64,000 nucleotides of DNA from Ruficoccus sp. ZRK36 (GTDB lineage Bacteria; Verrucomicrobiota; Verrucomicrobiia; Opitutales; Cerasicoccaceae). The position numbers were made by a program, and so were the translations under genes. The stretch spans positions 759,501 through 823,500 of the forward strand of contig NZ_CP080649.1 of the NCBI RefSeq assembly GCF_019603315.1. Direction: 5' to 3'. Of this stretch, positions 1 to 64,000 are shown one piece after another (the stretch's first letter is position 1; each line of letters begins with the position of its first letter). Under the pieces are notes generated by a model that made no database searches, was not told the origin of the DNA, and saw nothing but the letters and a program-made list of their open reading frames with translations.

Positions 1-198
1 ATCATCGAGCACATCCTCGGGCAGGAAATCTTTGAAAAGGACGACGTAGCCGTGGACATGCGCGAATTCGCCCGCCAGCGCCACGAGGACGAGGAAGCCG
101 AAAACGGTAACGGCCACAGCGAGTCGGAGCATGCCAACGGTAGCGCATCGACCGAAAAACCGGGCGAGCCTTCCGCCGAGAAGCCGCAGGCGAACTAG
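1..198 (+). CDS. C-terminal end of a CNNM/CBS-domain (hemolysin-like) membrane protein, partial
   Basis: The window opens inside a reading frame that ends with TAG at 198. The visible 65 residues begin IIEHILGQEIFEKDD, followed by an acidic, Glu/Asn/Ser-rich tail. The 'E-x-ILG-x-EI-x-x-x-DD/D-V-x-DM-R-x-xA-R' pattern resembles the segment after the CBS pair in DUF21/CNNM-family proteins, which are membrane proteins proposed to move Mg2+ or other divalent cations. The membrane and CBS domains lie upstream of the window and cannot be seen, so the call rests on this short motif only. The tail is low in complexity and probably disordered. lgt follows on the same strand after about 93 bases. Confidence 0.55.
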   Translation: MIEHILGQEIFEKDDVAVDMREFARQRHEDEEAENGNGHSESEHANGSASTEKPGEPSAEKPQAN

Positions 199-291
199 AG
201 CGACGCGTGAACCAGCCGTTATCCCGCCCCGTAATCTCTGCGCTAAAAGAGGTGGACGAGTCGTGGCCGGGGCGTCAGGGTGGTTGGCTTT

Positions 292-1152
292 ATGGAGCCT
301 CAGCTGCAATACCCGGTCTGCGACTTTGATCCGTTTCTGATCCGCTTCCCGGAGTGGATGCCGGTACCGGGCATTCGCTGGTATGGACTGGCCTATGTGA
401 TGGGCTTCATCGTGGGAGCGCTTCTGCTGCGCCTGTACTACAAGCGCGGGCGCTCACCGCTGAATCCGGACCAGCAGATGAGCCTGATGACGTACCTCAT
501 CATCGGCACGCTGGTGGGCGGGCGGCTCGGCTACATGCTGCTGTATGTGCCGGGCGAGTTCTTCCGCAACCCGCTACTGTTCTTCAAGGTCTGGGACGGC
601 GGGATGGCCAGCCATGGCGGCTTTGTCGGCATCTACCTGGCCGTGCTACTCTATGCCCGGCGTGTGAAGCAGAGCTTTCGCTTTATCGCGGACATCACCG
701 TCACCCTGGCCCCGGCGGGTATTCTCTTCGGACGGCTGGCGAACTTCATCAACGGCGAGCTGTGGGGCAAGATCACCGATGTCCCGTGGGCCTTTATCTT
801 TCCCAAAAGCATGGAGGGCGTCCCGCTTTGGCAAATCCCGCCCCGGCATCCCTCGCAGCTCTACGAGGCCGCCCTGGAAGGACTTTTTCTGCTCGTGTAC
901 CTGCAACTGCGCTTCTGGCTCTCAAACCCGAAGAAGCGCCCCGCTGGCTCGCTGCTGGGCGAGTTCTTCATGCTCTACGCAGTGGGGCGGATCTTCTGTG
1001 AGTTGTTCCGCGAGCCAGACGGCGGGAACATCACTCTCATCATGGGCCTGAGCCGCGGCACCTTTTACTCGGTCCTGACCTTTGTCTTCGGGCTGGGCAT
1101 CCTGCTCTACGCTCGACGGCGCCGAAGCAAAGCCGCTTCCAAACGAGTTTGA
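292..1152 (+). CDS. lgt: Prolipoprotein diacylglyceryl transferase (Lgt)
   Basis: Lgt transfers the diacylglyceryl group of phosphatidylglycerol to the lipobox cysteine of prolipoproteins, the first step of lipoprotein maturation in the cytoplasmic membrane. The protein of about 286 residues is largely hydrophobic with several membrane segments. It carries the family signature GRLANFINGELWG and the HPSQLYEA motif, plus the early MASHGGFVG stretch around the catalytic region. ATG at 292 is preferred because a CAGGGTGG purine-rich stretch lies about 8 bases upstream; a GTG at 280 would add four residues. The length is normal for the family. A lipoprotein that would be a substrate is encoded at 45901-46167. 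Confidence 0.95.
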   Translation: MEPQLQYPVCDFDPFLIRFPEWMPVPGIRWYGLAYVMGFIVGALLLRLYYKRGRSPLNPDQQMSLMTYLIIGTLVGGRLGYMLLYVPGEFFRNPLLFFKVWDGGMASHGGFVGIYLAVLLYARRVKQSFRFIADITVTLAPAGILFGRLANFINGELWGKITDVPWAFIFPKSMEGVPLWQIPPRHPSQLYEAALEGLFLLVYLQLRFWLSNPKKRPAGSLLGEFFMLYAVGRIFCELFREPDGGNITLIMGLSRGTFYSVLTFVFGLGILLYARRRRSKAASKRV

Positions 1153-1154
1153 TA

Positions 1155-1245
1155 AGAGTCTCACACAGAGGCACAGAGACACGGAGGCAAGACCTCAATA
1201 CGAAAGCGAGTTTATCATCTGTGAAATCTGTGGATCATATCACCA
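1155..1245. repeat. Copy of a dispersed CACAGAG-type intergenic repeat
   Basis: Between lgt and the methyltransferase lies a stretch with CACACAGAGGCACAGAGACACGG spread over 1162-1184 and, about 45 bases on, ATCTGTGAAATCTGTGGAT at 1215-1233. The second part resembles an inverted relative of the first. Similar ACAGAG-rich stretches occur at 23390-23538 and 24428-24462 in this window. No gene is visible. Sequences like this are scattered between genes in many bacteria; the role is unknown. Confidence 0.5.
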
Positions 1246-1304
1246 TGCTTTTTTAGAAATGGCATAAGGCCACCCCAGCGCAGTCCCCAATCCCTCTCTC
1301 TACC

Positions 1305-2033
1305 ATGAGCACCCCACTCGACAAAAAGTCCTCCAACGCACAGATCCAGGCCCGCTTTGACGCCGACGTGGAGCGCTTCTCCAACCTCGAAACCGGCCAG
1401 CAGGCCGTGATAGACGCACCCCTCATGCTGGAGCTGATCAGCGCTCTAGCCCCGAAAGTCGTCCCGCAAGCACGCACCCTGCTGGACATCGGCTGTGGCG
1501 CGGGAAACAACACCATCAAGATACTGAGGCAACTGCCAGGGTTGGACTGCGACCTGCTCGACCTGAGCGCGAACATGCTGGAGCGCGCCGCCGAGCGGGT
1601 AAACGCAGAAAAAAGCGGCACCGTCCGCACCTTTTGCGGGGACTTCCGGGCGCTAAGCCTGCCGACCGGGCACTACGACCTGATCGTGGCCGCCGCCGTC
1701 CTGCACCACCTGCGCGACGAGGAGGATTGGCGGCAGGGTTTCAGGAAAATTTACGAGCTGCTTGCCCCAGGTGGCGCGCTCTTTGTCAGCGATATGTTTT
1801 TCCACGAAGATCCGCAGGTGCACGCCGCCATGTGGACTCGCTACGGTGAGTATCTCTGTACACTGGGCGGCGAAGAGTACCGCGACAAAGTCTTCGCCTA
1901 CATCGACCAGGAAGACTCTCCCCGCGACCTCACCTTCCAACTGGAGCTGATGCGCGAGGTCGGCTTCTCTAAAATCGACATCCTACACAAGAACTCCTGC
2001 TTCGGCGCCTACGTAGCGATCAAAGACCGATAG
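1305..2033 (+). CDS. Class I SAM-dependent methyltransferase
   Basis: The 242-residue product has a Rossmann-type SAM-binding motif I, LLDIGCGAGNNT, at about residues 61-72. A motif II-like acidic stretch follows (LDCDLLDLSANML), then the post-motif segment YDLIVAAAVLHHL, typical of methyltransferase domain 11/12 proteins. The C-terminal third (PGGALFVSDMFFHED) matches the end of the fold. No substrate-specific motif is recognised, so the acceptor (small molecule, lipid or tRNA) is unknown. It stands alone: lgt is 152 bases upstream and the next gene runs the other way. The start ATG follows a weak purine stretch. Confidence 0.85.
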   Translation: MSTPLDKKSSNAQIQARFDADVERFSNLETGQQAVIDAPLMLELISALAPKVVPQARTLLDIGCGAGNNTIKILRQLPGLDCDLLDLSANMLERAAERVNAEKSGTVRTFCGDFRALSLPTGHYDLIVAAAVLHHLRDEEDWRQGFRKIYELLAPGGALFVSDMFFHEDPQVHAAMWTRYGEYLCTLGGEEYRDKVFAYIDQEDSPRDLTFQLELMREVGFSKIDILHKNSCFGAYVAIKDR

Positions 2034-2077
2034 ATCCGGCAGGGACAGGGGCACATGGCCCGAGAATTACAAAATCC

Positions 2078-2599
2078 TCACTCAGGGCCGACACGAAAGC
2101 GGTAGGTGCGCACGGGCCGGGGGGCTGCGTTGAGGGAGACCTGATAGACCTTTACCTCGCCATCGATCAGGGCTTCGTTGCCACCAAAGCCGCCCGTCAC
2201 GCGCTTCAAGTCCATGGAGACGGGATCGGCGTACTTGGGAGACATCTTGAGTGTTTCCGGCGTAACGCTAATGCGGTCTCCCCCGGAGAGCTGACTGTTA
2301 ATAACAATGATGAGACGCGGCCCGCGGATATCATTGGACTCGATCTCTACATGCGAGGGTCCGGTGTTGCTGACGATCGCGATGCGTATCGGCATCTCCA
2401 CCATCTTGTTGGCATCATCGGTAAAGGCACACACGCCACCATATTCACCCAGCCACGTCACCAGCACAGGGTCGAGCGCCTCAGGGGCAACCGTCTGCGC
2501 CACTGGGGCTTTATCAGCTGTCGATGCAGGCGCCTGCTGAGCCCAGGCTGGAGCAGCCAGTGAAAGGCACAGGGCCAGAAAAGTGGTGGGGAATTTCAT
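2078..2599 (-). CDS. Hypothetical secreted protein
   Basis: The product of about 173 residues starts with a clear Sec signal peptide (MKFPTTFLALCLSLAAPAWA, cleavage likely after AWA). An Ala/Pro/Thr-rich linker and a predicted beta-rich domain follow, including VEMPIRIAIVSNTGPSHVEI. ATG at 2599 is chosen over the upstream ATG at 2617 because it puts the signal peptide at the true N-terminus. No domain family is recognised. It is the only gene in its unit, between a convergent methyltransferase and the universal stress protein gene about 95 bases upstream. It most likely resides in the periplasm or at the cell surface. Confidence 0.7.
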   Translation of the reverse strand: MKFPTTFLALCLSLAAPAWAQQAPASTADKAPVAQTVAPEALDPVLVTWLGEYGGVCAFTDDANKMVEMPIRIAIVSNTGPSHVEIESNDIRGPRLIIVINSQLSGGDRISVTPETLKMSPKYADPVSMDLKRVTGGFGGNEALIDGEVKVYQVSLNAAPRPVRTYRFRVGPE

Positions 2600-2693
2600 G
2601 GTATGCCGATACACCATACCTCCGGGCGAAGCAAGCCCGGTGTCCTGTCTCCGTGAAGCTCCAGCGCCCGCCCTGAGGATTTGCCCCTCCGCC

Positions 2694-3542
2694 TTAGCGG
2701 AAGAGCAGGACTGGCACGCGGCAGCGGCGCAGGAGGTCGCTGGTCGTGCTACCGATAATCAGCTGGCGGATGCGGCTGTGGCCGTAGGCCCCCATCACGA
2801 GCATGTCAGCCTTACTATCGACCACGTAGCCCTCGATAGAGTTCTCGACATCGCCGGTCAGGACCTGAGAGGTGACCGTCAGGCCAGCCTCACGGAGCTT
2901 CGGCTCGGCCTCAGCCACCCGGCTGGAGGCTTCACCCTTACCGTGGCCTTCGCCGACGCTGATCAGGTGCAGATCGAGCCCCTTGAGGAGCTTGCTGCGG
3001 CACATCCAGGCAAGCGCCTTCTGGCAGCTCTCGCCACCGTCATAGGCGAAAACAACGCGCTTGATATCCCGGTACACGCGATTGGTGACCAGACAGGGCA
3101 TGTTGCTGGAGCGTACGACACGCTCCATATCATGCCCAAGGTGCTCCATCGCGGTCTCGGCATTGATCCCGCGCTTACCGAGGATGATCAGCCCACCCTC
3201 CTCCGGCAAATACTGCTCCACCGAGTCGACAAGCGTACCGGTGTCGTGGTGGAAAACGACCGGTACCGACACCTCGGCCTTTTCAATGGTCTGGAGCGCA
3301 TACTCCTCGATCATCTTGGCCTTTTCCTTTTCGATCTCGGTGAGCTGATCGACGATACCGATGTACGGGGAAGCGCCAATGCTGCCTCCCAAATCCATCA
3401 GAAAGGGTGCCTCGTACTCTGCCATGTTGGAGACATAGAGCAGATCAATGTGAGCACCCGTGCGGCCAGCTACCCAGGCGCCGTATTGGCAAGCGGTTCC
3501 AGAGTAGGCAGAGCCATCAGTACAGAGGAGCAGTTTCTTCAT
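2694..3542 (-). CDS. Tandem-domain universal stress protein (UspA family)
   Basis: The 282 residues make two Usp domains in tandem. The first starts MKKLLLCTDGSAYS; the second starts about residue 150 with KRVVFAYDGGESCQKAL. The second domain keeps the ATP-binding pattern G-x2-G-x9-G-S/T (GAYGHSRIRQLIIGSTTS). The first domain's equivalent (GKRGINAETAMEHLG) is degenerate, so probably only one half binds nucleotide. Family members are induced by starvation or stress and often bind ATP or AMP. The start is followed directly by the conserved beta-strand, so no extension is needed. About 150 bases separate it from the gene downstream. Confidence 0.9.
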   Translation of the reverse strand: MKKLLLCTDGSAYSGTACQYGAWVAGRTGAHIDLLYVSNMAEYEAPFLMDLGGSIGASPYIGIVDQLTEIEKEKAKMIEEYALQTIEKAEVSVPVVFHHDTGTLVDSVEQYLPEEGGLIILGKRGINAETAMEHLGHDMERVVRSSNMPCLVTNRVYRDIKRVVFAYDGGESCQKALAWMCRSKLLKGLDLHLISVGEGHGKGEASSRVAEAEPKLREAGLTVTSQVLTGDVENSIEGYVVDSKADMLVMGAYGHSRIRQLIIGSTTSDLLRRCRVPVLLFR

Positions 3543-3721
3543 AGGAGTAAGGCGTTGAGGTTAATAGCCTCATTGCGGTGCCTGAATGACACTTCAGCAT
3601 GGGCTGTCATGACAAAAAGATACGGCAATAACGCACTTGTGACAAGTGCTTTAGGACGAATCTACCCTCACTCAGTCCACACCCGTCACGACAACTGCTC
3701 TGGCGGGGTGGTACTGCCGCC

Positions 3722-3907
3722 TCAGCTGTCCTGTCGCGGCAAATGACTCTTGCGGAAGCTGTCTTCTTCCTTCTGGAGGTGACGACGCAGCACGCCCATC
3801 ACGGCCAGAACCTTCAGGGCACCGAGGAACAGACCCAGCGCCATAAGCGGGCCGAGCAGATTGTTAAAAGAAAAAGGAGGGGCGATAGTCGCTATAAGTG
3901 AGAGCAT
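3722..3907 (-). CDS. Small membrane protein downstream of glgC
   Basis: This 61-residue protein has one hydrophobic segment (NNLLGPLMALGLFLGALKVLA without charge interruptions) and a basic C-terminal tail (RRHLQKEEDSFRKSH). It begins three bases after the glgC stop codon on the same strand, which suggests co-transcription and perhaps translational coupling. It belongs to no family I recognise. The topology is most simply one membrane helix with a cytoplasmic charged tail. It is short, but the tight spacing and coherent hydropathy make it a credible gene. Confidence 0.6.
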   Translation of the reverse strand: MLSLIATIAPPFSFNNLLGPLMALGLFLGALKVLAVMGVLRRHLQKEEDSFRKSHLPRQDS

Positions 3908-3910
3908 GTC

Positions 3911-5188
3911 CTAAGGTTGAACAACCGTGCCGCTGGGGACAACTCCCTTTTTCGTCACGATGAGCACCCCGTCACGCACATAGACGGCCCCCTCCTGCCA
4001 CTGGTCAGGCTTACCGGCAGGGTCGAGGATGACGTTGTCGCCGATGCGTGCATTTTTGTCGATGATGGCGTTACGGATCTTGCAGTTGCGGCCGATGCCC
4101 AGGGGCAGCGGGTAGCGCTTGGCATCCTCGGCAGACTCCATCCAGTCGGCACCCATGATGACGACGTTCTCCAGGTCGCAGTTCTCGCGGACAACAGAGC
4201 GTACGCCAATCACGACGCGCTTCATGCGGCCCTTGTCAATCAGGCCACCGCCGGCGGCGATGACGTGATCCAGATGGCAATTGTTAAACTTCGAGGCCGG
4301 CAGGTAGCGGGCGCGCGAGTAAACAGAGTTGTCCGGATCGAAAAAGTTGAAGGGGGGCACGTCGTCGGTCAGTGCCAGGTTCGCATCGAAGAACGAGCGC
4401 ACGGTCCCGATGTCTTCCCAGTACCCGTCGAAAAGGAAGCTCACGAGCTTCTTCTTGCCGAGCATGTTCGGGATGATCTCCTTACCGAAGTCGGTCTGAT
4501 CGGTATTGAGGGCCTCGTACATGACCTTCTTGCTGAAGACGTAGATCCCCATCGAGGCCAGGCAGCAGTCGCCGATATCTTTGGACTCGGTCAGGGATTC
4601 ACGCAGCTTGTCGCTGATCAGCAGTGAATCGACCACGGCCGGATCGCTCGGCTTTTCCACAAATTCGCCAATCGTGTAGTCATCGTTGACCTTCATCACG
4701 CCCAGACCGGTGACCTCGTGCTTCGGCACGGGCTTGGCAGCGATGGTCACGTCTGCCTTGGTCTCCAGGTGGTGCTCGATGATCTTGCGCAGGTCCATCC
4801 GGTAGAGCTGGTCACCGGAGAGGATGAGGAAAAGGTCTTCGTCGTTGGCGCCGTAGTGGTGCAGGTTCTGCCGCACGGCGTCCGCCGTGCCCTGGTACCA
4901 GTTTTCGCCGCGCTCGGTCTGCTCAGCCGAAAGGATGTCCACAAAACCACCGCCGAAGGGGTCGAATTGGTAGGAGGACTGGATGTGGTTGTGCAGGGAA
5001 GCGGTGTTGAACTGCGTCAGGATGTGAATCCGGTTGTAGCCGGAGTTCAGGCAGTTACTGATCGGGATGTCTACCAGCCGGTACTTGCCCGCCAGCGGTA
5101 CGGCCGGCTTACAGCGCTCTTGCGTGAGGGGATAGAGGCGAGTGCCGCGGCCGCCGCCCATAATGACAGAGATGACTTTCCTTTTCAT
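3911..5188 (-). CDS. glgC: Glucose-1-phosphate adenylyltransferase (ADP-glucose pyrophosphorylase)
   Basis: GlgC makes ADP-glucose from ATP and glucose-1-phosphate, the committed step of glycogen synthesis. The product is about 425 residues. The nucleotidyltransferase motif GGGRGTRLYPLT sits near the N-terminus, followed by AGKYRLVDIPISNCLNSG and the sugar-phosphate region. The C-terminal part is a left-handed beta-helix (KIRNAIIDKNARIGDNV) ending GVVPSGTVV. ATG at 5188 (MKRKVISVIMGG) is chosen; an in-frame ATG at 5326 would add 46 residues unlike the family. Length and motifs fit plant/cyanobacterial-type and bacterial GlgC alike. It is divergent from glmS, so both draw on hexose phosphates from one intergenic region. 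Confidence 0.95.
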   Translation of the reverse strand: MKRKVISVIMGGGRGTRLYPLTQERCKPAVPLAGKYRLVDIPISNCLNSGYNRIHILTQFNTASLHNHIQSSYQFDPFGGGFVDILSAEQTERGENWYQGTADAVRQNLHHYGANDEDLFLILSGDQLYRMDLRKIIEHHLETKADVTIAAKPVPKHEVTGLGVMKVNDDYTIGEFVEKPSDPAVVDSLLISDKLRESLTESKDIGDCCLASMGIYVFSKKVMYEALNTDQTDFGKEIIPNMLGKKKLVSFLFDGYWEDIGTVRSFFDANLALTDDVPPFNFFDPDNSVYSRARYLPASKFNNCHLDHVIAAGGGLIDKGRMKRVVIGVRSVVRENCDLENVVIMGADWMESAEDAKRYPLPLGIGRNCKIRNAIIDKNARIGDNVILDPAGKPDQWQEGAVYVRDGVLIVTKKGVVPSGTVVQP

Positions 5189-5396
5189 GACAGGGTAAGA
5201 GATGGGGTTCGAGATGAAGATGTTCCAAGACAGTCGGTCGATCGTAACCGGCATTCTAAAAATGACTTGCCGCCAAATTGCTTGAAAAAAACGCCGATTT
5301 CCAGATTCTTTTGTCGAGCAGTCCAATAAAGTATCACCCCAGTTGGTAAACTCCCGGGAGTTATTCTCTCACTCCTCCTCTTTAACTTTTCAGAAT
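5189..5396. promoter_or_regulatory. Divergent promoter region between glgC and glmS
   Basis: These 208 bases separate two divergently transcribed genes and must hold both promoters. An AT-richer stretch occurs around 5260-5340. I cannot assign -10 or -35 boxes with confidence. There is too little sequence for a glmS ribozyme of the Gram-positive type, and no such fold is apparent. Confidence 0.4.
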
Positions 5397-7247
5397 ATGT
5401 GCGGAATCGTAGGTTATGTCGGCAAGCATGCCGCCAGCTCCATCCTTGTCGAAGGGCTAAAACATCTCGAATACCGGGGCTATGACTCCTCAGGGATCGC
5501 CCTGGCAGAGGGTAACGGCATCGAAGTCATCAAAAAGACCGGTCGGGTAGCCGTGCTTGCCGGGCTGGCCCAGAAGCATGCCTCCAAGGCCAGCATGGGC
5601 ATCAGCCACACCCGCTGGGCCACCCACGGCGGCGTGACCGACGAAAACGCCCACCCCCACCTTAGCTGGGACAGCAAGATCGCCCTTGTGCACAACGGCG
5701 TGATCGAAAACTACAAAGCCCTGCGCACCTTCCTCGAAGGCGAAGGGGCGACCTTCCGCTCCCAGACGGACTCCGAGGTGCTGGCCAACCTCATCGCCTA
5801 CTACTACAACCTCGATGAAACGGCCCAGAACGGCAACCGCCTGGTCTGCGCCGTCCGCCAGAGCTTGATCCACGTCGAGGGCACCTACGGCATCGCCGTT
5901 ATCTGCGCCGACCTCCCCAACGAGATCGTGGGTGCCCGCAAGGGCTCTCCGCTGTGCATCGGTGTCGGCCACGGTGAGAACCTCATTGCCAGCGATGTGG
6001 CGGCCTTCGTCGGGCGCACCCAGAACGTCGTCTACCTCGACGACGGACAGATCGTCCACCTCAGCCGCGAGGACTTCAGCATCACCACCATTGCCGAGGA
6101 AACGGTCAGCCCCGTCATCAACCAGATCGACTGGAAGATCGAAGAGGCCGAGCTGGGCAGCTACAAGCACTTCATGGAGAAGGAGATCTTCGAGCAGCCC
6201 CAGGCGCTCGAAAACGCCATGCGTGGCCGCTTCTCCGACGACGAGTCCACCGCCAAGTTTGGGGGGCTCAATCTCGACGCCCGCGAATGGCGCCAGGTCG
6301 ACCGTATCGTCTTCTGCGGCTGCGGCACCGCCTGGCACGCCTGCCTCGTGGCCGAGTACCTGATCGAGCGCTTCTCCCGCATCCCCGTCGAGGTCGAGTA
6401 CGCCAGCGAGTTCCGCTACCGTAACGCCCCGCTGGACAAGAACGCGCTGTTCTTCGTGGTCAGCCAGAGCGGCGAGACGATTGACACGCTGGAGGCGCTC
6501 CGCGAGGCCCAACGCAAGGGCTTCCGCGTCCTGGGCATCACCAATGGAGTCGGCTCCACCATCGCCCGCGAGTCCGACGGCGGCGTTTACCAGCACTCCG
6601 GCCCCGAGATCGGTGTGGCCTCGACCAAAGCCTTTACCTCGCAGCTGCTCATCTCCGGCATGCTCGGGCTCTATCTGGGCCGCATGCGCGACCTGTCCTT
6701 CGGGGACGGACGCGAGATGGTCAAGGCCTTCAAGTCCCTACCCGGCCTCATCAGCCAGATTCTCGACCAGGCTGACCAGATTAAGGCTATCGCCGAACGC
6801 TACGCCGAGTTCCAGGACTTCCTTTTCCTCGGCCGCCAGAGCATGTTCCCGATCGCTCTGGAGGGGGCGCTCAAACTCAAGGAAATTTCCTACATCCACG
6901 CTGAGGGCTACCCGGCAGCCGAGATGAAGCACGGCCCCATCGCCCTGATCAGCGAGCAGTGCCCGAGCGTTGTCCTGTCTCCGCATGGTGACACCTTGAA
7001 AAAGGTCATGTCGAACATCGAGGAGACTCGCGCCCGCAAGGGCCGTGTGATCGCCATCACCAGCGCGGGCAAGGACTTCCCGGACTCGGCGGCGGACGAC
7101 ATCATCCGCATCCCCACGGCCCACAGCTGCATCATGCCGATCCTCAGCACCATCCCGCTCCAGCTGCTGGCCTACTACATCGCCTGCAAACGCGGCTGCG
7201 ACGTCGATAAGCCCCGCAATTTAGCCAAGTCGGTGACGGTGGAGTAA
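5397..7247 (+). CDS. glmS: Glutamine--fructose-6-phosphate aminotransferase (GlmS)
   Basis: GlmS converts fructose-6-phosphate and glutamine to glucosamine-6-phosphate, feeding peptidoglycan and amino-sugar synthesis. The start ATG at 5397 places the catalytic Cys2 (MCGIVGYVGK) at the N-terminus of the glutaminase domain; the longer frame from 5343 would bury it. The SIS domains carry FVVSQSGETIDT and a second sugar-binding region. The C-terminus is KPRNLAKSVTVE, the conserved end whose codons are read by TnsD in Tn7. At 616 residues it is full length. A foreign element abuts its stop codon but leaves the coding sequence intact, because the direct repeat restores GTG-GAG-TAA. Its native terminator has probably been displaced. 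Confidence 0.97.
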   Translation: MCGIVGYVGKHAASSILVEGLKHLEYRGYDSSGIALAEGNGIEVIKKTGRVAVLAGLAQKHASKASMGISHTRWATHGGVTDENAHPHLSWDSKIALVHNGVIENYKALRTFLEGEGATFRSQTDSEVLANLIAYYYNLDETAQNGNRLVCAVRQSLIHVEGTYGIAVICADLPNEIVGARKGSPLCIGVGHGENLIASDVAAFVGRTQNVVYLDDGQIVHLSREDFSITTIAEETVSPVINQIDWKIEEAELGSYKHFMEKEIFEQPQALENAMRGRFSDDESTAKFGGLNLDAREWRQVDRIVFCGCGTAWHACLVAEYLIERFSRIPVEVEYASEFRYRNAPLDKNALFFVVSQSGETIDTLEALREAQRKGFRVLGITNGVGSTIARESDGGVYQHSGPEIGVASTKAFTSQLLISGMLGLYLGRMRDLSFGDGREMVKAFKSLPGLISQILDQADQIKAIAERYAEFQDFLFLGRQSMFPIALEGALKLKEISYIHAEGYPAAEMKHGPIALISEQCPSVVLSPHGDTLKKVMSNIEETRARKGRVIAITSAGKDFPDSAADDIIRIPTAHSCIMPILSTIPLQLLAYYIACKRGCDVDKPRNLAKSVTVE

Positions 7248-7248
7248 A
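7236..7248. repeat. attL: left 13-bp direct repeat at glmS stop codon
   Basis: ACGGTGGAGTAAA covers the last glmS codons (T-V-E), the stop codon and one further base. The identical 13-mer recurs at 14482-14494. A 13-bp identity at both ends, overlapping the 3' end of a conserved gene, is typical of tyrosine-recombinase attachment cores. Confidence 0.85.
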
Positions 7249-7260
7249 TTTCCTATAACA
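7248..7260. repeat. Left terminal inverted repeat of the glmS element
   Basis: ATTTCCTATAACA at the left end is the exact reverse complement of TGTTATAGGAAAT at 14459-14471 near the right end. It touches attL directly, while the right copy lies 10 bases inside attR. If the element were circular, the two copies would flank the core as a near-symmetric site, as expected for recombinase or accessory-protein binding. Confidence 0.85.
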
Positions 7261-7584
7261 AAAAGAGATTGGGGTATCCTTATCTCTTTTACGGCAACGC
7301 TCAAGACTCAGCGACTGTCGGTCAACTACGTCGGGAATAAGCGTACGTCTCGTCAAGCACTTATCATTGAGCTACATAACCAAGGGCTCAATGACCGTCA
7401 AATAGCCGATCACCTAAACGGATTGGGTATTACCTCGCCTACGGGGAAAAAGTACTATCCAGAGCTCGTATTCGCAGTCCGTAAGAAGCTAAAGGCCCGC
7501 CAGCAAAGACTTGAGGAATCAGAGCTATCCATTGGGAAAATGGATATTTGTAAATTAAGTGTTAAAACAAAAGAAATGCGATAA
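7261..7584 (+). pseudogene. Start-less recombinase-like helix-turn-helix fragment
   Basis: An open frame runs from glmS's end to TAA at 7582-7584 but contains no ATG, GTG or TTG that could start the visible domain. It reads TLKTQRLSVNYVG, then ALIIELHNQGLNDRQIADHL and GLGITSPTGKKYY. This resembles the DNA-binding 'do-not-repeat' helix-turn-helix and 'N-x-x-G-I-x-T-P-x-G-x-x-W/Y' segment of resolvase/large serine recombinase proteins. In a circular form of the element the frame would remain open across the junction back to 14420, still without a usual start codon. It is most simply a remnant of an earlier recombinase gene. Confidence 0.5.
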
Positions 7585-7646
7585 ATTTTCTAAAAAAACC
7601 AAAATCCGGAATCGAGGCCTATAAATACTGGTAAAAGGGCCCAATA

Positions 7647-8120
7647 ATGACTTCGGATAGTATACGCAATGCAACCAGATTATTTCTAAACAGTAGGATA
7701 GATGACTATTCAAATTGCATAGCTCTCACCTTGACGATGAAACAGCACTCAGGGGGCTTTAAATTAGACGAAGTGCGTGCCAGTAAAGACTTTAGACACT
7801 TCATGAATGTACTAAATAAGAAGACATTTGGCAAGGCTTTTCAACGTTTCGGGAAACGAATATCAGTCTTACCAGTAATGGAAAACTCAGAAAATGAACG
7901 TCTGCACTTCCATGTCTTACTTCAATGCCCTGATAAATACTCTTCGACTGCGGGCCAGGCCATTTTTGCGCAAAAAGCACAGTCTTTATGGAAAAAGACA
8001 TACTTTGGATATGACCAAACGTCCAGTCGGTTGGCGGCCGACGAAGGCTGGACAGGTTACATAACCAAACTCAAAGGACAAGCCGATCAGATAGACTGGG
8101 AAAATTTCCACTGGAATTGA
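7647..8120 (+). CDS. Small HUH (Rep-like) single-tyrosine endonuclease
   Basis: The 157-residue protein carries the three motifs of rolling-circle Rep/relaxase HUH nucleases in the right order. Motif 1 is the hydrophobic strand CIALTLTMK (about 24-32), motif 2 is H87-F88-H89 in LHFHVLLQCP, and motif 3 is Y138 with K141 in GYITKLKG. Such enzymes nick one strand and stay joined to the 5' end through tyrosine. There is no helicase domain, so it would need host helicase. It is the first intact gene inside the element and is followed by an imperfect hairpin (8156-8181) that could be a nick site or a terminator. A role in element replication or mobilisation is inference. Confidence 0.65.
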   Translation: MTSDSIRNATRLFLNSRIDDYSNCIALTLTMKQHSGGFKLDEVRASKDFRHFMNVLNKKTFGKAFQRFGKRISVLPVMENSENERLHFHVLLQCPDKYSSTAGQAIFAQKAQSLWKKTYFGYDQTSSRLAADEGWTGYITKLKGQADQIDWENFHWN

Positions 8121-8155
8121 CGGGTATAAACCCCTTTTCCATTTCCGAGTAACAT

Positions 8156-8181
8156 ATCAAGGAGCGGGATAGCCCCTTGAT
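8156..8181. other. Hairpin after the HUH gene; candidate nick site or terminator
   Basis: ATCAAGGAGC and GCCCCTTGAT form a ten-base-pair stem with one mismatch around a six-base loop (GGGATA). It lies 36 bases after the HUH endonuclease stop codon. HUH nucleases commonly cut within or beside such hairpins, but there is no nick consensus I can recognise, and a weak terminator is equally possible. The surrounding 8182-8312 is AT-rich, with several TATA-like runs and no gene. Confidence 0.4.
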
Positions 8182-8312
8182 ACTTTGTTATATACAGAAA
8201 TAACATATTCTTAGAGTATATAATATCCTATATATCAAAGAATAAAGTTACTCAGACAGTACACAGAGTTCTCCTAAGATAATTCTGATTCATATCTACA
8301 GAGGTATGCCGC

Positions 8313-8337
8313 AAGGCATCAGGCATCTTGATGCCTT
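8313..8337 (-). terminator. Hairpin just downstream of the XRE gene
   Basis: AAGGCATC and GATGCCTT form a perfect eight-base stem around a nine-base loop, ending one base from the XRE stop codon at 8339. On the minus strand it would follow the gene directly. There is no strong T-run, so termination is likely but not certain. Confidence 0.4.
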
Positions 8338-8338
8338 C

Positions 8339-8575
8339 TCAAGGTTCCACTACTGGATCCAAGCCCTCTAGTTCCTTGATTATCTCTGACGGGAAACAGT
8401 CAAGAGCCCGTGCAATCAAGAAAATCGTAGTCAGCGTCGGCTGAAATTTACCGTTCTCGATTTCAGACAGGAAACTACGGTCTATCCCTGCTCTTTCGCA
8501 CAGACTATCCTGCGAAAGCTTCAACTGACTCCTTCTGCGAGCTATTACACGGCCAAATGCATGCTTAATATCCAA
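8339..8575 (-). CDS. XRE-family helix-turn-helix regulator
   Basis: The 78-residue protein is a single HTH_3 domain. It shows RRRSQLKLSQDSLCERAGI, then the recognition helix region DRSFLSEIENGKFQPTLTTI, and a short acidic tail. Size and sequence resemble C-protein or SinR-like autoregulators. It is divergent from the DUF4352-like gene, and a perfect 24-bp palindrome (8606-8629) lies 31 bases upstream of its start, the obvious operator candidate. A TATAAT stands at 8587-8582 on the minus strand, only six bases before the ATG, which suggests a leaderless transcript. It probably controls itself and the neighbouring element genes. Confidence 0.85.
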   Translation of the reverse strand: MDIKHAFGRVIARRRSQLKLSQDSLCERAGIDRSFLSEIENGKFQPTLTTIFLIARALDCFPSEIIKELEGLDPVVEP

Positions 8576-8605
8576 GCCATGATTATAAAAGATTTACATT
8601 GCCCC

Positions 8606-8629
8606 ATCTGTAGGATATATCCTACAGAT
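8606..8629. promoter_or_regulatory. Perfect 24-bp palindrome, probable XRE operator
   Basis: The left arm ATCTGTAGGATA is followed immediately by its exact reverse complement TATCCTACAGAT. It lies in the 104-base gap between the divergent XRE gene and the DUF4352-like gene, upstream of a minus-strand TATAAT at 8582-8587. A dimeric HTH protein would bind such a site, so repression of one or both promoters is the simplest reading. Confidence 0.75.
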
Positions 8630-8679
8630 AATTAGCCTCTGCAGTAATGCAATCTAGTCACTTAACCCATCACTGAAAC

Positions 8680-9285
8680 ATGTCCGAAACCGACGTCCCT
8701 CAACAATCGAAGAAAAAGAAAAATGGCTGCATGATCGCCATCATAGCTATTGTAGTAATCGCCATATTGGGAATCGGAGGATTTCTACTAGTAGGCGGCC
8801 TGTTTGTAACCGGAGCCGCAGTTGCCGTCGATCAGGCCATAAAGGAAGAAAACCGTATTCCAGAAGAGATATTGCCCCTCGACGGATCAACACAAACTGG
8901 CGAATACAAGATCACGGTCTATCAGGTCCAAGAATTTGATTCAGTTGGCAACGAGTTCTACTCAGAGCAAGCCTCCGAAGGAGCCACATTTGTAGCTGTA
9001 CTTTGGGGCTATAAAAACACCACCAGCACCCCAATCAGTGCCTTTGATGCCCCACGTATAGAGCTGATTTCGCCTGACCTAGCTCGCTATGATCCAGCCG
9101 TAGGAGCGAGTAGTGCCCTTGCCTCAACGATTGATGGCCTGAACCAAAAAGCGCTGAGTGACATCAATCCTGGTATAAGCGTCAAGACAGTAGACGTATT
9201 TGAGGTCAGCCAAGAGCTACTCCTGCAACCAGGCTGGACTCTTTTGATCAAAGCCGACGAAAAAGTAAGAATGAAACTCAATTAA
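8680..9285 (+). CDS. Membrane-anchored DUF4352-like protein
   Basis: The 201 residues begin with a short basic cytoplasmic stretch (QSKKKKNGC), then one long hydrophobic segment at about residues 18-45. An exported domain of about 150 residues follows. The sequence GEYKITVYQVQEFDS with a later VAVLWGYKNTTSTPIS is the 'signal, then long-range-binding immunoglobulin-like' pattern of DUF4352 (telokin-like) proteins. Function in this family is poorly known. It is divergent from the XRE gene across the palindrome and is followed after 29 bases by the secreted protein gene, probably as an operon. Codon use is AT-rich like the rest of the element. Confidence 0.6.
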   Translation: MSETDVPQQSKKKKNGCMIAIIAIVVIAILGIGGFLLVGGLFVTGAAVAVDQAIKEENRIPEEILPLDGSTQTGEYKITVYQVQEFDSVGNEFYSEQASEGATFVAVLWGYKNTTSTPISAFDAPRIELISPDLARYDPAVGASSALASTIDGLNQKALSDINPGISVKTVDVFEVSQELLLQPGWTLLIKADEKVRMKLN

Positions 9286-9314
9286 CATAAGGCATCCCTG
9301 CCTATAGTCCTCCC

Positions 9315-9728
9315 ATGAAAAAAATCGCATTATTTCTTACATTCTTATCCCTTAGCTCGTATCTATTAGCTGAGGAAAATCCACTTATAGGATACTTTAG
9401 TAATGGAGACGATTACGCAAACATTCGCATCGATAAAACTCCCCTCGGTAAATATGAACTGTACCTCAAGCAAAGCGAAGACGGCGACTGGAAAAAAGCA
9501 TGCGACCTAAGGTATCCACGATGGGAAGAGCTAAAGACATTATTTGGCGATACCGCCTTCAGAGTCGGATATGCCTTAGTTCTTCAAGAACAAGCACTGC
9601 CGAATGTAGGATTCTTTTACATCAAGCCCGGTCAATTCGGCACCACCTTCCTACCGGACCCAGTGTACTTAATGTATCTCCAAAAAGGTAACCAAACTAT
9701 AGTCATCGAGAAAGTAAAGAGGGAATAG
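9315..9728 (+). CDS. Hypothetical secreted protein of the element
   Basis: The 137-residue product has a signal peptide (MKKIALFLTFLSLSSYLLA, cleavage before EENP) and no further membrane segment. The mature part of about 118 residues includes KYELYLKQSEDGDWKKACDL and a Tyr/Phe-rich C-terminal half. I recognise no domain. It sits 29 bases after the DUF4352-like gene on the same strand, so the two are probably co-expressed and both act outside the cytoplasm. It converges on the RloC-like gene with about 50 bases between them. Confidence 0.6.
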   Translation: MKKIALFLTFLSLSSYLLAEENPLIGYFSNGDDYANIRIDKTPLGKYELYLKQSEDGDWKKACDLRYPRWEELKTLFGDTAFRVGYALVLQEQALPNVGFFYIKPGQFGTTFLPDPVYLMYLQKGNQTIVIEKVKRE

Positions 9729-9778
9729 CAGACCATCAAAAGATATATAGTGTGCCGCATTAGCCAAGAATGCCACTC

Positions 9779-11944
9779 CTACCTCATCATTACTCGGTAG
9801 TGCTCAGGATATCCAGCAGCTACAAAAACCAACCTCAAGCCCTCCTTAAAACATTCATAATCAAACTCTTTATGGTCAAATATATTTTGTCCGATAGAGT
9901 GTGATTCTCGATTCATAAACCTAGAAAACGCCGCATAGCGGTTCTCTAATAATTCCTTGCGTTGAAATACGTTATTAAAACTCTCTTTACCAATAAAACC
10001 AAAAAAATACTCGATTACATTTCTCATGCAGTTAGCTATTAAAGCAGGCGGCTGATTCGAATCTTTAATTACACTCCAATATGACTGATAGTCATTCTGA
10101 ATCTCATCATAAACCATATTATCGATCCGACTTCCATTCTCATTTTTTATTATCCTAAACAGCCGTTGAGTTTTTTCCCTTCGTTCATGTTTAACATCCG
10201 TAAGTTCGTAAAAAAAATACAAGCTATGCGTAAGAATAAAAACTTGAGAAAATGTGTCTGAGTTAAACATTTCATTTATAATCATTCTTCCCACATGAAA
10301 TATAAAAATATGGGAAAGGCTGGAAATCGGGTCATCAATGACTGCGATTTTTTTGGTACCCACCTCGTCGGCACTACGCTTTCCTTTACATAGTTCCAAA
10401 AAGTACAAGAACGTTATTATCGTCTTCTCCCCCTCGCTCAATGTACGAAACTCACTGTCATCCTTGCCTGGTCGAACTAATCGATAGAAGTCATCAGCAA
10501 CCTTAACTATATTAAACGAGTCGATTCCTAAATTTAAAAGCCCATCATTAATAGACTGCACAGCGTCATCTACGTTTACGGTGTCAGCTTGATGAAGCCT
10601 AATAGCCTCTCGATAGCCATCGAGACGTTTTTCGCATTCTAGAACGTCCGCCTCTAGCTGCGCCAATGAGCCTTGACTTTGCTTACGAGTAGCGACCCAT
10701 GTAGCAATGGTTTGATCATAGTCAAACCGCATATTTGCCCAAAACTCTTCCTTTAAAGACGCCAGCGCACGATCTCTGTTATCAATCTTACTATTATGAG
10801 ATGATATTTCTTTGTTCACATCCTCGATCAACTCATTGACGCTAGCTACCATATCACCGGATTTCTCTAGCTCCAAAGACTTGCTCGGATTGGATAACTT
10901 ATCCTCAATAATAAGTATATTTTTATCGAAACATGCCTTCATCCGATTATACCTCAGCTCAAACTCATCATGATGCTGCTTTAAGAATTGATTATCGGCA
11001 TAACGTGAAATGTCAGGAATCCGACTTATTTGGCTACGATATTCACCTAAAACATCCTTAACCGCTTTTACCTTCTCCTCGTAGCTTGTATCAAAATAAC
11101 TCCTAATTGATTCAACAACCGCCCTCGTAATTGTCTCGTTTTGGCAAAAAGGGCACTTCAAAGCCTCATCACCAACGTCATCTTTAATGTAAGCCAGCCC
11201 ATCCCGGACCCAATCAGAATTCCCCAGTTCATCGATCAATCCTGAAACAGCACTATCCTTATTACCCAAAATCGGAGCTGAAAGTATATCCGCATACTTA
11301 GATTCATCTAAATCTAAGTTGATGCCAAAAATTAAATCGCATTTCGAAGCCGATGGACCACTCAACGACTCCACCTCTTTTTTAATTTCCTGAATAGTTT
11401 TTTTAGGCTTATCTTTTGGCAAATCAACGGAGAGTATATGCTCAAAAAGCCTACTCTTGTTGCCCCTCAAACCATCTAAGCAAAATTCAAGAACACGGTC
11501 ACCTCCGCAGTATGCAGTCTTAATCTTCCAAATCGTATTTTTATGTACATCTTCCTGCCCCTGAGCATCCTCTGTAAGCTTAGCGATCTCTTGCTTCTTC
11601 AGCCGAAGTTTTTCAGTCTCCTCAGCCTTGAGCTTCGATGCATCCTGTATAGCTTTTGCTGCAGTGGAATTTTCTTTGGATAATGTAAATATTCCGGGAA
11701 GTTGATCTTTTACAAAGAAATAATCATTAATAAAGCTATCATTATACACTAAAACTTCCTCATCCTCCATCCCTTCAAAATTACAATATGCATAACGCTC
11801 GTCTTCGGGGTTATACAAATAATGAGAGAGAGTGCTTTTTCCAGTACCGTTTAGACCATAAATAAGGTTTACTTTTTTATCAGTCTCCAGTGATGTTTCG
11901 GCAACGTAGCTAGCCACACCGTTCATTGTGATTTTTGTGATCAT
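9779..11944 (-). CDS. rloC: RloC-like ABC-ATPase anticodon nuclease (phage defence)
   Basis: The 721-residue protein has an AAA_13/SMC-like split ATPase: Walker A GLNGTGKST (31-39), signature LSEGEK (502-507), Walker B KIAVIDDP (532-539) and H-loop LTHS (571-574). Coiled coils flank a CPFC pair at 264-267, the zinc hook of the RloC group. The C-terminal domain has R641-x3-E645 (MRNVIEYFF) and H682 (RESHS), matching in order and spacing the Arg-Glu-His triad of PrrC/RloC anticodon nucleases. Known RloC excises the wobble nucleotide of tRNA and is activated by DNA damage or phage infection, causing abortive infection. It stands alone, with no type I restriction genes nearby. Another AAA_13 effector type cannot be excluded. 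Confidence 0.75.
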   Translation of the reverse strand: MITKITMNGVASYVAETSLETDKKVNLIYGLNGTGKSTLSHYLYNPEDERYAYCNFEGMEDEEVLVYNDSFINDYFFVKDQLPGIFTLSKENSTAAKAIQDASKLKAEETEKLRLKKQEIAKLTEDAQGQEDVHKNTIWKIKTAYCGGDRVLEFCLDGLRGNKSRLFEHILSVDLPKDKPKKTIQEIKKEVESLSGPSASKCDLIFGINLDLDESKYADILSAPILGNKDSAVSGLIDELGNSDWVRDGLAYIKDDVGDEALKCPFCQNETITRAVVESIRSYFDTSYEEKVKAVKDVLGEYRSQISRIPDISRYADNQFLKQHHDEFELRYNRMKACFDKNILIIEDKLSNPSKSLELEKSGDMVASVNELIEDVNKEISSHNSKIDNRDRALASLKEEFWANMRFDYDQTIATWVATRKQSQGSLAQLEADVLECEKRLDGYREAIRLHQADTVNVDDAVQSINDGLLNLGIDSFNIVKVADDFYRLVRPGKDDSEFRTLSEGEKTIITFLYFLELCKGKRSADEVGTKKIAVIDDPISSLSHIFIFHVGRMIINEMFNSDTFSQVFILTHSLYFFYELTDVKHERREKTQRLFRIIKNENGSRIDNMVYDEIQNDYQSYWSVIKDSNQPPALIANCMRNVIEYFFGFIGKESFNNVFQRKELLENRYAAFSRFMNRESHSIGQNIFDHKEFDYECFKEGLRLVFVAAGYPEHYRVMMR

Positions 11945-12229
11945 AATCCGACGGCCTTGAGGTTGGGGGTTTTACTTCACAAAATCAGAAAAACACCCCA
12001 TGTATCACAAATCAAACATATTCACCCAATGGCAAGGAAAAGCTGTAACATAGAAAAACAATCTAACTATTCATAAACAAAATCTAATTCACACTCGGTT
12101 ATTATAGAATATAAATTCCATAATCAGTTACACAAGCCATTGGTTACCATTTACTTATTTTAAGACTTTTTATTTTACGCCCCACACTGATTATATTATA
12201 CTAATTCTATTATAAAAAATAATCAGTAA
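11945..12229. promoter_or_regulatory. AT-rich control region with three copies of a 9-mer
   Basis: These 285 bases separate the divergent RloC-like and tyrosine recombinase genes. ACTGATTAT occurs at 12186-12194 and in reverse orientation (ATAATCAGT) at 12120-12128 and 12219-12227. The last copy ends two bases before the recombinase ATG, so it covers the place of a ribosome-binding site, and none is visible. The pair 12186-12194/12219-12227 can fold as a nine-base stem. Autoregulation by a recombinase or the XRE protein is a guess. No coding frame is apparent. Confidence 0.6.
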
Positions 12230-12829
12230 ATGGCCCTTGGTAAGCAATCAAAGACACTTTCGAGCAAGCAGATCGATGCGATAAGTACCTACCTGCGGAA
12301 CCGCAGGAATGGGATACGAAACAATGCGATCTTCCTTCTCTCAGCCAAAGCTGGACTCCGTGCCAAAGAGATAGCCAATTTAAGATGGTCAATGGTCGTA
12401 GACTCTGATGGACACCTAACCGATACCATTAGCCTCACAGATAGCGCAGCCAAAGGTAGCTCTGGCCGGACTATCCCCATGAATAAGACCGTCTATGCTG
12501 CCCTAGATGAGCTACTCCACATCGAACAGCCGATAGATGGCTTCACGATACAGACTTCATACGTTGTACGGTCTGAACGCTCGACCAGAACAAGCCCGCA
12601 GGTCATCGTGAATATGTTCCAGCGCTGGTATCGAGAGCTTGGCTTCATTGGTTGCTCCTCTCATTCTGGGAGACGAACCTTCATCACCAACGCTGCTCGT
12701 AAAATAAGCCTAGTTGGGGGCTCCATACGTGACGTACAGGCCATCGCCGGACATAAACATCTCCAGACCACTCAACGCTACATAGAATGCGACTCTGAGT
12801 CCCAAAGAAAGGTAGTAGACCTTGTCTGA
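12230..12829 (+). CDS. Short tyrosine recombinase, catalytic domain only
   Basis: The 199 residues form a complete phage-integrase catalytic domain with R44 (AGLRAKEI), K75, H145-x-x-R148 (HSGRR), H175 (AGHKH) and nucleophile Y184 (TTQRYI). It lacks the usual N-terminal core- and arm-binding domains, so it is about half the normal integrase length. Small integron-like or XerH-type enzymes of this size exist. The 13-bp attachment core at glmS is the length expected for a tyrosine enzyme. Its stop codon overlaps the start of the serine recombinase by eight bases, implying co-translation. ATG at 12230 has no clear ribosome-binding site. Confidence 0.85.
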   Translation: MALGKQSKTLSSKQIDAISTYLRNRRNGIRNNAIFLLSAKAGLRAKEIANLRWSMVVDSDGHLTDTISLTDSAAKGSSGRTIPMNKTVYAALDELLHIEQPIDGFTIQTSYVVRSERSTRTSPQVIVNMFQRWYRELGFIGCSSHSGRRTFITNAARKISLVGGSIRDVQAIAGHKHLQTTQRYIECDSESQRKVVDLV

Positions 12830-14456
12830 AATACTCCACATCTATACACGGGTCAGTACCCAGGCTCAAAAGGAAGAAGGAACCTCTCTGGACTCCCAGA
12901 AAGAGCAAGGAATCAGAAAAGCAAAAGAGCTGGGATTTGAATATCAAATTTGGAACGAAGGCGGGCAATCAAGTAGCCATGATGACTTGAGCAACAGGCC
13001 AGTCCTGGCATCCCTGCTGGATCACATCGAAGCAGAAGAGGTAAAACACCTTTGGGTTTACAACACAGACAGGCTTTCACGAAACGATAACACGTGGAGC
13101 ATGATCCGCCTGAGCCTCGTCAAAAACACAGTCACACTCTACACCAACTCCGGCCTCTACCAGCTATCCAACGAAACCGACAAATTCACGCTAGGGATTC
13201 TTTCGTTAATGAGTTCCTACGATAATGCCCTCAGAGCCGAACGAACAAGAACAGGCAAAGTCCAGCGAGTCAAAGAAGGCTTCTGGATGGGCGGCCCACC
13301 GCCATATGGGTACAAGCTCATAAACAAAAAGCTAGAAATCGATCCAGATGAAGCCAAATGGGTGAGATTCATCTTCGAGCAGTTTAGCAAGGGACAGACC
13401 GTCAGATGGATACGAAATAAGCTTCTTGAAAACAAGGTGATGACACGGCGGAAAAACCCCGTTTGGAGCCTTGGGTCCATAGAAAAATTGCTAACCAATA
13501 CGCATTACGGCGGAAGCTACACCTACAAAGACAATAGAGACGGCAATGTACACACGAGTACCTGCCCTAGCCTGCTGCCTGCCACTCTGATAATAGAGGC
13601 ACAAAAAGAGAAGGAGCGACGGTCAAAATTCAGGGCAAAAGAAAGTAATCAGAAGCATTTCTACCTCCTGCGAGGCTTACTTCGGTGTGATCATTGCGGA
13701 GCACACTTCTCCGCTAGACGGTACGCAGTCCAAAAGCGCTCTAGCTACTACTGCCCGAGAAAGGAAAGAAATTATGCCAATGTCCCAGAACGATGCGATA
13801 ACAGTAGGTACCTGAAAATCGAAGAAACCGATGCCCTTATCGTAAGCGCCGTAAAAGAAGTCCTGGCCAACTCGGGCCTATTCAAGCAGGAGATACGAGA
13901 TCATTATCTACAGCAGAATCAAGAGCAGCTACCCAACAAAGACGCTAGGCGAAAAATCAAAGCTCGGATTAGAACACTTACCAAAGACATCAATGATATC
14001 CGGTCCAAAATAACCATACTGAAGGCAGATCATCTACTTGAAAAGACAAGCAACACTCGCCTCAGCTTCATGAAAGTCATATCCGAGATTCAACGCCGGA
14101 TGCTAGTTGCCCAAGCGGAAAAGGAAAAGCTCGAAGAGACTTTGTATAATTTCGATCATCAAGAGCAGTTAAGTGATTGGTTTACAAAATATTCAGAAAG
14201 ACTCAATGAGCTGGATGGCATGGCTGAAAAAGAATGCCAAAAGTTCCTTCAAGGCATTATCGAGTATATTTCAGTGCGCACGATCGATAAGAGGACACAC
14301 CAACTCAAAATCAAATTTCGCTTACCGTACATTAACGGATATTTAAACCCCGATCGCTCCGACGATACAGGCCAAACCCCAGAGGGACCATATGTTAAAA
14401 CCCTGACTGTTGAGGCTAAAAAAAAGCCCACAAACAAAACACTTCAGCCGAAATAA
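12822..14456 (+). CDS. Large serine recombinase
   Basis: The 544-residue protein has an N-terminal resolvase domain with nucleophile S12 (YTRVSTQAQ) and conserved DRLSRN. A recombinase domain follows (FWMGGPPPYGYKL), then a zinc ribbon with C289, C292, C311 and C325, and a C-terminal coiled coil at about 375-445. This is the full layout of a large serine integrase. The start is TTG at 12822, inside the tyrosine recombinase gene, so translation is probably coupled. The gene ends 25 bases before attR. Serine integrases usually leave only a 2-bp shared crossover, so the 13-bp repeats do not by themselves implicate it. It may act in excision, in inversion or on another site. Confidence 0.9.
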   Translation: MSEILHIYTRVSTQAQKEEGTSLDSQKEQGIRKAKELGFEYQIWNEGGQSSSHDDLSNRPVLASLLDHIEAEEVKHLWVYNTDRLSRNDNTWSMIRLSLVKNTVTLYTNSGLYQLSNETDKFTLGILSLMSSYDNALRAERTRTGKVQRVKEGFWMGGPPPYGYKLINKKLEIDPDEAKWVRFIFEQFSKGQTVRWIRNKLLENKVMTRRKNPVWSLGSIEKLLTNTHYGGSYTYKDNRDGNVHTSTCPSLLPATLIIEAQKEKERRSKFRAKESNQKHFYLLRGLLRCDHCGAHFSARRYAVQKRSSYYCPRKERNYANVPERCDNSRYLKIEETDALIVSAVKEVLANSGLFKQEIRDHYLQQNQEQLPNKDARRKIKARIRTLTKDINDIRSKITILKADHLLEKTSNTRLSFMKVISEIQRRMLVAQAEKEKLEETLYNFDHQEQLSDWFTKYSERLNELDGMAEKECQKFLQGIIEYISVRTIDKRTHQLKIKFRLPYINGYLNPDRSDDTGQTPEGPYVKTLTVEAKKKPTNKTLQPK

Positions 14457-14458
14457 AC

Positions 14459-14471
14459 TGTTATAGGAAAT
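14459..14471. repeat. Right terminal inverted repeat of the glmS element
   Basis: TGTTATAGGAAAT is the exact reverse complement of the left copy at 7248-7260. It begins two bases after the serine recombinase stop codon and ends 10 bases before attR. The ten bases between (CTACATTTCC) end in ATTTCC, a direct copy of the start of the left repeat. Confidence 0.85.
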
Positions 14472-14481
14472 CTACATTTCC

Positions 14482-14494
14482 ACGGTGGAGTAAA
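14482..14494. repeat. attR: right 13-bp direct repeat
   Basis: ACGGTGGAGTAAA repeats the glmS stop-codon region at 7236-7248. The bases before it (TTTCC) differ from glmS, so identity starts abruptly, as at a recombination boundary. With the preceding TCC it forms TCCACGGTGGA, an 11-base palindrome centred on the core. Confidence 0.85.
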
Positions 14495-14627
14495 AGGCTG
14501 CCCACCTGGGTTATACCGCAGTCAAAAAGCAGCTTATTCTCTATCATAAGAACGTATCGCCCTCGCTGTATGGGGTTGCATTATGGCATGCGTGGTCATA
14601 ATAAGTGATTATCCCACTTGTTATTAT

Positions 14628-14990
14628 ATGAGCGACCAACCTACCCCCATACCAAGACCAGCTCCCCACCTGTCCCAGAATCCTCCACCCGCTGAAAAAG
14701 CTGGCTGCCTTGAGTCCCTTCTCGGCATCCCCATCTTTCTAATTATATGCATCGGTCTCATCTGCATGATAATCGGAGCAGGTGTGGTCATTAACAAATT
14801 CGACAAAACCAAAGTTTCTCTCAACAAGAATGATGGCTCGGTTAGAGTCGAAGAGACACACTTTTGGTTCTTCAAGGAATACAAAAAATTCCAGTTCCAA
14901 GGCTCAAAATGGGTGGAGGTATCAGAAACAGGAGAAACAAAAGAGCTCTCCCAGACAGAATACCTTCTCACGGATAATTCCGCACAGTAA
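14628..14990 (+). CDS. Hypothetical membrane protein just outside attR
   Basis: The 120-residue product has a Pro-rich N-terminus (MSDQPTPIPRPAPHL), one hydrophobic segment (LLGIPIFLIICIGLICMIIG, about residues 26-45) and a charged C-terminal domain. No family is recognised. An in-frame ATG at 14583 would add 15 residues. An imperfect inverted repeat (14598-14607 with 14615-14627) ends right at the 14628 ATG, and no ribosome-binding site is visible. Composition is AT-rich and the layout (short tail, membrane helix, exported domain) resembles the element's gene at 8680. It may therefore be older element cargo, left outside the present right boundary. The 128 bases after it hold only the trpE promoter region. 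Confidence 0.55.
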   Translation: MSDQPTPIPRPAPHLSQNPPPAEKAGCLESLLGIPIFLIICIGLICMIIGAGVVINKFDKTKVSLNKNDGSVRVEETHFWFFKEYKKFQFQGSKWVEVSETGETKELSQTEYLLTDNSAQ

Positions 14991-15118
14991 AGCTACAGCT
15001 GTTTCCACAGGAACTACCCACGGCTTCAATGGCGATTTCGCCACGTTCATTCGCAACTGAAAACGGGGATTTACTCATCGCGCAGGTTCGGTTTCACTAT
15101 TAGGGTATTTTTCAAACC

Positions 15119-16630
15119 ATGAAATTTTACCCGACACAGGACGCATTCTGCCAGTTGGCGGAGCAGGGCAACCTGATCCCCGTCTATGCCGAGGTGACGG
15201 CCGACTTTGAGACACCCGTCTCGGCCTTCGCCCGCCTGCGCAGCCGCAAGCCCGCTTTTCTGTTCGAGTCGATCGTGGGCGGCGAGCATATCAGCCGCTA
15301 CAGCATCATCGGCTCGGCCCCGCGCAAGGTCATCACGTCCTGGGCCGATAAAACCGTGGTCACCCATGCCGATGGCTCCCGCGAGGAAGTCCCCACCCCG
15401 GCAGACCCGCTGAAGCTGGTCGAAGCCGAGATGGAGGGCCTGAAACCCGTCCGCATGCAGGACGAGCCGCTCTTCACCGGGGGGGCTGTGGGCTTCATCG
15501 GCCACGAATATATTCACAGGATCGAGCCGAGCGTGCCGAGGGCCGAGGAAGACACCCTGGGCATGCCTCTGATGTGCTACGCGATTGTCGATACGGTGGT
15601 CATTTTTGACCGCGTGCGGCAGACCCTGCGTATCATCTCCAATGCCCGCCTCGACGACGACAAAAGCGACCCTCAGGCCGCCTACGCTGCCGCCACCACC
15701 GCGATTGAGGAAACCTTTAGCGAACTGCGCGCCTCGCAGGCCCCGCTGGACCCGATCCCGCTGGGCGAGGTGGACGAAATCACGGTGCCGCCCGGTAACT
15801 TCACTCAGGAGCAGTTCGAGACTGCGGTGGAGAAGGCCAAGGAGTATGTACGCGCCGGAGATGTCGTGCAAATCGTTGGATCTCAACGCTTTGAAATCCC
15901 CTACGCCGAGGACGGGCTTTCCCTGTATCGCGCCCTGCGCATCGTCAACCCCTCGCCGTACATGTTTATGTTCGAGACGGAGGACTTCTCCGTCATCGGG
16001 GCCTCGCCGGAGGTCCATGTCCGCAGCACCGAGGGGCGCGTGGAGATCCGCCCCATCGCCGGTACGCGCCCCCGTGGCGCCACTCCCGCCGAGGACGCCG
16101 AGCTGGAAAAAGATTTGCTGGCCGACCCCAAGGAACGGGCCGAGCACCTCATGCTCGTTGACCTGGCCCGCAATGACATCGGTCGCGTCTGCGAGGTCGG
16201 CACCGTTCAGGTGCAGGACTATGCCATTATCGAACGTTATTCGCATGTTATGCACATCGTTTCCCAGGTGGAGGGTCAGCTCGCCGGGGACAAGACCGCG
16301 TTTGACCTGATGCGGGCGACATTTCCGGCCGGGACGCTCTCCGGCGCCCCCAAGATTCGGGCCATGCAGATCATCGCCGAGCTGGAAAAACAGTGCCGCG
16401 GCGTCTATGGCGGCGCGCTGGGGTATTTCAGCTATAATGGCAACCTGGACTCCTGCATTGCGATCCGGACAGCCCTCTTAAAAGAAAAAACTTTATTTAT
16501 TCAGTCAGGTGCAGGCCTCGTCGCCGACTCAATTCCGGAACATGAGTACCAGGAAACGGTCAATAAAGCGAAAGGAATGCTCAAAGCGGTTGCATTATCC
16601 CAGCAAATAGCTAGGATAACTGATGCTTAA
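15119..16630 (+). CDS. trpE: Anthranilate synthase component I (TrpE)
   Basis: TrpE makes anthranilate from chorismate, with ammonia supplied by TrpG. The 503-residue product has the N-terminal domain with the regulatory-type LLES-like region ([19 protein letters not shown]) and the chorismate-binding domain. The latter shows [42 protein letters not shown] and [15 protein letters not shown]. Length and motifs favour TrpE over PabB, though the two are related. No trpG is in the window. The gene overlaps the following sigma-factor gene by eight bases, an unusual pairing that implies co-transcription. No tryptophan leader peptide is visible upstream. Confidence 0.9.
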
Positions 16631-17780
16631 TCAGGTAATGCCCGCGCCACGAACTGAATCCGATATGCCCACAAAAAAGGCAAACTCCAGGAAGTCGGCG
16701 TCACAATCCGCAGCTGATAAAGCTACGGAGCCGTCGGCAAATTCCTCACATAATAACCCCGCTCCCGAGCGGGTTAGCGTCCCGCGTGATGCGGAACAGG
16801 CGCTAAACATTAATCGGCCGGACGTCAGTGTGCCCGAACCGGAAACACTTGCCGACCTGCCGCACTCCGAAAAGAGTGCCATCAAGCTGTACCTGGCCGA
16901 AATCGGCAAAACTCCCCTGCTCAAGCCGGAGGAGGAAGTCGCACTGGCCAGACGTATCCGCAAAGGCGACCAAAAGGCCCGCCAGCACATGATCGAGGCC
17001 AACCTGCGCCTCGTGGTGAAAATTGCGCACGACTACGCGAATTTTGGTCTCCCGCTGCTCGACCTGATCAGTGAGGGGAACATCGGCCTGGTCAAAGCCG
17101 TTGAACGCTTTGACCCGGACAAGGGCGGCAAGCTCTCGACCTACGCGGCCTGGTGGATCAAGCAGTCCATCAAGCGCGCCCTGGCCAACCAGAGCAAGAC
17201 CATCCGCCTGCCCGTCCACCTCGTCGATAAAATCGCCCGCATGCGCAAGCTGACCACCGCGCTGCAGGAGCTGCTCGGTCGCGAGCCCACCAACGAGGAA
17301 ATCGCCCTCGAGATGGGGATGCCGGTCAACAAGATCGCGCACCTCAAGACCGTCAGCGTGCGCCCGACTTCGCTCGACGCACCCGTCGGCGAGGACGACG
17401 ACACCGAGTTTGGCGATCTGGTCGGCGACGAGAATGCGCCCACGCCCTTTGAGAATCTCAAGAGCAAGTCCATGCTCACGGACGTGAACGCCATGCTCGA
17501 CTCGCTCGACGAGCGCGAATCGGAGATCATCCGCATGCGCTTCGGCATCGGTGGCGACCGCCCCCAGACCCTCGAAGAGGTCGGCCAGCACTTCAACATC
17601 ACCCGCGAACGCGTCCGCCAGCTCCAGAACATGGCGCTCCAGCGTATGCGCCGCGAGATGGCCAAGAAGGAAAAGCAGCGCACCGCCGAGGAGGTCCATC
17701 AGGAGAACCTCCAGAAGAAGCGCATGCAGGTGCTGCATGAGTTCTTCCAGCAGAGCGCTCAGGACGAATCCCGCAACTAG
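16623..17780 (+). CDS. RNA polymerase sigma-70 factor (RpoD/SigA family)
   Basis: The 385-residue protein has a disordered, Ser/Lys-rich N-terminus of about 70 residues. Region 1.2 follows ([13 protein letters not shown]), then region 2 ([20 protein letters not shown] and [14 protein letters not shown]), region 3 and region 4 with the -35-binding helix ([17 protein letters not shown]). It lacks a long region 1.1. The [26 protein letters not shown]-type region is nearer group 2 than housekeeping RpoD, so it may be an alternative sigma. ATG at 16623 is preferred for its TAGGAT ribosome-binding-like stretch; ATG at 16665 is the alternative. It overlaps trpE by eight bases and is followed by a strong terminator. 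Confidence 0.9.
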
Positions 17781-17804
17781 GCGGACCGCATCCCTCCCCT
17801 TTCA

Positions 17805-17840
17805 AAACCTCGCGTCGGATAAATCCGCGCGAGGTTTTTT
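17805..17840 (+). terminator. Rho-independent terminator after the sigma-factor gene
   Basis: AACCTCGCG (17806-17814) pairs with CGCGAGGTT (17827-17835), followed by a run of T. It lies about 25 bases after the stop codon and closes the trpE-sigma unit. Confidence 0.85.
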
Positions 17841-17970
17841 CATCCATACACGGATCGGGGGGCGAGACGTGCCTAAGACCCATGTTAATGTGAACATGAG
17901 CCAACTCTGGCTGTGCCTTTCGATCCATAAGAAACTCTGGCGACGTATCCACCCAGAACCGGAGTTACTC

Positions 17971-19497
17971 ATGAAATGGATCCAAACCGCCCTGCAGACT
18001 TTTCTCCTGCCGTGCCTGACAGCTGCCTGCCTCTCCCTGCACGGGGCCGACCAGCCGAGGCCAAACATCCTGTTTATCTTTTCCGACGACCAGCGGGCCG
18101 ACGCACTCGGCGCTGTTAACCCGGACATCGTCACCCCGCACCTTGACTCACTCGCCAAGGATGGCGTCGTCTTTGACCGGGCCTACGTGACGACCGCCAT
18201 CTGCTCGCCCTCGCGCGCCTCCACGCTCACCGGGCGCTACGGCACCCGCAACGGCGTGTCTACACTCAGCGCCGCCCTCAACGAAGGTGAGCGGACCTTC
18301 GCGCAGTATCTGGGAGACGTTGGCTACCGGACGGCCCAGTTCGGCAAGTGGCACATCAAGACCACCCCAGCCGAGGCGGCCTTCCAGTCCTACGCGCAGA
18401 TGTACTCGAACGGCTCCTGGTACCACCGCAACATTGACAGTAACATCCCCGGAGCCCCGAAGGCTCTCAACGGCCGCTTCTACGAGGAGGTCATGGCCGA
18501 TATGCTGATCGACTACATCGACGAGAGTGCAAGCTCCGGGCAGCCCTTTGTCGCGTGGTGGTGTAACCAGGTCCCACACCTCGACGAAAAGATGCAGTAC
18601 CCCGATGTGGACGACACCCAGGCCCTCTACGACCCGGCGGACATGCGCGTGCCCACGAACTGGGCCGACGAGCCCTCAGCCTGGACAGTCGAGTCCGGGG
18701 AGCGCCCGCCCTATCTGGCTCAGTCACGTTTTGTTTCCAAGTCCGCCGAGGAAAACTACGGTGGCCCCGGTGGCTATGACAACCCAGCCCCCGGCATCCG
18801 AAACCGCACTGTCGGTGAGGACAACGTGCAGAACCACCTGCGCGAATACTACGCTGCCGTGACCGCCCTCGACCGGCAGATCGGCCGCGTACTGGCCCGC
18901 CTGAAAGACCCCAACGGCGACGGCGACACCTCGGACAGCATCGCCAACAACACGTGGATCATCTTCATGGGCGACAACGGCTGGTTCACAGGACACCACC
19001 GCTTCACCTCCAAGGTCCTCCCCTACGAGGAGGCCTCGCGGGTGCCGATGCTTGTGTGGGGGCCGGGCGTGTCCCCCCGCACCGAGAGTCATCTCGTGCT
19101 GAATATCGACCTGACCCGCCTCATCCTCGACATCGCTGGCACTCAGGCCGACACCTCGCACATGCAGGGGCTAAACCTTCGCACGCTCATCGACGAACCG
19201 GACACCAACTGGCGCGAAAGCGTTTATCTGGAGGGCGTTATCTCCGAGCCCAGCCTCGGCGCAGAGCCCTTTGACGCTGTAGTTAAGGATCACTACAAAC
19301 TCATCCGCACCTATGCCGATTCATCCGGTGAGTCCGTGGTCTGGCTGGAGCTCTACGATCTGGAGACCGACCCGGACGAGATGCACAATCTCTCCAACGA
19401 CCCGGCCTACGCCAGCATCAGAGACGACCTGACGCGCTCGCTCGTCGCACAAAAATCCGCCATAGCCGCCTCTCCAAACGCAACCCCCAAGCCTTGA
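17971..19497 (+). CDS. Secreted sulfatase
   Basis: The 508-residue product starts at ATG 17971 with a signal peptide (MKWIQTALQTFLLPCLTAAC region). Next comes PNILFIFSDDQRADALG, whose Asp pair binds Ca2+. C78-S-P-S-R (TTAICSPSRASTLTGR) is the formylglycine signature, converted by a sulfatase-modifying enzyme not present in the window. GKWHIKT and FMGDNGWFTGHHR supply further active-site residues. It is a family S1 sulfatase that removes sulfate esters, in Verrucomicrobiota typically from algal or mucin glycans; the exact substrate is unknown. The reading frame is open upstream to 17551, but the signal peptide fixes the start. It appears to be a single-gene unit. Confidence 0.9.
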   Translation: MKWIQTALQTFLLPCLTAACLSLHGADQPRPNILFIFSDDQRADALGAVNPDIVTPHLDSLAKDGVVFDRAYVTTAICSPSRASTLTGRYGTRNGVSTLSAALNEGERTFAQYLGDVGYRTAQFGKWHIKTTPAEAAFQSYAQMYSNGSWYHRNIDSNIPGAPKALNGRFYEEVMADMLIDYIDESASSGQPFVAWWCNQVPHLDEKMQYPDVDDTQALYDPADMRVPTNWADEPSAWTVESGERPPYLAQSRFVSKSAEENYGGPGGYDNPAPGIRNRTVGEDNVQNHLREYYAAVTALDRQIGRVLARLKDPNGDGDTSDSIANNTWIIFMGDNGWFTGHHRFTSKVLPYEEASRVPMLVWGPGVSPRTESHLVLNIDLTRLILDIAGTQADTSHMQGLNLRTLIDEPDTNWRESVYLEGVISEPSLGAEPFDAVVKDHYKLIRTYADSSGESVVWLELYDLETDPDEMHNLSNDPAYASIRDDLTRSLVAQKSAIAASPNATPKP

Positions 19498-19516
19498 CCC
19501 CGCCAGTAAAACAGAA

Positions 19517-19540
19517 GTCCCGGCCATTGCTGACCGGGAC
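19517..19540. terminator. Hairpin between convergent genes
   Basis: GTCCCGG and CCGGGAC form a seven-base stem with a ten-base loop, 20 bases after the sulfatase stop codon. There is no long T-run on either strand, so it is a weak or bidirectional terminator at best. Confidence 0.4.
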
Positions 19541-19605
19541 CTCTTAGGCTGATTGATCTATTTGGTGACGCAAAAAGTGAAAGCTTATGCAGATAGCTAT
19601 GGAAC

Positions 19606-20040
19606 CTACTTGGCGGGGGCGGGCTTGGCGTCGGGGGCCATGTTTTCAAAGATATTATTCCAGTACAGGACGGCCTCGACATGCTCCTTGTGCGGGAGCC
19701 AGACCATGTTCTCCCCCGGCTCGGGATCACCCCCGAAGACAACCGGGTCGATGTACCACTTGATCTTCTGGTAGTAGCGGGCGTCGCGATCGAGCTTGAA
19801 CTCGGCATCGGCCAGGTCGATATCACAGGGCTCGCGGTACTCGGGCCGCATGGGCAGGGTCAGGACTTTGTAGACCTTGCCGGTCTTGTCCTCGCGCACG
19901 ATAAAGTTGTCCCACGCAGCGAGGCCGAGCAGCGTATGCCCAGGCATATACGTGGGGATCGCGTAGTCATTTGTGCGCGCTTCGATCTCCTCCCCCTCGA
20001 ACAGGACGAGATATTCGTTGCCGTACCAGCCTTCCTTCAT
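19606..20040 (-). CDS. Hypothetical protein
   Basis: The product from ATG 20040 is about 144 residues (MKEGWYGNEYLVLFEGEEIE); an in-frame GTG at 20076 would add 12. It is rich in Trp/Tyr and acidic residues, has no signal peptide or membrane segment, and ends with a Pro/Ala-rich tail (DAKPAPAK). I recognise no family. It converges with the sulfatase gene. The 219 bases upstream of it hold the rpsA terminator and a mosaic repeat on the way to rpsA, so it needs its own promoter in about 20040-20170, which I cannot define. Confidence 0.6.
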   Translation of the reverse strand: MKEGWYGNEYLVLFEGEEIEARTNDYAIPTYMPGHTLLGLAAWDNFIVREDKTGKVYKVLTLPMRPEYREPCDIDLADAEFKLDRDARYYQKIKWYIDPVVFGGDPEPGENMVWLPHKEHVEAVLYWNNIFENMAPDAKPAPAK

Positions 20041-20173
20041 GCCTGTGGTAAAGCTGGAACCACGCCAAACCCGCACAGGCCGAGATTTGCGGACACGCTA
20101 AAGCCGCTGCTAATACTGACATCCATTATCGTTGATAAGAGTTCTCCTCTTACCAATCGCCCGAAATACGCAC

Positions 20174-20205
20174 AAAAAAACCCCGTCGGTAGGACCGACG
20201 GGGTT
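20174..20205 (-). terminator. Rho-independent terminator of rpsA
   Basis: CCCCGTCGGT and ACCGACGGGG form a ten-base stem. On the minus strand a run of seven T follows. It lies about 90 bases past the rpsA stop codon, with the mosaic repeat at 20231-20296 in between. Confidence 0.85.
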
Positions 20206-20230
20206 TGAAATGTAGGTTTGCATATCGCAC

Positions 20231-20295
20231 TCACGGGGTAGCCGCCTTTTGGCGGCGTAGGGGCAGAGCCCCTCATTGCCCGCAGGTGCAACCTG

Positions 20296-20296
<1 letters not shown>
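20231..20296. repeat. Mosaic hairpin repeat, rpsA 3' end
   Basis: Three perfect hairpins follow each other: GCCGCC-TTTT-GGCGGC (20241-20256), AGGGGC-AGA-GCCCCT (20259-20273) and GCAGGT-GCA-ACCTGC (20282-20296). The last ends on the first base of the rpsA stop codon. The scaffold GGGGTAGCCG...GGCGGCGTAGGGGC...CCCCTCATTGCC recurs after hisG at 24634-24709. Confidence 0.8.
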
Positions 20297-21957
<1,661 letters not shown>

Positions 21958-22145
21958 AGGTCTTTGACTGTTAGCCGGAAAGCACACCCCCCAATATTCG
22001 GCGGCGCTCCGGGGTTAAGGTTAGGTTGTTTGGTTTATTCGTTTCTGACTGGGGCCCGCCAGTTAAGGCGGCGAAAGGGGAAAGAAAATGCACCCTAAAG
22101 CCCACCCTGACAAGCACAATCGGTGCGTGACCGCACAGGACATTT

Positions 22146-22275
22146 ATGGGGCTAGGCCCCATCGCTTAGAATTCAATGCATATTTGCCGGTAGCAATACG
22201 CTGTCCCGACGATTCGACAACCGTCGTAGCCCATGCCACTGCCCTAGCAGTGGCATCGGTGATCCGAAGGATCAC
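22146..22275. repeat. Mosaic hairpin repeats between aguA and rpsA
   Basis: The 314 bases from 21958 to 22271 hold no gene. The rpsA promoter should lie near 21958-22080. Further from rpsA are perfect hairpins: ATGGGGC-TAG-GCCCCAT (22146-22162), ATGCCACTGC-CCTA-GCAGTGGCAT (22233-22256) and GTGATCC-GAA-GGATCAC (22259-22275). The last of these covers the aguA stop codon (22272-22274). Their three- or four-base loops match those of the other repeat blocks in the window. Confidence 0.75.
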
Positions 22276-23369
22276 GGGTCCAGGGCTTTGCCCTGGTGTT
22301 GGCTGAGGCAGTGGACGGCGCCGCCTTCTTCGAGGAACAGGCGGCAGTCGAAGCTGACGGCCTTGCGGTCGGGGAAGCAGTCGGCGAGTACGCCGCGGGC
22401 GAAGTCGTCGTTCTTCGGCTGGCCAAAGGCGGGCACGATCACGGCGTCGTTGACCAGCGCGTAGTTCAGGTAGCTGGCCGGCCTCGGCGGGGTGCCCCCG
22501 CTGGCACTCATGGGGGCTCTGCCCCCATCGCTCGTTGCACTCGCTGCCCCCTTGCCACCCACGGACAAATAGGGCTCGGGCAGGGGCAGCTCCAGGACGG
22601 TCTCGAAGCGCTCCTTCAGGCGCAGGCGAGCCTCCTCCAGCCACGGCTGGGGGACGACGCGGGGAGTGATTTCCCGAGGGTCCACGGCGGTGATGACGGC
22701 ATTTTCGCCGATGAAGCGGGTCATGTTGTCGATGTGGCCGTCGGTATCGTCGTGGTCGAGCCCACGCGGGAGCCAGAAAATTTCCTTCACGCCCAAGAGA
22801 CGCCGCAGCTCGGCCTCAACATCAGCCTTGGACCACTCGGGGTTGCGGTTCGGGTTGAGGAGCACCTCCTCGGTCGTCAGAAGCACGCCCGCGCCGTTGG
22901 ACTCGATCGCCCCACCCTCCAGGATCAGCTCGGAGCGGTGGCAGGGCACCCCGAGGGCATCAGCCATGCGCACGGCGGCCTCGTCGTCGCGGTCGAAGGG
23001 GGTGAACTTCCCCCCCCAGGCGTTGAAGCGCCAGTCGGTAGCGGCAAGCTTGCCCGTGGCCGCATCGCGGACGAACACCGCGCCGTGGTCGCGGCACCAC
23101 ACGTCGTCCGTCGGGTGGTCGTACAGCTCGATCACGGAGAGGTCCGCCCGAGCGCGATTGAGGTGCTCGCGGATCTTCGCGTGGGCACGGCCGTCGGCGT
23201 TGATCTTGACCGGCTCAAAATAGCTGAATTGCGCGGCAAGCTGCGCAAAGGCTGGCTCAATCTCGGCCCGGAACTCCGGCCAGATGTGCGTGCTGACTGG
23301 CCACGAGAGCCAGATCGCGTCCTGAGGCTCCCACTCGGCAGGGAGGATGAATGTCGGTTCAGCGGGCAT
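22272..23369 (-). CDS. aguA: Agmatine deiminase with in-frame repeat insertion
   Basis: AguA hydrolyses agmatine to N-carbamoylputrescine and ammonia. The 365-residue product (start ATG 23369, MPAEPTFILPAEW) has WLSWPVSTHIWPEF, DVWCRDHGAVFV, ILEGGAIESNG and the C-terminal active-site Cys region GGAVHCLSQHQ, all typical of porphyromonas-type peptidyl-arginine deiminase family AguA. Residues of about 270-296 are unusual: between LPLPEPYLSV and YLNYALVND lies a Gly/Ala/Ser-rich insert encoded by a mosaic hairpin repeat (22484-22560). The last residues (GKALDP) also come from repeat hairpins. aguB follows upstream on the same strand, completing the agmatine-to-putrescine route. Confidence 0.93.
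   Translation of the reverse strand: MPAEPTFILPAEWEPQDAIWLSWPVSTHIWPEFRAEIEPAFAQLAAQFSYFEPVKINADGRAHAKIREHLNRARADLSVIELYDHPTDDVWCRDHGAVFVRDAATGKLAATDWRFNAWGGKFTPFDRDDEAAVRMADALGVPCHRSELILEGGAIESNGAGVLLTTEEVLLNPNRNPEWSKADVEAELRRLLGVKEIFWLPRGLDHDDTDGHIDNMTRFIGENAVITAVDPREITPRVVPQPWLEEARLRLKERFETVLELPLPEPYLSVGGKGAASATSDGGRAPMSASGGTPPRPASYLNYALVNDAVIVPAFGQPKNDDFARGVLADCFPDRKAVSFDCRLFLEEGGAVHCLSQHQGKALDP
22484..22560. repeat. Mosaic hairpin repeat inside the aguA coding sequence
   Basis: Perfect hairpins GCGGGG-TGC-CCCCGC (22487-22501) and ATGGGGGC-TCT-GCCCCCAT (22510-22528) are followed by CGCTCGTTGCACTCGCTGCCCC. In reverse complement this is the same scaffold as 46794-46860 (GGGGCAGCGA...GAGCGATGGGG...GCCCCATCAATGCCAGC). 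Here the copy is translated without frameshift or stop. Its likely length is close to a multiple of three. Confidence 0.8.
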
Positions 23370-23389
23370 TTTTTTTAAATGGTATGGGA

Positions 23390-23538
23390 TTAACCGCAAA
23401 GAGCGCAAAAGACACAAAGGTCAACGGGAAATGGGCTCACGCTTGAGCAAACTCAAAGTCTTCTTATCGACGCCTCACACGCCAACACCAAGGGAAACAA
23501 TCCTTCCAAAATCTCTTCGCACTCTTTGTGGTTAAAAA
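23390..23538. repeat. MITE-like repeat between aguB and aguA
   Basis: TTAACCGCAAAGAGCGCAAA at about 23391 is matched in inverted orientation by TTCGCACTCTTTGTGGTTAA near 23517-23536, with about 110 bases between that contain no gene. Three mismatches separate the two arms. Related ACAGAG/AAAGAG sequence stands at 24428-24462 and 1155-1245. It lies in the aguB-aguA gap and may interrupt or be carried on their shared transcript. Confidence 0.6.
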
Positions 23539-23552
23539 ATTCCAGCCAACGG

Positions 23553-24410
23553 CTAGTCGATGGCGCGCTTGGTAATCTCGCCGTAGGCGTCGATGCGGCG
23601 GTCGCGCAGGAACGGCCACCAGCGGCGGAACTCCTCCAATGCATCGATATCGACCGTATGCAAGAGGATTTTCTCGCTCTCCCCGGCCTCGGCCACGCGC
23701 TGCCCGTAGGTGTCGGCCACGAAGGAGTGCCCCCAGAACTCCGTCTCGCCCTCGGTGCCGACGCGATTGATGGCGGCGACGGCGCAGCCGTTGGCCACCG
23801 CATGGGAGCACTGGATGGTCTGCCAGGCGTTGAGCTGACCCGCGCCGAGCTCGGCCTTTTCGGCGGGAAGCCAGCCGATGGCGGTCGGGTAAAAAAGAAT
23901 CTGCGCCCCGGCCAGAGCGGTCAGGCGGGCGGCCTCGGGGTACCACTGGTCCCAGCAGATGAGCACACCGATGCGGCCATAGCGGGTGTCCCACGCGCGG
24001 AACCCGAGGTCGCCGGGCGTGAAGTAGAACTTCTCCTCAAAGCCCGGGTCCTGCGGGATGTGCATCTTGCGGTACTTCCCCAGCAGCGTGCCGTCGGCAT
24101 CGATGACGGCTGCGGTGTTGTGGTAGAGGCCCGTCATGCGCTTCTCAAACATCGGAGCGACGATGACCACCTGTAGCTCTCTGGCCAGGGCGCAGAGCAC
24201 GTCGGTGGTGGGGCCGGGCATGGGCTCGGCCAGGTCAAAGGCGTCCGGGTCCTGCGTGCGGCAGAAGTACAGCGTGGTGAACATCTCCGGCAGGCAGATG
24301 ACCTGGGCCCCCTGGGCGGCGGCCTCGCGGATGCGGGCCTCGGCGGTGGCGAGGTTGTCAGCCGGGGCTTCAGCCATGGCCATCTGGATCAGTCCGAGGG
24401 TGACATTCAT
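23553..24410 (-). CDS. aguB: N-carbamoylputrescine amidase
   Basis: AguB hydrolyses N-carbamoylputrescine to putrescine, CO2 and ammonia. The 285-residue nitrilase-superfamily protein has the Glu-Lys-Cys triad: E42 (CLPEMFTT), K115 (YRKMHIP) and C152 (VLICWDQWYPEA). Length, the HIPQDPGFEEKFYF stretch and adjacency to aguA fit AguB better than a general nitrilase. The ATG at 24410 gives the usual short N-terminus. aguA lies 183 bases downstream across a repeat, so co-transcription is likely but not proven. Together they make putrescine from agmatine; an arginine decarboxylase is not in the window. Confidence 0.93.
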   Translation of the reverse strand: MNVTLGLIQMAMAEAPADNLATAEARIREAAAQGAQVICLPEMFTTLYFCRTQDPDAFDLAEPMPGPTTDVLCALARELQVVIVAPMFEKRMTGLYHNTAAVIDADGTLLGKYRKMHIPQDPGFEEKFYFTPGDLGFRAWDTRYGRIGVLICWDQWYPEAARLTALAGAQILFYPTAIGWLPAEKAELGAGQLNAWQTIQCSHAVANGCAVAAINRVGTEGETEFWGHSFVADTYGQRVAEAGESEKILLHTVDIDALEEFRRWWPFLRDRRIDAYGEITKRAID

Positions 24411-24427
24411 GCAATAAAGGGAAAGAG

Positions 24428-24462
24428 ATTAACCACAGAGGACACAGAGCGCACAGAGTTTT
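24428..24462. repeat. Copy of the TTAACCACAGAG-type repeat upstream of aguB
   Basis: ATTAACCACAGAGGACACAG followed by AGCGCACAGAGTTT stands 18 bases before the aguB start codon on the plus strand. It matches the left arm of the 23390-23538 element. No inverted partner is seen nearby, so this appears to be a half copy. Confidence 0.6.
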
Positions 24463-24572
24463 TATCAGGCAATAAATCTATACCTGCTCGTTTCGGTACG
24501 CATTAAAGGGACAAGGTGGCGTTTGTCGAAAGCGAAGTTTGCATCGCAGACGTCCCACCCACCCTTCGGGCA

Positions 24573-24606
24573 CAAAAAACGCCCGGCACGAAGCCGGGCG
24601 TTGGTA
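24573..24606 (-). terminator. Rho-independent terminator of hisG
   Basis: AACGCCCGGC and GCCGGGCGTT form a ten-base stem around ACGAA. On the minus strand a T-run follows. It lies about 105 bases past the hisG stop codon, beyond the mosaic repeat, the same order as at rpsA. Confidence 0.85.
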
Positions 24607-24627
24607 AAAAAGTTCGTCAGAAGCACC

Positions 24628-24709
24628 CCGCAGGGGTAGCCGTCTTTCTGGCGGCGTAGGGGCGATGGCTGGTCCAGCCGGACCCCTCATTGCCACCGGG
24701 TGCACCCGG
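24628..24709. repeat. Mosaic hairpin repeat, hisG 3' end
   Basis: GGGGTAGCCGTCTTTCTGGC with GGCGTAGGGGC (24634-24662), GGCTGG-T-CCAGCC (24667-24679), CCCCTCATTGCC and CCGGGTGCACCCGG (24696-24709) are laid out as at rpsA. The last palindrome ends one base before the hisG stop codon (24711). An extra hairpin separates the two G/C blocks that are joined in the rpsA copy, which shows the modular make-up. Confidence 0.8.
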
Positions 24710-24710
24710 C

Positions 24711-25595
24711 TCAGGGGACGACTTTGTTCAGCGGGTACTCGATGATGCCCTCGGCGCCGTGGGCCTTGAGGGTCGGGATCATCTCGCGCACGACCTTTTC
24801 GTCCACGATGACTTCCAGCGCGACAAAGTCGCCGTTGGTCAGGGGGGAGATGGTCGGGTTACGCAGGGCGGGCAGCTCCTTGAGGACCTCGGTGACCTTA
24901 TCCTTGTGGATGTTCAGCTTCAGGCCGACCTTGGAGTTGGCGGTCAGGGCGGCGGTCAGCAGCAGGGCGATGGTCTCGATCTTGGCGCGCTTGGCCGGGT
25001 TTTCCCAAGCCTGCTTGTTGGCGATCAGCTTGGTGTTGGTTTCCAGCAGCACGTCCACGATGCGCAGCTTATTCGCGCGCAGGGAGTTACCGGTCTCGGT
25101 CAGGTCCACGATGGCATCCACCATGTCGGGCACCTTCACCTCGGTCGCACCCCAGGAGAACTCCACGTCAGCCTTGACGCCGTTCTTTTCGAGGTAGTTG
25201 CGGGTGAGGTTGACCACTTCGGTGGCGATACGCTTGCCTTCGAGATCCTTGACGCTCTTCACGGAAGAAGCCTCCGGGACGACGAGGACCCACTTGCTCT
25301 TCACATTGGAAGCGCGGCTGTAGATCAGGTCGCAAACTTCGACCACGTCGGAGCCGTTTTCAACGACCCAGTCATGACCCGTGAGCCCACAATCAAAGAA
25401 GCCGTGTTCGACGTAACGGCTCATTTCCTGGGCACGGATGAAGCGCCCGTCGAGCTCCGGATCGTCGAAACCGGGGCGGTACGACCGTGAGCTCTTGGTG
25501 ATGTTGAAGCCGGCCTTGGCGAACAGTTTGAGGGTCGCCTCTTCGAGGCTGCCCTTCGGCAGGCCGAGCATGAGCATGGGTTTATTCTCGTTCAC
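24711..25595 (-). CDS. hisG: ATP phosphoribosyltransferase, long form
   Basis: HisG joins ATP and PRPP in the first, feedback-controlled step of histidine synthesis. The 294-residue product has [16 protein letters not shown] at the N-terminus, [10 protein letters not shown] and the PRPP-binding segment [18 protein letters not shown]-terminal regulatory domain of about 75 residues ([19 protein letters not shown]) binds histidine in the long form, so HisZ is not needed. The start at 25595 gives a short Met-Asn-Glu lead; ATG a few codons later is possible. No other his gene is in the window. It is a single-gene unit with its own terminator. Confidence 0.95.
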
Positions 25596-25749
25596 AGCCC
25601 ACCAGTGACAACGATCTGAGCCCCCGGGGGCAAGCCAAAAGCAGGCTATCTAGGGTCATCACTTGTAAAAAAATGATTTGATAACTGCGCCGGGAAATGT
25701 AAAAAAATGGCTTTCAGCCTCAAAACCAACGGCATCCGTACTCTCATAC

Positions 25750-26487
25750 ATGGCCACGACCAAACCGCTTATCCTGATCCTGGAAGACGAGAAAGAACTC
25801 GCCGGGATGGTCGCGACTCAACTCGAGGAAGCCGGGATGATGACACAGGTCTTTCATACCGTCGCCAATGCCGAGCGCTACCTGCAGCGGAATTTCGCCA
25901 ACCTGATGCTGCTCGATGTGGAGCTGCCGGACGGGAACGGCTTCGACCTCTTTGAGAGCCTGAAAAAGCGCAACATCAACATCCCCGTCATATTCTTTAC
26001 CGCCGCTAACTCCGAGCTGCTCAAGGTGCGCGGCCTCGACATGGGCGGAGATGACTACATCACCAAACCCTTTAGCTTCCCGGAGCTGATCGCGCGCATC
26101 AATGCCGTGCTCCGGCGCGCTGAGACGGCCAAGGATTTCCAGATCACCCAGAACGCCAAGCTCACCGAGGAGCCGTTCTCATTCTGTGGCGCAGAGATCA
26201 ACCCGCTGCGCCTGGAGGCAACCTTCCCGGATGGTCAGATCGAGAAGATCGGCCGCAAGGAGCTGGGGATCATGATCTATCTGGTCTCCAACCCCGGCAC
26301 CGTCCTGACCCGCCGCAGCCTCATTCACGCGGTCTGGGGCGTCCACGCCGACGTAAAGAGCCGCTCACTGGACCAGTACATCGTCAAGATCCGTGACCTG
26401 CTGGCTCGCCATGAGTGCCCGGCTGATTTCTTCCGCACCATTCACGGAGTCGGCTATATTTACGACGAGTCCGGCGAGTCAAAGTAG
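25750..26487 (+). CDS. OmpR/PhoB-type response regulator
   Basis: The 245-residue protein has a receiver domain (LILILEDEKELAG) with the phospho-acceptor Asp in LMLLDVELPDGNG. The Thr/Lys switch residues lie in VIFFTAANS and DDYITKPFSF. A C-terminal winged-helix DNA-binding domain follows (ELGIMIYLVSNPGTVLTRRS and DQYIVKIRDLL). ATG at 25750 is chosen because the frame's upstream codons are not receiver sequence. No sensor kinase is adjacent, so it is an orphan within this window; the kinases at 40004-45839 are 13 kb away. Confidence 0.9.
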   Translation: MATTKPLILILEDEKELAGMVATQLEEAGMMTQVFHTVANAERYLQRNFANLMLLDVELPDGNGFDLFESLKKRNINIPVIFFTAANSELLKVRGLDMGGDDYITKPFSFPELIARINAVLRRAETAKDFQITQNAKLTEEPFSFCGAEINPLRLEATFPDGQIEKIGRKELGIMIYLVSNPGTVLTRRSLIHAVWGVHADVKSRSLDQYIVKIRDLLARHECPADFFRTIHGVGYIYDESGESK

Positions 26488-26615
26488 GTCCGCCAATCCG
26501 ATCTACTGCCTGGCCGGTATCCCCCCCTTAGGGTTTCCCGAACCACAACCTGGTGAGTATATGCTATTTCGCGTGAGGAAATATATTGACCGCCTATCGG
26601 CAGTTAGTATTACAC

Positions 26616-27371
26616 ATGCTCATGACCGCCATTAGGTTAAAGCATTACCTTTCCATTATAGCCTGCATCATCGCCTGCAATGTCCAGGCTGAGATCATTA
26701 ACTACACCTTTACTGGTGTCATGAAGGGCACCTCGCCTAATGGCAGCAGCAAGGCGAATGTCAAAGATGGCGACGCGTTCGAGCTCACCTTCTCCATCGA
26801 CACCGATGCGACACCGACTTCCCGCGGCCCACAGTACGGCACGACCTATGTGAATGGCGTCAATATCCTCTCCTCGACATTGACCATCACAAGTGCCAGC
26901 AGCTCGACCGTGACGGTCGATCAAACGTCTACGACAGGCACCCTGACCCTCAACCACACCTACAGTCCCTATATTGGGGAGCCTTACGACAGCTTCGCCT
27001 TTTCCGCCAGCCTTCCCGACAGTACCTATATTGACCAGGGCACACCCACAGCCAGTTCGTACTATCTGACCTCCATCGGGCTATACTTGAAAGGCGACCT
27101 GAACACGCTCCCCATGGATTCGGGCGGCCAGTGGCCCCTTTTCCCCGAGAGCCTGACTCTGAGCGATTGGTACGCCTATAATACCTCCACCCCTTATACC
27201 AGCTCCAGCTTGGAAATGACCTTCGAGCAGGGCTCAACCAGCGGCATAGTCAGTAAGTACGGCGAAATCACTGGTGTCTCGGCTGTCCCGGTCCCAGAGC
27301 CGGCAACCTATGCCGCCCTCTTCGCAGTGGCAACATTTGCCGTCGCTGTCATCCGCCGAAGACGCAAGTAA
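26616..27371 (+). CDS. PEP-CTERM sorting-domain protein
   Basis: The product of about 251 residues starts with a signal peptide (KHYLSIIACIIACNVQA, cleavage before EIIN). It continues with a Ser/Thr-rich beta-type domain (NYTFTGVMKGTSPNG). It ends with VPVPEPATYAALFAV, a hydrophobic segment and the basic tail RRRRK, the tripartite PEP-CTERM signal. Exosortase cleaves such tails and the protein is anchored or released into an exopolysaccharide matrix. The function of the mature domain is unknown. ATG at 26616 is tentative, with alternatives at 26586 and 26622. The EpsI-type partner at 58778 fits the system; exosortase itself is not in the window. Confidence 0.88.
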   Translation: MLMTAIRLKHYLSIIACIIACNVQAEIINYTFTGVMKGTSPNGSSKANVKDGDAFELTFSIDTDATPTSRGPQYGTTYVNGVNILSSTLTITSASSSTVTVDQTSTTGTLTLNHTYSPYIGEPYDSFAFSASLPDSTYIDQGTPTASSYYLTSIGLYLKGDLNTLPMDSGGQWPLFPESLTLSDWYAYNTSTPYTSSSLEMTFEQGSTSGIVSKYGEITGVSAVPVPEPATYAALFAVATFAVAVIRRRRK

Positions 27372-27392
27372 GACTCTCAAGCATAGCAAAGA

Positions 27393-27421
27393 AAACCGGC
27401 ATGTTCTGTGCCGGTTTTTTT
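27393..27421 (+). terminator. Rho-independent terminator of the PEP-CTERM gene
   Basis: AAACCGGCA and TGCCGGTTT form a nine-base stem with a seven-base loop and a run of seven T. It lies about 20 bases after the stop codon. Confidence 0.85.
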
Positions 27422-27437
27422 ATCGCTATCAGCGAGC

Positions 27438-28316
27438 TCAGCGCAGGCCCAGGCCGTAACGCTCCTGCGCCTGCAGCGCGGCATGCTTCATCTCCATTGA
27501 CGCCAGCAAATCAGCCAGAGCACCGGTATTTGGCGGCTCAACGGTGAACTCCGGCACCTCGAAGTCATCCTTCAGCCGAACGAGCTTGAGATTACGGCGG
27601 AGCAATTCTCCGCTATCGGGCAGCACCTGCCTGAAACGGGGCGGGCTGATCTCGGCGGCATTCTCCAGCACCCCATCGATCCCGCCATATGCGTTGATCC
27701 ACTTAGCGGCGGTCTTGGGCCCGACACCGGCAATGCCAGCGATATTGTCGGCAGTATCGCCGACCAAGGCCAAGTAATCAGGGATCTGCGCCGCGGTGAC
27801 GCCAAACTTTTTCACCACACCATCGGGATCGAGGCGACGCCACCCCAGACGTGGGTTGGCGGTCGGCGCGGGCAGCAGTTGGTGGGTCTGCTCATCGACG
27901 AGCTGTGCCAGGTCCTTGTCAGCACTGACCACAACGATCCTCTCCGGGCTCCCCTGTAAGCGTCGCGCAGCAGAGGCGATGAGATCATCCGCCTCGACGC
28001 CACGCTGCGAAATAACCGGGTACCCCATCAGACGGGTGATCTCGCGGATGGAATCCATCTGCAGCCGCAAAGGCTCAGGCATCTCGTCGCGGTTGGCCTT
28101 GTACTCAGGCAGCAACTGCAGGTGCCGATCCGAGCCACCCTCGTCGAAAAATACTGCGATACGGTCCGGCCGCTCCATGTCCTCGAGCTTCCAGAGCGTC
28201 TTGACCCAGCCGTGGAGAGCTCCCGTGGGCACACCATCACTGCGGGTCAGGTCGGGCAGCGCATAGTAGCTGCGAAACGCCAGGTTGAATCCGTCCAAGA
28301 GAAGCACTTTCGCCAT
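27438..28316 (-). CDS. 5'-3' exonuclease (stand-alone PolI N-terminal/Xni-like)
   Basis: The 292-residue protein corresponds to the 5' nuclease domain of DNA polymerase I without the polymerase. It shows LLLDGFNLAFRSYYAL, VFFDEGGSDRH, the metal-binding acidic pair GVEADDLIASAA, VVSADKDLAQLVD and the helix-hairpin-helix region GDTADNIAGIAGVGPKTAAK. Such enzymes trim flaps during Okazaki maturation and repair. It is probably a second copy, with full-length PolA elsewhere. The ATG at 28316 gives MAKVLLLDG. It converges with the PEP-CTERM gene and lies just beyond the pilus operon terminator. Confidence 0.88.
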   Translation of the reverse strand: MAKVLLLDGFNLAFRSYYALPDLTRSDGVPTGALHGWVKTLWKLEDMERPDRIAVFFDEGGSDRHLQLLPEYKANRDEMPEPLRLQMDSIREITRLMGYPVISQRGVEADDLIASAARRLQGSPERIVVVSADKDLAQLVDEQTHQLLPAPTANPRLGWRRLDPDGVVKKFGVTAAQIPDYLALVGDTADNIAGIAGVGPKTAAKWINAYGGIDGVLENAAEISPPRFRQVLPDSGELLRRNLKLVRLKDDFEVPEFTVEPPNTGALADLLASMEMKHAALQAQERYGLGLR

Positions 28317-28336
28317 AGGACCAGTAACCCTGAATA

Positions 28337-28371
28337 CAAAAAAAGCGGCAAGACCAATCCGGTCTTGCCGC
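28337..28371 (-). terminator. Rho-independent terminator of the pilus cluster
   Basis: GCGGCAAGACC and GGTCTTGCCGC form an 11-base stem around AATCC. On the minus strand a run of seven T follows. It lies 27 bases past the secretin gene, the last of the five-gene cluster. Confidence 0.9.
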
Positions 28372-28397
28372 CTGTAAAGTCGTGTGACTCGGTGCGA

Positions 28398-31196
28398 TTA
28401 CTCCTCGCTGATTTCGCGGCCAATGCCACCACCCGGGGTCACGAGGATCGGGTTCTGGAAGAGCGAGTTGGCCTCGACGTTACGCAGGCGCTGATTGCTC
28501 GGGGAGCCTCCGGGGGAGATCAGGTTCGCGGTCACGAAGATAAGCAGGTTGCGCTTGGAGGTGGTTTCACCCTTGGACTGGAACAGACGGCCCAGCAGCG
28601 GAATATCACCGAGAAGCGGAATCTTGTCGTTCACAGTCTTGACCTCTTCGCGCGTCAAACCACCGATGACCACCGTGGCACCATCGTACACGGTTACTTC
28701 GGTACGTACCTCACGGGTACTGAAGATCGGCTGATAGAAGCCGGAGGGAACCGCAACCGTCGTGCCGCGGGAGATAGCCACACTGGTACCACCGTACTCA
28801 ACGAAGCCTTCGAACTCGGTTACCCGAGGCTCAAGCTTGAGCGAGATGTTCTGATTTTCTTCGACGGTCGGCGTAACTTCCATTTCCACACCGACATTAC
28901 GGACGGTGAAGTCCTGCGGCGTACCAGCGGTGATGGTGACACCGGCGGAACCGCTGCTACCAGTCGTGCTGCTGGAGGTGCCAACCTCGGATTCGATGTC
29001 GCTGTAGTTTTCCGGATAGCGCAGTTCTTGGGCGACCACGATCTGTGCCGTACGACCGGAGAGCACTGTCAAGCGAGGCGAACTGAGCAGGTCACTGCCT
29101 TGCTTGCGCGAAAGGGCTGTAATGACGGCCTGAACATTTGTGCCCATGATGGCAAAACCGACGTTAGCCTGGAGCCCACCATTGCTACCCAAATCAATCG
29201 TATTGGGCAGGCTCGGAGGAGTTTGGGGATACTCTTGAGGAGCCGGATCAACGATGCCACCTGAGCCGTCAGCATAGCTCCCCTGGTCAACAACCAATTT
29301 GCTGGAGGATGCATCAATACCGAACGCAGTGGCGAGGCTGCGGTTATTGGTCTGTACCTGAGTACCCGGACCGACAACAGAGGAAAGCGGCGTATTTACA
29401 TTCCAGTTGAAGCTCATCTCATCCAAGACGCCCTGATTGACTTCGAGGAACTTGGCTTCGATTTCAACCTGCTTGGGTTGGTCGTAGCGGCGCAGGATAT
29501 TGCGCATCTTTTCGAGGTTCTTCGGGGTCTGGGTCACAATCAGCTGTGTGCCGTCAAAGGCCAAGCTGGAGCCAGTGGTACCCTCAAAGGAGACACCGGC
29601 CTTCTGGAAGAACTGGAGCAGCGCGCCTTCCGTGTCGGTGGTCGAGTTGCCGCCGCCACCAGACGGAGCTGCCGGCGCAAACGGATCGCTGGAACCGCCT
29701 CTGGAGCTGCCGCTGGAGTCACCGACACCGGTGAGACGGATAACAACACCACGTGAGATCGGGAAAAACTCAGTTTCGAGGAAGGTGCTCTGGTCACCGG
29801 GGCGAACCACAACAGCTTCGTTCTGCACGTCCCAGGTGTAATCGACAGACTGGGTGACGAAGTCGAGAATCTTGTCCAGGCTCAGGTTACGCAGAGTGAT
29901 GCTGACCATCGGGTCATTACCACCCCAGTTGGCCGGAACGATATTCACACCCTTGTTATCTCTTTCTTCAGTCGTCTTATCATATTCGACGGAGAGCTCG
30001 GAAAGGGTTTCCACCACGCGGGAGAGCGGGACCTGTGCAAAGCTGACACGGGGGATTTCGATCTTGGAAAGCTTTTGGAGGATGGTGTCACCGCCAACTA
30101 CGGGAGCAGCGACCGTGCCGACTTCGAAGATCTGCGGGCGCTGCCAGGAACGGGCAACCTCCTGCAGCATTTCGTCGCGGGTCTTGGAGTGGTCGAGGTA
30201 ATTGGTGTCCTTGAGCTGCTGCATGATCTCGATCTGCAGGCCCTTGGCTGAAGGATTGGTGGGGTCGCGGGCTTCGATCTCACGGAGGGTGGCCGAGGCG
30301 CCTTCGAGGTCACCGTAAAGCATCTGGGCACGGGCCTTGACCATCAGCTGGTCAACCGTTCCCTGATTATCCATGAACTCGGGGCTGAGCTCCTCGGGGT
30401 TCTGGTACCAGGGGTTGTCCTTGAGAGCCGTCACCTTGGCTTCAAAAGCACGTGCACGCTCGTCGTCACCCAGCTTCTCGCGGTATTCAGCGAGGTAGGT
30501 TGCGGCTTCAGCGGCATTATGATTGTCGAGAGCGTCCTCGCCCTGATCGAGAAGGATATCACCACGCAGTTCGCGGATTTTCTCGATGGTGGAAGCCGTC
30601 GCGGTATTCAGCTTGAGGGCACCCTGGGCCTGAGCCAAGAGAGCATCAGCGTCAGCGTAGCGGTCAGCCTTGATCAGCTTCTTCGCATCAGAAATGGCCT
30701 GCTTTGCCATGTCCAGGGCCATCTCTTGAGAGGCAGCCTCAGCCTCGAGGACGGCGTCCAGAGCGGAAACACCAGCATCGTCAGTCACGACTTCGGTCGT
30801 AGTGTCACCGTTGGCGTTTTCAGTAATGGCAACCACTGTGGTCGCCTGCACGCCGTTGGAGGAATTGGTGGCACTGCGAAGATCCGTATTGGCAGCCTGG
30901 CCGTAGACGGTGGCTTGGCCCTGATCGCGACGCTCGATGTCCTTATTGACGGCGAGCAGCAGGCGCTGAACGTTAACGTCGTTGGGAGCGAGGCGGAGCA
31001 GTTCTTCCAGATTTGCCTTAGCCTGATTGAGGTCACCAGCGTCACGGGCGCGGATAGCGGTGGACATCAGGCGAATCTTGTCCTGAGTGTCGCTGCTTTG
31101 GCCCATCGTGGGGGTAGCAAGAAAAACCTGTCCCGTCAGCACAAGCGCCAAGCAGGCAATAGTGGTCAGGCGAGGGAGTTTGATGATGTTTGTCAT
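28398..31196 (-). CDS. Amuc_1098-family type IV pilus secretin
   Basis: The 932-residue product has a signal peptide after MTNIIKLPRLTT and a tetratricopeptide-like N-terminal half with Asp/Ala-rich helices. A STN/N0-like segment follows (IPRVSFAQVPLSRVVETLSE), then an N1 repeat (QLIVTQTPKNLEKM). The C-terminal secretin domain has LSSPRLTVLSGRTAQIVV, VEMEVTPTVEENQ and VIGGLTREEVKTVNDKIPLLGDIP. It forms an outer-membrane ring for a pilus-like machine. It is larger than PilQ owing to the N-terminal repeats, as in Amuc_1098. It is the last gene of the cluster, before a strong terminator. Starts upstream (31220) add a few non-signal residues. Confidence 0.9.
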   Translation of the reverse strand: MTNIIKLPRLTTIACLALVLTGQVFLATPTMGQSSDTQDKIRLMSTAIRARDAGDLNQAKANLEELLRLAPNDVNVQRLLLAVNKDIERRDQGQATVYGQAANTDLRSATNSSNGVQATTVVAITENANGDTTTEVVTDDAGVSALDAVLEAEAASQEMALDMAKQAISDAKKLIKADRYADADALLAQAQGALKLNTATASTIEKIRELRGDILLDQGEDALDNHNAAEAATYLAEYREKLGDDERARAFEAKVTALKDNPWYQNPEELSPEFMDNQGTVDQLMVKARAQMLYGDLEGASATLREIEARDPTNPSAKGLQIEIMQQLKDTNYLDHSKTRDEMLQEVARSWQRPQIFEVGTVAAPVVGGDTILQKLSKIEIPRVSFAQVPLSRVVETLSELSVEYDKTTEERDNKGVNIVPANWGGNDPMVSITLRNLSLDKILDFVTQSVDYTWDVQNEAVVVRPGDQSTFLETEFFPISRGVVIRLTGVGDSSGSSRGGSSDPFAPAAPSGGGGNSTTDTEGALLQFFQKAGVSFEGTTGSSLAFDGTQLIVTQTPKNLEKMRNILRRYDQPKQVEIEAKFLEVNQGVLDEMSFNWNVNTPLSSVVGPGTQVQTNNRSLATAFGIDASSSKLVVDQGSYADGSGGIVDPAPQEYPQTPPSLPNTIDLGSNGGLQANVGFAIMGTNVQAVITALSRKQGSDLLSSPRLTVLSGRTAQIVVAQELRYPENYSDIESEVGTSSSTTGSSGSAGVTITAGTPQDFTVRNVGVEMEVTPTVEENQNISLKLEPRVTEFEGFVEYGGTSVAISRGTTVAVPSGFYQPIFSTREVRTEVTVYDGATVVIGGLTREEVKTVNDKIPLLGDIPLLGRLFQSKGETTSKRNLLIFVTANLISPGGSPSNQRLRNVEANSLFQNPILVTPGGGIGREISEE

Positions 31197-31241
31197 GTGT
31201 GAGGCAACGTAGATCAGCAATACTTACGCTGAGGTGACTGA

Positions 31242-32192
31242 TTAATTAAAAAAACTTTCGAATCCTTCTGCCACAGCACTATCACTTTTTGACGTGCTTG
31301 GCTGAGTTTTTTCTTCGGGTTTGGGCTCTGGGGTTGTTTTTACGGGATAAAGAATCTTTGTCTCCGGTTCCGGTGTCGTGCCGTCTTCGGTGGCAAAGGG
31401 AGTTTTTTCGACGGTTGCGGACTGGTTGTCAAAGTTAAACTCCACTAAAGTGAACTCTGCGTCGTCGAAGCGTTTCTTATCACCGACCTGGGTCCAGGTG
31501 AATGTTTCCGGCGGGTACGGCTTGGTCGTGGCCATGTTCACTTCGAACTGGTCAGGCACGTAAAGTCGCTCAGCGGTAGTGAGGGTGAGCTGCTCGCCGC
31601 TGCGGGTATCATTGATCACCACAGTCGGGTAGCGGAAGATCTCCGTGGAGCCTTCCCGCTCGATCACCTTGCGCTCAACCTTGAAGGAAACGATTTCGAA
31701 GTCCTGGGCCGGGAACTTGTCACCCACGCTACCACGAATGGTCTCGCGGTTTTCATGATTAAAGAACTGCACAATGGCGTGGTCGAAATTACCGTCATCA
31801 GACTCGAAATAGGCCTCGAACTGAATACGGAACAGCTCGCGATTGACGCTGGTGAGGATCAAGCCGAAGGGCGGCTTTTTCGGGCCACCATTGATATAGG
31901 GCGCGTCCCAGGTAAGCACACCGGCGACCGGATCCCAGTAGATCTTAGGCGGAGTAAAGACCTGGTAAACACGGTTCGGGTTTTCATCCACGGGCGTAAC
32001 CTCTGGCCAGTCAGTGCTGCCAGCCTGCGTCTGCTCAGGCGCAGGAACGCTCTCATAGGCAGGCCCGGTGGGCTTGCTACCGAGGGCACTTCCGGCTGGC
32101 CCGGAGGGCGAGCCCACAAAATAGTACGCCAAGGAGCCGGCCAACAGCAGGAGCGCAACAGCGAAAAGGATCTTATCGTAAAACTTCTTCAT
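31242..32192 (-). CDS. Amuc_1099-family pilus-like system protein
   Basis: The 316-residue protein has an N-terminal membrane anchor (MKKFYDKILFAVALLLLAGS) and a long exported part. The latter includes VYQVFTPPKIYWDP, GGPKKPPFGLILTSVNREL and a low-complexity Pro/Glu/Thr tail ending GFESFFN. This layout and its place between the secretin and the Amuc_1100-like gene match the Akkermansia locus. By position it plays the PilP-like role of linking inner-membrane complex and secretin; that role is inference. It is 45 bases from the secretin gene. Confidence 0.8.
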   Translation of the reverse strand: MKKFYDKILFAVALLLLAGSLAYYFVGSPSGPAGSALGSKPTGPAYESVPAPEQTQAGSTDWPEVTPVDENPNRVYQVFTPPKIYWDPVAGVLTWDAPYINGGPKKPPFGLILTSVNRELFRIQFEAYFESDDGNFDHAIVQFFNHENRETIRGSVGDKFPAQDFEIVSFKVERKVIEREGSTEIFRYPTVVINDTRSGEQLTLTTAERLYVPDQFEVNMATTKPYPPETFTWTQVGDKKRFDDAEFTLVEFNFDNQSATVEKTPFATEDGTTPEPETKILYPVKTTPEPKPEEKTQPSTSKSDSAVAEGFESFFN

Positions 32193-32204
32193 GCGGCAGT
32201 CCGA

Positions 32205-33281
32205 TTACATGGGGTTTTCCGAAGAGGAGGCATCTTCAAGCGCGGCGACATCTGAGGGCGGCTTAACCAGCACCTTGATGTACTCAACCACGACTGTGAA
32301 CTGCGAAAGGTTTTCCTCAACTACCGGTTCACGGGTAACAGGCTTCTCTCCTGTCTCGCTGGCGGAATCGCCGCCACCAAAGACATTGAAGGGGTTGTTG
32401 GTGCTGGCGGGCTCTGTTCGAGCACCCTTTGAAGCCTTGTAGGGCTGCACCTCGACGCTGCGCACCACCAAGGGAAGCTCAAACTCTTCCAGCTGCTTCA
32501 GGAACAAACGAAGGCTCGGTGTGTAGCCCGTGAAGACAAAGCGAAAGGCAAGGGTCTCAACCGCACCGGGGACGCGGGCACTAAGCTCGCCGATCTGGAA
32601 CTCGTCGTCCTTGGAAGTGGTTGCCGTGTCGCGGTCGTTGTTACGATTAGCCCGGCGGCGGTTGGCATTGTCCTGAGCCCCACCCTGAGCCTCGATCTCT
32701 TCCACCTGCGTCTCGCGCTGGATAGAAAGGATGCCCGTCGGCTGGCTGTCGTAGAGCTTACGAAGCAGGTAGCCGAGCACTTCCTTCTGCTCGAAAACGG
32801 CCGGGATAAACTTCGAGGGAGGCGGCGTGCCGGACTCCAGGAAGCGGGAGAAGCTGAAGTTGAAATCATCCGGCAGCTGGATGCCGACCGTATCATCGGC
32901 AGCCCCCAGCGGCTCAACATCGGCAGCGTCCTTGGTGAACTGCTCCTTGAAGGCTTCCAGCTGGAAAAGCATATCGGCCTCGGTCTTGGGCGCATCCGTG
33001 GACACGATCGAGGGAGCGTGCCCCGCGGTGGCGTCAATCTGTGCCTGAAGCGCAGCAGCGAGCTCCTGAACATTTTTCTCGGACTGCTGAGCATTCTCAG
33101 CGGTCGGTGCCGGGCTCAGAGAGAGGGCCGAACGGTAACTGCGCTCAGCCTGCGTGAAGCTCTTGCGGGCCTTTCCCAGGCCGCCAAAGCCGAGGAAGAT
33201 GAAGACGAGCCCTGCAATAAAGAGCAGGAGGCAGATCGCGATAAAGCCGCCGAAGATAGGGTATTTTTTAAAGAAGCCCAT
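32205..33281 (-). CDS. Amuc_1100-family pilus-like protein
   Basis: The 358-residue protein starts with one membrane helix (GGFIAICLLLFIAGLVFIF). A coiled-coil stretch rich in Ala/Gln follows (SFTQAERSYRSALSLSP), then a PilO/PilN-like periplasmic domain containing FKEQFTKDAADVEP and VETLAFRFVFTGYTPSLRLFL. The Akkermansia homologue Amuc_1100 is the TLR2-active protein studied for host effects, and its crystal structures show PilO-like fold. Residues responsible for host signalling cannot be judged here. It lies 9 bases after the PilM-like gene and 12 bases before the Amuc_1099-like gene, a tight operon. Confidence 0.85.
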   Translation of the reverse strand: MGFFKKYPIFGGFIAICLLLFIAGLVFIFLGFGGLGKARKSFTQAERSYRSALSLSPAPTAENAQQSEKNVQELAAALQAQIDATAGHAPSIVSTDAPKTEADMLFQLEAFKEQFTKDAADVEPLGAADDTVGIQLPDDFNFSFSRFLESGTPPPSKFIPAVFEQKEVLGYLLRKLYDSQPTGILSIQRETQVEEIEAQGGAQDNANRRRANRNNDRDTATTSKDDEFQIGELSARVPGAVETLAFRFVFTGYTPSLRLFLKQLEEFELPLVVRSVEVQPYKASKGARTEPASTNNPFNVFGGGDSASETGEKPVTREPVVEENLSQFTVVVEYIKVLVKPPSDVAALEDASSSENPM

Positions 33282-33290
33282 GCTAGCAGA

Positions 33291-34931
33291 TCAAAGGGGT
33301 TTCTCCGGGTTGGTGATGAGATTGAACTCGAATTTGAGAATCCGCGGATTAGCCGTGTCGAAGCGGATGTTCGCCACTTTCTCGATAAAGTCGGACTCGG
33401 TGAAACTGCTGAGCAGCTTGTTCACCCGGTCAGCCGCCTGCTGATTGCTGGCCGCTGGGTTGTTCGGGTCGAAATTCGTGACAAGGATCCGCCCGGTCAT
33501 TTTCAGGCTGTTGCCGCTGACGCGGTCGAGCTGGAGATTTTCGATCCAGACGTCCTGCACATCCTGGAGACGTTGCTGCAGGTCGGTAAAGAAGATGATC
33601 CAGTTCGAGCGGGAATTTACCAGGTCCTCAAGACCTCCGATGTCCTTGCGCAGAGCTTCAGCCTTGTCGCGATTGGACAGGATTTCTCCATGCAGCGCGT
33701 TCAACGGAGCGGCCTTTGACTGAATCTGTCGGGTCTCCTGCTTGTAGGACGCGGTCTGGCCCTTGATAGCAAGGATCGGGGGCACGGTCGCCAGCGCGAG
33801 GAAGATCGCAGCCATGGCGAGGAAGGGGCGCTGCTTTTTGAAGCGCATCTCCTCAGCCAACCCGGCAGGAAGCAGGTCCATGCTCACCGGGTCGGGCAGC
33901 ACTTCGCGGGCTGCTTCACCCACAACCTCACCCAGTGAGTACAGGTCCGGCCCGAGAGCCTCGGTGTCGATGCCGGGAGCGACATGCACGTTCTGGAGGG
34001 CGTCAAAGTAATCGACCGGCACCTTTTGCTGCTCAGCCAGGAACTCAGGCAAGCCCGGCAGCAGGGAGCCGCGACCGGTCAGCAGGATGCGGGTGGGTGC
34101 CTTAGCCCCATGCTGGCGGCGGAAATTGACGATCGAGCGGGTAATGTCCTGGCTGATCCGGCGCTGGAAGATCTGCGCGTTGTTCTGCAGGATCTGGACA
34201 GAGGGATGGTCGGCCTCATAGCTGGTCTGGCCAGAGAAGAAAGCGACCTTCACCTTTTCCGCCTCGCTGAACTTCTTGCCCAGGTTGTCGGCAAGATTCT
34301 GGGTCAACGAGTTACCGCCCAAGGCGATGTTGCGGATAAAGAACCCGTCCTGATTGATGAAAATGAGATTCGAAGAGCGCGCCCCGATGTTGACCAGCAG
34401 CGTGTCCTGATCGTCGTCCTGGTAGTTCAGCTTGTAGGCATTGTAGTCCAGGATGGAGGCAGCGCCGATATGGGCCGGGCTGATGCCATAGCCGCCGACT
34501 TGCTGGCCGAAGCTGTTGATGACGTCCGACTTGATGGCGATGAGGACAACCTCGGTCTCGACACCATCATCGGCGATCACCTGATAGTCCCAGACCACAT
34601 CTGAAAGCGGGTAAGGGATGTTCTGCTGTGCTTCGAAAGCGATGATCTGTGCCTGCTTGCCCTCTTCGACATGCGGGACCTTGATCGTCTTGGTCAGCAG
34701 TTGGTAACCGGGAGCGATCAGGGTGGCTGGGCCGCTGGATTTACTGCTGCGCAGGATGTCTCCGAGCTTGAGCGTCAGGGCGCTCAACCACTCCTCGTCG
34801 ATGGAATAATCGTAATCGAGCTCTTCGATGACGACATCTTCCAGCATCAGATCTCCGCTGTTAACGGAGAAGGTAGAGACGGACACGTGGCTAGCGCCAC
34901 AATTAATAATCAGGGTCTTGGAAGCACTCAT
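33291..34931 (-). CDS. Amuc_1101-family PilM-like protein
   Basis: The 546-residue product fuses an actin-like ATPase domain and a PilN-type membrane part. The actin-like half has LIINCGASHVSVS, DTLLVNIGARSSNLIF and ILLTGRGSLLPGLPEFLAEQ. A helix at about 375-395 (FLAMAAIFLALATVPPILA) is followed by a coiled coil and a PilN-like domain. Type IV pilus systems usually split these into PilM and PilN. Start ATG 34931 (MSASKTLIINCG) is chosen; the ATG at 34994 adds 21 non-homologous residues. It is the cytoplasmic assembly platform of this cluster. Confidence 0.88.
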   Translation of the reverse strand: MSASKTLIINCGASHVSVSTFSVNSGDLMLEDVVIEELDYDYSIDEEWLSALTLKLGDILRSSKSSGPATLIAPGYQLLTKTIKVPHVEEGKQAQIIAFEAQQNIPYPLSDVVWDYQVIADDGVETEVVLIAIKSDVINSFGQQVGGYGISPAHIGAASILDYNAYKLNYQDDDQDTLLVNIGARSSNLIFINQDGFFIRNIALGGNSLTQNLADNLGKKFSEAEKVKVAFFSGQTSYEADHPSVQILQNNAQIFQRRISQDITRSIVNFRRQHGAKAPTRILLTGRGSLLPGLPEFLAEQQKVPVDYFDALQNVHVAPGIDTEALGPDLYSLGEVVGEAAREVLPDPVSMDLLPAGLAEEMRFKKQRPFLAMAAIFLALATVPPILAIKGQTASYKQETRQIQSKAAPLNALHGEILSNRDKAEALRKDIGGLEDLVNSRSNWIIFFTDLQQRLQDVQDVWIENLQLDRVSGNSLKMTGRILVTNFDPNNPAASNQQAADRVNKLLSSFTESDFIEKVANIRFDTANPRILKFEFNLITNPEKPL

Positions 34932-35002
34932 GCGGGGAAACTGGGGTTTTCCAGACGTTCGGACGGCAGGGCAAGGAAATTTTTCACAGAGCAACGCTTA
35001 TA

Positions 35003-35608
35003 TCACTTCGCGGCGCCCAACTTCGCCTCTTTCCGAATAAAAGCCGGAGGAGAGCGGTCGATCGGCAGATAAGGCGCCAAATAACCGGGCAGCATAATAC
35101 CCTCGGTAATGGCGCTCTCTGTATTTGCCTTGTTCATGAAGTTCGACAGCTCACTAGCGTTACTGATGTTGCTGGAGGTATTTTCCTTCTGCATCGGCAG
35201 GACCTTACCGCCTACGCTCAGCTCAATCACCCAGTAGTCGGGCTGCTTGTTAAAGTTACCGCGCTGCACGATGTCGTAGGGGATCCAGAAAGCGAATTCC
35301 TTGTCCTTATTGATCTCAAGGGTCGCGATCTCGACCTCGCTCTGGAGGAAGTAGTAGATCTCCTCGCGGCGATCAATCAGGAAGGCAATGGTCAGGCGTA
35401 CCCCGACGTTGTCCACGTAGTTCTTGTTCGGGGCTTTCTCGTCGGGGTTGAAATTCCCGCGAACTTTGATCGCAACATTGTTCCAGCGGTACTGGCCGAC
35501 ACTGCTGTTGAAATTCACATTGGACACCGTAACCGGCATCTTATCCTGCGCCTGGAGGCTGGATAGACCGACGAAAAGGATGAGAATGGGTAGAAAACAA
35601 CGAAACAT
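35003..35608 (-). CDS. Amuc_1102-family pilus-like protein
   Basis: The product of about 201 residues has a signal peptide (MFRCFLPILILFVGLSSLQA). The exported domain begins MPVTVSNVNFNSSVGQYRW and includes VGVRLTIAFLIDRREEIYYF. It ends PPAFIRKEAKLGAAK. It is the first gene of the five-gene unit and the order (1102-1101-1100-1099-1098) matches Akkermansia. An upstream ATG at 35614 or 35632 would add 2-8 residues. The promoter should lie within 35609-35742, shared with the divergent Nudix gene; I see no clear boxes. Confidence 0.83.
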   Translation of the reverse strand: MFRCFLPILILFVGLSSLQAQDKMPVTVSNVNFNSSVGQYRWNNVAIKVRGNFNPDEKAPNKNYVDNVGVRLTIAFLIDRREEIYYFLQSEVEIATLEINKDKEFAFWIPYDIVQRGNFNKQPDYWVIELSVGGKVLPMQKENTSSNISNASELSNFMNKANTESAITEGIMLPGYLAPYLPIDRSPPAFIRKEAKLGAAK

Positions 35609-35742
35609 GGGCATCGTAAGAGTAAAAAGCACTCAGGCTTTACTGTTCAATCACAAATCTTGGGGGGTAATAAAATAAGCAGAACTTTCGGGGATCAGAA
35701 CACGCAGTTGACCCCGAACGTACTAACGATATCACTTCCAGG

Positions 35743-36240
35743 ATGAGTTCTGTCCTCCCTTTTCGCATCAGCGTGCTGCTTTTCATCCGGGATGAAGCCG
35801 GAAAGCTGCTGCTTATCGAGCGCCGCAAGGCCCCCAACAAGGACTGCTGGAGCCCGATCGGGGGTAAGCTGGAAATGACCGAGGGCGAGTCCCCCTTCGA
35901 GTGCGCCATCCGGGAAACTCGCGAGGAGACCGGTCTGGAGATCACCGAAAAGGACCTGCACCTGTTTTCCATGGTCTCCGAAAAGGGCTACGAAGGCTCC
36001 GGCCACTGGCTGATGTTCCTGTTTGACTGCTCAAAGCCACTTACGTCCCTCCCCCCGGAGATCGACGAGGGGCCGATGGGCTTTTTCACCCGCGAGGATG
36101 TCGATGGCCTGAAAGTTCCGCCTTCGGACCGACATTTAATCTGGCCGCACTACGACCGGCACAGATCCGGCTTCATCGCTTTGCGGGCCGACTGCCGCCC
36201 GGACAGCGATTTACAAATTGTTGTTGAAGAAACGCACTAG
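35743..36240 (+). CDS. Nudix hydrolase
   Basis: The 165-residue protein carries the Nudix box G-x5-E-x7-R-E-U-x-E-E-x-G-U from GGKLEMTEGESPFEC to the REETGLEI stretch, about residues 46-70. Preceding strands (ISVLLFIRDEAGKLLLIERR) match the fold. Nudix enzymes hydrolyse nucleoside diphosphates linked to X; the sequence suggests an NDP-sugar or 8-oxo-dGTP-type substrate but does not settle it. It is divergent from the pilus cluster and only about 60 bases before pdhA, so it could be co-transcribed with the dehydrogenase genes. Confidence 0.88.
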   Translation: MSSVLPFRISVLLFIRDEAGKLLLIERRKAPNKDCWSPIGGKLEMTEGESPFECAIRETREETGLEITEKDLHLFSMVSEKGYEGSGHWLMFLFDCSKPLTSLPPEIDEGPMGFFTREDVDGLKVPPSDRHLIWPHYDRHRSGFIALRADCRPDSDLQIVVEETH

Positions 36241-36302
36241 CTGATCCACATTCGACAACCCTAACGCCGGGCCTCCACCTCCCGGATAACCTCTTCTATG
36301 CC

Positions 36303-37409
36303 GTGAGCAGCGATACAGATATCTATAAAAAACCTGAATATGTCAGCGTCATGCCCGACTCGGATTACTCCGATGCCGAGGTAAATAAAGTCCTCACTCC
36401 GGAGCAAAAGATCCAGCTCTACCGGGACATGGTACGCATCCGCCGCTTTGAGGAGCGCAGCATACGTGTTTACCAACAGGGCAAGATCGGGGGCTTTCTT
36501 CACCTTTACATCGGCCAGGAAGCCGTTGCCGTCGGTACCGTCTCCCTCCTGGGAGCTGACGACCACGTGATCACTGCCTACCGCGACCACGGGCACGCCC
36601 TGGCCGTGGGCATGAACATGAACGAGTGTATGGCCGAGCTTTGCGGCAAGCACACCGGCTGCTCCAAGGGCAAAGGTGGCTCCATGCACTTCTTCGCCCC
36701 GGATAAGAACTACTGGGGCGGGCACGGCATCGTCGGCGGGCAGACTCCGCTCGGAGCCGGTATCGCCTACGCCCTGAAGTACCGCAACCTGAAGGGCTGC
36801 TGCATCTGCTTTATGGGTGACGGGGCCGTCAACCAGGGCGCCGTACACGAAGCCTTTAACCTGGCCCAACTCTGGGAGCTGCCGGTCATTTACGTGATCG
36901 AGAACAACGGCTACTCCATGGGTACCAGCCAGGTGCGTTCCTCCGCCTTTAACGAGTACCTGGCCAAGCGCGCCGAGGGCTACGCCATGGCCTGGGACGT
37001 CGTCAGCGGCAACAACATCTACGACGTGCGCGCCGCCACCGCCAAGGCCATCAAGCGCGCCCACGAGGAGTCCATGCCGACCCTGCTGGAGATCATCACC
37101 TATCGCTACCGCGGCCACTCGATGTCCGACCCGGACAAGACCTACCGCGAGAAGAAGGAAGTCCAGGAGTACAAGGAAAAGAAGGACCCGATCACCGTTT
37201 TCCAAAACATCCTGCTGGAAGAGAAAGTACTCACCGACGAGCTCATCCAGTCCATCGACAAGGAAGCCAAGCAGGAGGCCGAAGACGCCGCCAGCTTCGC
37301 CGACAAGAGCCCCTTCCCGCCGGTCGAGTCCATTCTCGAGGACATCTACTGGGAGGAAGACAACCGCTCCGACGAGACCACCTCGCAGGGAACCATCATT
37401 TTTGAATAA
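36303..37409 (+). CDS. pdhA: Pyruvate dehydrogenase E1 alpha subunit
   Basis: E1 alpha binds thiamine diphosphate with E1 beta and decarboxylates pyruvate. The 368-residue product has YRDMVRIRRFEERSIRVYQQ, the TPP-binding motif from GDGAVNQGAVHEA to ENNGYSMGTSQ, and YRYRGHSMSDPDKTYR, the phosphorylation-loop region. The start is GTG 36303; ATG 36351 would remove 16 residues before the family's conserved part, so it is a serious alternative. No ribosome-binding site favours either. It heads a three-gene operon pdhA-pdhB-pdhC with gaps of 33 and 38 bases. Confidence 0.93.
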   Translation: MSSDTDIYKKPEYVSVMPDSDYSDAEVNKVLTPEQKIQLYRDMVRIRRFEERSIRVYQQGKIGGFLHLYIGQEAVAVGTVSLLGADDHVITAYRDHGHALAVGMNMNECMAELCGKHTGCSKGKGGSMHFFAPDKNYWGGHGIVGGQTPLGAGIAYALKYRNLKGCCICFMGDGAVNQGAVHEAFNLAQLWELPVIYVIENNGYSMGTSQVRSSAFNEYLAKRAEGYAMAWDVVSGNNIYDVRAATAKAIKRAHEESMPTLLEIITYRYRGHSMSDPDKTYREKKEVQEYKEKKDPITVFQNILLEEKVLTDELIQSIDKEAKQEAEDAASFADKSPFPPVESILEDIYWEEDNRSDETTSQGTIIFE

Positions 37410-37442
37410 CCGCGCGCCGCGCCCTAATCTTTTTGTCTGAAA

Positions 37443-38417
37443 ATGGCCCAGATTACTTACCGCCAAGCAATTAACGACGCCCTCGCCGAGGAAGTCGAAC
37501 GCGACGAAAACGTCGTCGTTATGGGTGAAGAGGTCGCCCAGTTCGACGGCGCCTACAAAGTCACCGAAGGTTTGCTCAAGCGCTTCGGCCCGAAACGCAT
37601 CGTGGACACGCCGATCTCCGAAGCCGGCTTTATCGGCATGGGCATCGGCGCCGCCATGATGGGCATCCGCCCCGTCATGGAGCTGATGTTCTGGAGTTTC
37701 TCCTACGTGGCCTTTGACCAGCTCTGCAACAACGCCGCCGCCGTTCGCTACATGTCCGGCGGGCTGATCAACTGCCCGATCGTCGTCCGCGGCCCGGCCA
37801 ATGGCGGAACCAACGTTGGCGCCACCCACTCCCACACACCGGAGAACATCGTGGCCAACCACCCCGGCATCAAGGTCGTGTGCCCAGCCACCGCCTACGA
37901 CGCCAAGGGCCTCATGAAGACCGCCATTCGCGACAACGACCCGGTCTTCGTGATGGAAAACACCATCCTTTACAACGACAAGTGGGAGGTGCCCGAAGAG
38001 GAGTACCTCGTCCCTCTCGGCAAGGCCAACATCCTGCGCGAGGGTAAGGACCTCTCGATCATCGCCCACGGCCGCGCCGCCATCACTTCGCTTCGCGCCG
38101 CTGAGGAGCTCAAGGCCAAGCACGACATCGACGTGGAAGTGCTCGACCTGCGTTCCATCCGCCCGCTGGACGAGGACGCCGTCATCGAGACCGTCAAGAA
38201 GACCAACAACGTTCTGCTCGTCGAGGAAAACAAGCCCTTCTGTGGCGTCGGTGCTCAGCTCACCTACCTCATCCAGGAGCGGGCCTTTGACTACCTCGAC
38301 GCGCCCATTAAGCGCATCAGCTCGATCGACGCGCCGCAGATTTACTGCAAAAAGCTCGAAGACACCCAGATCCCCAACGTCGAACGCGTCGTCAAGAAGG
38401 TCCTGGAGATGGCGTAA
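37443..38417 (+). CDS. pdhB: Pyruvate dehydrogenase E1 beta subunit
   Basis: The 324-residue product has ITYRQAINDALAEEVERDEN and the Glu of VVVMGEEVAQFDGA, then TPISEAGFIGMGIGAA and the C-terminal transketolase domain (IEVLDLR-type segment DVEVLDLRSIRPLDEDAV). It completes the heterotetrameric E1. It starts 33 bases after pdhA and ends 38 bases before the E2 gene. The length matches the family. Confidence 0.95.
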   Translation: MAQITYRQAINDALAEEVERDENVVVMGEEVAQFDGAYKVTEGLLKRFGPKRIVDTPISEAGFIGMGIGAAMMGIRPVMELMFWSFSYVAFDQLCNNAAAVRYMSGGLINCPIVVRGPANGGTNVGATHSHTPENIVANHPGIKVVCPATAYDAKGLMKTAIRDNDPVFVMENTILYNDKWEVPEEEYLVPLGKANILREGKDLSIIAHGRAAITSLRAAEELKAKHDIDVEVLDLRSIRPLDEDAVIETVKKTNNVLLVEENKPFCGVGAQLTYLIQERAFDYLDAPIKRISSIDAPQIYCKKLEDTQIPNVERVVKKVLEMA

Positions 38418-38455
38418 GCCACACGCGAAACTCACATTTATCCTATTACTGAGCC

Positions 38456-39862
38456 ATGGCTGAAATTATCGAAATGCCCAAACTGAGCGACACCATGACG
38501 GTGGGCACGCTCGTGAGCTGGTTGAAAAAGGAGGGCGACGAAGTCGCTTCCGGTGACATGATCTGCGAGGTGGAGACCGACAAGGCCACCATGGAAGTCG
38601 AATGCTTTGCTGACGGCGTCCTCCTCAAGCACTATGTCGCCGAGGGCGGGGAAATCCCCGTCGGCTCCCCGATGTGCGCTGTCGGCGAGAAGGGTGAAGA
38701 GCCCCCCGCCGTCGATACCGGAGCCATCGCTGATAAGGCCGAAGAGCTCAAGAAGGAGGAATCCGAGGAAGAAGACTCTGAAGAAAAGCCGGCGGAAAAG
38801 CCCGAAGAGGCTCCCACCCAATCGGCCCCGGCTCAGCCCTCCGGCGGTGCCAAGCCCGAGCCCCAAGGCCGCAAGCAGGAATTTATCCCCGAAGAAGACG
38901 ACTCCGAGCCCGCACCGGCACAGGCCGAAGGTGGCCGCATCAAGGTCTCTCCCCTCGCCCGTAAGCTGGCCGAGGAAAAGGGTATCCCGCTCTCAGCCAT
39001 TTCTCCCTCCGGCCCGCATGGCCGCATCGTGAAGAAGGACGTCCTCAAGGCCATCGAAGAAGGCGTCAAGGCTCCGGCCCCGAAGACCGCCAAGTCCGAT
39101 GCCCCGGCTGCCTCCAGCGCCCCGGCCCAGTACGTGCCCTCGGGTGCCCCGATCGCCGAAGACGGCCCGATCAAGGTCACCAACATGCGCAAGGCCATCG
39201 CCACGCGCCTGGTTGAGTCCAAGACCACGATCCCGCACTTCTACCTGGAGGTCGAGGTCGACGCCGCCCCGCTGCTTGAGCTGCGCGCCGAGATCAACCA
39301 TCACCTCTCCAACCGCGCTCCCGAAGAGGGCGGTATCAAGCTGACCGTCAACGACTTCATCCTGAAGGCCGCGACGGAAGCCCTGCGCCGCGTACCGGCT
39401 GTCAACGCCTCCTGGATGGGTGACTCCATCCAGCAGCACGGCTCCGTACACATGGCCTTCGGTGTCGCCGTCCCGGACGGTCTGGTGACCCCGGTCATCC
39501 GCGACGCCCACGCCAAGACCCTGCGCCAGATCAGCATCGACACCAAGGAGCTGATCCAGAAGTCCCGCAACAAGAAGCTGACCCCGCAGGACATGAGCGG
39601 CTCGACCTTTACCGTGACAAACCTCGGCATGTACGGCACGAGCGGCTTCTACGGCATCATCAACCCGCCCAATGCCGCCATCCTCTCCGTCGGGGCCACG
39701 ATCAAGAAGCCTGTCGTGGACAAGGACGGCAACCTCGCCGTCGGCCAGCGCATGGCGATCGGCCTGTCCTGCGACCACCGCGTGATCGACGGGGCCACCG
39801 GTGCCGAGTTCCTCCAGGCCCTGCAGTCCATACTGGAGAGCCCGGCTCTGATGCTCGTCTAG
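38456..39862 (+). CDS. pdhC: Pyruvate dehydrogenase E2, dihydrolipoamide acetyltransferase
   Basis: The 468-residue protein has one lipoyl domain with lipoyl-lysine K43 (VETDKATMEVE). A long acidic, Pro/Ala-rich linker follows, then the E3-binding domain (VSPLARKLAEEKGIPLSAI) and the acetyltransferase core ending SCDHRVIDGATGAEFLQAL with the catalytic His. The AEGGEIPVGSPMCAVGE stretch closes the lipoyl domain. It moves the acetyl group from lipoate to CoA. The E3 gene (lpd) is not adjacent. A terminator follows 26 bases after the stop codon. The linker's base composition makes antisense frames look open; those are not genes. Confidence 0.95.
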   Translation: MAEIIEMPKLSDTMTVGTLVSWLKKEGDEVASGDMICEVETDKATMEVECFADGVLLKHYVAEGGEIPVGSPMCAVGEKGEEPPAVDTGAIADKAEELKKEESEEEDSEEKPAEKPEEAPTQSAPAQPSGGAKPEPQGRKQEFIPEEDDSEPAPAQAEGGRIKVSPLARKLAEEKGIPLSAISPSGPHGRIVKKDVLKAIEEGVKAPAPKTAKSDAPAASSAPAQYVPSGAPIAEDGPIKVTNMRKAIATRLVESKTTIPHFYLEVEVDAAPLLELRAEINHHLSNRAPEEGGIKLTVNDFILKAATEALRRVPAVNASWMGDSIQQHGSVHMAFGVAVPDGLVTPVIRDAHAKTLRQISIDTKELIQKSRNKKLTPQDMSGSTFTVTNLGMYGTSGFYGIINPPNAAILSVGATIKKPVVDKDGNLAVGQRMAIGLSCDHRVIDGATGAEFLQALQSILESPALMLV

Positions 39863-39888
39863 GCCCTTTGCACACTGCATTTTTTCAG

Positions 39889-39919
39889 GCGCCCCCGTCT
39901 TCGGACTGGGGCGCTTTTT
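39889..39919 (+). terminator. Rho-independent terminator of the pdh operon
   Basis: GCGCCCC and GGGGCGC form a seven-base stem with a 12-base loop followed by a run of five T. It closes the three-gene operon. Confidence 0.8.
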
Positions 39920-40003
39920 CTGTATTGGGGGTGAGGGGTGCTCCAGTCAAAAAATAGGTAAACGCATTCAGCCGTTTGACTTATATCCGATATTAATGAC
40001 GCT

Positions 40004-41872
40004 ATGAGAATGCCCCCAGCCTCCGAGCCCCCGTTCCCGAAGCGGAATCGTGATTTGGATTATAAGCGTGTCCTAGTGGCGATAGGCATCATGTCAGCGC
40101 TGGCCTGCGGGATTGCCGGGCTGACGATCTGGATGCTGTACAAGGCCCGACTGGATCAGTTTAGCCAAAACCTGCTCTCGGTCGCCCAAAACAAAGCTGC
40201 CCTGCTGGATTACATCACGCACATCCATCTGGATGAGCATCACCCATCCACCCACCAGCATGATTCAACGAAAACAAAATCCAGCACGGAACACGTATTT
40301 ACAGACAGCGAGCGCGAGACCATCCTGAACCACTTCGCGAATAGTATCGCTGAGAGCGGTACATTTCGCAGCACAGGGGAATACGTCCTGGGCTACTATC
40401 AGGGCGACAAGCTGTATATCTACCACAGCCTGCAAGACGATCCGGACGACCCGGTTGTTTTGGACCGCAACGCACCTCTGGCAGAGCCCATGCAGGAAGC
40501 ACTCACGGGTAAGAGCGGGACCATCGTAGCGGTAGACTATCGAGGGGAGAAAGTTCTCGCCGCACTTGTTCCTCTCCCCCAGCTCGACGCCGCCATGGTC
40601 TTCAAGATAGACATGGCAGAGTTTGATGCCCCCTACCGGAGTGCGGTCATCACGTCGCTGGTGGCTGTCGCTTTCCTTGTTTTGATATGCGCCCTCCTCT
40701 GTTGGCGTGAAGGCAAGCGCATCATCGAAAAGCTCGCCTACAGCGAAAGCCGCTACCGCACGCTCATGGATAACGTGCCCGTATGCGTGTTTCTCAAAGA
40801 CGGACATGGTAACTACCTGACCGCGAACCGCTACTTTTACATGCGCTATGGCGTCGACAAGCTATCGATCCCCGAGCTGAGCGACCGTGGTATATTCCCG
40901 CCCGACATTGCCCGAAAACACATCGAAGATGACCAACGCGTGCTTAAAAACGGCGTCACCATCACCGGCTATGAAAAGCAAGACCTCGACGGCGAAGAGC
41001 GCATCATCCGCTATTTAAAGTGTCCCCTCAAAGGCGAAAACGGGGACCCCATCGGCATTATCGGTATCCACCAGGACGTCACCCAGGAGCGCCGTAACGC
41101 TGAGGCCCTCCAGAAGCTCAATGCCGAGCTGGAAAGCCAGGTCCGCCGCCGCACGGCTCAGCTCGAGCTGGCCAACCGGGAGCTGGAAAGCTTCGCCTAC
41201 ACCGTTTCGCACGACTTACGGGCACCGCTGCGGGCGATGGCCGGGTTTAGCCAAGCCCTCAAGGACGACTACGGCGAGAGCCTCGACGCCACTGCCACCG
41301 ATTACATCAACCGGATTTTCCGAGCCACCGGCAGTATGGCCGAGCTGATCGACAGCCTGCTCAGCCTCTCGCGCTCGACCACGGGCCAACTCAAGATCGC
41401 GAATCTGGATCTCTCGCAGATGGCCAACGATGTCATCGAAGACCTGCGGCGCTCCGACCCCAATCATCCAGTCGAGGTCACCATCCAGCCCGGTCTCCAA
41501 GCCGAGGGTGATAGCCGACTCATCCGCAACGTACTCGAAAATCTCCTCGGTAATGCGTGGAAATACTCGGCCAAGACACCCGAGCCACGGGTGGAGTTCG
41601 GCCAGTGCGTCACACGCTCGCCCGAGGATGAGCAGAGTGAGGTGGAGGCTTTCTTCGTCCGCGACAACGGAACAGGCTTTGATATGGCTTACGCAAACAA
41701 GCTGTTTCGCCCCTTCCAGCGTATGCACAGTGAAAAAGAATATCAGGGGTCCGGAATCGGTCTGGCCACCGTCGAAAGAATCGTTCATCGTCACAATGGT
41801 CGGATTTGGGCCGAGAGCGAACCGGGTCTGGGCTCGACCTTTTACTTCACCCTCGACCAACTCGTCCATTGA
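40004..41872 (+). CDS. PAS-domain sensor histidine kinase, phytochrome-like
   Basis: The 622-residue protein has two membrane helices (about 25-45 and 215-235) around an exported sensor part with a His-rich stretch (HLDEHHPSTHQHD) of possible metal-binding character. A PAS domain follows (LMDNVPVCVFLKDGHGNYL), then a coiled coil, HisKA with phospho-His in YTVSHDLRAPLRAM, and HATPase (NLLGNAWKYSA, RDNGTGFDM, GSGIGLATVERIV). The HisKA type is that of bacteriophytochrome-like kinases, but no chromophore domain is present. Its stop codon is 5 bases before the response regulator gene, so they are coupled. Confidence 0.93.
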   Translation: MRMPPASEPPFPKRNRDLDYKRVLVAIGIMSALACGIAGLTIWMLYKARLDQFSQNLLSVAQNKAALLDYITHIHLDEHHPSTHQHDSTKTKSSTEHVFTDSERETILNHFANSIAESGTFRSTGEYVLGYYQGDKLYIYHSLQDDPDDPVVLDRNAPLAEPMQEALTGKSGTIVAVDYRGEKVLAALVPLPQLDAAMVFKIDMAEFDAPYRSAVITSLVAVAFLVLICALLCWREGKRIIEKLAYSESRYRTLMDNVPVCVFLKDGHGNYLTANRYFYMRYGVDKLSIPELSDRGIFPPDIARKHIEDDQRVLKNGVTITGYEKQDLDGEERIIRYLKCPLKGENGDPIGIIGIHQDVTQERRNAEALQKLNAELESQVRRRTAQLELANRELESFAYTVSHDLRAPLRAMAGFSQALKDDYGESLDATATDYINRIFRATGSMAELIDSLLSLSRSTTGQLKIANLDLSQMANDVIEDLRRSDPNHPVEVTIQPGLQAEGDSRLIRNVLENLLGNAWKYSAKTPEPRVEFGQCVTRSPEDEQSEVEAFFVRDNGTGFDMAYANKLFRPFQRMHSEKEYQGSGIGLATVERIVHRHNGRIWAESEPGLGSTFYFTLDQLVH

Positions 41873-41877
41873 CCTTC

Positions 41878-42321
41878 ATGAAAGTAAAAAAAATCCTACT
41901 CGCAGAAGACAACCCGGACGACGAAGCGCTGACGCTGCGAGCCCTCAACAAGTGCGGCGTCATCAATGAGGTAGACGTCGTCCACAATGGCAGGGACGCA
42001 GTCGACTACCTTTTAGCCAAGGGTGAGTACCAGGACCGCAACCCGAACGATCTGCCCCAGCTTGTCTTGCTCGACCTGAAGATGCCCATGCTCGACGGCC
42101 TCGAAGTGCTGGAGATCATCCGCCGTGAAGAGCTGACCTGCACCCTGCCCGTTGTTATCTTTACCTCGTCAAAGGAAGAATCCGACCTGACCAAAGGTTA
42201 TCGCCTGGGGGTTAACAGTTTCGTCTGCAAGCCGATAAACTTTGCAGAGTTCAGCGAATCCATCCGCCAGCTCGGGCTGTACTGGCTCCTGATTAACGAG
42301 CCCCCGCCCAGCACGATGTAG
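41878..42321 (+). CDS. Single-domain response regulator (Rcp1-like)
   Basis: The 147-residue protein is only a receiver: LLAEDNPDDEALTLRAL, phospho-Asp in LVLLDLKMPMLDGLEV, TSSKEESDLTKGY and NSFVCKPINFAEF. Rcp1-type regulators pair with phytochrome-like kinases such as the one directly upstream, five bases away. No output domain is present, so it must act through protein contacts. ATG at 41878 is chosen because the codons before it belong to the kinase end in another frame. The hybrid kinase follows after 38 bases. Confidence 0.93.
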   Translation: MKVKKILLAEDNPDDEALTLRALNKCGVINEVDVVHNGRDAVDYLLAKGEYQDRNPNDLPQLVLLDLKMPMLDGLEVLEIIRREELTCTLPVVIFTSSKEESDLTKGYRLGVNSFVCKPINFAEFSESIRQLGLYWLLINEPPPSTM

Positions 42322-42359
42322 ACGCTTTTTTCTCTCTAATTCTACTCCCCCCTTCTCAC

Positions 42360-45300
42360 ATGAGCAAAGCGCTCGATATCCTTCATATCGAAGACTCCGA
42401 AGACGATAGCCTGCTGGTCAAGCTGGCGCTGCGGGAGTTGGAGTTTGAGGTAGACCTGAAGCGGGTCGAAACGCTTTCTGGCCTGCAGCAGGCCCTGTCC
42501 GAGCGTGACTGGGACCTGATCCTGTGCGACCACAATCTCCCCAGCCTGACGATGGAGGACGCCTTCTCCCTGGCACTGGAGAATAACCCGATGCGCCCCT
42601 TCATCCTCGTCACGGGTGCCATCGGGGATGAGGCCACGGCCGACATCATGCGCCTGGGCGTGAATGATATCGTCCTGAAGGAGAACCTTAAACGCCTGCC
42701 CAGCGTCATCCTGCGCAATATGCGCGAAGCGGATATCCGGCAGGAAATCCGCGTCGCCCAGAAATCCCTGCGCGAAAGCCAACTGCGCTACCAGACCCTT
42801 TGGGAGAACTCCACCACGGGCTACATGCTTACCAGCAAGGGTGTGATCGTGGACTGCAACCAGACCCTCTGCGACCAGTGGGGCTACTCCAAGGAAGAGA
42901 TCGTCGGTAAGACGCCGGGAGAGTTTTCACCTCCGCAGCAGCCGGACTCCCGGTCATCGCTTGAGCTTGCGCAGCGGCTCTATGACGATGCGGCCGCCGC
43001 CAGCCAGCCAACCTTTCGCTGGGTCCACCAGCACCGTGACGGCACGCCCATCCACTACTCCATCACGCTTAACCGGCTCCGCCTCGGCGAACGCTGGCTC
43101 GTCGTCGGTGGTTTACTCGATGTCAGCGAGCAAGTCGCCAACCAGGAGACGCTTGCCCTCCAGGACCGTGCCCTCCAGTGCACGAACAATGGTGTAGTTA
43201 TTTGCCGCTACGACGGCCAAACCAACCCCATCACCTGGGCCAATGCCGCCTTCTTGCGCATGTCCGGCTACACGATGGAGGAAATCATCGGCCAGGACAG
43301 CCTCTTTCTCCAGGTCGAGGATGCCAGCGCAAAGGACATCAAGCGTATCCGCGACACCATGGCCCGCGGCAGCAGTGCCACCACCACCCTCAAAAGCCAT
43401 CGCAAGAGTGGCCGAGTCTTCTGGAATGAGCTGCGCCTGGACCCCGTCTACAGCGAGAAGGGCGTACTGACGCACTATATCGTCATCCAGCGCGACATCA
43501 CTGAAACGGTCGAGGCCGAGGAGAAAATCAAGCGCAGCGAGGCCCTCCTCCATGCTGCTGGTGAGATCGCCCGTGTCGGCGGCTGGGAGATCGATGTCAT
43601 CAACGATGTCATCTCCTGGACCGACATCACCCGGGAGATTCACGGTGTCCCCGACGACTATGTGCCGGAAATGGATTCGGCCCTGAAATTCTTTCCTCCG
43701 CCTTACGATAAGATCGTTCGCCAGAGTGTTGAGCATTCCATTGAGACGGGAGAGCCTTTCGACTTCGAGTCCCCCTTCATCAACTCAAGTGGGCGCCTGA
43801 TCTGGGTGCGCTCCCTCGGTATCGCTGTGATGGAAAATGGCCAGTGCACATATCTGCGTGGAGCCTTTCAGGATATCACCGAGCGAAAAGCGACCGAGCA
43901 GGCGATCGAGCAGAGCCGCCAGCGCCTGGCCATGGCCATCGAGCTGGGTAATCTCGCGGTGTGGGATTATAACGTGCTGGAAAAACGCCTCGTCCTGGAG
44001 GACAGCTGGTACAAGCTCTTCGGCTACCCCCAGGGTGAAGACTTCGGTCAGCTCGAGTCCATGCATGACCTCGTGGCCGAGGACGAACGCTCCCAGATCC
44101 GGTTCAGCTTCCAGCGCCTGCTCAGTGGCCAGGAGCAGAAGATCACGGAAGAATGCTTTATGCGCTGCGGGGATGGCAGCATGCGGCGTGTCTTACTCCG
44201 CGCCCAGGCCCTGCACGACAACGAAGGACGCCTCACTCAGGTACTCGGAAATGTCTGGGATATCGACGAGCGCTGGCGCTCCGAGGAGCGGCTGCGGCTC
44301 TTCCAGCGGTTGATCAACCAGAGCCCAAGCTCTGTCGTGGTCACGGACCCACAGGGCAATGTCGAGTACGTCAACGACACCTTCTGCCGCATCACCGGCT
44401 ACAGCCGGGAGGAAGCCCTGGGCGAAAACCCCCGCCTGCTCAAGTCCAACCGCATGGACCCCAAGCACTACTCGCAGATGTGGAAAGCCATCACCAATGG
44501 CCGCGAGTGGCAGGGTGAGTTCCTGAACAAGAAGAAGAACGGGGAGTACTACTGGGAGCGCGCGATCATCTTCCCCATTAAGGGCCGCAACGGAGCCATC
44601 ACCCACTTTGCCGGTGCGAAGGAAGACATCACCGAGCTCAAGGAAAACGAAATCAAACGTGAGGAGTTGAACAAGCAGGTGCTTCAGCTCCAGCGTATGG
44701 AAACGATTGGCACCCTCGCAGGTGGTATCGCCCATGACTTCAACAATCTGCTCGGTGCCATCCGCGGCTGGACGGAGCTCGCACAGCGGCACGTCGAGGG
44801 CAATGACAACGCCCGCGAGGATTTACGCCATGTCCTGGTCGCCACCAAGCGGGCCCGCGCCCTGGTTGAACAGATCCTCACCTTCTCCCGTGAGAGCATC
44901 GGCAACATGATTCCGATCGACCCCGCCATGGTGGCCAACGAGGCCATGAACATGCTGCGCTCGATCATCCCGACGACCATCATCATCAACAAAGATATCC
45001 CACAGGGGCTGGGCCAGATCAAGGCCGACCCCAGCCAGTTCCACCAGATCATCTTCAACCTGTGCACCAACGCCTCTCAGGCCATGGGCGATAAAGGCGG
45101 AGAGCTGCAGGTCTCCCTCAGCCACTGCGAGGTGCCCCACAGTAACCCGGACAGCCCCTCAAAGTTTCCGGGCGGGTCATGCCTGTGCCTGAAAGTCTCC
45201 GACACTGGCCCCGGCATCCCCAAGGAACACCTGAACCGCATCTTCGAACCTTTCTTTACCACCAAGCCCGTCGGTGAAGGCACCGGACTCGGGCTCTCTG

Positions 45301-45839
45301 TCGTCCATGGTATTGTGGCCTCCCACCAGGGAGACATCACGGTCCAAAGCGAGCTGGGCGAGGGTACGACCTTCCAGCTGTATTTCCCCTGCATCAAGGA
45401 AGGGCCTGCCGAGGATCAACTGCCCGAGGTCGAAGAAAAGCCGCAGGGCGGCTCCGAGCGCATCCTCCTCGTCGATGATGAGCGGGAAATCATCAACGTG
45501 ATGCAGCGCCACCTGACGTTCCTCGGCTACGATGTGACGATTTTCTCGGAAAGCCCGGAAGCGGAGAAGGCCTTCCTGAGCGCCCCCGATGATTTCGACA
45601 TCCTCGTGACGGACCAGGTGATGCCCAACCTGACCGGCCTGGAGCTGATTGAAAAGATCCGCACCGTGCGCCCGGACTTCCCGGCCGTCATCATGACCGG
45701 CTTTAGCCGCACGGTCTCCCCCGAGCGCATGGAAATGCTCAAACGCTCCAGTGTGATCATGAAGCCCTACTCGCTGACGGATCTAACCAAGACCATCCGC
45801 AGCCTGCTCGAAGACGAAACCGCCAAGCAGGACAAATAA
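42360..45839 (+). CDS. Multi-PAS hybrid sensor histidine kinase
   Basis: The 1159-residue cytoplasmic protein begins with a receiver (LHIEDSEDDSLLVK, Asp in LILCDHNLPS). About five PAS/PAC units follow, among them YMLTSKGVIVDCNQTLCDQW, ITWANAAFLRMSGYTMEEI and NVEYVNDTFCRITGYSREEA. HisKA comes next (GTLAGGIAHDFNNLLGAIRG), then HATPase (NLCTNASQAMGD, SDTGPGIP, GTGLGLSVVHG) and a C-terminal receiver (DILVTDQVMPNLTGLEL). No membrane helix is visible, so it reads internal signals. With the kinase and receiver upstream it forms a phosphorelay candidate. Which ligand the PAS units bind is unknown. Confidence 0.93.
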   Translation: MSKALDILHIEDSEDDSLLVKLALRELEFEVDLKRVETLSGLQQALSERDWDLILCDHNLPSLTMEDAFSLALENNPMRPFILVTGAIGDEATADIMRLGVNDIVLKENLKRLPSVILRNMREADIRQEIRVAQKSLRESQLRYQTLWENSTTGYMLTSKGVIVDCNQTLCDQWGYSKEEIVGKTPGEFSPPQQPDSRSSLELAQRLYDDAAAASQPTFRWVHQHRDGTPIHYSITLNRLRLGERWLVVGGLLDVSEQVANQETLALQDRALQCTNNGVVICRYDGQTNPITWANAAFLRMSGYTMEEIIGQDSLFLQVEDASAKDIKRIRDTMARGSSATTTLKSHRKSGRVFWNELRLDPVYSEKGVLTHYIVIQRDITETVEAEEKIKRSEALLHAAGEIARVGGWEIDVINDVISWTDITREIHGVPDDYVPEMDSALKFFPPPYDKIVRQSVEHSIETGEPFDFESPFINSSGRLIWVRSLGIAVMENGQCTYLRGAFQDITERKATEQAIEQSRQRLAMAIELGNLAVWDYNVLEKRLVLEDSWYKLFGYPQGEDFGQLESMHDLVAEDERSQIRFSFQRLLSGQEQKITEECFMRCGDGSMRRVLLRAQALHDNEGRLTQVLGNVWDIDERWRSEERLRLFQRLINQSPSSVVVTDPQGNVEYVNDTFCRITGYSREEALGENPRLLKSNRMDPKHYSQMWKAITNGREWQGEFLNKKKNGEYYWERAIIFPIKGRNGAITHFAGAKEDITELKENEIKREELNKQVLQLQRMETIGTLAGGIAHDFNNLLGAIRGWTELAQRHVEGNDNAREDLRHVLVATKRARALVEQILTFSRESIGNMIPIDPAMVANEAMNMLRSIIPTTIIINKDIPQGLGQIKADPSQFHQIIFNLCTNASQAMGDKGGELQVSLSHCEVPHSNPDSPSKFPGGSCLCLKVSDTGPGIPKEHLNRIFEPFFTTKPVGEGTGLGLSVVHGIVASHQGDITVQSELGEGTTFQLYFPCIKEGPAEDQLPEVEEKPQGGSERILLVDDEREIINVMQRHLTFLGYDVTIFSESPEAEKAFLSAPDDFDILVTDQVMPNLTGLELIEKIRTVRPDFPAVIMTGFSRTVSPERMEMLKRSSVIMKPYSLTDLTKTIRSLLEDETAKQDK

Positions 45840-45900
45840 GCAAAAGCACTCGGGTAGCTCCTCACAAGAAGAGCCCTAAAACACGATCGGCCCGGATGGG

Positions 45901-46167
45901 CTACTGGTAGCGCTGGGAAGGATTGTAGGCCGGGCTATCGAAATTCGTACCAGAGGAGTACCCCTCTTTGAGCATCGGATTTTCCGCAGCTTCGGACGTG
46001 CGCTTTTGATTGGCTGCCTTTACACGATCAGTGTAGGTCGAGGCCTCATCAGGGTTACCGGTGAGGGTCGAGCTGATGGGGTCGTTACCCACATCGTCAT
46101 GATAGGAACTGCAACCGGCCCCTAACAAACAGGCTGCACAAAGACTGAGGAGAATAACCGGTTTCAT
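45901..46167 (-). CDS. Small lipoprotein
   Basis: The 88-residue product starts MKPVILLSLCAACLLGAGC, with the lipobox L-G-A-G-C, so it should be lipid-anchored through Lgt. The rest is polar and Ser/Asn-rich (SYHDDVGNDPISSTLTGNP, ending NPSQRYQ), probably disordered. No family is recognised. ATG at 46167 is chosen; the open frame extends upstream to 46692 but has no signal peptide there. It converges with the hybrid kinase gene and is divergent from ppnP. Confidence 0.7.
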   Translation of the reverse strand: MKPVILLSLCAACLLGAGCSSYHDDVGNDPISSTLTGNPDEASTYTDRVKAANQKRTSEAAENPMLKEGYSSGTNFDSPAYNPSQRYQ

Positions 46168-46299
46168 GGCAGTCAGTAAGCAGTTCTCATACCCCAAAGT
46201 CAAGCAGACGAATGCTCTATGATCTTCGCATCGTGTATTTCGCTCGATGACACACAGGTACCTTGACTTTGGCTGGCAAGCAGACATACCGGCTAACTT

Positions 46300-46620
46300 A
46301 TGTCCGAATTCTCCAATGTCACCGTGGTCCGCGAGGCCAATGTCTACTTTGGCGGCAAGGTCGTCAGCCGCAACGTGCTCTTTGCCGATGGTACGCGTAA
46401 GACGCTCGGCTACATGATGCCCGGCGAATACACCTTTGACACCGGCGCGGCCGAGATCATGGAAGTGCTCGGCGGCGAAATGACCGTCCTCCTCCCCGGC
46501 CAGTCCGAATGGCAGACCTTCACCGTGGGCCAGTCCTACGACGTCCCCGCCAACTCCAGCTTTTCCCTGAAGATCAGCGGTGACGGCGCCGACTACTGCT
46601 GCTCCTACGCCAAGGCATAG
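46300..46620 (+). CDS. ppnP: Pyrimidine/purine nucleoside phosphorylase
   Basis: The 106-residue protein matches the PpnP (formerly DUF1255/YaiE) family: NVTVVREANVYFGGKVVSRN, LGYMMPGEYTFDTGAAEIME and SYDVPANSSFSLKI, a small cupin-type barrel. It cleaves nucleosides with phosphate to free base and ribose-1-phosphate. The length is typical. It is a single-gene unit; the stop codon is 14 bases before a 251-base hairpin block that also ends beside the convergent pgm gene. Confidence 0.92.
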   Translation: MSEFSNVTVVREANVYFGGKVVSRNVLFADGTRKTLGYMMPGEYTFDTGAAEIMEVLGGEMTVLLPGQSEWQTFTVGQSYDVPANSSFSLKISGDGADYCCSYAKA

Positions 46621-46634
46621 ACAGAGCAAATTTG

Positions 46635-46885
46635 TGGGCTTACGCAGCCCACACCTACGGCAGGCAAAGCCTGCACTTTCGATGCTGCGCATCGTATCAG
46701 TGATTACCCAAACCAGCGTCGCTGGTTTGGGTAATCACTGAGCAAAGCATCAAAATAGACTGCCCCATGTGGGGAAACATTCGTTGCCCAAAGGAGTCGG
46801 GGCAGCGAACGGAGTGAGCGATGGGGCGGAGCCCCATCAATGCCAGCGGAGGTACTCCGCCGCAGGTATGAGCTGCGTAAGCCCA
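46635..46885. repeat. 251-bp hairpin block between ppnP and pgm
   Basis: TGGGCTTACGCAGC (46635-46648) recurs exactly inverted as GCTGCGTAAGCCCA (46872-46885). Between them stand perfect hairpins: GCAGGC-AAA-GCCTGC (46660-46674), CGATGC-TGC-GCATCG (46680-46694), the 43-base palindrome (46698-46740), ATGGGGC-GGA-GCCCCAT (46821-46837) and GCGGAG-GTA-CTCCGC (46846-46860). The 46794-46860 part shares its scaffold with the aguA insert. No coding frame is plausible here. It fills the gap between two convergent genes and may end both transcripts. Confidence 0.85.
46698..46740. repeat. Perfect 43-base palindrome
   Basis: Arms of 21 bases, each the exact reverse complement of the other, flank a single T at 46719. 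The left arm starts CAGTGATTACCCAAACC. As DNA it can form a cruciform, and as RNA a very stable stem. It is the longest perfect palindrome I found in the window. Confidence 0.9.
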
Positions 46886-46902
46886 TAAACCCCCGCTGCT
46901 GT

Positions 46903-48867
46903 TTACGCTTCGGCGCGGGCGCGGGCGTCAGCTTCGAGAGCTTCCTTCATGGCAGCGACTTTCTCGCCGGTAGCGGCCTTCACACCGTTCAGTGCTTCAG
47001 CCGACTCAACGTCCTCGCGAGCGAAGCAGTAGAACTTGATCTTCGGCTCTGTGCCGGAACCGCGGACCGCGTAGCGGTAGCCGTTGTCCAGCTCGACGAA
47101 GTAGAAGTCTTCCTTCGGGATGGCCTTGGCGTCGGCGTCATCGATGTCATCGCGCCCGAAGTCGATCAGCTTCACTACCTTGGCCCCGGCGATTTCCTTG
47201 GGCGGATTCGTACGGTAGCTGTCGATGATATTACGGATCTTCTGGGAGCCTGCGGCGCCCTCGAAGTACAGGTTCAAGAGGCTCTCGGCGTAGTAGCCGT
47301 ACTTGAGGTAGAGGCCGTCCAGATACTCACCCAGCGTGAGGCCCTGCCCCTTGAGGTAGGCCATCAGCTCGCTGAACATCAGGATCGCGCCAGTGGCGTC
47401 CTTGTCGCGCACACGGTCGCTGGCCAGATAGCCGTAGCTCTCCTCGCCCCCGAAGACGTAGTAGGTGCTGTAATCGAGTAGCAGGCTGACACGGGTGGAC
47501 AGGTCGGTCTCATCGTAGTTGATGGCCAGCCCCTCCTCTTCGAACAGACGGTCCTCCAGGTCCTCCTCGTAGTGCTTGAGCTTCTCCCCGATCCACTTGA
47601 AGCCGGTCAGGGTATTAATGCACTTCAGGCCGTGGGCATCGGCGATAGCCTCTTGTAACGGAGTGGTGACAAAAGTCTTGATCAGGGCGGCGTTATCGCT
47701 GCCCTCCAGCGGCACGATGCCGATTTCCTTGAGCTTGGACACGCGGTATTCGGCCAGGCAGGAGCCGAGCTGGTTACCGGTGTAGAGAATCATCTCCCCG
47801 TTCTTGTCGCGTGCACCGACGCCGAGGCGGTCAGCGTCCGGGTCGGTAGCGATAACCGCATCCGCCTGCACCTCTTCGGCCAGCTTGAGAGCCTCGTCAA
47901 AGGCGCTCTTGACCTCGGGGTTGGGGGACTTGACGGTCGGGAAGCGCCCATCCTGCACCATCTGGGCCTCGACCGGGTGGACCTCCACGCCAAAGGTCTC
48001 CATCAGGGGCATGGCGCTGATCGCACCGGTGCCGTGGTTGGGCGTAAAGACGAACTTCGGGGTCGCTTTCTCGAAAACTTCCGGGTCGAGCACGTTGTCT
48101 TCCAGCGCTTCGTAGTAGGCCTCGTCGACTGACTCGGGCAGCGTGACGACACCGGAGAGGTCCTTCTCCAAAAAGGCGGGCAGCTCGGCGGCATCCACAG
48201 CCTTGAAGGCATCGATAATGGCCTCGGCGTGCGGGCTGACGACCTGGGCTCCGTCGCAGAAGTAGGCCTTGAAGCCGTTGTCGTGCGGCGGGTTATGGCT
48301 CGCGGTGATCACGACACCAGCGGTGGCCTTGAGGTAGCGCACCGAAAAGCTCAGATGCGGGGTGGCGCGGGGGCCGTCAAAGATCATGGCCAGGCCGCCA
48401 AGCTTCGTCCAGGTCGAGGCGGCCAGCTCGCAGAAGTGCCGCGAGTAGTGGCGCACATCGTGCCCAATGACGAGCTTGGGCGTCTCGAACTGCTCGATCT
48501 CCGCCAGGTAGCTCTCGCAGTGGCGGAAGAGGCCGATGGTGGCGCGGATGAGGTTAAAATCATTGAGCATGTTCGAGCCCACCGCCGGGTGCTCGGGAGC
48601 GCCCTGCTCAGTCGGCGTGCCCTGCTCGGCCTTGGGGGTGATCTCGCCGATGGTGCGCGTGCGCATGCCACCGGTCCCGAACTTGATCATCTGGTAGAAG
48701 CGGTTGTTCAGCTCGTCCCAGGCCTCTTGGGCGACCAGCTCATCGATGGCCGAGACGGCCCACTCCGGCAAGAAGCCGCCTTCCAGCCAGGCGGTAATGT
48801 TTTCAACGCTTGAGGGCAGCAGTTTACCGGCTTCGCCAGCCTGCTTGACAGTTTCCAGTGTGCTCAT
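46903..48867 (-). CDS. Phosphoglucomutase/phosphomannomutase family protein
   Basis: The 654-residue enzyme has the phospho-Ser loop TASHNPPHDNG, the Mg2+ loop DPDADRLGVG, the sugar loop GGEESYGY and the phosphate-binding RGSGTEPKIKFY. Such enzymes swap the phosphate between C1 and C6 of glucose or mannose through a bisphosphate. It is longer than typical PGM (about 550) and resembles PgcA-type alpha-phosphoglucomutases, with an N-terminal segment FGTGGMRTRTIGEI. The UDP-sugar pyrophosphorylase gene lies 77 bases upstream on the same strand, so glucose-1-phosphate made here could be used there and by glgC. Confidence 0.9.
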   Translation of the reverse strand: MSTLETVKQAGEAGKLLPSSVENITAWLEGGFLPEWAVSAIDELVAQEAWDELNNRFYQMIKFGTGGMRTRTIGEITPKAEQGTPTEQGAPEHPAVGSNMLNDFNLIRATIGLFRHCESYLAEIEQFETPKLVIGHDVRHYSRHFCELAASTWTKLGGLAMIFDGPRATPHLSFSVRYLKATAGVVITASHNPPHDNGFKAYFCDGAQVVSPHAEAIIDAFKAVDAAELPAFLEKDLSGVVTLPESVDEAYYEALEDNVLDPEVFEKATPKFVFTPNHGTGAISAMPLMETFGVEVHPVEAQMVQDGRFPTVKSPNPEVKSAFDEALKLAEEVQADAVIATDPDADRLGVGARDKNGEMILYTGNQLGSCLAEYRVSKLKEIGIVPLEGSDNAALIKTFVTTPLQEAIADAHGLKCINTLTGFKWIGEKLKHYEEDLEDRLFEEEGLAINYDETDLSTRVSLLLDYSTYYVFGGEESYGYLASDRVRDKDATGAILMFSELMAYLKGQGLTLGEYLDGLYLKYGYYAESLLNLYFEGAAGSQKIRNIIDSYRTNPPKEIAGAKVVKLIDFGRDDIDDADAKAIPKEDFYFVELDNGYRYAVRGSGTEPKIKFYCFAREDVESAEALNGVKAATGEKVAAMKEALEADARARAEA

Positions 48868-48944
48868 GTTCGGTTAAATCAGGGATTATAAAGTATTGGG
48901 CGTCCGTCCACTGCGGGCGGGCGCGAGAAAAAGACAGTCCGGCC

Positions 48945-50372
48945 TTACTCGATGACAAGCCCCTCGACGATGGCGGGCGGGTTCTCGAGCTTGCTCCAGG
49001 CCTCGACGAAGGTGGCTTCGCTGTCGGCAAAAAGCGGGCTGACCTCGAAGCAAACCGTAGGCAGGCCCGTGTCATCGTGCTCCACGGGTGTCCCGGCCGC
49101 TGTCAGCCAGCGTGCGTACTCGCGCAGCTGGTCGTCACGGCAGGTCTTGGGGGAGTCGTCGCCTTCGGCATTCTTGACCGGGCTGAAGTCATCCGCACGG
49201 GCCGTCTCGATGATGACCGGATTCTGCGCAAAGGGCAGCGCGTCAAAGACGAACATCTCGAACTTCACGCCATTGGGAGCGTCGGGCTTCGCCACGTGTC
49301 CCTCAGAGGTGACAACGGGAATCTTCTTATCAGCGCGGTGAAACGGCAGGCTGGCGTCGGGGTTATTCCCACCCATGCGGGCGATAAATTCGCGGCTGAG
49401 GATGTGGATGGCGATGCTGCCACCAAGGAACTGCAACTGCCCCTTGTCGTCGCGGGCTTCGGCCAGCTCATCCGGCATATCACTGTACTCGATAACAACG
49501 GTGCTGCCGCGCTGCACGCAGAAGTGGCCGACCTTTTCCTTGGCGTGGGCCTTGGGGAGCATCTTGGAGGACATCTCGGACTGCCCCTTGAGGTGGAAGC
49601 CGATGAAGGCCGGGTCCACACACTTGACCAGCGGATTGTCCACCTGGAAATAGCTGAGGGTGTCGATGCCCATCTTTTCCATGGTGGCGAGTGCACCACT
49701 GCGGACCAGCGCACGCAGCGAGCCGCCGTGCCCGTCCGGGCTCATGGCGATCTTACCGGGGCCTTCCAGGAGGATCTTGCCATCATAGCCGACGGCGGGC
49801 ATCAGCCCCTGCTGGAAGAAGTGCACGTGCTCCTCCTCCAGACCAAAAAAGGCGTGCTGCTCGAAAAACTTCACCGTGGCAGCGTGGTTGATGTGGCTCG
49901 TCATGATGAACCACGGCACCGGCTTACCGTAGCGGCGGCCTGCGGCGAGGATCTTTTCAGCAAAGACCTGGAAAAGCGCATGCTTGCGAACGGGAGTCAC
50001 CGGGTAGGTGCCCTTCGGGCCATCGTAGCCCAGGCGTGTGCCCTGGCCACCGGCCACCACAAAAGCGGCCACTCGACCGTCCTTGAGGGCCTTTTCACCC
50101 AATGCCCTGGCCTCGGCCCACTCGGCGGCATCGCCACCATTGGTCGGCAGCGGCGTGTACGGAGCCGGTTCGAGGTCGCTCAGGTCAATGCCTTGTGCGC
50201 CCTTACCAAAGACCAGATCGGCCACCAGCCGGTCAATTTCCTTCAGGTCGATTTGCTCGGCCTGCGCGCAGAGCGCATCTTGCTCCTCAGCGGAGAGCTT
50301 ATCCCAGAAGCGGAACACTTGTTCCTGCCCGGCAGCTTTAAAGGATTCCCGTAACGCAGCATGATCAGACAT
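48945..50372 (-). CDS. UDP-sugar pyrophosphorylase (UDPGP family)
   Basis: The 475-residue protein has the UDPGP nucleotidyltransferase motif VVAGGQGTRLGYDGPKGTYPV, split here for clarity as GGQGTRLGYDGPKG, then MTSHINHAATVKFF and the substrate region SPDGHGGSLRALVRSG. This is the UDP-N-acetylglucosamine/UDP-sugar pyrophosphorylase type rather than GalU. The sugar could be GlcNAc-1-P, glucose-1-P or galactose-1-P; the sequence does not decide. ATG at 50372 is chosen over 50390, which adds six residues. It heads a two-gene unit with the phosphohexomutase downstream. Confidence 0.88.
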   Translation of the reverse strand: MSDHAALRESFKAAGQEQVFRFWDKLSAEEQDALCAQAEQIDLKEIDRLVADLVFGKGAQGIDLSDLEPAPYTPLPTNGGDAAEWAEARALGEKALKDGRVAAFVVAGGQGTRLGYDGPKGTYPVTPVRKHALFQVFAEKILAAGRRYGKPVPWFIMTSHINHAATVKFFEQHAFFGLEEEHVHFFQQGLMPAVGYDGKILLEGPGKIAMSPDGHGGSLRALVRSGALATMEKMGIDTLSYFQVDNPLVKCVDPAFIGFHLKGQSEMSSKMLPKAHAKEKVGHFCVQRGSTVVIEYSDMPDELAEARDDKGQLQFLGGSIAIHILSREFIARMGGNNPDASLPFHRADKKIPVVTSEGHVAKPDAPNGVKFEMFVFDALPFAQNPVIIETARADDFSPVKNAEGDDSPKTCRDDQLREYARWLTAAGTPVEHDDTGLPTVCFEVSPLFADSEATFVEAWSKLENPPAIVEGLVIE

Positions 50373-50512
50373 GCCGCCGTGTGTAAGCACAGCCCGCCCT
50401 CAGGGCAACGAAAAAGGTCGGGCTGGACCAGCAATCTAAGGGCCTAAGCCCCATTAATAGCGTTTATGAGCGCCGGGATTTGCGTGTTGGAAAGTTAAAC
50501 CGCAAGCAACCG

Positions 50513-50914
50513 CTACTGTCGCTGGGTGCGAGACTGGGGCGGGCTGGGCTGCTTATCGAGGGCGGTCTCCACCCAGCTCAAGGCCGCAGTCAGATCAAAG
50601 AAGACCCCGACGGGCATCTTGGGCATAAAGCCACGCTCGACCTGCAGCGCCTGCCAGGTGGCCGTGCGATAGGTGACGATGGCCATCGCTTGCATCAGCG
50701 GCACCCGATCGAGCTCCCGGTAGAGTTTGGGGTCGATGGAGTAGCTGTGGATGCGGTTGGCGACGTAGCCGAAAGGTCGGGTAAAGTGCTCCTGCGCGAT
50801 AGATGTAAGGGTGTCCAGCATCGGCAGGTCAAAATTCACGCCTTCCATGAACTCGCCGATCATATAGCGGTCATGGATCGTGAAGTTACCAAAAGGAAGC
50901 TTATGTGTAATCAT
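50513..50914 (-). CDS. STAS/SpoIIAA-like hypothetical protein
   Basis: The 133-residue protein has FGNFTIHDRYMIGEFMEGVNF, then FGYVANRIHSYSIDPKLYREL and AIVTYRTATWQAL. The last two segments resemble a SpoIIAA/STAS-like group common in Bacteroidota, where NRI-N/H-SYSIDP is conserved. The C-terminus is a Gln/Pro-rich tail ([13 protein letters not shown]). The function in that group is unknown; STAS folds usually bind small molecules or partner proteins. It sits alone between the UDP-sugar pyrophosphorylase and the FtsB-like gene. Confidence 0.6.
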   Translation of the reverse strand: MITHKLPFGNFTIHDRYMIGEFMEGVNFDLPMLDTLTSIAQEHFTRPFGYVANRIHSYSIDPKLYRELDRVPLMQAMAIVTYRTATWQALQVERGFMPKMPVGVFFDLTAALSWVETALDKQPSPPQSRTQRQ

Positions 50915-51076
50915 GGCAACGACCGTGTTGGGTATCAGTCATACCGGTGAATGGGGGTAAAACGCCCCAGAATACACGCGAAAGCAGGTTTTTTCAACGG
51001 ATTGCCCTATGCTTTTGCTAATATATCGGTATGTCTGCGATACGCTCCAGGGGTAAAATCGCGCGCCTGCTAAAAG

Positions 51077-51376
51077 TCAGTCCTCCTCGAATCGAATGAT
51101 CATCTCGTCCTCACGCGAGTAGCCGAGGCGCTCGCGGGCGACACGCTCGAAAAAGGCGGGATCCGTTAACAACTTGTTGAGATAAGCCTGCTTATAGCCG
51201 CGGTCAGCCTGCGCACGCACCATGCTCTGCTCGAGCGCAGCCTCACGCGTCTGGTAGACCGAGTACTCCCGCCAGGTCCGCAGCAGCAGCAAGGAAAAGA
51301 CTGCTACGACCACAACCAGCCCGGTAGCCAGTGCTCCGGCCACGAACTTGTGCATGAATTGGGGAGAAAGTCGCAT
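51077..51376 (-). CDS. FtsB/DivIC-like septum formation initiator
   Basis: The 99-residue bitopic protein has a short cytoplasmic N-terminus, one membrane helix (FVAGALATGLVVVVAVFSLLL), a coiled coil (YQTREAALEQSMVRAQADRG) and a C-terminal segment DPAFFERVARERLGYSREDE. The last, with its 'ARE-x-L-G-Y/M' pattern, is the DivIC/FtsB signature. FtsB bridges FtsL and FtsQ in the divisome. No FtsL is near, but such genes often stand alone. The upstream region 51377-51560 also holds the promoter of the divergent ATPase gene. Confidence 0.83.
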   Translation of the reverse strand: MRLSPQFMHKFVAGALATGLVVVVAVFSLLLLRTWREYSVYQTREAALEQSMVRAQADRGYKQAYLNKLLTDPAFFERVARERLGYSREDEMIIRFEED

Positions 51377-51560
51377 TGCTTATTCGCGTAAGAAGTAACA
51401 CAGATGAGCGCTTCGGTAAAGACCAAAGCTTTACGGGTCAGCTTTTACATATCCCTTACCGGATCTAAAGCCGAAAATACTGGCCAAACTTGGGCCCTTT
51501 CCCTAACGTCTTCAATTCAAATCGCTTAAACGGCGCGCATATCTGCAACCAGCCCCAACC

Positions 51561-52379
51561 ATGTACCAGCAATTTTATGGTTTTGAGGCGATGCCCTTCA
51601 ACGTGACGCCGGACCCGAAGTTTCTCTTTCTGAGTCCGACCCACCAGGAGGCCCTCTCCCACCTGCGCTACGGGATCACCGAGCGCAAGGGGTTTATCGT
51701 GCTCACCGGGGAGGTCGGCTGCGGGAAATCCACACTCTGCCGCGCCCTGCTCAACGAGCTGGATGACGAGCGCTACGAGTCCGTGCTCATCCTCAACCCC
51801 CGCGTGGACGAGGAGCAGCTCGTCCTGGCCATCCTCCGCGAGCTGGGCGAGCCCGTCGACGAGCACACCCATGCCGACCGCACCGGCCGCCTCAACGAGG
51901 CCCTGCTCAAGCGCATTCACGCCGGTAAGGAGATCGTCATGATCATCGACGAGGCGCAGAATCTTTCCTTCGAGGTCATGGAGCAGGTCCGCCTGCTCTC
52001 CAATCTCGAAACCGACGAGCAGAAGCTGCTCCAGATCATCCTTATGGGCCAGCCTGAGCTGAAGGTGAAGCTGCGCGAGAAGCGCCTGCGGCAGCTGCGG
52101 CAGCGCGTCCTGGTCTACTACGATCTGCACCCGCTGGACCGGCAGCAGACCGAGGCCTACGTCCAGCACCGCCTCTCCCTGGCCGGTGCCAACGGACGCC
52201 CCCGCTTCACCCCGCGTGCCCTGCGCAAGGTCTACCGCGCCAGCCGCGGCACCCCACGGATGATTAACAACCTTTGCGACAAGGCCCTCCTCTCCGCCTA
52301 CATCCGCAATGCCGACGACGTCAACTGGTGGGACGTCCGGCGCGCCGTCAAAGAACTTAAACGCCTCGAACACGCATGA
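51561..52379 (+). CDS. ExeA/GspA-like AAA ATPase
   Basis: The 272-residue protein begins MYQQFYGFEAMPFNVTPDP, the hallmark start of ExeA-type proteins. Walker A GEVGCGKST (about 50-58) and Walker B VMIIDEAQNLS follow. The C-terminal lid (TPRALRKVYRASRGTPRMINN) is the AAA_22 sensor 2 region. In Aeromonas, ExeA with ExeB helps the secretin insert and assemble through peptidoglycan. It lacks the membrane and peptidoglycan-binding C-terminus of full-length ExeA (about 550 residues). The gene overlaps the next by four bases (ATGA). Confidence 0.9.
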   Translation: MYQQFYGFEAMPFNVTPDPKFLFLSPTHQEALSHLRYGITERKGFIVLTGEVGCGKSTLCRALLNELDDERYESVLILNPRVDEEQLVLAILRELGEPVDEHTHADRTGRLNEALLKRIHAGKEIVMIIDEAQNLSFEVMEQVRLLSNLETDEQKLLQIILMGQPELKVKLREKRLRQLRQRVLVYYDLHPLDRQQTEAYVQHRLSLAGANGRPRFTPRALRKVYRASRGTPRMINNLCDKALLSAYIRNADDVNWWDVRRAVKELKRLEHA

Positions 52380-53335
52380 GCCTGATCAATGACGCCCTCA
52401 AAAAGGCCCAGCGCGATCGTGAATCCGCCGGGCAAGGTGAAAAGCGGCCCGCTCCCGTCGGCATCGGGCCGCGCCCCGGGAACCCGGCCGCCACCCGCTC
52501 GTTCCGGTGGACACGCCGGATCGTCGCGCTGACGCTCGTCATCGCCGGTACCACCTCCACCGTTATTTTCCTGCTCACGCTCATCGACCCCGAGCCCGTA
52601 CCGGAAGCTCCCCTGCCCTCCGAGGTCGCCGTCCACATCAAGCTGGCCGATCCAAGAACCGAGCAAGCCGCTGACAAAGGAAGCGTACCCACCCAAGCCG
52701 AGAGACCATCCGTGGCGGCGACCGAAACGACTCCAGATGCGGCAGCGGCCGAGGGCACCGAGACCGCCATCGCTTTTAAGATTCCGGAGGACGCCCCCAC
52801 CGAGGCTCCGGCACCCCCGGCCGCTGAGCAGGCCCCAGCCCCCACCCCGCCAGCGGAAACATCCGCTCCAGACACTGCCGTAGCCGTCAACGAAGCAGCA
52901 GACAGCGTGTCTCCTAGTAGTGACAAAACTCCGCCAGCAAGCCCTGCACCGGCAGCCCAGCCTCAGCCTACGGCTACCACGCCCGTTACCGCAGCTCCGC
53001 AACCCGTCTCCGAGGAGCCCGCACCGATCGCCTTTGCCATGCCGGATCAGCCGGTCTCAGTCGCAGGCACGGCTGACGTCGAGGAGGAGGCCGCCCAGAC
53101 TGAGGCGGACGAGCAGACAGGGGATCCCGCCATTGTCGCCTTTTTAAACGCATCCCGCATCACCGGGGTCAAAGTCGCCGGCAAGCAAAGCCGCGTGCTG
53201 ATGAATAATCAGGTCTTCTTTATCGGCTCTGTCGTGGACCCTCAATCCCGCTTGCGGATCAAAGCAATCAAGAACAACGAAATCGAATTTGTTGATGAGT
53301 CAGGACTCGAATACCGAAAACGGTTCCAGCGCTAA
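52376..53335 (+). CDS. GspB/ExeB-like protein
   Basis: The 319-residue product starts MSLINDALKKAQRDRE, the characteristic N-terminus of GspB/ExeB proteins. A membrane helix follows (RIVALTLVIAGTTSTVIFLL), then a Pro/Ala-rich linker of about 180 residues and a C-terminal SH3-like domain (LNASRITGVKVAGKQSRVLM ... SGLEYRKRF). It should span the periplasm and pair with the ATPase encoded just upstream. It overlaps that gene by four bases and the next by 41, so the three are co-translated. Confidence 0.85.
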   Translation: MSLINDALKKAQRDRESAGQGEKRPAPVGIGPRPGNPAATRSFRWTRRIVALTLVIAGTTSTVIFLLTLIDPEPVPEAPLPSEVAVHIKLADPRTEQAADKGSVPTQAERPSVAATETTPDAAAAEGTETAIAFKIPEDAPTEAPAPPAAEQAPAPTPPAETSAPDTAVAVNEAADSVSPSSDKTPPASPAPAAQPQPTATTPVTAAPQPVSEEPAPIAFAMPDQPVSVAGTADVEEEAAQTEADEQTGDPAIVAFLNASRITGVKVAGKQSRVLMNNQVFFIGSVVDPQSRLRIKAIKNNEIEFVDESGLEYRKRFQR

Positions 53336-54380
53336 GAAAAAGCTCTCGCTCAAGCGCGGCTCCACGCCCCGCAAGGAAGAAGCAGCCCCTCCTCCGCCCG
53401 TAAAGCGTGAGGACGGCCCGCCATCTGCACCGCGGATGAAGCTGTCCCCCAAGCGTGAGCAACAGGAGCCATCCAGTCCGCCACCAGCCGCCGTTGACCC
53501 GCTCGTCCCACCGCCGCCGGCCCCCAAGCAGCCCACCATCAAGCCACGCCTGAAGACCGACGACAAACAGGATGAGCCGAAACAGACTCCTCCACCGCCG
53601 TCCGCATCCATTAAGGATATTTCACCTCCACCGGCTGCGACACCGCCGCCCGTAGCCCCATCAGACTCGAAACTTTCACCGCCGCCGACCAGCACTCAGC
53701 GGCCACCAGAGGACGCCCCGCCGCCTCTGCCCCCCGTCATTGGCCCCAAAACAAGTGCCGGCACACCGCCACCTCCGCCCTTCACTCCCCCGGAAGGACT
53801 CACCGATAGCGACCTGGAGGTCAAACCCGTCAAGACCAAGTCCAGTAAGGGCATTCTGCCCGTCATGCTGACCTTTCTCATCATCCTGATCGCTATCGCC
53901 GGGGTGGCTTTCGCCTTTATGAAGCTCCTGGGCGGCACAGAGAACGCGTCTGAGTTTGTCGAGTGGGAATCAAACACCCCGGAGGATGCGAACAACGGCC
54001 CCTCAGCCATCGGCTCTGTCGAGGACCCCCAACCGTCCACCGACGGAACAGTTGGCGACTGGAATCGAGGACCTCTGCTCCCTGATGATGTTCAACCCTC
54101 AACGCCCGCATCATCTGACACCGCAGACATTCCTGATTCGCCGACACTGGCAGACCCGCAAAGCGGCCCGGGGCAGCCCAATCCTGCTGTCACCGCCTGG
54201 ATCGAGCAACTGCGCCCCAATGTGATACGTGGGAGCCGCATGACGATCGAGGGTGTGAACTACCACATCGGCGACCAGGTCAGCCAGGCCCCCGTCATTC
54301 TCTGGATCGGGCATGACCGTGATCTGGGCCTGCTCACCTTTGAGGACGCCAACGGCATCATCTACGAAAAGGACTATTAA
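53295..54380 (+). CDS. Proline-rich membrane protein of the ExeA/GspB-like operon
   Basis: The 361-residue product (ATG 53295, MSQDSNTENGSSAKKK) has about 180 residues of basic, Pro-rich sequence on the cytoplasmic side, then one membrane helix (ILPVMLTFLIILIAIAGVAFA). An exported Asn/Asp/Pro linker leads to a C-terminal domain of about 50 residues (SRMTIEGVNYHIGDQVSQ ... GIIYEKDY). That domain resembles the end of the GspB-like protein before it (SRVLMNNQVFFIG ... LEYRKRF), suggesting a shared fold. No family is known to me for the whole. The 41-base overlap with the upstream gene implies coupling. Confidence 0.7.
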   Translation: MSQDSNTENGSSAKKKLSLKRGSTPRKEEAAPPPPVKREDGPPSAPRMKLSPKREQQEPSSPPPAAVDPLVPPPPAPKQPTIKPRLKTDDKQDEPKQTPPPPSASIKDISPPPAATPPPVAPSDSKLSPPPTSTQRPPEDAPPPLPPVIGPKTSAGTPPPPPFTPPEGLTDSDLEVKPVKTKSSKGILPVMLTFLIILIAIAGVAFAFMKLLGGTENASEFVEWESNTPEDANNGPSAIGSVEDPQPSTDGTVGDWNRGPLLPDDVQPSTPASSDTADIPDSPTLADPQSGPGQPNPAVTAWIEQLRPNVIRGSRMTIEGVNYHIGDQVSQAPVILWIGHDRDLGLLTFEDANGIIYEKDY

Positions 54381-54420
54381 GCGCCTGACAGGTCCGAGCG
54401 GGATCTAGAGCACTTTCGTT

Positions 54421-56274
54421 TCAGTCCAGATACGGCGTGTACTCGGGCACGATGTGTTGCAGCATTTGCTTGAGCTGGTTGCGGTCGTACTGCTCCACCT
54501 TTTCCACCAGATCCTTCAGGTTGCTCTCCAGCTCAGCCAGATCGCAGGGGCTGGAGATAAAGCGCTTCACCCGCGGATGGGCCGTCGCGACGTACTCCTC
54601 ACCCTTGTGTTGAAGCTCCTCGAAGAGCTTTTCGCCGGGGCGCAGCCCCACGAATCGGATCTCAATGTCCACGCCAGGCTTGAAGCCACTCAGCTCAACC
54701 AGTTGGCGAGCCACGTCCACCACCTTAATCGGCTGGCCCATATCGAGCACAAAGATATCGCCACCATCGCCGAGAACAGCCGTCTGCAGGACTAAGCCCA
54801 CCGCCTCGGGGATGGACATGAAATAGCGGGTCACATCCGGGTGAGTAACGGTAACCGGCCCGCCTTCGCGAATCTGCTTCTTAAAGATCGGAACCACTGA
54901 GCCCGAGGACCCGAGCACGTTCCCGAAACGCACGGCCATGAAGACCGTTTTATTACCGGGCTCCCCCTGAAATGCCTGCAAGAACAGCTCGGCCAGGCGC
55001 TTGGAGGCACCCATTGCGCTGGTCGGGTTAATGGCCTTGTCCGAGGAGATGAAAACAAAGCGCTGGCACTGATACTTGCTCGCCAGACGGGCAAACTGGG
55101 CCGTGGCCAGGGTATTGTTCTTGATCGCCTCTCCGGGCTGCAGCTCGATCATGGGCACATGCTTGTGAGCCGCGGAGTGGAAAATGATCGTGGGCCGATA
55201 GCGATCGAGGATGAAGTCCATCCGCTCCGTGTCGTTAATATCAGCCAGCAACGGCAGCACGATGGCCCCAAACCCCTCTGAGCGCAGCTCCTGCTCAATC
55301 ACAAAAAGCGCGGCCTCCGACTGCTCAACCAGTAGGATACGGGATGGATTCTTAGCGGCAATCTGGCGGCTCAGCTCGCCGCCGATACTACCGCCAGCTC
55401 CCGTCACCATGACCACACTCTGGGAGATCAATTGATGGATCTCGATCGCATTGGTCTCCAGGCTGCTGCGGCCAAGGAAATCCTCCAGCTCGACCGGGCG
55501 CAACTGATCGGCACGGACCTGACCGTAGAGCAGCTCCTGAGGAGAAGGTACAATCAGGACGTCCAGGCGTTCACGCCTCGTCATCAGAAGCACGTCCCGG
55601 ATCATGGCAGGGGAGATGTCCGGCTGGGCAATAATGATGCGGTCCAGATCGTAGCGGGCGACCGCACGGCTGAGGGTATCGATCCCGCCAAAGACACGCA
55701 GCCCATGATACTTGTGCCCGATGACCGCCGGATTGTCGTCCAGGATAGCTACCGGCTGCATGCCAAACCCGCGTTTGGTCTGCAGTTCCTGGATGAGCGT
55801 GTTGCAGATAAAGCCCGCGCCATAGATCGCCACACGATTGTTACGAAAGCCGGAACGCTCATCAATACCCAGCGCCTCACCCCGCACATACTGCAGCAGG
55901 CCGCGAAAAAGTGTCAGCGCCAACAGCGTTAACATGAAGTTGATCAAGATAACTCCACGCGAGGGGCAGTCCTTACCGTCAAAGACATACCAGAGGTACA
56001 ACAGGAACAGCGTCGTCAGGCCAAGGGCTAGCAGCAGCTGGAAAAAGTCATAACTTCGAAAGCGCGCCGCTGTCACCTCAAACTGTCCAAAGGCATACAG
56101 CACAACAACTTCCAGAGGGATCAGCCACAGCATAATCTCCACTCGCATGACCTGATAGCGGTCAGGCATCTGAAATTCCCAGCGAATTTCGTTAGCGAAA
56201 TAGAAGCTGGCGATGCAAAGAAAGATAATCAGTGCAGCGTAAAGAAGCCCTTCGCGGTTAATTTTTTTGGCCAT
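54421..56274 (-). CDS. Membrane-bound UDP-GlcNAc 4,6-dehydratase-like (CapD/PglF/WbpM family)
   Basis: The 617-residue protein has four to five N-terminal membrane helices, a CoA-binding-like domain (NRVAIYGAGFICNTLIQEL) and a C-terminal SDR domain. The latter has the NAD motif VTGAGGSIGGELSRQIA, then HSAAHKHVPMIE and ISSDKAINPTSAMGASKR. The active-site Tyr is replaced by Met (AMGASK), as in PglF/WbpM. These enzymes make UDP-4-keto-6-deoxy-GlcNAc. With the aminotransferase at 57563 and the transferase at 60200 it would supply a bacillosamine-type sugar. It is divergent from the WecA/MraY-like gene. Confidence 0.9.
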   Translation of the reverse strand: MAKKINREGLLYAALIIFLCIASFYFANEIRWEFQMPDRYQVMRVEIMLWLIPLEVVVLYAFGQFEVTAARFRSYDFFQLLLALGLTTLFLLYLWYVFDGKDCPSRGVILINFMLTLLALTLFRGLLQYVRGEALGIDERSGFRNNRVAIYGAGFICNTLIQELQTKRGFGMQPVAILDDNPAVIGHKYHGLRVFGGIDTLSRAVARYDLDRIIIAQPDISPAMIRDVLLMTRRERLDVLIVPSPQELLYGQVRADQLRPVELEDFLGRSSLETNAIEIHQLISQSVVMVTGAGGSIGGELSRQIAAKNPSRILLVEQSEAALFVIEQELRSEGFGAIVLPLLADINDTERMDFILDRYRPTIIFHSAAHKHVPMIELQPGEAIKNNTLATAQFARLASKYQCQRFVFISSDKAINPTSAMGASKRLAELFLQAFQGEPGNKTVFMAVRFGNVLGSSGSVVPIFKKQIREGGPVTVTHPDVTRYFMSIPEAVGLVLQTAVLGDGGDIFVLDMGQPIKVVDVARQLVELSGFKPGVDIEIRFVGLRPGEKLFEELQHKGEEYVATAHPRVKRFISSPCDLAELESNLKDLVEKVEQYDRNQLKQMLQHIVPEYTPYLD

Positions 56275-56438
56275 ACAGTGAGAGCGTATTAAGGAAGTAT
56301 ACCGAGCAACTAGAACCTTTATGGTTTAGATTATGCCATGCCTGGAAACAAGCCCAAAGGCGCCCCCGGCCAGCCTCATCCGGCTTGACCGCAACAGGCT
56401 CAGCGGGTAGCGTCTGCCACTCTGCTCACCCTCTTTCT

Positions 56439-57575
56439 ATGTCCAGCAACTACTATGACTTTCTGATTATGTTCGGCGGGCTGGCCGTTGGATTCGTGCT
56501 GACGCTGGTGACAACTCTCATCCTTTGCCGCTACGCCGAACGTCTCGGGCTGATCGATAAGCCCGACCACCGAAAGATTCACAGCAAGCCCATCCCGCGC
56601 ATCGGCGGGCTCGGGCTTTTCGCTGGGTTGATGGGGAGCCTGTTGTACTTCTCGCTCGTGCGTCAGATCTGGCCGCAGGAGCTCGGCGGCCTGCAGATGC
56701 CCAACATCTACTTCCTGACAGGCGGCGTTGTCATCGCCGTCACGGGGCTGGTGGACGACTTCAAGGGCATCAGCTTCCGGCAAAAGCTCGTCGCCCAGTG
56801 CCTGATCGCCGTCTATCTCATTCTGGCCGGCTACCGGCTGCAGCTTAATTTCGGCATTCTCGACGGTTACGCAAATATGGCGTCTATCCCCGTGACGTTC
56901 CTATGGCTCATCGGCGTCATCAATGCCGTGAACCTCATTGACGGGATGGACGGGCTGGCCGGAGGCATTTTCCTGATTTCGCTACTGGCCTTGACGATTT
57001 GCTACACCTTGCTGGGCGGCGCAATCGACCTGATCTTCCTCTTCAGTATCACCGGCACAGTCCTGGGCTTTCTCGTCCTCAACACTCACCCGGCTAAAGT
57101 CTTTATGGGGGACACTGGAAGTCTTTTCCTGGGGTATGTCATCGCCTGCTATTCCTTGAATGTCAGTACGTTGGGCCACAACCACTTCATGTATATGGTG
57201 CCCATCATTGCCGTGGGCCTGCCCGTTTTTGATACGCTTTTGTCGATGACTCGCCGCTTCCTTAAAGGGCGACCGGTGTTTTACCCGGACAAGGACCACA
57301 TGCACCACCGCGTGCGCAAGGTCTTTGGTGGTGGTCAACGGGCCGCTGTCATGCGCCTGTACTACATCAACCTCGTCCTCGGGGCACTGGCCATCCTGCT
57401 CAGCCTCGCGGGGGACTGGATGGCGATCCTGATCATGCTGGTGACCGTCTGCTTCGCAATCGCCGTGATCTGGCGACTCAAGTACCTCAAGCCCAAAGAG
57501 CTGCTCAAGCGTCGCAAGCAACCGCGCCATCGCGGCCTACTTTCGACCGGCGGTGCGTTCCCCTATCGCTTCTGA
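56439..57575 (+). CDS. WecA/MraY-family polyprenyl-phosphate sugar-1-phosphate transferase
   Basis: The 378-residue membrane protein has about ten helices and the family motifs DKPDHRKIHSKPIPRIGGLG, VTGLVDDFKGI, NLIDGMDGLAGG, KVFMGDTGSLFLGY and DHMHHRV. The DDxx(D/N) and HIHH-like motifs are the catalytic and metal sites. It joins a sugar-1-phosphate, usually GlcNAc-1-P, to undecaprenyl phosphate to start a surface glycan. ATG at 56439 is chosen over 56385. It overlaps the convergent aminotransferase gene by 13 bases. Confidence 0.92.
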   Translation: MSSNYYDFLIMFGGLAVGFVLTLVTTLILCRYAERLGLIDKPDHRKIHSKPIPRIGGLGLFAGLMGSLLYFSLVRQIWPQELGGLQMPNIYFLTGGVVIAVTGLVDDFKGISFRQKLVAQCLIAVYLILAGYRLQLNFGILDGYANMASIPVTFLWLIGVINAVNLIDGMDGLAGGIFLISLLALTICYTLLGGAIDLIFLFSITGTVLGFLVLNTHPAKVFMGDTGSLFLGYVIACYSLNVSTLGHNHFMYMVPIIAVGLPVFDTLLSMTRRFLKGRPVFYPDKDHMHHRVRKVFGGGQRAAVMRLYYINLVLGALAILLSLAGDWMAILIMLVTVCFAIAVIWRLKYLKPKELLKRRKQPRHRGLLSTGGAFPYRF

Positions 57576-58696
57576 GCGAACGCCTTTTCCACGCAGGCGC
57601 AAACACGCTCTTGCTGCGCTTCACTTAGCTGGCTGGGCAGGCTCAGCCCCCGCGCCGCCAAGCCCTCGGCCACAGCTCCACCGTAAACACGGCAGTGGGC
57701 AAAGCAGGGCTGCGTATGCAAGGGACGCCACAACGGCCGGGCTTCAATCTTCTCGGCTTCGAGTGCGTCAAGCAGCTCGGAGCTGGAGATCCCTGCCTCC
57801 TGCTCATCAATGAGCAGCGAACTGAGCCAACGCGTGCCCTCGCCCCCTGGCGTTTCAGGCATCAGTGTCACCCCGGGCAGTGCGCCCAGACGCTCCCCAT
57901 ACCGCTCAAAGACCGCACGTCGCTGCGCGACTTTTTCGGGGAGGCTTTTCAACTGTGAAAGCCCAAGTGCCGCCAGCAGATTGCTCAGGCGATAATTATA
58001 GCCGACCTCCAGGTGCAGGTATGCACGACCGGGCTCGCGCGCCTGCGTCGACAGGTAGCGCACCCGGTCAGCCAGTGCGGACTCGTCGGTCAACAGCATC
58101 CCGCCCCCTGAACAGGTGATGATTTTGTTGCCGTTGAAAGACATGACCGAGGCTCGCCCAAAGGTACCAGCGGCCCTCCCCTTGTAGGTCGCACCGAGGG
58201 CTTCGGCGGCATCCTCGATCAGCACAACTCCATGTTTTTCGCACAACGCCGAAATAGCATCCATGTCCGCGCACTGGCCATAAGCCTGCACCACCTCGAC
58301 CGCAGCAGGCAGCTTCCCCGTCTTGGCCGCCGCTTCAAGCGCTTCCTCCAGACGGGCGGGGTCCATGTTCCAGGTGCTGGCCTCCGAATCGATAAAAACC
58401 GGCTCAGCCCCACAGTACGCAATGGCATTCGCAGAAGCCGCAAAACTGAGGGTCGAGCAAAACACCTGATCTCCGGGACCCACACCGGACTCTTTGAGGG
58501 CCAGATGCAGGGCAGCCGTCCCCGAAGCAAGAGCGACCGCGTGAGCCGCGCCCGTCTGACGGCACATTTCGGCCTCAAAGGCTCCCAACGCAGGGCCGAC
58601 AGGGGCGATCCAGTTACTCTGAAAGGCCTCGGTCAAAGCGGCCAGGTCCGCCTCAGACATCGCCGGTGGGGACAGGTAAATACGCTCGCAGCTCAT
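57563..58696 (-). CDS. DegT/DnrJ/EryC1 aminotransferase (PglE-like)
   Basis: The 377-residue PLP enzyme has ASGTAALHLALKESGVGPGD, LIEDAAEALGATYKG with the PLP-phosphate residues, and the Schiff-base lysine K191 in SFNGNKIITCSGGGML. That motif is typical of PglE and related enzymes, which aminate the 4-keto sugar made by PglF. The product here would be UDP-4-amino-GlcNAc. ATG at 58696 fits the family start (MSCERIYLSPP). The longer open frame to 59569 has no homologous sequence. It overlaps the WecA-like gene by 13 bases at the 3' end. Confidence 0.9.
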   Translation of the reverse strand: MSCERIYLSPPAMSEADLAALTEAFQSNWIAPVGPALGAFEAEMCRQTGAAHAVALASGTAALHLALKESGVGPGDQVFCSTLSFAASANAIAYCGAEPVFIDSEASTWNMDPARLEEALEAAAKTGKLPAAVEVVQAYGQCADMDAISALCEKHGVVLIEDAAEALGATYKGRAAGTFGRASVMSFNGNKIITCSGGGMLLTDESALADRVRYLSTQAREPGRAYLHLEVGYNYRLSNLLAALGLSQLKSLPEKVAQRRAVFERYGERLGALPGVTLMPETPGGEGTRWLSSLLIDEQEAGISSSELLDALEAEKIEARPLWRPLHTQPCFAHCRVYGGAVAEGLAARGLSLPSQLSEAQQERVCACVEKAFAQKR

Positions 58697-58777
58697 GGGT
58701 GGGAGTAGGCTTGATAAAAACCGAATGAACCTTAGAGTATTTCCCCTGTCCCCTAACTCAACCCTTTCCTCGCTTTC

Positions 58778-59509
58778 ATGAAAAAAGCCCTTCTTTTCTT
58801 TGGAGCTCTCGTCTGCGCAGCACTGGTGGGCATCCTCGTCCGCCAGGAGTACTTCTACCATCCCGAGATCACGCTGACGGAACCGCTGGCCGATTTGATC
58901 TCCAATGACCTGCCCGGCTGGGACTGCGAAGAGCTGGAGCTGGCAAGCTCGCCGGAAATGCGTGAACGCACCGAGGATATCCTCAACTTCGAGGAGGCCA
59001 TCTACCGCCGCTATACACAGGGCGACCGCCAGATCAGCGTCTATGTCGCCTACTGGAAGCCGAAGCAGATGCCCGTGCGACTGGTGGAGGCCCACACCCC
59101 CGACATCTGCTGGGTCAGAAATGGCTGGCAGCGCATGGATGCCGAGGAAGGCGTCGATCTCCAGGCGGGCCAGGAGGAGCTTTTCCCTGCGGAATACCGC
59201 ACCTACACCCACCCCAAGGCCGGAAGCGACCTCACCTACGTCTACTACTGGCACACCGTGGGCGAGTCCATCTACGTCAACCGTGTCGTGGGCGAATGGG
59301 ACCGGCTCGACCCGATCAAGACCATCTTCAAGTACGGGCTGAACCAGATGCAGGAGCAGTTCTTTGTACGCATCTCCAGCAACATGCCCTTTGGCGATGT
59401 TTTCGAGGCTGATCCCGGCATGCATATGCTGATCCAGGAGCTTGCTGACCTCACGCTCGCCCCTCCCCCGGAAGCCATTCAGGCGGAGATGCCGCAGAGT
59501 TCTACCTGA
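58778..59509 (+). CDS. EpsI-family exosortase-associated protein
   Basis: The 243-residue protein has an N-terminal membrane anchor (MKKALLFFGALVCAALVGIL) and one EpsI domain with EAHTPDICWVRNGW, the H-x-P-x-x-C-x5-GW pattern of the family. EpsI domains are often fused to exosortase, so this is a free-standing copy. It is involved in exopolysaccharide-linked protein sorting or secretion. The PEP-CTERM protein at 26616 shows the system is used. It lies between the divergent aminotransferase and the Tag gene. Confidence 0.8.
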   Translation: MKKALLFFGALVCAALVGILVRQEYFYHPEITLTEPLADLISNDLPGWDCEELELASSPEMRERTEDILNFEEAIYRRYTQGDRQISVYVAYWKPKQMPVRLVEAHTPDICWVRNGWQRMDAEEGVDLQAGQEELFPAEYRTYTHPKAGSDLTYVYYWHTVGESIYVNRVVGEWDRLDPIKTIFKYGLNQMQEQFFVRISSNMPFGDVFEADPGMHMLIQELADLTLAPPPEAIQAEMPQSST

Positions 59510-59522
59510 GCTTACTGGACGA

Positions 59523-60107
59523 TCAACCCGCCGCCTCGATACAACGGCGATAGCACGGGCAGCTGACAAGGTGGTCGTTGACCATGCCCACCCCCTGCAT
59601 AAAGGCGTAAAGGGTCGTTGAACCCACGAACTTGAACCCGAGCTTTTTCAAATCGCGGCAGAGGGTATCGGAGAGTGCTGAGCGGGCCGGCAGCTGACTG
59701 ATCTCCGTCCATGCGTTGATAACGGGCTGGCCCTCCACGTAGCGCCACAGGAAAGCGTCCAGCGAGCCATGACGCTCGACGAGTGCCGTATAGGCACGGG
59801 CGTTTTGAATCACAGCCTGAATCTTTAGCCGGTGGCGGATGATGCCGGGGTTCTGCATCAGCTCGTTCACGCGGTCCTCATCAAAATCCACCAGGCGGGC
59901 GGGATCGAAATCCGCGAACGCCGCATTAAAAGACTTTCGCTTACTCAGGATCGTGGACCAGCTGAGCCCCGCCTGCTGCCCCTCCAGATTGAGCATCTCG
60001 AACAGACGTCGGTCGTCGTGCACTGGCATGCCCCACTCTTCGTCGTGATAAACGCGCTCCAGCTCGCCGTGTTCGGCCCAGGGACATCTTGCCTGTTGTT
60101 GCACCAT
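59523..60107 (-). CDS. tag: DNA-3-methyladenine glycosylase I
   Basis: Tag removes 3-methyladenine from alkylated DNA. The 194-residue product has RCPWAEHGELERVYHDEEWG, LEGQQAGLSWSTILSKR and DLKKLGFKFVGSTTLYAFMQ with MVNDHLVSCPCYRRC. The N-terminal Cys and C-terminal His/Cys residues form the structural zinc site. The length is normal (about 190). It sits among envelope genes with no functional link; its start ATG 60107 is 93 bases past the stop of the neighbouring transferase. Confidence 0.93.
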   Translation of the reverse strand: MVQQQARCPWAEHGELERVYHDEEWGMPVHDDRRLFEMLNLEGQQAGLSWSTILSKRKSFNAAFADFDPARLVDFDEDRVNELMQNPGIIRHRLKIQAVIQNARAYTALVERHGSLDAFLWRYVEGQPVINAWTEISQLPARSALSDTLCRDLKKLGFKFVGSTTLYAFMQGVGMVNDHLVSCPCYRRCIEAAG

Positions 60108-60199
60108 GCGTAACAGCTATTTCACGGACGCCATTACGTCAACGTCCCCGAAAAGAAAGCCGCCTATGTCAGGCCTATGCACTAGGAGCGGGCGGGCGA

Positions 60200-60793
60200 C
60201 TACTGCTCACCCATAAACTCGGACATGGTTACCTCGCCATCTGCGGAAATCCCCTCCCGCCGCAAAACCGCGCGAACCGTCAGGAAAAGGATCTTCAGGT
60301 CCAGCCAGCAGCTGCGGTTGTTCACGTACCACACATCCAGCTTGAGCCGCTCCGGCCAGGACAGTGCATTGCGGCCCTTGACCTGGGCCCAGCCGGTCAA
60401 ACCGGGGCGCACCTCATGGCGGCGCGCCTGCTCTGGACTGTAGCGCTCAAGATAGCGCACCAGCAGCGGGCGTGGGCCGACCAGGCTCATGTCGCCCTTG
60501 AGCACATTGATCAGCTCGGGGAGCTCGTCCAGACTGGTCGAGCGCAGGAAGCGCCCATAGCGGCCCAGCCGCTCGGCATCCGGCAGCAACTCGCCATCAG
60601 GACCACGTGCATCGCTCATGGTCCGCAGCTTGAGGATGTTAAAGACCTTCCCGTGCAGGCCAGGACGGGGCTGGCGAAAAAGTATCGGGCGCCCCAGCTT
60701 GTACCACGAAACCAGGCATACCCCCACCAGCACCGGAGAAAGCATCAGCAGCGCCAGTGCAGAAACAGCTATATCGAAGAGTCGCTTGGCCAT
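60200..60793 (-). CDS. PglC-like monotopic phosphoglycosyl transferase
   Basis: The 197-residue protein has an N-terminal re-entrant membrane segment (RLFDIAVSALALLMLSPVL), then FRQPRPGLHGKVFNILKLRTM and the catalytic SLDELPELINVLKGDMSLVGPRP with the Asp-Glu dyad. The C-terminal EVTMSEFMG also matches PglC. It moves a phosphosugar from UDP-sugar to polyprenol phosphate. Its size and end fit the bacillosamine-type PglC group rather than the larger WcaJ/WbaP. ATG at 60793 (MAKRLFD) is chosen over 60877. Confidence 0.9.
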   Translation of the reverse strand: MAKRLFDIAVSALALLMLSPVLVGVCLVSWYKLGRPILFRQPRPGLHGKVFNILKLRTMSDARGPDGELLPDAERLGRYGRFLRSTSLDELPELINVLKGDMSLVGPRPLLVRYLERYSPEQARRHEVRPGLTGWAQVKGRNALSWPERLKLDVWYVNNRSCWLDLKILFLTVRAVLRREGISADGEVTMSEFMGEQ

Positions 60794-60827
60794 CGCATCT
60801 GCCCAGTTGAATGATCCGCCGAGTGGA

Positions 60828-63209
60828 TCAGTTCGGTTCAGGTAGACCTTGGTAGAGCACGATATCATCCACGTCAATCCAGTCTCCCGGCGCCTGGTTC
60901 ATAATAATAAATCCGACCTGCACACGTGGGATGTTCTGCCCGGCATGCGCCTTTACCGTAAGCGGCAGCCAATCGTGCTCTCCCAGTGACAAGGCATCGA
61001 TATTCCACGCGTTGTACATCTTACCGTCTGCATCCAGCAGCGCCAGCTGCAGGAAAACCTGAGTCTCCCCACTTACCCGTCCGCGCACCCAGGCACGCAG
61101 ATACAGATCTGTGCCCGGCGTCACCTCCAGCTCAGTGAGCATGCGATAGTAAGAGCCGCCCTCGATCCGCAGCCCCTCACCCGTCGCATAGGCGGAGCCC
61201 GAAGCCTGCTCGATCCGTAAATCCTGCGTATGGCGCATGTTCAGCATCCACTTACGCTCCCCCTGATTTTCCAGGGTATAGCCAGGATAAGTAGATGCAA
61301 CAATCCGCCCATCCGGGACCATCAAACTCTCGAAATCTTCATCAAGGATTTTAGTGGCCCCCTCCGGGGGCGCTGCTCCCCGGTCGGTGGGATCGCTGTA
61401 GAGCAGAAAATACAGGCCCATGCTGCGCTTCCATTTGTCTTTGATCACGGCATTAAGGGGCTCAAAGCCCTTCTCAAACGCAGCCTTTTCGCCCGGGGAC
61501 ACATGGGCCTGAGCGGCCAGCGTTTTCCACTGTTCATAGCGCTCAGAGGCAACCTCTGCCACCCTGAAGCTCGCGGAGACCCGCTCGATCCTGCGGCGCA
61601 CTAAATCGCTTTCGGCCATGCTCATGGCCTCGTCCAGGCAAGCCCGCATCCGCTTGCACAACTCAGGCGGGAACAGCTCCGCCTGCGAAGGCGAGGTGAA
61701 GTACTTGATCCAGCTGCCCGGCGGCGGCTGGTCCATCCAGGCCTGCTCGCACAGATCGAAAAAACGTCGCATCGGTACGGCAGAGGCCTTGTAGCAGCGC
61801 TGGAAAAACTCCTCCTGAAGCCGCTCGGGGTCCTGATCGACATCCCAAAGCAGCTGCGCCGCGAGCCAGTACTTGGGGTCATCGATCCCCGGATTGGCGA
61901 TGCCCTCGGCGAAAAAGCCCCGCCCGTCATGCGCATGCAGATACTTAATCGATTCGGCAATCAACGTCGGATAGTATCGCGGGATAAAGAAGGGGATGCC
62001 CTCGTAGTAGTCCCAGGTGCCAATCATGTTGAGCCCCATACGGCTCCAGCGCCGGATCAACGCCTCATCCTCGCTGCGGTAATTCGGGTCAAACCATTGG
62101 GCCCGGTCCGAGGTCAGCCAGGGAATGATCTGTGGGTGGAGCTCGATATCCGGCACCTCCTCGGCGTAATAGTAGGCCAACTGGCTCAGAGACTTATCCG
62201 CAAAACGGTCGCCAAACTCTTCATCCTCAAAAAGCCGCACGGCGACAGCGTTCGTGAACCCGAAAACCAGATCACTGTAGTTGGGGCGATTACGAAAGTA
62301 GGTGAAGGGCTCGACCACAACGCGCGTCTGCTCCGTCTCGTCAAAGCTGACGCTATCGGTGATCCCGAGCGATACGCCCGGGTCATCGGGGTGCCCTTCC
62401 CAGTGCGCCCGCACCCGATCCGCGATGTACTCCCTGTAACCAGTCGAGACGAGATTGGGCTGAACGCCCGTACTCGTCACCCGCGTTTGTTTTTTACCCC
62501 GTGCATAGGATTGCCATTCAGGATGCGCGGCGAAAACCTCCGGCTCGGTCAATTTGTGGAGGTTGTGGTTGATCTGGAAACGATTGTTCAGACCGTTCAG
62601 CAACCGCCAGCTCTTGTATGGCTCCCCATGATCGTGCCCCAACCTCCGATGAATAAACGAAGGCTCGATCACGCCCCGATCGCGGGGCAGCAGGGGGGGC
62701 TCGACCGTGGGCAGATCGAGACCATCCTCACCCGGGAAAAGCCACTGAACACCATAGTGCTCCCTCAGCAGCCAGGCGGAGCCATAATAGGTCCCCAAAG
62801 GACTCGCACCCACAACGGCAATCCACTCCGGCTCATGCATACGAGGTCGGCGCGCTACGCGAAAAGGCGTCCGCCGCGGTCCTACTCGCGGCTGCCAGAT
62901 ACGCGGACCGATCAGGGCAAAACCATCCGGGTCCACACCCTCCAGGCCGCATGTCTCAATCCCCTCCGGAGGCTGCCCCAGGTAAATTTTCAGGCCGCCA
63001 TCTGGTGCCTCATCACGAGACACACGCTCGATCTTGCCTGGATAGATTTTTTCCAGCGTATCGGCCATCAATGCTGCCGCATCACTCTCCCACTCCTCGG
63101 GCGCTGAAGCCTCAACAATAACCAGCGACGGTGATGCCTGCGCTGCTTCAGTAGCGGACAACCACGAAGCAGATAAGAGCAACAGACAAGACAGGGATCG
63201 AAAACGCAT
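60828..63209 (-). CDS. DUF4838 domain-containing secreted protein
   Basis: The 793-residue product has a signal peptide (MRFRSLSCLLLLSASWLSA, cleavage near ATEA). Next comes an alpha-glucuronidase-like N-terminal region (DTLEKIYPGKIERV, then GSAWLLREHYGVQWLFPGED), a central DUF4838 domain and a C-terminal beta-sandwich, probably carbohydrate-binding (RAWVRGRVSGETQVFLQL). The N-terminal pattern 'GT-x-YG-x-x-x-L-x-E-x-x-G-V-x-W' is shared with polysaccharide-active proteins. Enzymatic activity is unknown. ATG at 63209 is chosen; 63272 would precede the signal peptide by 21 residues. Confidence 0.8.
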   Translation of the reverse strand: MRFRSLSCLLLLSASWLSATEAAQASPSLVIVEASAPEEWESDAAALMADTLEKIYPGKIERVSRDEAPDGGLKIYLGQPPEGIETCGLEGVDPDGFALIGPRIWQPRVGPRRTPFRVARRPRMHEPEWIAVVGASPLGTYYGSAWLLREHYGVQWLFPGEDGLDLPTVEPPLLPRDRGVIEPSFIHRRLGHDHGEPYKSWRLLNGLNNRFQINHNLHKLTEPEVFAAHPEWQSYARGKKQTRVTSTGVQPNLVSTGYREYIADRVRAHWEGHPDDPGVSLGITDSVSFDETEQTRVVVEPFTYFRNRPNYSDLVFGFTNAVAVRLFEDEEFGDRFADKSLSQLAYYYAEEVPDIELHPQIIPWLTSDRAQWFDPNYRSEDEALIRRWSRMGLNMIGTWDYYEGIPFFIPRYYPTLIAESIKYLHAHDGRGFFAEGIANPGIDDPKYWLAAQLLWDVDQDPERLQEEFFQRCYKASAVPMRRFFDLCEQAWMDQPPPGSWIKYFTSPSQAELFPPELCKRMRACLDEAMSMAESDLVRRRIERVSASFRVAEVASERYEQWKTLAAQAHVSPGEKAAFEKGFEPLNAVIKDKWKRSMGLYFLLYSDPTDRGAAPPEGATKILDEDFESLMVPDGRIVASTYPGYTLENQGERKWMLNMRHTQDLRIEQASGSAYATGEGLRIEGGSYYRMLTELEVTPGTDLYLRAWVRGRVSGETQVFLQLALLDADGKMYNAWNIDALSLGEHDWLPLTVKAHAGQNIPRVQVGFIIMNQAPGDWIDVDDIVLYQGLPEPN

Positions 63210-63268
63210 AATATTGAGCCGGGCGGAGAAGGCTGCGCTGAAAGACTTCCCCAACATACCCCAATGCG

Positions 63269-64000
63269 TCAACTCAGCAAGTCATGCATACGCAGAATGC
63301 CACTGACCAGCCCCGCCTCGTCTACCACAGGGACCACGTATATCTTGTGACGTTCCATCAGGTCCATGATTTCCCCCACTGCCGTCTGGGGCAGCACGGT
63401 CTTGGGGCCGGCCGTCATCAGGCGATCTGCCCGGGCAGGGCCGACTCCTCCCGGCAGCATGGCGCGCCGGATGTCTCCGTCCGTGATAATCCCCAGCAGG
63501 TGCCCTTCCGCATCCGCGACAAAGACGGCTCCCAGATTTGGGCGGTTCATCTCGGCAATCAGTCCCTCAAAGTCGACGTCTGGTCCGACCACAGGCACGG
63601 AATCGCCCGTCAACATGACATCGGCTGCAGTGAGTAGAAGCCGGCGCCCCAGCGTACCGCCGGGGTGAAAGAGTGCGAACTGCTCAGGCTGAAAATGACG
63701 GGCATTCATCATCGCGACCGCCAGCGCATCCCCGATCACCAGAGCGACCATCGCGCTGGTCATCGGAGCCAGATTCAGCGGGCAGGCCTCACGCTCGATG
63801 GACGCATCCAGCACCACATCGCAACGCTCGGCCAAGCGCGTATTCGTCTTGCCGAAAATCCCCAGCACCTTCGCTCCGATACGCTTGATCGAGGGCAGCA
63901 TCTTGACCATCTCGACCGTCTCGGCGCTGTTGGAGATCATCAATACGATATCGCCCGGAGAAACCACTCCCAAGTCCCCATGGAGAGCCTCGCCTGCATT
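63269..64000 (-). CDS. kdsD: Arabinose-5-phosphate isomerase (KdsD), N-terminus outside the window
   Basis: KdsD interconverts ribulose-5-phosphate and arabinose-5-phosphate for KDO synthesis. The 243 residues seen start mid-domain with NAGEALHGDLGVVSPGD, inside the SIS domain (MISNSAETVEMV follows). Two CBS domains come next: ITDGDIRRAMLPGG in the first, and the C-terminal VVDEAGLVSGILRMHDLL in the second. About 85 N-terminal residues lie beyond 64000. The HGDLG and HPGGTLGRR segments are KdsD-specific. It follows the DUF4838 gene's start by 59 bases and is probably in the same strand unit. Confidence 0.92.
   Translation of the reverse strand, partial: NAGEALHGDLGVVSPGDIVLMISNSAETVEMVKMLPSIKRIGAKVLGIFGKTNTRLAERCDVVLDASIEREACPLNLAPMTSAMVALVIGDALAVAMMNARHFQPEQFALFHPGGTLGRRLLLTAADVMLTGDSVPVVGPDVDFEGLIAEMNRPNLGAVFVADAEGHLLGIITDGDIRRAMLPGGVGPARADRLMTAGPKTVLPQTAVGEIMDLMERHKIYVVPVVDEAGLVSGILRMHDLLS

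Follow-up and report, generated by a model that had tools for sequence, protein, structure and literature searches.

The 3' end of glmS in this genome is followed by an island that closes with two overlapping recombinase genes of different chemistry, and the locus raises the question of which enzyme carries out the reaction at glmS and what the other one does. The window, i.e., the whole 64,000-nucleotide stretch of Ruficoccus sp. ZRK36 DNA that was analyzed, holds the 7.2-kb island (low GC, about 40 to 46%, within DNA of about 60% GC) between the glmS 3' end on one side and a point 0.6 kb before trpE on the other. TyrR and SerR are its final two genes, at the right end, and are followed by attP. 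The features that define the locus are listed here, with the domains of TyrR and SerR assigned from Pfam.

5397 to 7247, + strand: glmS, the target gene in the host; attL contains its final codons and stop
7236 to 7248, + strand: left copy of the 13-bp direct repeat ACGGTGGAGTAAA
12230 to 12829, + strand: TyrR, catalytic-domain-only tyrosine recombinase, 199 aa, ATG start (Phage_integrase 5.9e-22)
12822 to 14456, + strand: SerR, large serine recombinase, 544 aa, TTG start (Resolvase 4.4e-21, Recombinase 3.6e-12, Zn_ribbon_recom 1.6e-10)
14482 to 14494, + strand: right copy of ACGGTGGAGTAAA, the displaced original glmS tail

The earlier note had described a tyrosine recombinase reduced to its catalytic domain, an 8-bp overlap with a serine recombinase carrying S12 and a zinc ribbon, and a 13-bp repeat at glmS, and each of these held, with the overlap (TTGTCTGA) at positions 12822 to 12829 and the catalytic residues correctly named. 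SerR has the order expected of a large serine integrase, with an N-terminal resolvase domain that carries the nucleophilic serine followed by the Recombinase and zinc-ribbon domains. TyrR has the complete R-K-H-R-H-Y set of a tyrosine recombinase; given that the N-terminal core-binding domain of Xer- and phage-type integrases is absent from its 199 aa (catalytic match at residues 9 to 188), we file it only in the wider tyrosine recombinase superfamily. A structure prediction for TyrR from the single sequence was poor (mean pLDDT of 46) and was set aside. Across three islands there is no variation at R44, K75, H145, R148, H175, and Y184 of TyrR or at S12 and the zinc-ribbon cysteines C289, C292, C311, and C325 of SerR, and we rejected the possibility of dysfunctional enzymes because of this invariance.

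A search of 177 relatives recovered the pair in G002 (same genus; TyrR 97% and SerR 92% identical to the window) and G072 (same order; 64% and 48%), and a sample of 388 genomes drawn from the phylum contributed G317. In all four genomes, the window's included, the pair lies at the glmS 3' end beside trpE. The earlier note had suggested looking for the adjacent pair across genomes, and had counted a single occurrence or disabling mutations against its importance; the pair was found four times with its catalytic residues intact. Between the closest two elements, in the window and G002, dN/dS was 0.07 for TyrR and 0.11 for SerR. Chance adjacency was rejected given the four genomes with the same site and the low dN/dS. 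The 8-bp overlap is kept in G002 and G317, whereas in G072 a 1.1-kb opposite-strand gene (MrcB_N and NOV_C domains) separates the two, so the cotranslation proposed earlier is not obligatory; that two chemistries serve separate jobs within one conserved element is most likely. The family is rare, with four complete pairs among the genomes searched and only fragments of TyrR in G020 and G720. Pattern scans of viral contigs gave no relative of TyrR and only distant relatives of SerR, and a SerR scan of genome contigs gave a single distant match. We found no description of such a pair in the literature covered, which misses many journals.

An empty site in the same genus (G001) shows glmS followed directly by the chromosomal segment that borders attR on its right in the window, and the two glmS genes are 90% identical as far as the stop. 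We reconstructed attP in five elements by combining the element-derived halves of attR and attL, although attL and attR lie on separate contigs in G002 and in G671, a decayed element in which a C-terminal remnant of SerR alone lies beside attR and which has no close TyrR genome-wide. In the window, the two halves are as follows.

7237 to 7260, + strand: right half of attP, now within attL, CGGTGGAGTAAATTTCCTATAACA
14459 to 14482, + strand: left half of attP, now within attR, TGTTATAGGAAATCTACATTTCCA; the central A is its final base

The reconstructed site is 48 bp long, exactly 24 + 24 around A|C, in all five elements, with outer arms (TGTTAYAGG/CCTATAACA) at equal distance, off by one base in G671. 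The dyad matches at 18, 19, 16, 20, and 13 of 24 positions in the five elements, A|C was the best centre in every one, and the score was reached by 0 to 2 of 100,000 shuffles in the window's element, G072, and G317. Symmetry is highest at positions ±12 to 24, the region bound by the zinc ribbon and linker in serine integrases. A serine integrase contacts 50 bp of a pseudo-palindromic attP, 25 bp per half, and recombines at the central dinucleotide (PMC3783163). AC is common to attL and attR in all five elements. Both neighbors of AC differ between attL and attR in G671, and the base to its right differs in G317. Over the 12-bp tail (ACNGTNGARTRA) there are six attL/attR differences, two each in G072, G317, and G671, and all are synonymous or stop-to-stop in glmS, suggesting that the displaced attR copy was probably the working glmS tail before insertion and that the crossover lies at AC, to the left of the differences. 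By comparison alone, then, the exchange falls at a central dinucleotide within a pseudo-palindrome of about 50 bp, as in large serine integrases, so SerR, whose gene ends 2 bp short of attP, is most likely the owner of the glmS reaction. The zinc-ribbon motif shifted 5 bp inward, which the attB of a large serine integrase would be expected to have, was not recognizable by inspection in the glmS attB of the window or of G001; the shifted motif in the TP901 attB was reported to be weakly similar at most (PMC3783163), so its absence does not decide membership among the serine integrases.

We considered what work would then fall to TyrR, and the region upstream of its gene, together with the island's backbone and cargo, bears on this.

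7647 to 8120, + strand: HUH-type replication initiator REP_ORF2-G2P (HxH motif LHFH, YxxK motif YITK)
8339 to 8575, − strand: HTH_3 regulator, found in G002 too
9703 to 12099: cargo segment, replaced in G002
9779 to 11944, − strand: PDC-S06 candidate defence gene (AAA_13), within the cargo segment
12098 to 12127, + strand: proposed TyrR core site I, 12-6-12, GTTATTATAGAA TATAAA TTCCATAATCAG; the cargo-swap breakpoint is at its left arm
12187 to 12216, + strand: putative second TyrR site (II), of accessory type, which overlaps the promoter region (score of 19 versus a maximum of 18 in ten mono-shuffles)

An inverted 12-6-12 Xer-like site is present upstream of TyrR in all islands (CTGATTATCTAC TGTATA AAAGATAACCAG in G072, CTGGTTATCGAA TTACCA AAAGATAATCAG in G317), with one per island at full score and weaker motifs resembling it closer to tyrR. 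Relatives of TyrR (about 50% identity) occur without SerR on Piscirickettsia plasmids, where parAB and a variety of toxin-antitoxin pairs are their neighbors; more distant relatives are found in Caulobacter phages and other phages. The site lies about 100 to 130 bp upstream of the gene in islands and plasmids, at about −122 in the plasmid loci. Judged from sequence alone, this inverted core with accessory motifs upstream of the gene has the layout of a TnpI-type system; no ORF of the size of a Tn3 transposase was seen in the four islands. TyrR is probably a resolvase. The partner of its single full-scoring site must be another copy, and resolution of multimers or cointegrates is favored because each element has a single site.

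The cargo swaps would be accounted for by exchange from one element to another. The backbones of the window's element and G002 are about 90% identical, with 9703 to 12099 swapped outright (against the reverse complement of 2588 to 5127 in contig L012). PADLOC typed the cargo of the window's element as PDC-S06 and that of G002 as PD-Lambda-5 A and B, and it gave a DruM2-type methylase for G072; G072 further carries a CyRepA1 replication protein, and G317 a PIN-domain protein. Rep homologues lie at the left end in G002, G072, G317, G487, and, in part, G666. As observations in their own right, a candidate defence gene has thus been cleanly exchanged for PD-Lambda-5 in an otherwise conserved island, and an IS30-type element (L012 positions 14097 to 15053; end of L043) interrupts the G002 island and divides it over two contigs. 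On the Piscirickettsia plasmid loci L022 and L044 to L049, each TyrR relative stands with a different toxin-antitoxin pair, and homology stops at a 28-bp Xer-like site.

It is therefore worth weighing whether TyrR is mainly a shuffler of cargo cassettes, Xer/pdif-like, rather than a resolvase of multimers, with SerR still the integrase. Homology between related loci stops at the site, at 12100 in the window versus G002 and at −126 and −130 in two plasmid pairs with different toxin-antitoxin genes (the pair breaking at −130 is 96% identical up to the site, with none past it), and the site in plasmid locus L044 appears to be a hybrid that combines two types of site. However, a pdif-like system requires sites that flank a module, and no module between paired Xer sites was seen, each island having one full-scoring site; homologous recombination could equally give the cargo junctions. 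We regard a shuffler as unlikely.

The earlier note had favored the reverse assignment, with TyrR as the glmS integrase and SerR as a resolvase or DNA-binding helper. Tyrosine integrases typically insert at the 3' end of a gene and leave a short direct repeat, and TyrR is catalytically intact by its residues. Against this, no 6- to 8-bp stretch is identical between attL and attR across all elements, so that any placement of such an overlap demands later mutations in at least two elements, and the outer arms at ±13 to 24 lie past the expected reach of a core-only tyrosine enzyme. Moreover, TyrR has a different site of its own and relatives on plasmids and phages. The 48-bp dyad, its AC centre, the attL/attR differences beside AC, the position of SerR next to attP, and the unrelated Xer-like site upstream of TyrR leave unsupported a glmS reaction by the tyrosine enzyme to which SerR lends its DNA binding. 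We consider this assignment improbable; it is probably wrong and needs inverting. Joint action of both enzymes in one recombination complex is very improbable, since the 8-bp overlap and conserved linkage that speak for it are set against different chemistries, different site anatomies, TyrR relatives without SerR, and the G072 genes held 1.1 kb apart by an opposite-strand gene. A common site for both enzymes was also tried and rejected, given that no arms were shared across all elements.

We return to SerR as the glmS integrase, most likely, and TyrR as an enzyme of internal resolution or exchange. As a whole explanation, we think that a small integrative island with defence cargo, its recombination tasks divided between the two enzymes, is probably right. 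The evidence argues strongly that SerR would join attP to the last glmS codons across the 2-bp AC core and that the element's own copy of the tail would restore glmS upon integration. Excision would give a circle with tyrR, serR, attP, the HTH frame, and rep all on one strand, an order that could allow transcription of the HUH initiator and replication of the circle. TyrR would resolve multimers or cointegrates by working at the 12-6-12 site that lies a short way upstream of tyrR. The site and the breakpoints are seen in the alignments, and recombination between sites of different elements would exchange the cargo that adjoins the site.

The order of genes in the predicted circle places two further features on either side of attP.

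7237 to 7584, + strand: conserved open frame at the left end, with an HTH and weak PF07508 similarity; no ATG, GTG, or TTG at its head
14418 to 14425, + strand: A8 run, GCT AAA AAA AAG, with an A_AAA_AAG slippery heptamer, 41 nt before attP

The A_AAA_AAG heptamer is a slippery sequence, as in dnaX. Each intact SerR, in four elements, ends with an in-frame A8 (GCT or ACT, then AAA AAA AAG/C), at 41, 41, 41, and 38 nt from attP, a distance constant modulo 3. The context at the end of SerR is GCTAAAAAAAAG, of which GCGAAGAAGAAA is a synonymous version, and such A runs are rare in these loci, with four in the 64-kb window, that of SerR included. Across the circular junction (14415 to 14482 joined to 7237 to 7584), the −1 frame, read from A8, stays open across attP and on into the left-end ORF in 4 of 4 elements; the chance of an open −1 frame is about 0.3 to 0.4 per element, which makes the open frame weak evidence by itself. 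Starting at the att centre, the left ORF can be aligned gap-free over about 95 codons in seven elements, and its conserved head has no ATG, GTG, or TTG in G317, G487, and G666; an ATG in G002 is ACG in the window. Differences in the head favor third codon positions in several pairs but not in all (10, 4, and 17 for G317 versus G487). Integration swaps the upstream half, which brings a TGA into that frame in the window's element, G002, and G072.

We propose that the left-end frame is a C-terminal extension of SerR in the circle; it is also a candidate for the separate recombination directionality factor (RDF) that large serine integrases require for excision. A −1 frameshift at A8 in the circle would extend SerR across attP with a DNA-binding domain, and integration would thereby alter the integrase: in the window's element, we infer a circle-specific SerR of about 669 aa, spanning CYRKSTFPRWSKFPITK at the predicted junction, versus 544 aa in the chromosome. 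The hairpin of attP was considered as a frameshift stimulator and dropped, since it lies about 33 nt past the A8 run. Tentatively, as a possibility worth serious attention, the integrase may in this way sense its own integration, with excision coupled to replication (rep being downstream of tyrR-serR) and the products resolved by TyrR. Two precedents bear on the idea: the repressor of mycobacteriophage BPs is truncated through integration at an internal attP (PMC4557955), and engineered integrase-RDF fusions reverse direction (PMC5737554). As in the integration-dependent immunity of BPs, an open frame would cross attP and integration would truncate a protein; the protein in BPs is a repressor read directly, whereas here it would be the integrase, read through a −1 frameshift. 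If the frame is used, the integrase gene would include the attachment site and so form a simple state sensor; such a sensor, if real, might account for directionality in small islands and could serve as a self-switching integrase tool.

The island and its recombinases resemble several described systems. The resolvase, recombinase, and zinc-ribbon domains of SerR are those of the large serine integrases (A118/LI, phiC31, SPbeta) and of SCC Ccr, and the island resembles them in the length (about 50 bp), symmetry, and 2-bp core of its attP; it differs from both in its tyrosine recombinase partner and attP-spanning frame. Like SCC, it has the 3' end of a housekeeping gene as its insertion point and carries genes for replication-like proteins, but its target is glmS rather than rlmH, and SerR scores 104 bits with the CcrB model against a cutoff of 900, with the CcrA, CcrB, and CcrC models all giving scores far below cutoff. 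TnpI-IRS resolution systems carry toxin-antitoxin genes beside the resolvase (PMC7157771). TyrR shares with the TnpI-IRS of Tn4430 and Tn5401 an inverted-repeat core with further motifs just upstream of the gene, and its plasmid relatives share the neighboring toxin-antitoxin genes; the island differs in having no Tn3 transposase and a recombinase without the N-terminal domain, known here through its sequence. The Xer/pdif modules of Acinetobacter plasmids have similar 28- to 30-bp sites with a 6-bp centre at the junctions of exchangeable modules, often toxin-antitoxin, whereas the island has a dedicated, element-borne recombinase and a single site in place of flanking pairs. The element illustrates how enzymes of both chemistries can coexist without duplicating each other, the serine recombinase being proposed for integration into the chromosome and the tyrosine recombinase for an internal Xer-like site that borders exchangeable anti-phage cargo. 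A serine-integrase genomic island with defence cargo is thus of a known kind, and the frame at attP would be the specific new feature.

Several partial loci were seen at glmS. The left end and Rep are present in G487 and G666, with no close SerR or TyrR in either assembly. In G003 (L071, reverse complement of 850 to 2160), a decayed attL at glmS is followed by a 402-aa gene, which may encode a nuclease, with no recombinases; this locus is a probable island remnant. In G664 (L074), a second, decayed copy of the final 56 glmS codons lies about 0.9 kb past an intact attL; this looks like the trace of an earlier insertion that replaced more of the glmS end. An ORF for a 135-aa membrane-like protein (14583 to 14990), to the right of attR in the window, was considered as island DNA and rejected, since G001, without the island, has the same gene; it is native to the chromosome.
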